Source: Planctomycetota bacterium (GTDB taxonomy: Bacteria; Planctomycetota; Planctomycetia; Pirellulales; Thermoguttaceae). From it: a DNA stretch of 32,721 nt. Below, piece after piece: positions 1 through 32,721 of this stretch; the stretch's first letter is position 1; each line of letters begins with the position of its first letter. The translations under genes were made by a program, and so were the position numbers. The notes beneath the pieces are model-generated. The model searched no databases. It worked only from the letters and a program-made list of their open reading frames with translations, and was not told the origin of the DNA. The DNA is taken from assembly GCA_021784975.1 (NCBI GenBank), contig JAJYGU010000128.1, positions 1-32,721 of the forward strand, given 5' to 3'.

Positions 1-162
1 CCGATCTACCCGCAGCCAGGTCCAGTACCACCCGCCGCCGAACAGTGCGAAGAGGACCAAGACGATCAGCACCGGCCGGCCCGGTCCCAATAGCCACGGC
101 AGCCCCCTTGGCAGCCATTGCGACCAGGCATTCGACGAGTTGTGTCGCTTGGCGGCGGTCAT
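1..162 (-). CDS. ftsQ: FtsQ-like cell division protein, N-terminal fragment (runs off window)
   Basis: Minus-strand translation from 162: MTAAKRHNSSNAWSQWLPRGLPWLLGPGRPVLIVLVLFALFGGGWYWTWLRVDR; short cytoplasmic segment plus one TM helix, directly downstream of murB as in dcw clusters. Only 54 aa visible. Confidence 0.5.
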   Translation of the reverse strand, partial: MTAAKRHNSSNAWSQWLPRGLPWLLGPGRPVLIVLVLFALFGGGWYWTWLRVDR

Positions 163-172
163 GGAAGTTGGG

Positions 173-1051
173 CTACCACACCTCCAACTCCAGTTCCAGA
201 TCGACGCCCATGCGGTCGTGGACCTGGCTGCGAACCAGCTCGATCAGCCGCAAAACGTCCTGGCTGGTGCATTCCGGCTCGGCAATGATGAAGTTGGCGT
301 GCCGATCACTGACCACCGCCCCGCCGATCCGCGTCCCCTTCAGGCCGGCCCGATCGATCAACTCGCCGGCCCCGACGCCGCGGGGGTTCTTGAACACGCA
401 GCCGGCCGCCTGATGCCCCATGGGCTGTGAGGCCTTCTTGAGGATCCACTGCTTTTGCATTCGCCGGGCAAGCTCTTTGGGATCGTCTTCCTCCAGGTCG
501 CAGCCGGCCTCCAGGATCACCAGGTCGTCCAGGCTGCTCTGCCGGTAGCCGAAGGCCAACTCGTCGCCGGCCCGCTGGCAGACTTCGCCGGTGACGGTCA
601 CGACCGTCGCCCGGATCGTCCACTGGCCGATATTGCCGCCGTGGGTACCGGCGTTGCCGTGCAGGGCGCCGCCGATGGTGCCGGGAATGCCGATCAGGCC
701 TTCCAAGCCGGCCAGGCCGCGGTGTACGGCGCTGGTCACGGTGCGGCCCAACACGGCCCCGCCGCCGGCCGCGATCGAATGGCCCTCGATGCGGATGCCG
801 CAGAAGGCCGGCGCCGCCAGGTGAAAAACCATGCCCGGCACCCCTTCGTCGCGGACCAGGATATTCGAACCCTGACCCAACAGCCGCATTTCGACTTCTT
901 CCTCATGGCAGCGGCGCACCAGGCCCACAAGCTGATCGACGCTCTCCGGCTCAGCGAAATACTCGGCCAGCCCACCCAACTGGAACCAGACGTGCATGGC
1001 CAGCGGCTCGTCGCGCCGCACGATGTTCTCAAACCCGGTCAGCAATCCCAT
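173..1051 (-). CDS. murB: UDP-N-acetylmuramate dehydrogenase
   Basis: 292 aa; GGLAEYF, LGQGSNILVRDEGVPG, GIPGTIGGALHGNAGTHGG, AGCVFKNP, GAGELIDRAGLKG motifs of MurB. Confidence 0.95.
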   Translation of the reverse strand: MGLLTGFENIVRRDEPLAMHVWFQLGGLAEYFAEPESVDQLVGLVRRCHEEEVEMRLLGQGSNILVRDEGVPGMVFHLAAPAFCGIRIEGHSIAAGGGAVLGRTVTSAVHRGLAGLEGLIGIPGTIGGALHGNAGTHGGNIGQWTIRATVVTVTGEVCQRAGDELAFGYRQSSLDDLVILEAGCDLEEDDPKELARRMQKQWILKKASQPMGHQAAGCVFKNPRGVGAGELIDRAGLKGTRIGGAVVSDRHANFIIAEPECTSQDVLRLIELVRSQVHDRMGVDLELELEVW

Positions 1052-1249
1052 GACGATCCTTTCGGAAGTTTCGCCGGCCTCATCACCTTGTCGGCATTTT
1101 GGCCCTTGGCGGCCAATTCGTCCAGGGCTTTTGCCGGCGGCATACCCCCGATTGGGGAGATGGTGGCGGCGGGTGTGCGGTAAGATTTCCTCGCGTTAGA
1201 AACCGACCGCGTCCAGATGCTGTACTCCTTGCGCTCTGCATTGGCGCCG

Positions 1250-1505
1250 CGAAGTCTGCCACGTTAGTGGCACGATACGAGTAGCCGGGGAATGGATCGC
1301 AGCGCAACCCCCGGTTATGATACGCCTACGCGGTTTTAGCCGCGTTAGCGGCGACACATTGCCGCGATGTTCGCCATGCCGCATACCTGCACCCAAAGGC
1401 GTGCCACTACGTGGCACATGCAAGGTACATGAATCCGAGACCGCGGGTTACGCTGCGTTCCACCCGCGGCTTCTATTGGAAGGCGACCGCTACGCGGTCG
1501 CAAAC
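1250..1505. repeat. REP/BIME-like cluster of palindromic repeats
   Basis: At least five near-perfect hairpins: TGCCAC-GTTA-GTGGCA (1257-1272), CCGGGG/CCCCGG (1285-1314), ACGCGG/CCGCGT (1328-1345), GTGCCAC-TAC-GTGGCAC (1401-1417), CCGCGGGT/ACCCGCGG (1441-1469), GCGACCGC-TAC-GCGGTCGC (1483-1501). Confidence 0.8.
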
Positions 1506-1548
1506 CCGCTGTCGTTGCCTCGGCATCCAGGTTCTGCAAGTTTCCTGA

Positions 1549-2028
1549 TTACGGCGGCAGGACCACGTCGGCCAGCAGGTCCTTGCGGAGCGATTTGACC
1601 ACCGCGATGAAGTTCTCAAGATTGACCGGCTTGATCAGGTAGTCTTCCACCCGCAAGCTCTCGGCCTCCAAGATCTCCCGATGCGTCTGGGAGGCGGTCA
1701 GGACCACGACCGGAATCCGCTGCAACACATCGTGGTCCTTCACTTCGGCCAGGACTTGTCTGCCATCCTTCTTAGGCAGGTTCAAATCGAGCAGGATGAG
1801 ATCGGGCTGGGGCGCCCGGCGGTATTTCTGCTGGCGGAGCAGAAACTCCATGGCTTCCTCGCCGTCGCGGACCAGGCTGATGCGGCAGGGCACTTCGCTG
1901 GTCCGCAAGGCCTCGATCGTCAGCCCAGCGTCTTCCAGGTCGTCTTCGACCAGCAAGATCTCCATCGGCCGACCTACGATGTCCCGCGGCATGGCAAAGC
2001 TCTCAGGCGAGAAACTTACGTCATCCAT
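1549..2028 (-). CDS. CheY/Rcp1-like single-domain response regulator
   Basis: 159 aa; ILLVEDDLEDA, DLILLDLNLPKKDG, VVVLTAS, YLIKPV receiver signatures; no output domain. Confidence 0.93.
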   Translation of the reverse strand: MDDVSFSPESFAMPRDIVGRPMEILLVEDDLEDAGLTIEALRTSEVPCRISLVRDGEEAMEFLLRQQKYRRAPQPDLILLDLNLPKKDGRQVLAEVKDHDVLQRIPVVVLTASQTHREILEAESLRVEDYLIKPVNLENFIAVVKSLRKDLLADVVLPP

Positions 2029-2091
2029 TGCAGTGTATCACCGGCGTCTTCGAGTGAATAGCCGCCGAAGCGGGTTTTTTGCACGTAGCCG

Positions 2092-2119
2092 TTGACAGAC
2101 CGACCCCTTCCGATAGAGT
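2092..2119 (+). promoter_or_regulatory. Candidate sigma70-type promoter upstream of macro-domain gene
   Basis: TTGACA (2092-2097), 16-nt spacer, TAGAGT (2114-2119). Confidence 0.4.
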
Positions 2120-2168
2120 AGGTGTATCCCCGATCCCTGATCCCTTACCCACCCCGCGAGGATGTATC

Positions 2169-2720
2169 ATGGAAGTTCGCGTCGGAGAGGCCACCCTCGA
2201 ACTGTGCCAAGGCGACATCACGCTCCAGCAGGTGGATAGCATCGTCAACGCCGCCAATAGCCGGTTGGCGGGCGGTGGCGGGGTGGATGGCGCCATCCAT
2301 CGCCGCGGGGGGCCGGCCATTATGCAGGAGACCGACGCCCGCTACACACAAGGATGTCCCACGGGCTCGGCGGTCATCTCCACCGCCGGCAACCTGCCCG
2401 CCAGGTATGTGATCCACGCGGTCGGCCCAGTGTGGAGCGGGGGGCAGCGCGGCGAGGCCGAGCAGCTCGCCGGCGCCTATCGCCGTAGTCTCGAATTGGC
2501 GGTCGAACACGATTGCCAGAGCATCGCCCTGCCGGCCCTGAGCACCGGGGCCTACCGCTATCCGATGGACCAGGCTGCCCGAATGGCCCTCTCCACGGCC
2601 GTCGAGTTTCTCAAGACGCACGGCCGGCCGAAGCTGGTTCGCTTCGTCCTCTTCGACGCCGCTGCCCACGGCGCCTTCACGGCAGCGCTGGAATCACTTG
2701 CTGAGGAGTTCCGCCTGTAG
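2169..2720 (+). CDS. Macro-domain protein (O-acetyl-ADP-ribose deacetylase family)
   Basis: MEVRVGEATLELCQGDITLQQVDSIVNAANSRLAGGGGVDGAIHRRGGPAIMQE...; NAAN and GGGGVDGAIH motifs. Confidence 0.93.
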   Translation: MEVRVGEATLELCQGDITLQQVDSIVNAANSRLAGGGGVDGAIHRRGGPAIMQETDARYTQGCPTGSAVISTAGNLPARYVIHAVGPVWSGGQRGEAEQLAGAYRRSLELAVEHDCQSIALPALSTGAYRYPMDQAARMALSTAVEFLKTHGRPKLVRFVLFDAAAHGAFTAALESLAEEFRL

Positions 2721-2898
2721 CGGTTATTCACAAAGCCCGCTCGGTAGCGGCCGGGCAAGGTCCGCTTGTGACGTTGAATTTCCGGCCGCTCTTTTCGACC
2801 GGGCAAGATGGCCGACGTATCTGGAGGGAGTGTCTCGGAGCCCAGATCCGAGGCCGCGGCGGCTGATTCCATGAGACCGTGCCCGTCAGGACAAGCCG

Positions 2899-4062
2899 AT
2901 GAGATCTTGTCGAAGTCGCGCGTGGATGGTGTTCGGGGTTTTGCTGCTGGGCAGTTGTCAACGAGCGGCGCCGCCGGCGGCGCCGCTGGTGCAAGCCGTC
3001 GACGTGGCGCTGCCCATCCAGCGAACGGTGGTGGACCATGAGGAGTTTACCGGACGGACGGACGCCGTCAGCCGAGTCGAAATCCGCGCGCGGGTTTCGG
3101 GCTACTTGATCAAGGTCAATTTCAAGGACGGCGACATCGTCAAGAAGGATGACTTGCTCTACGAAATCGATCCCCGTCCCTTCCAGGCCGTCTTGGACGA
3201 CGCCAAGGGCACGCTCGAACGATTAGTGGCCCAAAAGAAGCTCCTCGATATTCAGGTCGACCGCTATCGCGGGCTGGCCGCCAAGGGGGCCGCCAGCCAG
3301 CAGGACCTCGATCAATACCTGGCCCAGCAGGCCGAGAACGTCGGCTCGCAAAACTCCGCCAAGGCGCAGATCGAGCGGGCCCAACTGAATCTGGGCTTCA
3401 CCACCGTCGCCTCTCCGATCGCCGGCAAGATCAGCCGCACCCTCTTAACCGTCGGAAATCTGGTCAACGCCGACGCGACCTTGCTGACCACGGTGATGTC
3501 GATCGACCCGATCTACGCCTACTTTGACATTGACGAACCCACCCTGCTGCGAGTCCTCAAGATGAAACGCGAGGGGCTGCTGCCGCAGCGGATCGGCCTG
3601 GTCGAGGTGTCGATGGGCCTGGCCGACGACGTGCACCATGCCTTTCCGCTAAAAGGCGTGCTCGACTTCGCCAACAACACCGTCGATCCGCAAACGGGCA
3701 CGATCCTGGTCCGCGGCACCTTCAAAAATCCTTATGAAATGCCGACTAAGCCGCCGCTCATGCTGCCCGGCATGTTCGTCCGCGTGCGTCTGGACATAGG
3801 GCTGCCACACAAGGCCTTCTTGGTGACGGAACGGGCCCTTGGCACGGACCAGGGACAAAAGTACGTGTTCGTAGTCGGCAAGGACCACAAGGTCGCCTAT
3901 CGCGGCATAACCCTGGGGCAAGTGTTCGACGGCCTGCAAGCCATCGAAAAGGGGCTCAACGCCGACGACCGGGTGGTGGTCGACGGCCTGCAACGCATCC
4001 GGCCGGGCATGGAGGTCAAGGCCGAGCCGAAGGACATGGCCAGCCTGGCCGGGCCGCAATGA
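2899..4062 (+). CDS. RND efflux periplasmic adaptor (MFP/HlyD family)
   Basis: 387 aa; lipoprotein-like N-terminus (VLLLGSCQ), VEIRARVSGYL, DGDIVKKDDLLYEIDPRPFQA, TVASPIAGKISR. Confidence 0.93.
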   Translation: MRSCRSRAWMVFGVLLLGSCQRAAPPAAPLVQAVDVALPIQRTVVDHEEFTGRTDAVSRVEIRARVSGYLIKVNFKDGDIVKKDDLLYEIDPRPFQAVLDDAKGTLERLVAQKKLLDIQVDRYRGLAAKGAASQQDLDQYLAQQAENVGSQNSAKAQIERAQLNLGFTTVASPIAGKISRTLLTVGNLVNADATLLTTVMSIDPIYAYFDIDEPTLLRVLKMKREGLLPQRIGLVEVSMGLADDVHHAFPLKGVLDFANNTVDPQTGTILVRGTFKNPYEMPTKPPLMLPGMFVRVRLDIGLPHKAFLVTERALGTDQGQKYVFVVGKDHKVAYRGITLGQVFDGLQAIEKGLNADDRVVVDGLQRIRPGMEVKAEPKDMASLAGPQ

Positions 4063-7000
4063 TCTCGCATTTCTTCATCGACCGGCCGATCTTTGCCGCC
4101 GTGCTCTCGCTGGTGATCGTGTTGGCCGGCAGCGTGACCCTCTCCTCGCTCCCGCTGGCCCAGTATCCGAACATCACCCCGCCCACCGTGCAGGTGCTCT
4201 GCTCGTATCCGGGCGCCAATGCCCAGACGGTGGCCGACACGGTGGCCGCGCCCATTGAGCAGCAGGTCAACGGGGTGGAGAACATGCTCTACATGTGCTC
4301 CCAGTGCACCAACGACGGGGCTTACACGCTGACGGTGACCTTCCAGCTTGGCACCGATCTGAAGCTGGCGTTGGTGCAGGTGCAGAATCGGGTGCAGTTG
4401 GCCATGCCCCAGATGCCCGACCAGGTGCAGCAGCAAGGCATCAACATCAAGAAGAAGACGCCCAACATCCTGCTGGCGGTGAATCTCTATTCGCCCGACG
4501 GCCGCTACGACGGCCTCTACCTGTCGAACTATCTCATGATCAACATCCGCGACGAGGTGCTGCGGCTGCCGGGCGTCAGCGACGTAAACATCCTGGGCGA
4601 GCGCGACTACAGCATCCGCGCCTGGCTCGACCCCGACAAGCTGGCCGCCAGGAACATGACTGCCAGCGACGTGGTCGCGGCGGTGCGCGGGGAAAACTTG
4701 CAGGTGGTTTCGGGGCAGCTCGGCCAGCCGCCGGCCGTCGCCGGGGTGCAATTTCAGCCGATCCTGAGCGCCTTGGGGCGGCTGAGTCAACCCTCGCAAT
4801 TCGACGCCATCGTGGTCAAGGCCGGCAAGGTGGATCCCGGCACGCCGGCCACCTCGATCGTCCGGCTCGGCGACGTCGCTCGCCTGGAACTCGGCGCGCA
4901 GCAATACGACCAGTCGTGCCTGATGGACGGCTACCCGTCGGCCGGCCTGGCGGTGTACCAAATGCCGACGGCCAACGCCTTGGACACGGCCAACAGCGTC
5001 CGCCGGAAGATGGAAGAGCTCAAGCTGCGATTTCCCCAGGGACTCGACTACAAGATCAACTACGACACCACGCCGTTTATCCGCGAGTCGATCATCGAGG
5101 TCTTGAAAACTCTCCGCGACGCGGTGATTCTGGTGGCGGTGGTGGTGCTGGTGTTTTTGCAGAATTGGCGGGCGGCGGTGATCCCGCTGGCCGCCATGCC
5201 GGTGGCCATCGTGGGCACGTTCGCGGTGATGGCGGGCCTCGGCTTCAGCCTCAACAATCTCACCCTGTTCGGCCTGGTGCTGGCCATCGGCATTGTGGTC
5301 GACGACGCCATCGTGGTGGTCGAGAACGTCGAGCGCTGGCTGGCCGAGGGGCTCACTTCGCGCGAGGCGGCCCAAAAAGCGATGAACGAAGTGACCGGGC
5401 CGGTGATCGCCGTGGCCTTGGTGCTCTGCGCGGTGTTCGTGCCCTGCGCGCTGATTAGCGGCATCACCGGCCAGTTCTTCCGCCAGTTTGCCTTGACGAT
5501 CGCCGTGTCAACCATCATTTCGGCATTCAACTCGCTCACCCTGAGCCCCGCGCTGGCGGCCGTGCTGCTGAAACCGCATGGGGCGCGGCGCGATTGGCTG
5601 ACCAAGGTCCTGGACGTGTTGGCTGGCGGGTTGTTCCGCCTCTTCAACCGCGGGTTTGAAGGGGCGACCAACCTTTACACCCGGTCGGTCGGGCTACTGC
5701 TCCGCGGCAGTGCCGTCGCGCTGCTGCTCTACGGCGGCCTGCTCGGGCTGACCTGGTGGGGCTTCACGCGGATGCCGGCGGGCTTCATCCCCGAGCAGGA
5801 CAAGGGCTATCTCCTGGTCAACGTGCAGTTGCCCGAAGGGGCCTCGGTGTCGCGGACCGAATCCGTCATCGCCCGCCTGGACAAGATTGCCCGCTCGATG
5901 GACGGCGTGGGCCACACTTTGGGGGTTTCGGGCATGTCGATCCTCTTGCAGGCCAACGCCCCCAATTTCGGCTCGATGTTCGTCATCTTGAAGCCCTTCG
6001 ACCAGCGGCGGTCGCCGAAGCTCCGCGACAAGGCCATCGCCATGCAACTGCGGCGGATCTGCTACCAGAAATTTCCCGAGGCGATGATCGGCGTGTTCGG
6101 CGCCCCGCCGGTCGACGGGCTGGGCACCGCCGGCGGCTTCAAACTCATGATCGAGGACCGCCGCGACCTCGGCCTGGCCAGCCTGCAACGCGCCACCGAC
6201 GGGATGATCGAGCGGGCAAACCGGCAGCCGGGACTGGCCGGCGTGTTCACCATGTTCCGCTCGAACACGCCGCAGGTCTACGTCGACATCGACCGCAACA
6301 AGGCCAAGACCATGGGCGTGGCGCTGAGCGATCTGTTCAACACGCTCAGCGTCTACATGGGCTCGCTCTACGTGAACAATTTTAACGAGTTCGGCCGGTC
6401 CTGGCAGGTCAAGCTCCAGGCCGACGGGGCCTTCCGGCGGACCGCCGCCGAGGTCGGAGAGCTTAAGGTACGAAACCGCGCCGGCGAGATGGCCCCGTTG
6501 AACACCCTGGCGCAATTCCGCGACATCACCGGCCCGGTGATGCTCACCCGCTACAACATGTACGCGGCCGCTCCGATCAACGGCAACGTGGCGCCGGGCG
6601 GCAGCTCGGGCGACGCCATCGGCCTGATGAAGCAGATCGGCGCCAAGGTGCTGCCCCCCGGCATGGCCAGCGAATGGACCGAGTTGACCTACATGCAGAT
6701 CCTGGCCGGCAACACGGCCATGGGCGTCTTTGTGCTGGCGGTGGTGCTGGTCTTCCTGGTGCTGGCGGCCCAGTACGAAAGCTGGTCGCTGCCGCTGGCG
6801 GTCATCCTGGTGGTCCCCATGTGCCTGTTGTGTTCCATTGCCGGCGTGGCGCTGGCCCGCATGGACATCGACATCTTTACCCAGATCGGCTTCGTGGTGC
6901 TGGTGGGCCTGGCCAGCAAGAACGCGATTCTGATCGTCGAGTTTGCCCGGCAACAGCGCGACTCGGGTGTCGCCCCGCGCGAGGCGACCTTGCAGGCCTG

Positions 7001-7202
7001 CCGGCTGCGGCTGCGACCGATCATGATGACCTCGCTGGCCTTCATCCTGGGCGTCGTGCCGTTGGTGCTTGCCGAAGGGGCCGGGGCGGAGATGCGCCGC
7101 ACGCTGGGCACGGCCGTCTTCAGCGGAATGCTCGGCGTCACCCTGTTCGGCATTTTCCTGACCCCGGTGTTCTTTTACGTGATCGAGTGGCTAAATCCCT
7201 GA
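4059..7202 (+). CDS. RND efflux permease, HAE1/AcrB family (copy 1)
   Basis: 1047 aa; FFIDRPIFAAVLS, GIVVDDAIVVVENVERWLAEG, GFIPEQDKGYLLV, GLASKNAILIVEFA; overlaps the adaptor stop. Confidence 0.96.
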   Translation: MISHFFIDRPIFAAVLSLVIVLAGSVTLSSLPLAQYPNITPPTVQVLCSYPGANAQTVADTVAAPIEQQVNGVENMLYMCSQCTNDGAYTLTVTFQLGTDLKLALVQVQNRVQLAMPQMPDQVQQQGINIKKKTPNILLAVNLYSPDGRYDGLYLSNYLMINIRDEVLRLPGVSDVNILGERDYSIRAWLDPDKLAARNMTASDVVAAVRGENLQVVSGQLGQPPAVAGVQFQPILSALGRLSQPSQFDAIVVKAGKVDPGTPATSIVRLGDVARLELGAQQYDQSCLMDGYPSAGLAVYQMPTANALDTANSVRRKMEELKLRFPQGLDYKINYDTTPFIRESIIEVLKTLRDAVILVAVVVLVFLQNWRAAVIPLAAMPVAIVGTFAVMAGLGFSLNNLTLFGLVLAIGIVVDDAIVVVENVERWLAEGLTSREAAQKAMNEVTGPVIAVALVLCAVFVPCALISGITGQFFRQFALTIAVSTIISAFNSLTLSPALAAVLLKPHGARRDWLTKVLDVLAGGLFRLFNRGFEGATNLYTRSVGLLLRGSAVALLLYGGLLGLTWWGFTRMPAGFIPEQDKGYLLVNVQLPEGASVSRTESVIARLDKIARSMDGVGHTLGVSGMSILLQANAPNFGSMFVILKPFDQRRSPKLRDKAIAMQLRRICYQKFPEAMIGVFGAPPVDGLGTAGGFKLMIEDRRDLGLASLQRATDGMIERANRQPGLAGVFTMFRSNTPQVYVDIDRNKAKTMGVALSDLFNTLSVYMGSLYVNNFNEFGRSWQVKLQADGAFRRTAAEVGELKVRNRAGEMAPLNTLAQFRDITGPVMLTRYNMYAAAPINGNVAPGGSSGDAIGLMKQIGAKVLPPGMASEWTELTYMQILAGNTAMGVFVLAVVLVFLVLAAQYESWSLPLAVILVVPMCLLCSIAGVALARMDIDIFTQIGFVVLVGLASKNAILIVEFARQQRDSGVAPREATLQACRLRLRPIMMTSLAFILGVVPLVLAEGAGAEMRRTLGTAVFSGMLGVTLFGIFLTPVFFYVIEWLNP

Positions 7203-7221
7203 CCCCTAATCCCTCCCCGCC

Positions 7222-10200
7222 GTGCTTTCCCACTTCTTTATCCGCCGACCGATCTTTGCCGCGGTGTTGTCGATCATCATCACCCTGGCCGGCTCGTTGG
7301 CGGTGTTCGTGCTGCCGATCGCCCAATATCCCGACATCACCCCGCCCACCGTCCAGGTGACGGCCAGCTACCCCGGCGCCAACGCCCAATTGGTGCTCGA
7401 CACGGTAGCCGCCCCGATCGAGCAGCAGGTCAACGGCGTGGAAAACATGCTCTACATGAGCTCGCAGTGCACCAACGACGGGGCCTACACGCTCACCATC
7501 ACCTTCGCCCTGGGGACGGACCTGAACATCGCCCAGGTGTTGGTACAGAACCGGGTGCAACTGGCCATGCCGGTGATCCCCGACACCGTGCAGCTTCAAG
7601 GGGTGGCGGTGAAAAAGAAGTCGCCGAGCATCATGATGATCGTCAATCTCTTTTCCGAGAAGGACGCCGCCGGACACTATCTCCGCAACGACTTGTACTT
7701 GTCGAACTACGCCACCATCCAAATCCGTGACGAGCTTTCTCGTCTGCCGGGCGTGGGCGACGTGACCTTTTTGGGCGAGCGCGACTACAGCATGCGGGTC
7801 TGGCTCGACCCTGAAAAACTGGCCACGCGGGACATGACGGCCGACGACGTGGTCAATGCCCTGAAGGAGCAGAACGTGCAGGTAGCCGCCGGCCAGATCG
7901 GCCAGCCGCCGGTCCCGCCCGGTCAGAACTTCCAGCTCACCATGAGCACGCTCGGGCGGCTGATCGAACCGCGGCAGTTCGGCGACATCGTGCTGAAGAC
8001 GAGTTTCAGCGGCCCGACCGCGCAGGATGCCACCGTGGTCCATCTCCGCGACGTCGCCCGCCTGGAGCTTGGCGCCCAGCAGTACGACCAATCGTGCACC
8101 CTCGACGCCGAGCCTTCGGTGGCCCTGTCGATCTACCAGTTGCCGGGCTCGAATGCCCTCCAGACCGCCAAGGCGGTGTATGCCAAGATGGAGAGCCTCA
8201 AGAGCCAGTTTCCCGAAGGCGTGCAATACAAGATCGTCTACGACACCACGCCGTTTATCTACGAATCGGTCACCGAGGTGCTGAAGACGCTCCGCGACGC
8301 CGTGCTGCTGGTGGCCATCGTGGTACTGGTCTTCCTGCAGAACTGGCGGGCGGCCATCATCCCGCTGATTGCCGTGCCGGTGGCCATTATCGGCACCTTC
8401 GCGGTCATGGCCGGCATGGGCTTCAGCCTCAACAACCTCTCGTTGTTCGGCCTGGTGCTGGCGATTGGCATCGTGGTCGACGACGCCATCGTGGTGGTGG
8501 AGAACGTCGAGCGTTGGCTGGCCGAGGGCCTTTCGCCGCGCGAGGCGGCCTTCAAGGCGATGGACGAAGTGACCGGGCCGGTGGTGGCGGTGGCCCTGGT
8601 CCTCTGCGCGGTGTTCGTGCCGTGTGCCTTCATCAGCGGGATCACCGGCCAGTTCTTCCGCCAATTCGCCCTGACGATTGCGGTCTCGACGGTCATTTCC
8701 GCGTTTAATTCGCTGACGCTTAGCCCGGCATTGGCGGCGGTATTGCTCAAGCCTCACGGCGCCCGTAGAGATTGGCTGGCTGTCTTGATGGACGTCGGGC
8801 TGGGCTGGTTCTTCAAGCTGTTTAATCTGGGATTCAGCCGGGCCACGGCCTTGTACACCCGCGGGGTGGCCATGCTCTTGAGGGTTAGCGCGATCGTGCT
8901 GTTGGTCTACGGCGGTCTGCTCTATCTGACCTGGTGGGGGATGGCCCGGATGCCGACCGGCTTCATCCCCGAGCAGGACAAAGGTTATCTGCTGGTGAAC
9001 GTACAATTGCCTGACGGGGCCTCCGTGGAGCGCACGCGGCGGGTGATGCAGCGGATCGAGCAGATGGCCCGCAAGCTGCCCGGCGTGGCCCACACGGTGG
9101 GCATTTCCGGTCAATCGCTGCTGTTGGGCGCCAATGCCAGCAACTTCGGCTCGCTCTACGTGATGTTCGAGCCCTTCGATCGCCGCCGCGGCCACAGCCT
9201 GTCGGCCGACGCCATCGGCGCCAAGCTGAGCGATCAATGTGGCCAGGAAGTCCGCGACGCCCTGGTTTCGATCTTCGGTGCTCCGCCGGTCGATGGCCTG
9301 GGCAACTGCGGTGGCTTCAAACTCATGGTCGAAGACCGCGGCAACTTGGGCCTGGCCGACTTGCAGAGGGCCGCCGACGCGGTGGTCGACCGCGGCAATC
9401 AAACGCCGGGACTGACCGGCATCTTCACCAGCCTGCGGGCCAACACTCCCTGGATCTACCTCGACATCGACCGCATCAAGGCCAAGTCGATGGGGGTGAG
9501 CGTCAGCGACGTGTTCGACATGCTGCAAGTCTACATGGGCTCGCTGTACGTGAACAATTTCAACGAGTTCGGCCGGTCGTGGCAGGTGAACATCCAGGCC
9601 GACGCCGCCTTCCGCCACCGCCTGGCCGACGTCGAGCAGATGAAGGTCCGCAACAGCCGCGGCGAAATGATACCATTGGCCACCATTGCCGCTGCCCGAC
9701 CCATCAGCGGCCCGGTGATGGTCATGCGCTATAACATGTACCCGGCCGCGGCCGTCAACGGCAACGTTGCAACCGGCGTCAGCTCGGGCGAATCGATCAC
9801 GCTGATGGGTGACGTCCTGGGAAAAGTCCTGCCACCCTCCATGAATTACGAATGGACCGACCTGACCTACATGCAGATCCTGGCCGGCAGCACGGCCATG
9901 GCGGTGTTCGTGCTGGCGGTGGTGCTGGTGTTTCTGGTGCTGGCGGCGCAGTACGAGAGCTGGTCGCTGCCATTGGCCGTGATCCTGGTGGTGCCGATGT
10001 GCCTGTTGTGCTCAATCGCCGGAGTGGCCCTGGCCCACATGGACGTCAACATCTTCACCCAAATCGGTTTCGTGGTGCTGGTCGGGCTGGCCAGCAAGAA
10101 CGCCATCCTGATCGTGGAATTCGCCAAGCAACAGCGGCAATCCGGCATCGCCCGCCGAGAAGCTACCGTAGAGGCCTGCCGCTTGCGGCTGCGGCCGATC

Positions 10201-10479
10201 ATGATGACCTCGCTGGCCTTTATCCTGGGCGTGGTGCCCCTGGTGATTGCCGAAGGCGCGGGCGCCGAAATGCGCCGCACGCTGGGGACGGCCGTCTTTA
10301 GCGGCATGCTCGGCGTCACCCTGTTCGGCATCTTCCTGACCCCGGTGTTCTTCTACGTGATCCAAGGCGTAACCGACTGGCGGGAACGCGCGCGTGCCAC
10401 TGGCAGCCCGTCCAGCAGTGCTGAAACACCGTCGAACAAGCCGCTCCTTCCGCCGTCGCTGCAACTGCCAGAGCTTTAG
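7222..10479 (+). CDS. RND efflux permease, HAE1/AcrB family (copy 2, GTG start)
   Basis: 1085 aa; paralogous to copy 1 (FFIRRPIFAAVLS, GIVVDDAIVVVENVERWLAEG, GLASKNAILIVEFAKQQ); 19 nt after the copy 1 stop. Confidence 0.95.
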   Translation: MLSHFFIRRPIFAAVLSIIITLAGSLAVFVLPIAQYPDITPPTVQVTASYPGANAQLVLDTVAAPIEQQVNGVENMLYMSSQCTNDGAYTLTITFALGTDLNIAQVLVQNRVQLAMPVIPDTVQLQGVAVKKKSPSIMMIVNLFSEKDAAGHYLRNDLYLSNYATIQIRDELSRLPGVGDVTFLGERDYSMRVWLDPEKLATRDMTADDVVNALKEQNVQVAAGQIGQPPVPPGQNFQLTMSTLGRLIEPRQFGDIVLKTSFSGPTAQDATVVHLRDVARLELGAQQYDQSCTLDAEPSVALSIYQLPGSNALQTAKAVYAKMESLKSQFPEGVQYKIVYDTTPFIYESVTEVLKTLRDAVLLVAIVVLVFLQNWRAAIIPLIAVPVAIIGTFAVMAGMGFSLNNLSLFGLVLAIGIVVDDAIVVVENVERWLAEGLSPREAAFKAMDEVTGPVVAVALVLCAVFVPCAFISGITGQFFRQFALTIAVSTVISAFNSLTLSPALAAVLLKPHGARRDWLAVLMDVGLGWFFKLFNLGFSRATALYTRGVAMLLRVSAIVLLVYGGLLYLTWWGMARMPTGFIPEQDKGYLLVNVQLPDGASVERTRRVMQRIEQMARKLPGVAHTVGISGQSLLLGANASNFGSLYVMFEPFDRRRGHSLSADAIGAKLSDQCGQEVRDALVSIFGAPPVDGLGNCGGFKLMVEDRGNLGLADLQRAADAVVDRGNQTPGLTGIFTSLRANTPWIYLDIDRIKAKSMGVSVSDVFDMLQVYMGSLYVNNFNEFGRSWQVNIQADAAFRHRLADVEQMKVRNSRGEMIPLATIAAARPISGPVMVMRYNMYPAAAVNGNVATGVSSGESITLMGDVLGKVLPPSMNYEWTDLTYMQILAGSTAMAVFVLAVVLVFLVLAAQYESWSLPLAVILVVPMCLLCSIAGVALAHMDVNIFTQIGFVVLVGLASKNAILIVEFAKQQRQSGIARREATVEACRLRLRPIMMTSLAFILGVVPLVIAEGAGAEMRRTLGTAVFSGMLGVTLFGIFLTPVFFYVIQGVTDWRERARATGSPSSSAETPSNKPLLPPSLQLPEL

Positions 10480-10486
10480 CAGCCGG

Positions 10487-10537
10487 TGCCATGCTTGCTA
10501 AGCGAGCGAAGCAAGACAGGCAGCATGTGCCGGCTCA
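10487..10537 (+). repeat. Dispersed palindromic repeat, copy A
   Basis: ggtgccatgcttgct..gcgagcg..gcaagacaggcagcatg; alignable by eye with the reverse complement of 12487-12545; imperfect inverted repeat agccgg...catgct / agcatg...ccggct. Confidence 0.6.
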
Positions 10538-10664
10538 ACCCCGCCGGCCAGTATGCCCACGGCTGGGTCGCATGTCACCCGTAGCACGCTTGCCGCATGC
10601 CCGCGTCCCGTTTTTGGCGCGCCCACACCCTAGCTCACTCACGGAGGGAGAGGGGACCAACTCA

Positions 10665-11597
10665 CTAATGCATCTCCGCCGCCACCGTACCGATGCCGGG
10701 ACGGTAGAAGTTGAACTGCACATTCGAGTGGTCGGCCAGCAGCGACATGGGCACGGCGGCATCAGGCAGCTTCTTGGCGATCATCAGCGTGGTCAACCGC
10801 ATCCCGAAGGGGTTGTCATGGTTGCCGGCCTGCCAGATCGACACTTTTTGGGCCTTCCAGGTTTCTACCGGTCCCACCGTGACTGCCCGCGTCGGCACCA
10901 ACGACACCTGGCCGCCGCCGGAGGTGCGGGCGTTCTGGATCACGGTCATCGGGTGCAGGTCGGTCACGCGGGTCCTAAGCTTGCGGTATTCCTCAGGCGG
11001 TGGAGGAGCGTCCTTGTAACGGCCTTTGCGTCTAGGCGGATCGTTGAACGCCCAATGCTTAACCTCGCCCTGGCCGCCTTGCATGACCGCGCACCGGGCC
11101 GCATCGTAGCTGGCCGAGTAGGCCTTCAGGTCGCCGGTGGGAAAGTGCAGGTGGGCATCGGGCATCCGCAACTCGCGGCGGATGCGATCGAAACATAGCT
11201 CTTGGTCCGCCCGGGCGAAGCTGAGCGGATGATCGACCGCAACCGGCCGGCCTTCGGCATCCACCCATTCGTCCATGCCCCAGAAGTGGGCGCCGCGAAC
11301 GTCGAGGTTCAACTCGTTGACCAGCCGGGCCACCAGCGGGAGCTGTTCGGTTGGGCCGATCGGACCGCAGATCCCAACCGGGTTGTCGTCGGTCGATTGC
11401 CGCCAGGCGTTGATATACTCCAACGCCTCGGCGAGGTAGAAATCTTGCAGCGTGTCGTACATTACGACGCGAAAGCCGGGGCGGGAGAGCTTTCGCATCT
11501 GTTCGACGGTGAGCTTGGCCGCGTCGACCAAGATCTCGTCGTCCAACGTGGTGTAATCCCACCAATCGGGAGCAACTTTGCTGATCGGGCGCGACAT
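10665..11597 (-). CDS. Glucosamine-6-phosphate deaminase/isomerase-like protein (divergent NagB family)
   Basis: [34 protein letters not shown]...; MDEW and [15 protein letters not shown] align with NagB MDEY and GGVGNDGHIAFNEP. Start at 11597 chosen over the longer ORF. Confidence 0.8.
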
Positions 11598-11631
11598 GGG
11601 AGCGTTCCTTTGCGGCTGAAGGTGGGGAGAG

Positions 11632-12396
11632 TCAAGTGGTGTGGGCGGAGAAAAGCTGGGCCAGCACGTCGTCCTTGGGATAGCCATGACCACGGTGTTG
11701 CACCAAGGCCTCCGCCGCCGCCACCCCGGCCTGCCCGCCCCGCATGAGGGCGTGGCGTTTCATGGATTCCAGGTATTCGTCCATGCCGTGATGGGCCCGC
11801 AGCCACTCGCGCTGGCTGGCATGACAGGCCAGCATTTGGGCCTTTCGCTCAAGCTGGGAGGAAATATCGACCAGCGTGGTCGGCGTAATCGGATTGCCCA
11901 GCGGGTCGACTCCCTCCATCGGGTCACAGTAGTACAGATAGGGCACGCAAGATTTGGCGAGCAACGGGAAATCAGAGGCGTTGGGGATGCTGTAGACGAA
12001 ACTCGCAGCGCGGGCGAGCTGGGAGGCCATTTCGTGGTCCGTCATGTAGTCCCTTGGGGCATGGGTAAACACCAGTGACGGCGCCACGCGGCGCATGAGG
12101 TCGATTGCCTTGCGGATCGAGGGCTTGTCGAACACCACCATTCCGTCGCCCTCGCCCAGACAATGATACGCGGCGCCAATTGATTCGGCGGCCTGAGCAG
12201 CCTCCAGCACGCGACGATGGGAGATGGCCCAAGGGGTTTCGCGGGTGGTGCCCCAATCGCCGGGGGTGGCCGTGGCGATGTGGACCTCGCAGCCGGCCTC
12301 GGCCAGGCGGATCAGCGTACCCCCGCAGGACATCTCCGCGTCGTCGGGGTGCGCCATCAGGGCCAACACGGTATGATGATCGGACAGGCTCGCCAT
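11632..12396 (-). CDS. PIG-L/LmbE family N-acetylglucosaminyl deacetylase-like protein
   Basis: 254 aa; [26 protein letters not shown] (AHPDD motif), [13 protein letters not shown]. Confidence 0.92.
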
Positions 12397-12486
12397 GCTC
12401 TCCTCCAGGGGTAGCCCTTGAGCCTATCACGGGCGGTAGAGCAGATCAAGCCATCGCCGGTACCCCGTGCGCGCTGGTCGTGAGCG

Positions 12487-12545
12487 GGTCGCTGGTAAGC
12501 ATGCTTGCTGTCTCGCCACGCTCGCGCACGCAAGCGTGGCACCCG
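12487..12545 (-). repeat. Dispersed palindromic repeat, copy B
   Basis: Contains perfect hairpin GCCACGCT-cgcgcacgca-AGCGTGGC; the reverse complement matches 10487-10537. Confidence 0.6.
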
Positions 12546-12568
12546 GCCGGCAAGGCCGACGCTCGGTA

Positions 12569-13540
12569 CTAAGCCCCAGTGCCCTCGGCTTTGGGCTTGG
12601 CGGGCTTGGCTTCGGGGGTCGGCGGCTCGTATTCGAACTCCCGCCAGACCATGGGCCGACGCAGGTAGGGCTCGATCCTCAGCACCACCTCGCCATTGTG
12701 AAAGATGCGGACGGTGCCGTTGCTCTGGCTTACGGTGACTGCCACGGCGTTGGTAGCCCGACTGATGGCAGCGGCCGCCCAATGCCGGGCGCCGAGGCCT
12801 TTGGAGAGGGTCACGTCGGCGGCCGAGCAGTCGAGATAGCGGCAAGAGGCTTCCACCACGCCATCGGCAGAAACGATGATTGCCCCGTCCATCTGGGCGA
12901 TTTCCTTAATGCCTTCGCGGACCCGCGGGTCGTCCAGCGAACGCTCTTTGCGGTTATAGCCGCGGACGGGATCGAAGCCGGCCGGCCGGCTGGAGGCCAG
13001 CACCTTGCGCGAATCGCCGACGACAAACAGCGTGCCGACCGGCTTGCCCTCACGTCCCTCGCGGCCGATCTCCACGGCCAAATCGACCACGGTCTTCAGT
13101 GTATCCAAGGGGACGCGGGTCTCCAACTGCCGCAGGTCGCGGCCGGTCAGCCGGTTCAGATGCTCATCCAGATTGATCACGCTCAACGAGTCGATCGTGT
13201 CGGCGTCGAAGCCGCTATACAGGGCCACCACCGCCGAGCCAGGGGCGAGAATATCGTCGGCCACGGCCTCTAAGACCGATCGCGTCAGACGTTCGTAGAT
13301 TGGGCTGGTGGGCATGCCGAGACGGACGGCCTCCAAACCGGCCTCCCTGGCGCCGGCCAACTCCTCCGACGTGTTGGCGGCCACCACCACCTTCCCTTTG
13401 CCGGCAGCCGACTTCAGACGGGCCCAATCGGTCGGCCCTTCCAGCAGCAGCAAGATGCCCTCGGCTTCAGCCGTTTCAATTAATTGCCGGGCAACGGTGA
13501 TGAGCCGCTTGAACTGCTCGGTGAAACGTACGGGCTGCAT
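12569..13540 (-). CDS. DacZ/DisA_N-type diadenylate cyclase (c-di-AMP synthase)
   Basis: From 13540: MQPVRFTEQFKRLITVARQLIETAEAEGILLLLEGP...; C-terminal DAC-like block DGAIIVSADGVVEASCRYLDC...SKGLGARHWAAAAISRATNAVAVTVSQSNGTVRIFHNGEVV. Confidence 0.82.
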   Translation of the reverse strand: MQPVRFTEQFKRLITVARQLIETAEAEGILLLLEGPTDWARLKSAAGKGKVVVAANTSEELAGAREAGLEAVRLGMPTSPIYERLTRSVLEAVADDILAPGSAVVALYSGFDADTIDSLSVINLDEHLNRLTGRDLRQLETRVPLDTLKTVVDLAVEIGREGREGKPVGTLFVVGDSRKVLASSRPAGFDPVRGYNRKERSLDDPRVREGIKEIAQMDGAIIVSADGVVEASCRYLDCSAADVTLSKGLGARHWAAAAISRATNAVAVTVSQSNGTVRIFHNGEVVLRIEPYLRRPMVWREFEYEPPTPEAKPAKPKAEGTGA

Positions 13541-13723
13541 GGGTTCGCTGCCTCCATGGGGGCCTTCACCGCGTCTGGACGGGTGTTGCGGAAACCGACC
13601 GCTGTCGAGCGAACAAATTGGCAACGGACAAGGGACGATAGGGACATCCGCTATCGTACCGGCTTTGGCATTTGGAAGCAACTGCAAGGCACACATAGCT
13701 TTGTGATTAAGGAACGTGAGTGA

Positions 13724-13755
13724 GTGAGTGTCAGAACCAGTGAGTGTCAGAACCA
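13724..13755. repeat. 16-bp perfect tandem duplication spanning a stop codon
   Basis: gtgagtgtcagaacca x2 (13724-13739, 13740-13755); minus strand TGGTTCTGACACTCAC x2. Confidence 0.9.
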
Positions 13756-14457
13756 TTGTCGGAAACGCTCCGCCATGCCGGGCGGTGGCGGCGACTTTCC
13801 CGTTCGCAGATACTGTTGCCACCGGTTTACGTCGTTGCCCAGGTCTTGGCCGGTCACTTTCGTCAGCGACAGGACGGCCAGGTACTGCATGGCCGGATCG
13901 GCGTCGTTGAGGGCATCCCCCAACGCCTTGACGGCGGCCGGATTCCTGGTCTCGCCCAGCGCCTTGACCGCGGTCATCCGAACTTCGGAGGCCACGTCGC
14001 TGTTGGCGGCCGTGGCCAATAGCTCCACCGCTTGATTGTCGTGGTGTTTGCCCCACGCCTGGCAGGCGGCAATGCGAACTTGGGTATCGGAATCGTTCAT
14101 GGCTGCCTTGAGAATTCCATCGGCCGAGGCGCTTGGATAGGCGCCCAGGGCACGGATGATTTCAGTGCGGATCAGAGGATCTTTCTCGGTGCGGATCGAG
14201 GCGGCCAATTGCTCCGAGATCGACTGTCTTTGTTGCGGCGTGGCCTGGGAGGCCTCGGCCGACCATTTCCGCAACTGAGTCAGCCGCTGCGCCGGTGTGA
14301 CCACGCCCGGAAGTGAATCCGAAACAGTCCCTTGAAATGGCACCCAAGTGGGCAATATATCCATGTCGGCGCATCCAGCGGTCCCCAGCGCAGCGATGCC
14401 GCACAACGTCAGCCAGAGCCTCTGTCGACGAACGCTGTGCATAGCGATGGCCGCCAT
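13747..14457 (-). CDS. HEAT-repeat (PBS-lyase-like) putative lipoprotein
   Basis: MAAIAMHSVRRQRLWLTLCGIAALGTAGCADMD (lipobox LGTAGC), then HEAT-like repeats EIIRALGAYPSASADGILKAAMNDSDTQVRIAACQAWGKH... Confidence 0.75.
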   Translation of the reverse strand: MAAIAMHSVRRQRLWLTLCGIAALGTAGCADMDILPTWVPFQGTVSDSLPGVVTPAQRLTQLRKWSAEASQATPQQRQSISEQLAASIRTEKDPLIRTEIIRALGAYPSASADGILKAAMNDSDTQVRIAACQAWGKHHDNQAVELLATAANSDVASEVRMTAVKALGETRNPAAVKALGDALNDADPAMQYLAVLSLTKVTGQDLGNDVNRWQQYLRTGKSPPPPGMAERFRQWF

Positions 14458-14597
14458 CCGCAGACCTTGGCCCGGTGTGTGCACCCAAGAACGCGAGGGC
14501 GGGACTATAACAATGCTGCCGGCTTTCGCCAAGACGAATTGATCGGCAACCGCCATCATATTGGGAGGAATGGCAAAAGTGGATAGTTCCAGCCCGA

Positions 14598-14619
14598 GCC
14601 GATTATTCGAATAATCGGC
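14598..14619. promoter_or_regulatory. 22-bp perfect palindrome between divergent genes (candidate operator)
   Basis: GCCGATTATTCGAATAATCGGC equals its own reverse complement; lies between starts at 14457(-) and 14671/14704(+). Confidence 0.5.
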
Positions 14620-14670
14620 ACAATCGGTATCTTCGCTCTCGCCCAATTTCTAATTGGGTATAATGGAATC

Positions 14671-15846
14671 ATGAGCGATGCACCTCGGGGCGTACTTCTT
14701 CGGATGCTGCAGTGGTTTCGAGTTGCCGTCGCTGTGGTCCTCTGCCTTGGGCTGGCATCCTCGGCCAAGTCGCTGGATTACGTGGTTCTGCACCGCGACG
14801 GCAAGGAAATTCAGGTAAGTGGGCGGTTAGTGGTCGCCGCCCGAGACGGCGGAATCTTGCTGCTGGCCGAAGACGGTCTGCTCTGGGCGATTCCCCCCGA
14901 CGAACAGGTGAGCCATACCGCGGATGCGACGCCCTTCCATCCGCTGACGCGCAGCGAGATTTCGCGGCGCCTGTTGACCGAGCTGCCCGCCGGGTTCGAG
15001 GTGTACAAAACCGCCCATTATCTGATTTTTCACGACACATCTCAGGCCTACGCCCAATGGTGCGGCTCCCTATTTGAGGGGCTTTATCGCACGTTCACCA
15101 ACTTTTGGACGCACAAAGGCTTCGAACTGGCACCGCCCGAGTTTCCCTTGGTGGCTGTGGTCTTTGCCGATCGGCAAGCGTACTTAAAGTACGCTCGGGC
15201 GGAACTGGGCGAGGCCAGCCAGTCGGTCATCGGCTACTTCGCTATGTTGACCAATCGAATGACCATGTACGATCTGACGGGCTTGGGTGGCCAAGGTTAC
15301 GCCGAGCGGGGCCACACGGTTGCCCAAATCAACCAGGTCCTCGCCCAGCCGCAGGCCTTGCAGACCGTGGCCACGATCGTACACGAAGCCACCCATCAGC
15401 TCGCTTTCAACTGCGGGCTGCACAGGCGGCTGAGCGATTGTCCGGTGTGGTTTAGCGAGGGGATCGCCGTCTTTTTCGAGACGCCGGACCTGCGAAGCGC
15501 CAAGGGCGGCAACCGCGTCGGGGCCATCAACCAGATGCGCCTGACGCGTTTTCTGAGGTACTGCGCCACCCGCCCGGCAAACTCGCTGGAGACTCTAGTC
15601 CGCAACGACCAACGCTTTCATGACACCCGAAGGGCGCCGGATGCCTACGCCGAGGCGTGGGCCTTGACTTATTTCTTGCTCCACCAGCATTCCAAACAGT
15701 ATGTAGCGTACCTGCGAATGCTCTCACAAAAGAAGCCCTTGCTTCAGGATCCGCCAGAGGTGCGGTTGAAGGAGTTCCGGCATGCCTTCGGCGACTTGCG
15801 GCGTTTGGACGCCGAGTTGCTGAAATACATTGGTCGGCTCCGCTGA
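14671..15846 (+). CDS. DUF1570-like secreted protein with zincin HExxH motif
   Basis: 391 aa; signal peptide MLQWFRVAVAVVLCLGLASSAKS (possible alternative start 14704); IVHEATHQLAFNCGL. Confidence 0.75.
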   Translation: MSDAPRGVLLRMLQWFRVAVAVVLCLGLASSAKSLDYVVLHRDGKEIQVSGRLVVAARDGGILLLAEDGLLWAIPPDEQVSHTADATPFHPLTRSEISRRLLTELPAGFEVYKTAHYLIFHDTSQAYAQWCGSLFEGLYRTFTNFWTHKGFELAPPEFPLVAVVFADRQAYLKYARAELGEASQSVIGYFAMLTNRMTMYDLTGLGGQGYAERGHTVAQINQVLAQPQALQTVATIVHEATHQLAFNCGLHRRLSDCPVWFSEGIAVFFETPDLRSAKGGNRVGAINQMRLTRFLRYCATRPANSLETLVRNDQRFHDTRRAPDAYAEAWALTYFLLHQHSKQYVAYLRMLSQKKPLLQDPPEVRLKEFRHAFGDLRRLDAELLKYIGRLR

Positions 15847-16103
15847 CGGTGCGGCCCTGCCCGGTATTGGTCACGCCGGCCGCGCTTCGCGCCCAACCGA
15901 TCCGCCTTCGGCCGGTGCCCGTCGCTGCCTCGCCCGGTAACGATTTTTTCACTCGGACGGTGAAGAGTACGGTTTCGTCGCACTCGGCAGGCGGAGTACG
16001 TTTTGCCCATGTTTCGAGTGAGTGCGTTTGCAATTTGCCCGCCTGAGGGCTAGATTAGCGGCATCAGGTGCATCCCCGAATCAACCCCTTCAAAGGTATA
16101 ACC

Positions 16104-17426
16104 ATGCCAGCCCAACGTGTTTCAGACTCGGCGGCCGCGACCTCACGTCGCAGTTTTCTCAAAGCCACCTCGGTGTTGGCCGCCGGCGCCGCCGTGGCTA
16201 GCCCATTGGTCTTTAGCCGCAGCGCGCACGCCGCCGGCAGCGATTTGCTGAAGATCGGCTTGATCGGCTGCGGCGGCCGCGGCACCGGGGCCGCCGGCAA
16301 CGCCCTTCGCGCTGACAAGAACTGCAAGCTGGTAGCCATGGCCGACGCCTTCCCCGATCGGCTGGAAGGCTGCCTGCACGCTCTGAAGGGTTTTGGCGGC
16401 AAAGTGGCGGTCGACCCGGACCATCGTTTCGTGGGCTTGGAGGCCGGCCAGAAGTTGATCGACTCCGACGTCGACGTGGTGCTGTTGTGTGAACCGCCGC
16501 ATTTTCGCCCCATCCACTTGAAGGCCGCCATCAACGCCGGCAAGCACGTGTTTGCCGAGAAACCGGTGGCCGTCGATGCGCCGGGCGTCCGCAGCGTGCT
16601 GGCCATTGCCGAGGAGGCCAAGAAAAAGCGATTGAATCTCGTGGCGGGACTGTGCTGGCGTTACGACCCCGCGGTGTGTGAGACCATGAAGCGGATCCTC
16701 GATGGAGCCATCGGCGACCTCAGGACCATCCAAGAAACGTACCTGACCGGGACTCTCTGGCATCGCGACCGCCAGCCTGACTGGTCCGAAATGACCTACC
16801 AGATCCGCAATTGGTACTACTACACCTGGCTCTCGGGCGACTTCAACACCGAGCAGCATGTCCACAGCCTCGACAAGGCCGCCTGGGCGATGCACGACCA
16901 GCCGCCGGTCCGGGCCTGGGGCATGGGCGGGCGGCAAGTCCGCAGCGAAGCCAAGTGGGGCAACATCTTCGACCACCATGCCGTGGTCTACGAGTATGCC
17001 AACGGAACCCATGTCTATTCCTATTGCCGCCAAATGGCCGGCTGCTACCAGAATGTCTCCGACCTGATGGTGGGCACCAAAGGCGAAGCCATAGTCACTC
17101 CGCATCACACCATCAAAGGGGCGACCAACTGGCGCTATAAAGGCCACGACGCCAACATGTACGACGTGGAGCACCAGCGGTTGTTCGCTGCCATTCGCGC
17201 CGGCAAACCGATCAACAACGGCGATTACCTTGCCAAGAGCACCATGCTGGCCATCCTCGGTCGAATGGTGGATTACACCGGGCAAGAGTTGACTTGGCAA
17301 CAAGCCATCAACTCGCAAGAGAGGCTGGCCCCGGCCACGTATCGCTTCGACGCCGAGCCGCCGATCAAACCCGGTCCCGACGGCAGATATCCGATTGCCG
17401 TGCCCGGCGTGACGAAGTTCGTTTAG
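16104..17426 (+). CDS. Gfo/Idh/MocA family oxidoreductase with Tat signal
   Basis: MPAQRVSDSAAATSRRSFLKATSVLAAGAAVASP; LKIGLIGCGGRGTGAAGNAL; HVFAEKPVAVD. Confidence 0.93.
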   Translation: MPAQRVSDSAAATSRRSFLKATSVLAAGAAVASPLVFSRSAHAAGSDLLKIGLIGCGGRGTGAAGNALRADKNCKLVAMADAFPDRLEGCLHALKGFGGKVAVDPDHRFVGLEAGQKLIDSDVDVVLLCEPPHFRPIHLKAAINAGKHVFAEKPVAVDAPGVRSVLAIAEEAKKKRLNLVAGLCWRYDPAVCETMKRILDGAIGDLRTIQETYLTGTLWHRDRQPDWSEMTYQIRNWYYYTWLSGDFNTEQHVHSLDKAAWAMHDQPPVRAWGMGGRQVRSEAKWGNIFDHHAVVYEYANGTHVYSYCRQMAGCYQNVSDLMVGTKGEAIVTPHHTIKGATNWRYKGHDANMYDVEHQRLFAAIRAGKPINNGDYLAKSTMLAILGRMVDYTGQELTWQQAINSQERLAPATYRFDAEPPIKPGPDGRYPIAVPGVTKFV

Positions 17427-17472
17427 TTCGACCCCTCGCTTATGCTTCGGGTTAATCTCGGGTGCGACCCGC

Positions 17473-18525
17473 ATGGCCGAAAAACCACTTTCCGCAATCG
17501 ACTATCTTGCCCAACCCGCCAAGCACCCGCCGCGGCCGGTGTGCGCGGTATTTGGGGCCGAGTCCTTTTTGCGACGACAGGCAATGCTCTGCCTGCGGGC
17601 GGCGGTGTCGGAGGTCGACGAGGGCGAACTGTCTTTACGAACATTTGACGGGGAAGAGGCCCTGTTTCGCGACGTGCATGAGGAGCTTTCGACGGTAGCC
17701 ATGTTCGGCGGCAAGCGGTTGGCCGTGGTCGAAGGGGCCGACGAGTTTGTCAGCCGCTACCGCGCCCAGTTGGAAGACTACGTGGCCAAGCCCGCCCACA
17801 GTGGAATCCTGCTGCTGGAAATCGAGTCCTTCCCAAGCAATACGCGGCTCTACAAGGCGATCGCCGCGGCGGGACGATTGATCGACTGCTCGCCACCGGC
17901 GGGTGCCCGGCTCGTCAAGTGGCTGGTCGACTGGGCGCGACAAACACATCGTGCCCAGTTGTCGCAGACCGCGGCGGAAATGCTCGTCGAGTCGATTGGC
18001 CCGGAGTTGGGGTTGTTGGACCAAGAACTCGCCAAGCTGGCCCTCATGACGGCAAGCGGCCAGCAGATCACCCCGGAGTTGGTGAGCAAGGCCGTGGGCG
18101 GTTGGCGAGTGAGGACTGCCTGGGATATGCTGGAGGCTGCGTTGGACGGCAACGTTACCGCCGCCATGCGGGAATTGGATCGTCTGTTGGCCTCGGGCGA
18201 ACAACCGGTGGGCATTTTGGCCCAACTTTCCGCCTCGTTGCGCCGTTTTGCCGCCGCCGCCCGGCTGGTGCTGGCGGCTGAGGCTGCCGGCCGCCGCATT
18301 GCTCTTCGTGACGCGCTGGGCAGAGCGGGCGTGCGCCCGTTCGCCTTGCAAAAGGCCGAACGCCAACTGCGGCTGATGGGACGCCACCGCGGGACGCAGC
18401 TCTATCGGTGGCTGCTCGAGGCGGACCTCGACCTCAAAGGCCAGAGCGCCATGCCGCCCCGCCTGATCCTTGAGCGGTTGATCATCCGCTTGGCGGCGCC
18501 GCAGGATGCGCTAATGGAGCGGTAG
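17473..18525 (+). CDS. holA: DNA polymerase III subunit delta (HolA-like)
   Basis: 350 aa; MFGGKRLAVVEGADEF, ELGLLDQELAKLAL, AWDMLEAALDGNVTAAMRELDRLLASGEQPVGILAQLSASLRR typical of HolA. Confidence 0.85.
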   Translation: MAEKPLSAIDYLAQPAKHPPRPVCAVFGAESFLRRQAMLCLRAAVSEVDEGELSLRTFDGEEALFRDVHEELSTVAMFGGKRLAVVEGADEFVSRYRAQLEDYVAKPAHSGILLLEIESFPSNTRLYKAIAAAGRLIDCSPPAGARLVKWLVDWARQTHRAQLSQTAAEMLVESIGPELGLLDQELAKLALMTASGQQITPELVSKAVGGWRVRTAWDMLEAALDGNVTAAMRELDRLLASGEQPVGILAQLSASLRRFAAAARLVLAAEAAGRRIALRDALGRAGVRPFALQKAERQLRLMGRHRGTQLYRWLLEADLDLKGQSAMPPRLILERLIIRLAAPQDALMER

Positions 18526-18545
18526 CCCAGAGTATTCGTGGAACC

Positions 18546-18679
18546 GCAGAGGACGCGGAAGAAAAAGGCAAAATGAAAAATGCAAAGTGCAAAATGCAAA
18601 ATCGCCACCGGATCGGCTACCTTCCGCCCTCATCGCTAATCTCTCATTCCTCTCCCTCCGTCTCCTCGGCGTCCTCTGC
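18546..18679. repeat. Intergenic segment bounded by inverted near-identical ends with internal heptad repeat
   Basis: gcagaggacgcggaaga (from 18546) against reverse complement gcagaggacgccgagga (18663-18679); interior aaaatgcaaagtgcaaaatgcaaaat. Confidence 0.5.
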
Positions 18680-18875
18680 ACTGAATAATCCGGGATAGCC
18701 GATGCTGGGTGCGGCGCAGACGTCGCGACTCGCTGTAGTTCGTGCAGTCTACTCATCTTCGCGCGGCGGCGGCGGCGACCAGTGCGAATTCCGAACTTGC
18801 CAATCGCTTTGGCTTTCCGGTACGATCCAGCCCTCAGTTTCTCGGGAGATGCTGCGCGTTGTAGCGCCGAATGCT

Positions 18876-20285
18876 ATGGATCGTACTCGCCTATTGCCGA
18901 TCACCATGCTCCTCGGCCTGACTTTGTCGGGCTGCACGGTCTCGCCTTGGTCGGCCGATTCGCCCTGGCTCGCCGGAGGTCCCAAGACGGAGCCACCGGC
19001 CGCAGTGAAGAAGTCTGAGACGCCTAAAGACGCGAGTCACGCCTCGGCTGCCACCGTTGCGGCCAAGGCTCAGGGCCCTGAACTGCCGAACGCTCACACC
19101 ATGCAAACCATCATGGCGGAGCTGCACGACCTGGGAGCAGTCGATCCCCAGGCCCGCGATCGGCTCATGGAGGATCTCCGGCAGACAGATCCCAGCCTTT
19201 GGCCGCTGGTCATGGAGCAGTTCAACGCCGCCGTCGCATATCGTCGCCGGGTGGCCGAGGCGGCCGCGAGGGCCCAGACCCCATCGCCGCCGGCCTCGCC
19301 GCAAGCGGCCCCGCCTTTCGGACCATCGTTTCCACAGCTTGCGCCTTCACAGTATGCGCCGGTTCAGTCCACCCCCGTACCGCCTCCGCAATCGCTGTCG
19401 CAGCCGGCTCCGGCGCCAATGCCGGCCGCCCCAACCGCAATAGCCCGACGGTTGCCGTCGGCTAGTCAAGAACCAAGTTGGATCGCTGGGGGACAGCGTG
19501 GTCCGCAGGACCGCGGGTCCGGCGGGGTCGTGGCGGCATCCTACGGCTGGCCGGGCAATAACCAATGGCGGCAGCAACTGGCCGGCGCCATCGACTCGCT
19601 GGAACGACAATTGCCGACCCATCCCAGTACCTCAGCCGACACGGCCCAGTACGCGCGGCTACGGATGTTGAACGTGGTGGCCGGGCGGACGCTCGACGGA
19701 CTGCGGTTGGTGCCGGCCGCGACGCCGGCGACCCAGGAGTTCTGGCTGCAAGAGCTTTCGGGTTTGGCAACCTGCCTGGATGTGGAGCATATTCCGGACG
19801 ACGCCGTCCGCTCGGCGGAGGCGAAGGCCATGCTGGTGGCGGCGACGGCCAAGCTTGGGGAGCCGGCCAGCCTGGTGGTTCGCAATCTGGCCTTCTGCAC
19901 CGCCGTGCAGAGCTTTGGACGCGTCAAGCGGTTTGAGAAGAATGAGTTCGCTGCCAATCAAGAGGCGCTCTTGTACGCCGAAATCGACAATTTCGTTTGC
20001 GTGCCCACGCCAAAGGGCTACCACACCTCGCTGAAGAGCCGATACCTGATTCTCGATGCCGTGGGAAAATGCGTGGCTCAGCAGGACTTTCCGCCTACCG
20101 AAGAGGATTGTCAGAACGTCCGCCGTGACTTCTTCATCGGCTATCATCTGCGGATGCCCAAGACCATCCAGCCGGGCAAGTACGTCTTGCAGCTTGCCAT
20201 CGAAGATCTCGATTCACACAAGGTCGGGCAGGCGTCGATCGAGTTCCTGATCAAAGAGAGTCCAGAATCACGAGCCAAGGGTTGA
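18876..20285 (+). CDS. Putative lipoprotein, Pro/Ala-rich middle region, unknown function
   Basis: MDRTRLLPITMLLGLTLSGCTVSPW (lipobox LSGC); 469 aa from this start; no recognised domain. Confidence 0.65.
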   Translation: MDRTRLLPITMLLGLTLSGCTVSPWSADSPWLAGGPKTEPPAAVKKSETPKDASHASAATVAAKAQGPELPNAHTMQTIMAELHDLGAVDPQARDRLMEDLRQTDPSLWPLVMEQFNAAVAYRRRVAEAAARAQTPSPPASPQAAPPFGPSFPQLAPSQYAPVQSTPVPPPQSLSQPAPAPMPAAPTAIARRLPSASQEPSWIAGGQRGPQDRGSGGVVAASYGWPGNNQWRQQLAGAIDSLERQLPTHPSTSADTAQYARLRMLNVVAGRTLDGLRLVPAATPATQEFWLQELSGLATCLDVEHIPDDAVRSAEAKAMLVAATAKLGEPASLVVRNLAFCTAVQSFGRVKRFEKNEFAANQEALLYAEIDNFVCVPTPKGYHTSLKSRYLILDAVGKCVAQQDFPPTEEDCQNVRRDFFIGYHLRMPKTIQPGKYVLQLAIEDLDSHKVGQASIEFLIKESPESRAKG

Positions 20286-20302
20286 GAGTCGAGAGTTGAC
20301 CG

Positions 20303-22336
20303 CTAACCGCGCGCCCTTCGATTCTTGCCTCTTGGCTCTCGGCTGCCAGTTCTCGCCTCTCGGCCCGGTACGCCGCGCTTGGCGGACAGATAATTGGGGT
20401 TGTCGGCCTTGCCGGTCAGTTCGTAGAGGAACCGGCTGGGGATAGTGGGGCGGGGCTTGCCCCATTTCATGCGGCTTAACGCCAGCGTCAGCGTCAACCG
20501 CCGCTGGGCGCGGGTCACCCCGACGTAGCACAGCCGCCGTTCCTCATCGACCGCCGCCCCGGCCGCGCTGATCGAGCGATGGTGCGGCAAGGCGCCCTCC
20601 TCCATGCCCACCATGTAGACTTCGCGAAACTCGAGCCCCTTGGCGGCATGCAGGGTCATGAGCGCCACCGCGTCGCGATCCAGCTTCGCTTGCTTGTCTG
20701 CTTCGTTTTCGTTGCCGCTAATGGCGACCTCCTGCAAGAAGCCGGCCAAGGTGGCCTCCGAGGTCCGCCGCGAGTAGTCGGCCAAAGCGTTGACCAATTC
20801 CTCGACCGCGGCCCAGCGGGCGGCCTGATCGTCGCTGTTCGGGTAGAGCCGGGTGAGCTCATTCTTATACGCCACCTCGCGAAGCAAAGCTTGGGCCAGC
20901 TCTACCGGCGGTTGCCGGCCGGCCTGGCGATGAAACCGCTCGACCATCTGGCGAAGCCGGCCGACGGCCTGGGCAGCGCCGGCCGGCAAACCATCGAGCT
21001 CTCCGGCCGCGGGCAGCACCTCCCAGATCGGCTTTCCACGGTGGATGGCCTCGTCGAGAAGCCGCTTGACGGTGGCTTGGCTGATCCCACGGGGCGGGGT
21101 GTTGATGATCCGCAACAGCGATACCTCATCCGTCGGTTGGGCGACTACTTTCAGATAAGCCAGTACGTCGCGGACCTCTTTGCGATCGTAGAACGACATC
21201 CCGCCCACCAAGACGTACGGCAGCTTGGCCTGACGCAGCTCCGTCTCGAAGGCCCGCGGCTGCTCGTTGGTGCGACAGAGGATGGCAAAGTCTCGGGGGC
21301 GGCGCTTCAGGTGCTGAATCCGCCCGGCAATTTCGGCAACCACCGCCTTGGCCTCCTGGACCTCGTCCTCGATCTGCAGGATGCGGGGCATTTCACCCTC
21401 GCAGGTAGCCCGCAGCACTTTGGGGTGCCGCAGCTTGTTGAAGGCGATCAGCCGGTTGGACCAATCGAGGATTTGGCGGGTCGAGCGGTAGTTGACTTCC
21501 AGACGGACCACCTTGGCCTCCGGCCAGTCCTGCTTGAAACGCAGGATGTGGGCGACTTCCGCTCCGCGCCAGCCGTAGATCGACTGGTCATCGTCGCCGA
21601 CGACACACAGGTTGCGATGCCCGCCGGCCAGGCCCTTGACGATCCGATATTGGCTGCCGTTGGTGTCCTGATACTCGTCCACCAGGATATGGTCGAAGCG
21701 GCCCGCCTCGGCCTGTCGCACCTTGGAATCGCGGGCTAGCAGTTCTTCGGTGCACAGCAGCAGATCGTCGAAATCCAAGGCCCCGGCGGTCTTCAGTGCA
21801 TTTTGATAGCGGCGATAGGCCGCCGAGGCCAGATGTTCCTTGTCGGTCTCGGCCTCGGCGGCGGCCTGCTCGGGCCGAATCGAGGCGTTCTTCCAACGGC
21901 TGATGAAGGAGATCAACTCTCCCGGCCGCAAGAGACCGTCGGCGGCCTTGATTTCCCGCAGGGCCGAGCGAGCAAAGCCTTCTTGATCGCCACGATCGCA
22001 GATCGAGAACGCGACCGGATAGCCGAGTTGGTTGATGTGGCGGCGAAGAATGCGGACGCAGAGCGAGTGGAACGTCGAGATCTCCGGCTTCTGCTTCAGC
22101 CGCTTGCCCAGCAAAACGGCGGCCCGCTCCAGCATCTCGTTGGCCGCCTTGTTGGTGAAGGTGACCGCCAGGATCCGATCCGGCCGGACCGGCCGCGACC
22201 GGTCGCGGATCAACTCGGCGATGCGGTAGGTGACCACGCGGGTTTTCCCGGTGCCCGCCCCGGCCAGCACCAGGAGCGGCCCGGAAAGGGTGGTGACGGC
22301 GTCGTATTGGGCAGGGTTCAGGTCGGTCGGCGGCAT
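20303..22336 (-). CDS. UvrD/Rep/PcrA-family ATP-dependent DNA helicase
   Basis: From 22336: MPPTDLNPAQYDAVTTLSGPLLVLAGAGTGKTRVVTYRIAEL; VDEYQDTNGSQY, VGDDDQSIYGWRGA, TLHAAKGLEFREVYMVGMEEGALPH. Confidence 0.94.
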   Translation of the reverse strand: MPPTDLNPAQYDAVTTLSGPLLVLAGAGTGKTRVVTYRIAELIRDRSRPVRPDRILAVTFTNKAANEMLERAAVLLGKRLKQKPEISTFHSLCVRILRRHINQLGYPVAFSICDRGDQEGFARSALREIKAADGLLRPGELISFISRWKNASIRPEQAAAEAETDKEHLASAAYRRYQNALKTAGALDFDDLLLCTEELLARDSKVRQAEAGRFDHILVDEYQDTNGSQYRIVKGLAGGHRNLCVVGDDDQSIYGWRGAEVAHILRFKQDWPEAKVVRLEVNYRSTRQILDWSNRLIAFNKLRHPKVLRATCEGEMPRILQIEDEVQEAKAVVAEIAGRIQHLKRRPRDFAILCRTNEQPRAFETELRQAKLPYVLVGGMSFYDRKEVRDVLAYLKVVAQPTDEVSLLRIINTPPRGISQATVKRLLDEAIHRGKPIWEVLPAAGELDGLPAGAAQAVGRLRQMVERFHRQAGRQPPVELAQALLREVAYKNELTRLYPNSDDQAARWAAVEELVNALADYSRRTSEATLAGFLQEVAISGNENEADKQAKLDRDAVALMTLHAAKGLEFREVYMVGMEEGALPHHRSISAAGAAVDEERRLCYVGVTRAQRRLTLTLALSRMKWGKPRPTIPSRFLYELTGKADNPNYLSAKRGVPGREARTGSREPRGKNRRARG

Positions 22337-22637
22337 CGGCGGATCATCAGCGCCCAGCAATGGCAAAAGACCGATGGTACGCCGTGCCGCTCGACGGCGA
22401 AAGGGCCCCCGCTCACAATCCGATTTCGATCGCGAAACCTCTCCTGCTTCGGCAGCAAAGCACCCCCAGTGGCCGGTGGCTTGCATCCGTCGGTCCCGCG
22501 CTGTATTCTACGGACTGTTTGGGCGGCCGCGTGCCAGGCTGCCCGGTCGTCGGTCCCGCAACGTGCCGCGCATCGGGGGTAGGCGCGCGGCTCCCACCTC
22601 ACCGTTCCCCTTTCCACAGCTACAGGAGTCTCCGCTT

Positions 22638-24068
22638 ATGCCTAACCAATTCAATCGTCGTGGGTTTCTCCAAAGCACTGCTGCCACTGGCATCGGCTTC
22701 TGGGTGGCCGGTGGTGCGCTCGCCAAAGAAAGCAGGTCTCCCAATGGGCGGATCGCCATGGCCAGCATCGGCGTGAGCGGCAAAGGCGACAGCGATTCCA
22801 AGGATGCCGGCCGGGCGGGCGACATGGTCGCCATTTGCGACATCGATGAGCACCGTTTGAACAACGCCGGCAAACGGCGCTTCCCCAAGGCGAAGCGTTA
22901 CACCGATTTTCGCAAGATGTTGGACGAAATGGGCAAGAGCATCGATGCGGTGACCGTCAGCACGCCGGACCACTGCCACGCTCCGGCCGCCCTGATGGCC
23001 ATGCGGATGGGCAAGCACTGCTTCTGCCAGAAGCCGCTGACCCACACCATCTACGAGGCCCGCCTGATGGCCAAGGTCGCCCGCGAGAAGAAAGTCGCCA
23101 CCCAGATGGGCAACCAGGGAACCGCGTCCAGCGAGCTCCGCCGGGCCGCCGCGGTGATCAAGGCCGGGGCGCTGGGGACGGTGAAGGAAGTCCACGTGTG
23201 GACCAATCGGCCGATCTGGCCCCAGGGTGGAACGCGTCCCAAGTCGGCGGCCTGTCCGGCCTACGTCAAGTGGAACCTCTGGCTCGGCCCGGCCCCGGTG
23301 CGACCCTATGCCAACGGCTATCATCCGTTTCGTTGGCGGGGTTACTGGGATTTCGGCACCGGCGCCCTGGGCGACATGGCCTGCCATACCGTCAACATGC
23401 CCTACATGGCGCTCAACATGCGCGATCCCACCTCGATCCAGGCCGAGTCTTCCGGTCACGACGGGGACAGCTATCCCAAATGGTCGGTTATCACCTTCCA
23501 ATACCCGGCCTTGGGCAACCGGCCTGCACTGAAGTTCGTCTGGTACGACGGCGGCAAGATGCCCACCAACGACTGGATGGCCGGGATGCGGGAGGCCTAC
23601 AAAGTGCAGGTCGAGGCGGCCAAGAAGCATCACCACAGCTACTTGGAGAGTGGCTGCGTGGTGGTCGGCGACAAGGACATCCTTTATGCCCCCGGCGATT
23701 ACGCGGAGCGGGCGCAAAAGCTGGCCAGCAAGAAGCCGCTCCCCGAGGTGCCCTTCGTCAAATCCCCAGGTCACTTCGAGGAATGGGTCGAGGCCATCAA
23801 GGGCGGCAAGCCGGCCATGTCGAACTTCGCCGACTATGCCGGCGGCCTGACCGAAACCATCCTCCTGGGCAACCTGGCAGTTTGGGTGGCCGCCACCGGT
23901 CAGGGCGAGAAGATCGAGTGGGACGCCAAGAATCTCCGTTCCACCAACGTGGCCGGCCTGGAGACGATCATCAAGCCGTTGTACCGCCCCGGCTACACCC
24001 TCGACGAGTCTTCGGCCAAGGTCGCGGCACCGCTGATCCAGCGGCGCCGCCTCTTGCGGAGTCTGTGA
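22638..24068 (+). CDS. Gfo/Idh/MocA family oxidoreductase with Tat signal
   Basis: MPNQFNRRGFLQSTAATGIGFWVAGGALA; GRAGDMVAICDIDEHRLNNAG; CFCQKPLTHTIYEARLM. Confidence 0.92.
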   Translation: MPNQFNRRGFLQSTAATGIGFWVAGGALAKESRSPNGRIAMASIGVSGKGDSDSKDAGRAGDMVAICDIDEHRLNNAGKRRFPKAKRYTDFRKMLDEMGKSIDAVTVSTPDHCHAPAALMAMRMGKHCFCQKPLTHTIYEARLMAKVAREKKVATQMGNQGTASSELRRAAAVIKAGALGTVKEVHVWTNRPIWPQGGTRPKSAACPAYVKWNLWLGPAPVRPYANGYHPFRWRGYWDFGTGALGDMACHTVNMPYMALNMRDPTSIQAESSGHDGDSYPKWSVITFQYPALGNRPALKFVWYDGGKMPTNDWMAGMREAYKVQVEAAKKHHHSYLESGCVVVGDKDILYAPGDYAERAQKLASKKPLPEVPFVKSPGHFEEWVEAIKGGKPAMSNFADYAGGLTETILLGNLAVWVAATGQGEKIEWDAKNLRSTNVAGLETIIKPLYRPGYTLDESSAKVAAPLIQRRRLLRSL

Positions 24069-24424
24069 AGCCACGGCGCCACGCTGGAGACGGTCCCGGT
24101 TTTCGCGGCCGGATATGTTTCCGTGAGTCGACCCCCTCGCCGCGAGAGAGGGACCGTCTCGGCGTGCGCTGCCGTTGCGAGGGCGGCGGCAAATAGACCC
24201 GAACTCTAAGAGCTTAGAGCCAAGATCTCAGAATTTAGAGCTTGGCCCGCGCATTTTGCACTCCTGGCTGTGCCTTGGTCCCGACTTGCGGCGAATCCAC
24301 GGCGGGATTTTCTGTAACCGCACAGCCCCTCGCGGTGTATTTCTCACCGGTAGGAGTGTGTAGCCGCTGCGGCGACAATCGTCTGTCGCGCGGCTCCGAC
24401 GGCTCTCTCAGGGCGAGGTGGAAC

Positions 24425-25399
24425 ATGCGAATGTCAGCCGCCGCGGTGGTTGGCTTGCTCTTGTGCGCCGCCGGCGGGCTTCCGGCAGAGCCCTTCCATC
24501 CGCAGCGGGTTTCCGCCGAAGCCAAATGGCTGGTCCACGTAGATGCCGATGCCATGCGGGGATCGCTGGTGGTGGATGCCGGCTACCAGCGGTACAAGGA
24601 AAAGTGCAAGGCCATCAGCCGACAAATCGAAGAGCTTCGTACCGCCTGCCGGGTGTTCGACCCGACCAAGGATCTGAAGGCGGTCACCTTCTACGGCACG
24701 CGGTTCAATGCCGATGCCGGGGTGGCTATCGTACAGGCCACCTTTTCCGAGACCGTCTTGAAGACTCTGCACGAGGCGGTTCAGAGGCTGCCCGACTATA
24801 AGTCGAGCCGCCACCGACAGTACGAGTTGCATGCCTGGACCCACGCCAAGGGCACCAAGCACGAGCGGAACCTGATCGGCGTCTACGTGTCGCCCGACCT
24901 GATGCTCTTCGGCAGCTCGCCCGACGAGGTGGCGGCTGCCCTGGACGTGCTCGACGGCGTCAGGCCGTCCTTGGGCGTCTCCTCGCCGCTGGCAGCCGCT
25001 ACTCCGGTCGGCGCGCTGGTGGTGGTGCGGCTGGCGGCGCTTTCAGCCGTGAAACTGCCTATCCAGTCGCCGATCCTCAAGCGTATCGAGATGCTTGGGC
25101 TCACCTGCGGCGAGAGCCATCGGGAGGCGTACCTGACCGTCCATGCCGAAACCCAAGACGCCAAGGCCGCCGGGGAGGTCCAAGCGGCCATCGACAGCGC
25201 CCTTAATGCCGCCCTGCTGGCGACCGAGGATTACGAACTTTCCGAACTGATCAACGCCGTGCAGGTGAGCCGCCGCGGCAAGGCGGTCACCGTGGATGTC
25301 CGCGGTCCCGCCCAGTTGGGCTGGTTCTTCCTTGAAAAGATCGCGGCTAAGGTGGTCCAAGCCCGCAAGGCCCGCCACGAGGCAGGGAAGCGGAAGTAG
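24425..25399 (+). CDS. Secreted hypothetical protein
   Basis: MRMSAAAVVGLLLCAAGGLPAEPFHPQRVSAEAKWLVHVDADAMRGSLVV...; signal peptide; no recognised domain. Confidence 0.6.
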   Translation: MRMSAAAVVGLLLCAAGGLPAEPFHPQRVSAEAKWLVHVDADAMRGSLVVDAGYQRYKEKCKAISRQIEELRTACRVFDPTKDLKAVTFYGTRFNADAGVAIVQATFSETVLKTLHEAVQRLPDYKSSRHRQYELHAWTHAKGTKHERNLIGVYVSPDLMLFGSSPDEVAAALDVLDGVRPSLGVSSPLAAATPVGALVVVRLAALSAVKLPIQSPILKRIEMLGLTCGESHREAYLTVHAETQDAKAAGEVQAAIDSALNAALLATEDYELSELINAVQVSRRGKAVTVDVRGPAQLGWFFLEKIAAKVVQARKARHEAGKRK

Positions 25400-25442
25400 T
25401 TCGATTGAAAACGGATGCCGGGTGCCATAAGTTCGGGCGTAT

Positions 25443-25500
25443 AGGGTGCGTCCGCGACGCACCCCTTCTCGCCGGTTGTGGTGCGTCGCGGGCGCGCCCT
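25443..25500. repeat. Nested inverted repeat between convergent genes
   Basis: Arms agggtgcgtccgcgacgcacc (25443-25463) and ggtgcgtcgcgggcgcgccct (25480-25500); the left arm itself contains perfect hairpin GGGTGCGTC-cgc-GACGCACCC. Confidence 0.75.
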
Positions 25501-27397
25501 ACTTGTCGATCCGCACTTCGAGCACCGTAAGCGATAGAGGCGGAAAGACGTAGGCCAGCCGGTCGCGGCTGCCGGTCGCCTTGCTTGTCTCCACGCGGAT
25601 CCGTTGCGGCTCGCGCCAGGAGTTGGCGGCGTCGCGCTGGAGCGCCTTGCCGGTGTCGGCCAGCGTCCAGACGTGGACCTGGCGGCTCAAAGGGGCATAG
25701 GCGGCAAAATCGATCCTACGCCGCTGGCGTTCCAACGATGGATTGACGACGAACAACGCCACGCGGCCGCTGTCCTCCGAAAGCGTCGCGCTCACGTCCA
25801 GCGCCGAGTCGGCGGCAGCTTTGCCGTCGACGCGCAATTTCAGCGGATAGCGGCCGGCATGGGTGGCGTAGAGTTGCTGGGCGTAGTAGGTCGGCGTCTT
25901 GACGAGGCCGCAGTTGCTGGTCTGGACGATGCCCGAACAAAAGCTGTCGGCGAAATTGCTGCGGTTGGCAATTTGCACCAGGTCGCAATGGCGGTGCATG
26001 AGGTTCTGGTAGCGGCTGCACCACAAGGCATTGTCCAGCGTCCAGAGCATCGCCCGGCCCAACCCCCAGTCGCCCGCGGTGGTATTCCACTCGGTAATTC
26101 CCAGGCGAATGTCGCGCCCCGGGGCGTTCTCAGCGATCATCTTCGTCAGCCGGCCAATCTCGTCTTCCTTCCCCTTGAGGTCTTGGCACCCATAGTGGTG
26201 CGGGCAGACGTAATCGAGGTACCGACCGGCGTTCTTCAATAACCCCGGCGAAGGAAAGGCCCCCATCACCTTGATGCTCGGATCGACGGCCTTCATGGCC
26301 CTGCAGAACGCGGCCACGCCTTTCTGATAGCTTTCGTCGCCCAACTCGTTGCCGATTTGCCAGTATTTGACACGATAGGGCTCAGCGTGACCGTTGGCCG
26401 CGCGGAGCCGGCCCATCGGAGAGCTGCTGGGGCCGTTGACATATTCGACTTCCTCGGCCGCGTCTTTCGGCTGCTTGCCGCTAAAACGCACGCAGATCAA
26501 GGGTTCCGCCCCAACCCATTGGCAAAGCCGAAGGAACTCATCGAGGCCGGCGTTGCCCGGCTCTAGGCCGCCCCAGCAAGTGGTAAACGGCACCCGCCTG
26601 GCCGGATCGCCGATGGTGGCCTTCCACTCAAAGCCTTCGATGGTGCTTCCGCCGAAGCGGATGATGCCCGGCTTCAGGGCCTTCAGCGCCTCGGCCACGT
26701 CTCGCCGCCAGCCGAAGACGTTGTCCGTGGGCATGAGCGAAACCTGATCGATCCACACCGTGCCCGGGCCGACCAAGGAGATGGTCAGGGTGGCATGCGT
26801 GTCGCTTTCGGACGACGTCAAGACGGCCTCATAGCGCTGCCAATGCTCCGTCGGCTGGAATGTGGCCGTGGCATAGACCTTGCCGGTCCCCCAGAGCGCC
26901 ACGGTCACGGGATGCCGCGTTCCGCGGGCACGCAGGTACAGCGAGCAGCGCAGGGCCGCGCCGGCCTTCACGTATTTCTCGCTCTGAGAAATGCCCAGGG
27001 TGCAGGCACCGCCGGGCTTCTGCGAGATTCGCTGCGACACTTTGCCGTTGAACGGCTCAACCGGATCGAGGGCAAATTCACCCCGATGCACCGCCCCGTC
27101 GGGATACCACGGCCGTTCGAGGCGATCGGTTTGCGGGCGAAAAGTCACCTTGTAGGGCGGCACGCCTTCAAAACTGCCGTCAAATACCTCTTCGGCAAAG
27201 ATCGAGGGAGTCAGCCCGCACAAATACTCGATGAACTGACCGTTTTGATAGGGGCTAATGGTGCCGGAGCACACCCGCTGGCGGGTAATCTTCCACACGG
27301 GGACCGCGTGCTGCGAATCGCTGGCCCAAGCCGAGTAAGCAGCACTCAATACCACACAGGCCACGGCGAGATAGCGAAAAGGACGAGGCTGTGACAC
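25499..27397 (-). CDS. Alpha-L-arabinofuranosidase-like glycoside hydrolase (GH51-like), GTG start
   Basis: From 27397: VSQPRPFRYLAVACVVLSAAYSAWAS (signal peptide); KYWQIGNELGDESYQKG (acid/base Glu) and RLGITEWNTTAGDWGLG (nucleophile Glu). Shine-Dalgarno AAAGGAGGT 10 nt upstream of GTG. The longer ORF to 27925 is out-of-frame sulfatase sequence. Confidence 0.8.
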   Translation of the reverse strand: MSQPRPFRYLAVACVVLSAAYSAWASDSQHAVPVWKITRQRVCSGTISPYQNGQFIEYLCGLTPSIFAEEVFDGSFEGVPPYKVTFRPQTDRLERPWYPDGAVHRGEFALDPVEPFNGKVSQRISQKPGGACTLGISQSEKYVKAGAALRCSLYLRARGTRHPVTVALWGTGKVYATATFQPTEHWQRYEAVLTSSESDTHATLTISLVGPGTVWIDQVSLMPTDNVFGWRRDVAEALKALKPGIIRFGGSTIEGFEWKATIGDPARRVPFTTCWGGLEPGNAGLDEFLRLCQWVGAEPLICVRFSGKQPKDAAEEVEYVNGPSSSPMGRLRAANGHAEPYRVKYWQIGNELGDESYQKGVAAFCRAMKAVDPSIKVMGAFPSPGLLKNAGRYLDYVCPHHYGCQDLKGKEDEIGRLTKMIAENAPGRDIRLGITEWNTTAGDWGLGRAMLWTLDNALWCSRYQNLMHRHCDLVQIANRSNFADSFCSGIVQTSNCGLVKTPTYYAQQLYATHAGRYPLKLRVDGKAAADSALDVSATLSEDSGRVALFVVNPSLERQRRRIDFAAYAPLSRQVHVWTLADTGKALQRDAANSWREPQRIRVETSKATGSRDRLAYVFPPLSLTVLEVRIDK

Positions 27398-27399
27398 GG

Positions 27400-28161
27400 T
27401 TATTGCGACCTCCTTTTTCTCGGCCGCAGCCCCGTGCGAAGCGGAAATTCCTTCGACTCGGTTCGGGCAGAGTTCAGGTATCGGGTGATTTTGGCCGCGA
27501 TGTCGGGGTGCTCGGCGGCCACGTCGTGGGCCTCGGCAATGTCGGTACGGAGGTCGTAGAGAGCGATGGGCGCGGTCGGATTCTCGCGGACGGCCTTCCA
27601 CGGCCCCATACGTGCCGCTTGGGCTGAAGCCGGCCGCTCGTGCAACTCCCAGGACAATGCGTGGGCCTGGTTGAGGTAGCCGAAGAAGCTGTCGAAGCCT
27701 TGGCGGGTGGGAACGCCGCTCGAGCCCGGCTCGCCGAGCCCCCACTTTCCGATCAGGCCAGTGACATAGCCGGCCCGATGCAACACTTCGGCGACGGTCA
27801 TGTCCTGCGGCTCGAGCGGCACGTCGGCGTTGCCGCGAATGCGGGCGTGGCCGGTGTGCAGCCCGGTCACCAGCGCGCAGCGCGACGGCGCACACACCGT
27901 GCTGCCGGCGTAGCATTCGGTACATAGCATCCCCTCGCTGGCCATGCGGTCGATGGCCGGTGTTCGGATCTGCTTCTGACCGTAGCAGCCCAGGTCGCCG
28001 TAGCCCAGGTCATCGGCCAGAATGAAGATGATGTTCGGCCGTTCCGCAGGCTCGGCCGCCCATAATGGCCCGATGCCCAGCCCCATTGTCACCGCGACAA
28101 CCGAGACAGCCAATAAGTCAGTCCGGAGTTTCTTGATAGCACGTTCCTCCCGCGGCTTCAA
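27400..28161 (-). CDS. Sulfatase, internally shortened (253 aa)
   Basis: MKPREERAIKKLRTD...AAEPAERPNIIFILADDLGYGDLGCYG; FGly motif VCAPSRCALVTG; C-terminal RMGPWKAVRENPTAPIALYDLRTDIAEAHDVAAEHPDIAAKI; central sulfatase region missing. Confidence 0.8.
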   Translation of the reverse strand: MKPREERAIKKLRTDLLAVSVVAVTMGLGIGPLWAAEPAERPNIIFILADDLGYGDLGCYGQKQIRTPAIDRMASEGMLCTECYAGSTVCAPSRCALVTGLHTGHARIRGNADVPLEPQDMTVAEVLHRAGYVTGLIGKWGLGEPGSSGVPTRQGFDSFFGYLNQAHALSWELHERPASAQAARMGPWKAVRENPTAPIALYDLRTDIAEAHDVAAEHPDIAAKITRYLNSARTESKEFPLRTGLRPRKRRSQ

Positions 28162-28221
28162 GCGCAGTCATGTTATACCACCTGGCGTTCAGCCGCGAAA
28201 CAAGGGCGCGGTTGTTCATCC

Positions 28222-28262
28222 TGCACTTTGCACTTTGCACTTTGCACTTTGCATTTTGCATT
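28222..28262. repeat. Heptad repeat (TTTGCAC/TTTGCAT)
   Basis: tgcactttgcactttgcactttgcactttgcattttgcattg, period 7. Confidence 0.85.
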
Positions 28263-28444
28263 GTTCGTTTTCATCGCGAAAGCGCGAAAGGGCGAAACCG
28301 CGAAAAGAGCGGGGTCGAAAATTGCCCTCTGTGGCGTTCCGACGCCGGAAGAAGGGCCGTTGTTGCCCGCCGAAGGAACGCCGCCGAGGGCGTTCCCTCC
28401 GGAACATTGGCGCGGTAATATGGTTCGCGTCGTGGGAGGTAAGT

Positions 28445-28496
28445 GTACTCCTCACGCTCCGCGTGAGGAAAGCATCACGCGGCGCGTGACGAGTAC
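28445..28496. repeat. Palindromic repeat predicted to form a three-way junction, upstream of sulfatase fusion
   Basis: GTACTC (28445-28450) / GAGTAC (28491-28496) enclosing CTCACGC-tcc-GCGTGAG and TCACGC-ggc-GCGTGA. Confidence 0.75.
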
Positions 28497-28530
28497 AAAC
28501 GTATTGAATCGCCACAGGAGGTGTTCGCCG

Positions 28531-31428
28531 ATGCCAAGCCATAAGCCGTCGCCGCGTATGTTCTTCACCGCCGCTATTTTTGGCGGGATGTTGATGTTGA
28601 CGTCCATTTCGCCCGCCTTGCCCGCCGCGCCGGCCCGGCGGCCTAACGTGCTGCTGATTATTACCGACCAGCAACGGGCCGACATGCTCAGTTGCGCGGG
28701 CAACCGCTACGTGAAAACGCCGGCGGTGGACAGCCTGGCCGCCTCGGGCGTCCGATTTGGCATGGCCTATTGTGCCAATCCGGTCTGCTCGCCGTCTCGC
28801 TTCAGCATGATGACCGGGGTGATGCCCAGCCGGATCGGCATGGATCGCAACATGAACATCCCGGCGAGCCCGGCGGGCGACAGGCTGCTCGAATGTGCCT
28901 TGGGCCGCGTGTTCCGCGCCGCCGGCTATCAGACGGTCTACGGCGGCAAGACCCATTTGCCCATGCGCGACATCAGGGCGTACGGCTTCGACGACCTCAC
29001 CCGCAATGAGCGGGAGGGCCTGGCCGAGACCTGCACCCGCTTTCTGGCTCGGCCGCACGATCGCCCCTTCCTGTTGGTGGCCTCCTTCATCAATCCGCAC
29101 GACATCTGCTACATGGCGATTAACGCCGCGGCCCGCGGCATGGGTGGGCCGCCGGCGGTCAGGGCCGGCGCCGCCGAAGCCGAAGCCTTGTCGGAGGCCA
29201 TGCAGTGGCCGCCGGGAGTCTCGCGCGAGGAATTTTTCAGCCGGCTTTGTCCCCCGCTGCCGGCAAATCATGAGATTCCTGAAGACGAACCGCCGGCGGT
29301 GCGGCAAGGCGACTGGCGATCTTTTCGGCAGTATGTCGAAAAGCATTGGACCGCGGACGACTGGCGGCTGCACCGCTGGACCTACGCCCGGCTGGTCGAG
29401 CGGGCCGACCGGCAGATCGGCCAGGTGCTGGCGGCCCTCCGCTCGGCCGGCCTGGAAGACAAGACCCTGGTGGTATTCACCAGCGATCACGGCGACATGG
29501 ACGCCTCGCACAAGCTGGAGCACAAGTCGATGCCTTACGAGGAGGCGATGCACGTGCCGCTGGTGGTCAGTTGGAAGGGAGTAACTCCGGCCGGCCGGCT
29601 CGACACCCGGCACCTGGTCTCCACCGGCTTGGACCTGATCCCCACCCTTTGCGATTTTGCCGGCGTGCCTATCCCCAAATCGCTCAAGGGGCGAAGCGTC
29701 AAGCCGCTGGCGATTGGCAAGGATGCCCCGCGGCCGTGGCGGGATGATCTGGTCATCGAAAACGAGTCCTCGATAATCTTGCGCGGCCGGCGGTTCAAGT
29801 ATGCCGCCTACGACCGCGGCCAGCCCCGCGAACTCCTCCTCGATCTGCAGAACGACCCCGGCGAGATGCGCAACCTGGCGACCGACCCGAAGTACCGCGA
29901 TGTGCTGGTCGAGCAGCGGGCGAGGCTGCAAGAGTGGTATCGACAGCACGGCGAAACGCTCGACGCGAAGTTTGTCGTGACCGGCGTCGACAGGGGACTG
30001 TCCCGATTTTCGCGGCGCGGCGGATCTTCGGACACTAACACGGTTGATCGCCGCGAAAATGGGACTGTCCCCCTTGCGTCGCGTCGAGCGCCGCGGAAGC
30101 CCAACGTGGTCTTCGTCTTTGCCGACCAGTGGCGGGCCCAGGCCCTCGGCTGCGCGGGCGATCCGAATGCCAAAACGCCCCATCTCGACCGGCTGGCCGC
30201 TCAGGGGGTCATGCTTACCACCGCCGTCTCCACCTGCCCGGTCTGTTCGCCGTATCGGGCCAGCCTCATGACGGGCCGCTACCCAACCACGCACGGCGTT
30301 TTTGTCAACGACGTGCGGTTGAACCAGGAGGCGGTGTCGCTGGCCCAGGCCTTCAAGCAGGCTGGCTACCAGACGGCCTATATCGGCAAGTGGCATCTCG
30401 ATGGCGACGGCCGATCCAACTTCATCCCCACCGACCGCCGGCAAGGCTTCGATTTCTGGCGCGTCTGCGAGTGTACCCATGATTACAACCACTCCTTATA
30501 CTTCGGTGACGACCCCGAAAGACACTTTTGGAAGGGCTACGACGCCCTGGCTCAAACCGAAGAAGCCCGGACCTACATCCGCGCCCATCGGCAGGGGCCG
30601 TTCCTGTTGATGCTTTCCTGGGGGCCGCCGCACAATCCCTATGAAACCGCCCCGGAGCGGTTTCGCCGCATGTTCAAGGCTGAGTCCCTCCAACTCCGCC
30701 CTAATGTGCCGCCAGAGGTCCAAGCGGCCACCCGCCGCGATCTGGCCGGCTACTATGCCCATTGCGCAGCCCTCGACGAATGTGTGGGCAAGATCATGGA
30801 AACGCTCAACGAGTGCCACCTGGCGGACGATACCATCCTGGTGTTTACCGCCGACCACGGCGACATGCTCGGCTCGCATGGCCAGGTCCGCAAGCAGCGC
30901 CCGTGGGACGAATCCATCTTGGTGCCGTTTCTGCTGCGATGGCCCAATGGCCTGAAACGCGCGGCCCATCGGCTTTCGTCGCCCTTCTGCACGCCGGACA
31001 TCATGCCCACGCTCTTGGGGCTCTGCGGCATTCCGAGTCCCGCCACGGTGGAGGGCGCCGACCGTTCTGCCTGGCTGCGCGAGCAGGAACCCGACGCCGA
31101 TCGGCCGGTGTTGATCGAGTGCGTCACCCCGTTCGGCGAGTGGACTCGCCGCCAAGGCGGCCGGGAGTATCGCGGCCTGCGGACCAGGCAGTATACCTTC
31201 GTCCGCTCCCGGACCGGGCCGTGGCTCCTGTTCGATAATCAGGCCGATCCGTACCAGGAGCACAATCTCGTCGGCAACCCGCGATACGCGGCTTTGCAGA
31301 AGCAACTTGACTCGATGCTCAGCCAGGAACTCAAGCGCCGTCACGACGACTTCGCGCCGGGCCGGGTGTACCTGGACAAATGGGGTTACAAAACCGACGC
31401 AAGCGGAACGGTACGATATCAGCCGTAG
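28531..31428 (+). CDS. Two-domain sulfatase fusion (tandem sulfatase domains in one ORF)
   Basis: From 28531: MPSHKPSPRMFFTAAIFGGMLMLTSISPALPAAPARRPNVLLIITDQQRADML...CSPSRFSMMTG...TSDHGDM...; second domain KPNVVFVFADQWRAQALGCAGD...CSPYRASLMTGRYP...TADHGDMLGSHG... Confidence 0.9.
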   Translation: MPSHKPSPRMFFTAAIFGGMLMLTSISPALPAAPARRPNVLLIITDQQRADMLSCAGNRYVKTPAVDSLAASGVRFGMAYCANPVCSPSRFSMMTGVMPSRIGMDRNMNIPASPAGDRLLECALGRVFRAAGYQTVYGGKTHLPMRDIRAYGFDDLTRNEREGLAETCTRFLARPHDRPFLLVASFINPHDICYMAINAAARGMGGPPAVRAGAAEAEALSEAMQWPPGVSREEFFSRLCPPLPANHEIPEDEPPAVRQGDWRSFRQYVEKHWTADDWRLHRWTYARLVERADRQIGQVLAALRSAGLEDKTLVVFTSDHGDMDASHKLEHKSMPYEEAMHVPLVVSWKGVTPAGRLDTRHLVSTGLDLIPTLCDFAGVPIPKSLKGRSVKPLAIGKDAPRPWRDDLVIENESSIILRGRRFKYAAYDRGQPRELLLDLQNDPGEMRNLATDPKYRDVLVEQRARLQEWYRQHGETLDAKFVVTGVDRGLSRFSRRGGSSDTNTVDRRENGTVPLASRRAPRKPNVVFVFADQWRAQALGCAGDPNAKTPHLDRLAAQGVMLTTAVSTCPVCSPYRASLMTGRYPTTHGVFVNDVRLNQEAVSLAQAFKQAGYQTAYIGKWHLDGDGRSNFIPTDRRQGFDFWRVCECTHDYNHSLYFGDDPERHFWKGYDALAQTEEARTYIRAHRQGPFLLMLSWGPPHNPYETAPERFRRMFKAESLQLRPNVPPEVQAATRRDLAGYYAHCAALDECVGKIMETLNECHLADDTILVFTADHGDMLGSHGQVRKQRPWDESILVPFLLRWPNGLKRAAHRLSSPFCTPDIMPTLLGLCGIPSPATVEGADRSAWLREQEPDADRPVLIECVTPFGEWTRRQGGREYRGLRTRQYTFVRSRTGPWLLFDNQADPYQEHNLVGNPRYAALQKQLDSMLSQELKRRHDDFAPGRVYLDKWGYKTDASGTVRYQP
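29991..30075. repeat. Inverted repeat inside sulfatase-fusion coding sequence
   Basis: aggggactgtcccgattttcgcggcg (left, to 30017) versus cgccgcgaaaatgggactgtccccc (right, 30049-30073): inverted copies differing by one base and one 1-nt indel. Confidence 0.85.
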
Positions 31429-31454
31429 CCGAGCACACGCAATTTGTGACGCTC

Positions 31455-31482
31455 TTGACAAAAACCCCGATCCTGGTATAGA
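31455..31482 (+). promoter_or_regulatory. Candidate sigma70-type promoter for small RNA
   Basis: TTGACA (31455-31460), 16-nt spacer, TATAGA (31477-31482). Confidence 0.6.
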
Positions 31483-31488
31483 GAGTGC

Positions 31489-31611
31489 GTGTTGCGAGCG
31501 GCCTTGCTGCCCGCGCATAGCCCCGAGGGCCACGGCAGTAGCGCTTCCTTGGCGGAAGTTGATACGACGCTGGGAGCCGTGACCTCGGGGTTTTTTCTGC
31601 GCGGGCCAAGG
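31489..31611 (+). ncRNA. Candidate structured small RNA ending in or containing an intrinsic-terminator-like hairpin
   Basis: Rod: CCCCGAGG/CCTCGGGG then CACGGC/GCCGTG (31521-31590), apical CTTCC/GGAAG; T6 at 31591-31596; outer complement CCTTG(CT)GCCCGCGCA (31502-31517) with TGCGCGGGCCAAGG (31598-31611). Confidence 0.55.
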
Positions 31612-31719
31612 CTATAATGAATCACGCCGCCAGTTTCGCGGCCGACGGTACGTCGGCCTTCACCCACGTTACTTTTGAAACCGCAGAGAAATCCGAGGCT
31701 CCCCAAGGGAAAAACCTAT

Positions 31720-32106
31720 ATGAAAGTCATTCACTGCGAGCAAGTCGACGCCGGACCGGTCGAGTTCGACGGCGCCGCCGGCTGTCGGATGCGGTGCCTG
31801 ATCGGTCCCGACGACGACGCCCCCAGCTTTTCCATGCGGCATTTTGAGGTCGCCCCCGGCGGGCATACGCCCAAGCACGCCCACGCCCACGAGCACGAAG
31901 TCTTCGTCCTCGAAGGCAGCGGCGCGGTGTTCGACGGCGAGCGCGAGTTGCCCCTGCGTCCGGGAGTGGCGGTCTTCGTGCCGGGGAACCAAATGCATCA
32001 ATTCCGCAACACCGGCGCCACGACGCTCAAGTTCCTTTGCCTGATCCCGCACCCGATCCGCGGTATGAGTGGAGTGTGCGTAGCCGCCTGCGGCTGCGAC
32101 GGGTAG
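31720..32106 (+). CDS. Cupin-domain protein
   Basis: MKVIHCEQVDAGPVEFDGAAGCRMRCLIGPDDDAPSFSMRHFEVAPGGHTPKHAHAHEHEVFVLEGSG...; G(X)5HXH(X)3,4E(X)6G cupin motif. Confidence 0.9.
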   Translation: MKVIHCEQVDAGPVEFDGAAGCRMRCLIGPDDDAPSFSMRHFEVAPGGHTPKHAHAHEHEVFVLEGSGAVFDGERELPLRPGVAVFVPGNQMHQFRNTGATTLKFLCLIPHPIRGMSGVCVAACGCDG

Positions 32107-32186
32107 GACATGGCGCGCGTCGGTTGCCATTTTTCATGTTGCAATTTTCATTTTGCAGTTGCCGCTTCCCGTTGGGGCGCGGTTAA

Positions 32187-32721
<535 letters not shown>

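Follow-up and report, generated by a model that had tools for sequence, protein, structure and literature searches.

A REP-like palindrome as the in-frame linker of a two-sulfatase gene in a planctomycete

Introduction

A single open reading frame (ORF) of a Planctomycetota bacterium encodes two sulfatase domains, with an inverted repeat at their boundary. How did two such domains come to lie in one frame, and what part did the repeat play in joining them? We addressed these questions in the window, that is, the whole stretch of 32,721 nucleotides that was analysed, and in comparisons with the rest of the genome and with related genomes. Coding palindromes and planctomycete sulfatase fusions are each already known.

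Results

One open reading frame encodes two complete sulfatase domains

The fused gene comprises the following parts (window positions, evidence in brackets).

28516-28521, + strand: AGGAGG ribosome-binding sequence ahead of the ATG at 28531 (sequence)
28531-31428, + strand: fused ORF of 965 codons plus stop (translation, Pfam profile matches)
28531-28635, + strand: Sec-like signal peptide of the first sulfatase, MPSHKPSPRMFFTAAIFGGMLMLTSISPALPAAPA (by eye on the translation)
28636-29985, + strand: sulfatase domain 1 (D1), with CSPSR at 28786-28800 (PF00884 and SGSH_C, conserved active-site residues, own clade)
30094-31425, + strand: sulfatase domain 2 (D2), with CSPYR at 30244-30258 (PF00884, conserved residues, N-terminus comparison, own clade)

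A sequence-only reading of this locus had proposed that one ORF carries two full sulfatase domains. This was borne out by the presence of both the CSPSR and CSPYR motifs and by a Pfam profile search, which placed PF00884 in two stretches of the ORF. Both domains show the features of type I sulfatases, namely the sulfatase fold family, the C-x-P-x-R motif and the conserved active-site residues. Residues invariant across relatives include D46, C86, P88, R90, K140, H142, D319, H320 and K332 in D1, and D532, C572, P574, R576, K620, H622, D775, H776 and K788 in D2. The phylogenetic tree placed D1 and D2 in two separate, fully supported sulfatase clades. The unprocessed product of the 965 codons has a calculated mass of 108.7 kDa. 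D2 has neither a start codon nor a signal peptide of its own, and the D1 signal peptide, predicted by eye, is the sole export signal on the fused protein.

Other features were noted on the 5' side of the gene. A sulfatase remnant at 27400-28161 on the reverse strand, in which the N-terminal Pfam positions 1-124 of 301 run straight into a sulfatase-like C terminus, is probably a pseudogene and looks like the product of an internal deletion. A short tandem repeat of CACTTTG units (28223-28262) and a second palindrome-like stretch, CTCACGCTCCGCGTGAG ... TCACGCGGCGCGTGA (about 28440-28495), possibly belong to other repeat families.

A palindromic element forms the linker

The seam between the two domains is organized as follows.

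29986-30093, + strand: whole D1-D2 linker, consisting of the element and a few codons on either side (comparison with relatives)
29992-30073, + strand: REP-like palindromic element, read as RGLSRFSRRGGSSDTNTVDRRENGTVPL (repeat, fold and family-alignment analyses)
29993-30017, + strand: left arm, GGGGACTGTCCCGATTTTCGCGGCG (inverted-repeat analysis)
30018-30048, + strand: loop of 31 nt between the arms
30049-30072, + strand: right arm, CGCCGCGAAAATGGGACTGTCCCC (inverted-repeat analysis)

Arms and linker peptide were both recovered, in agreement with the earlier description of the boundary as an inverted repeat read in frame. The predicted RNA fold of the seam reached -51.3 kcal/mol (z -4.7), and 0 of 200 shuffled sequences were equally stable. 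The core GGGACTGTCCC is itself an imperfect palindrome and is therefore also seen as a direct repeat, 67 nt apart. Within the window, this core is confined to the seam element.

The element belongs to a dispersed, patchily distributed family

A genome-wide count of the repeat had been set beforehand as a test, and the repeat proved abundant elsewhere: the 4.9 Mb genome contains 592 exact copies of the core, against 1 for a reversed-pattern control. A blastn search with the seam copy gave 102 matches. The aligned copies have in common the left arm, a variable loop and the right arm; a second subtype carries TTTTTGTGGCG. The full unit measures roughly 80-90 nt, and shorter forms show a core spacing of 31 or 39. 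Core counts were patchy across 100 related genomes, with 639, 414, 274, 226 and 208 in some of them and 0-5 in most.

The location of the copies relative to genes was evaluated in a 1.08 Mb sample, with home-made gene calls and on contigs chosen partly for carrying the element. Of the 110 elements that had at least two cores, 51 were outside genes and 13 on gene edges, although the genome is about 82% coding; elements are thus depleted from genes. The remaining 46 were inside called ORFs, either near the ORF end or with one weak side (27 elements) or well inside, with a coding signal on both flanks (19 elements). Copies located beyond genes or at their edges were mostly nearer a gene 3' end (26 of 34), at a median distance of 31 nt. 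The assignment to REP/MITE-type repeats made from the sequence alone is strongly supported by these hundreds of dispersed copies, about half of which are extragenic, typically a short way 3' of a gene, while others are in frame within genes.

As a hairpin-forming short palindrome dispersed in over 100 copies, the element resembles REPs in the broad sense. The GTAG/CGTC tetranucleotide that defines the REP superfamilies of that name is absent from the consensus arms on either strand. Since this tag is lacking and no cognate transposase was found (see below), the palindrome is classified as REP-like in the broad sense only. The family is apparently undescribed.

Copies lie in frame inside other genes

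Both arms are free of stop codons in all six frames, and genes can therefore accommodate palindrome copies, each adding about 16-35 residues. The same six-frame openness occurred in 6.4% of two-arm shuffles; loops had 4.93 open frames against 4.22 in loop shuffles (sd 0.18), in copies that are related by ancestry. Because of this shared ancestry, we do not claim six-frame openness as an evolved trait.

At the DNA level, in-frame copies backed by homology were found in at least nine genes. These include uvrA, rph (RNase PH), where the copy lies between the two domains, and genes for MmgE/PrpD, an MFS transporter, an FAD oxidase, a GH116 enzyme and cytochromes. In the same genome, an NrfD-cytochrome ORF (contig C347, 2260-4350, reverse strand) contains three in-frame copies. 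Its orthologue in the related genome G033 is one continuous ORF with none of the three inserts, which makes it the cleanest in-gene case. This ORF was considered as a second repeat-made fusion and rejected: because the G033 orthologue is already a single ORF, the copies represent insertions and not a fusion.

The two sulfatases are separate genes in relatives

A survey of 100 related genomes and 80 other loci turned up no D1-D2 fusion besides that of the window. In one locus of Lentisphaerota (L104) and one of Anaerohalosphaeraceae (L119), D1- and D2-family genes are adjacent and arranged as in the window, but they form separate ORFs and lack the repeat. Their D1 proteins are distant from that of the window (44% and 42% identity, respectively), and the two pairs could be independent neighbourhoods. 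No synteny of the window genes was found around the D1 and D2 relatives.

The domain borders were compared with those of relatives. The five closest D1 relatives (L184, L118, L191, L190 and L194) stop 0-4 codons past the residue aligned with V482, whereas the repeat of the window begins 5 codons past V482. Identity between D2 and its nearest relatives is about 70%. Among 13 D2 relatives, 11 have a Sec- or Tat-like signal ahead of the mature domain; the other two are L192, where mature D2 follows a linker from a domain upstream, and L104, which begins with no signal. Judged from these alignments, the DNA from the last codons of D1 to mature D2 is replaced by the element and a few codons. L192 itself (genome G030, contig C2, about 2344-3890, reverse strand) lies in an open frame of 1714 codons. 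This D2-family sulfatase is preceded by an ordinary proline/lysine-rich stretch and represents an independent fusion without the palindrome.

The sequence-only reading had suggested that the repeat removed a stop codon and thereby fused adjacent genes, or was tolerated as a linker. The gene fusion gained support: D1 and D2 are separate in relatives and are not joined there by another linker, the D1 stop is due where the repeat begins, and the D2 start and signal are missing where it ends. Two outcomes that would have refuted this reading, a repeat confined to the seam and orthologues all fused by a different linker, were checked for and did not occur. The proposed route fared less well. Stop loss alone cannot give the fusion, because the start and signal peptide of the second gene are also gone; for the same reason, the fusion must have involved deletion or recombination. 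A causal role of the repeat would be a further step.

Candidate transposases

Genes for Y1 transposases were examined as possible sources of mobility. Neither the 13 Y1_Tnp matches of this genome nor 30 loci from eight relatives yielded a Y1 gene flanked by the palindrome arm (GGGGACTGTCCCGATTTTCG). Some Y1 genes resemble REP-associated transposases, below the NCBIfam cut-off, and several bear their own terminal inverted repeats (TIRs), e.g., AGAAAGGGGGACAGGCGCGCTTAT and AGAAAAGGTGACAGCCACCAAAT. The layout of these TIRs is similar to the reverse complement of the right arm, AAGGGGGACAGTCCCATTTTCGCGGCG, and their sequence is not the same. A lone degenerate palindrome copy lies 115 nt upstream of the Y1 gene in L040, whose own TIR differs. 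The TIR-bearing Y1 genes were therefore rejected as the cognate transposase: they have their own TIRs, several of similar layout (AAAGGGGAC...), and none has the palindrome arm.

REP-associated-like Y1 genes with their own TIRs of 18-24 bp, of the pattern AAAGGGGA..., were observed at L038 and L040 and, in relatives, at L271, L276, L277, L283 and L284, as if several such Y1/TIR families coexist. We infer that the palindrome was probably moved in trans by a transposase of the REP/IS200 type (Y1 HUH).

Comparison with known systems

Rickettsia palindromic elements (RPE), as presented in a review that cites Ogata et al. 2000 and 2002 (PMC10969869), are palindromic repeats found in frame in unrelated protein genes and translated as extra peptides. 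The palindrome described here is likewise in frame in unrelated genes, at the level of the DNA sequence. It differs in sequence and host, and in having about 50-90 nt with two cores versus about 150 bp for RPE, and no membership is claimed.

Intragenic REPs have also been reported for the GTAG/CGTC superfamilies, including one in uvrA of the verrucomicrobium O. terrae (PMC3733652). Both systems consist of high-copy short palindromes that lie near gene 3' ends when intergenic and are in some cases intragenic; the GTAG/CGTC REPs are mostly intergenic, their intragenic copies form inserts of 20-30 residues, and uvrA is a target in both. In contrast to these REPs, the unit of roughly 80 nt here has two quasi-palindromic cores in direct order within a single large inverted repeat.

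Atypical repeats also accompany class 3 TnpA genes, which occur mainly in Planctomycetes and Acidobacteria (PMC6006769). Their high-copy atypical planctomycete hairpins have a CnGA foot, and the left arm here contains CCGA, a short match that could be due to chance; no class 3 gene flanked by the palindrome was found.

Regarding the fusion itself, two unrelated, formerly adjacent sulfatase genes are described as fused into one in planctomycetes P1 and P2 (PMC4807772). The comparison is with that description, in which no seam repeat is reported. No REP copy at a gene-fusion seam was found in the openly licensed literature searched.

A candidate structured RNA beside the fused gene

Downstream from the fused gene, a second element was detected.

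31455-31482, + strand: promoter-like TTGACA-N16-TATAGA ahead of the RNA candidate (sequence)
31484-31604, + strand: candidate structured RNA (fold, covariation, homologues)

The candidate forms two hairpins with conserved CUUCCUUGGCGG and GCUGGGAG, and its 3' end is terminator-like, with a CCUCGGGG stem followed by U residues. Its covariation exceeds both controls, with changes on both sides in 14 of 31 pairs, and the observed values were attained in 0 of 500 shuffles. It is present in 31 of 100 related genomes, as a single copy in all but one, and almost every locus examined has the same cupin and ligA genes downstream of it. An Rfam search gave no family above threshold anywhere in the window, the candidate included. 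This is apparently a new conserved structured RNA and possibly a new family of this order; it may act as a leader or attenuator of cupin-ligA, or as a small RNA.

Discussion

The two-sulfatase fusion with the palindrome as its linker is well supported. We consider it likely that a REP-like copy, probably moved in trans, joined two sulfatase genes that are separate in relatives and so gave rise to an exported double sulfatase. In the order of events that we infer, a copy would first have inserted at the 3' end of D1, where members of this family usually lie. D1 and mature D2 would then have been brought into one frame by a deletion or recombination with an endpoint in the element, possibly involving another copy, the D1 stop and the D2 start and signal peptide being lost at the two borders of the copy. 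The palindrome would thus have mediated the fusion. One double sulfatase would be expressed, active and exported, both halves via the D1 signal peptide. The mobility presumed for the copy would be driven by a transposase. The stage before the fusion was not seen in any close relative examined.

The main alternative is that an ordinary deletion fused the genes first, leaving a short linker, and that the palindrome was inserted later and tolerated. The family often enters existing genes in frame, including the already fused NrfD-cytochrome gene, and most in-gene copies landed in pre-existing genes; repeat-free sulfatase fusions also exist, in G030 and, by the published description, in planctomycetes P1 and P2 (PMC4807772). 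The 100 related genomes and 80 other loci yielded no repeat-free D1-D2 fusion, however, and the copy lies exactly where the D1 stop and the D2 signal peptide are expected, a small target in a gene of 965 codons. We regard a later insertion as rather unlikely.

Much less credible still is an assembly chimera, in which a short-read assembler would have linked two unrelated loci via the repeat. The assembly is a draft of 506 contigs, the repeat is present hundreds of times, and the longest exact stretches shared with other sampled DNA of the genome are 31-32 nt, which a small k-mer could cross. Yet none of the sampled copies shares the loop of the seam copy exactly (the best blastn match reaches 84%), and the element is not clearly more frequent at contig ends (4 of 111) than in random windows (1.6%). 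In addition, the join is in frame without a stop, and L104 and L119 also have genes of these two families side by side.

It is similarly improbable that the hairpin splits the products, D1 ending or being processed near the repeat and D2 being silent or internally started (e.g., at GTG 30106): the RNA hairpin at the seam is very stable and GGAAG lies shortly 5' of this in-frame GTG, but a start there drops N525, invariant in 25 aligned sequences, D2 retains its invariant residues and its similarity to its nearest relatives, and copies with the same hairpin persist in housekeeping genes such as uvrA and rph.

Coding repeats have so far been known mainly from Rickettsia and from scattered REP cases. 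The family linked here to the double sulfatase is dense, with about one in six sampled copies well inside genes, housekeeping genes included. Some caution is needed in annotation, as peptides such as GTVPF, GLSPL, GDSPIF and RRENGTVP in planctomycete proteins can be encoded by the element and need not be conserved domains. In the double sulfatase, a palindrome lies exactly at the seam of a gene fusion, a case that can be tested, and the patchy presence of the family across the order gives many natural comparisons of before and after. More speculatively, the stop-free, high-copy palindrome might serve as a ready-made read-through linker. Copies between or inside neighbouring genes might then allow in-frame gene fusion through deletions or recombination from copy to copy, and the family might be a recurrent source of new fused and decorated proteins in these planctomycetes.
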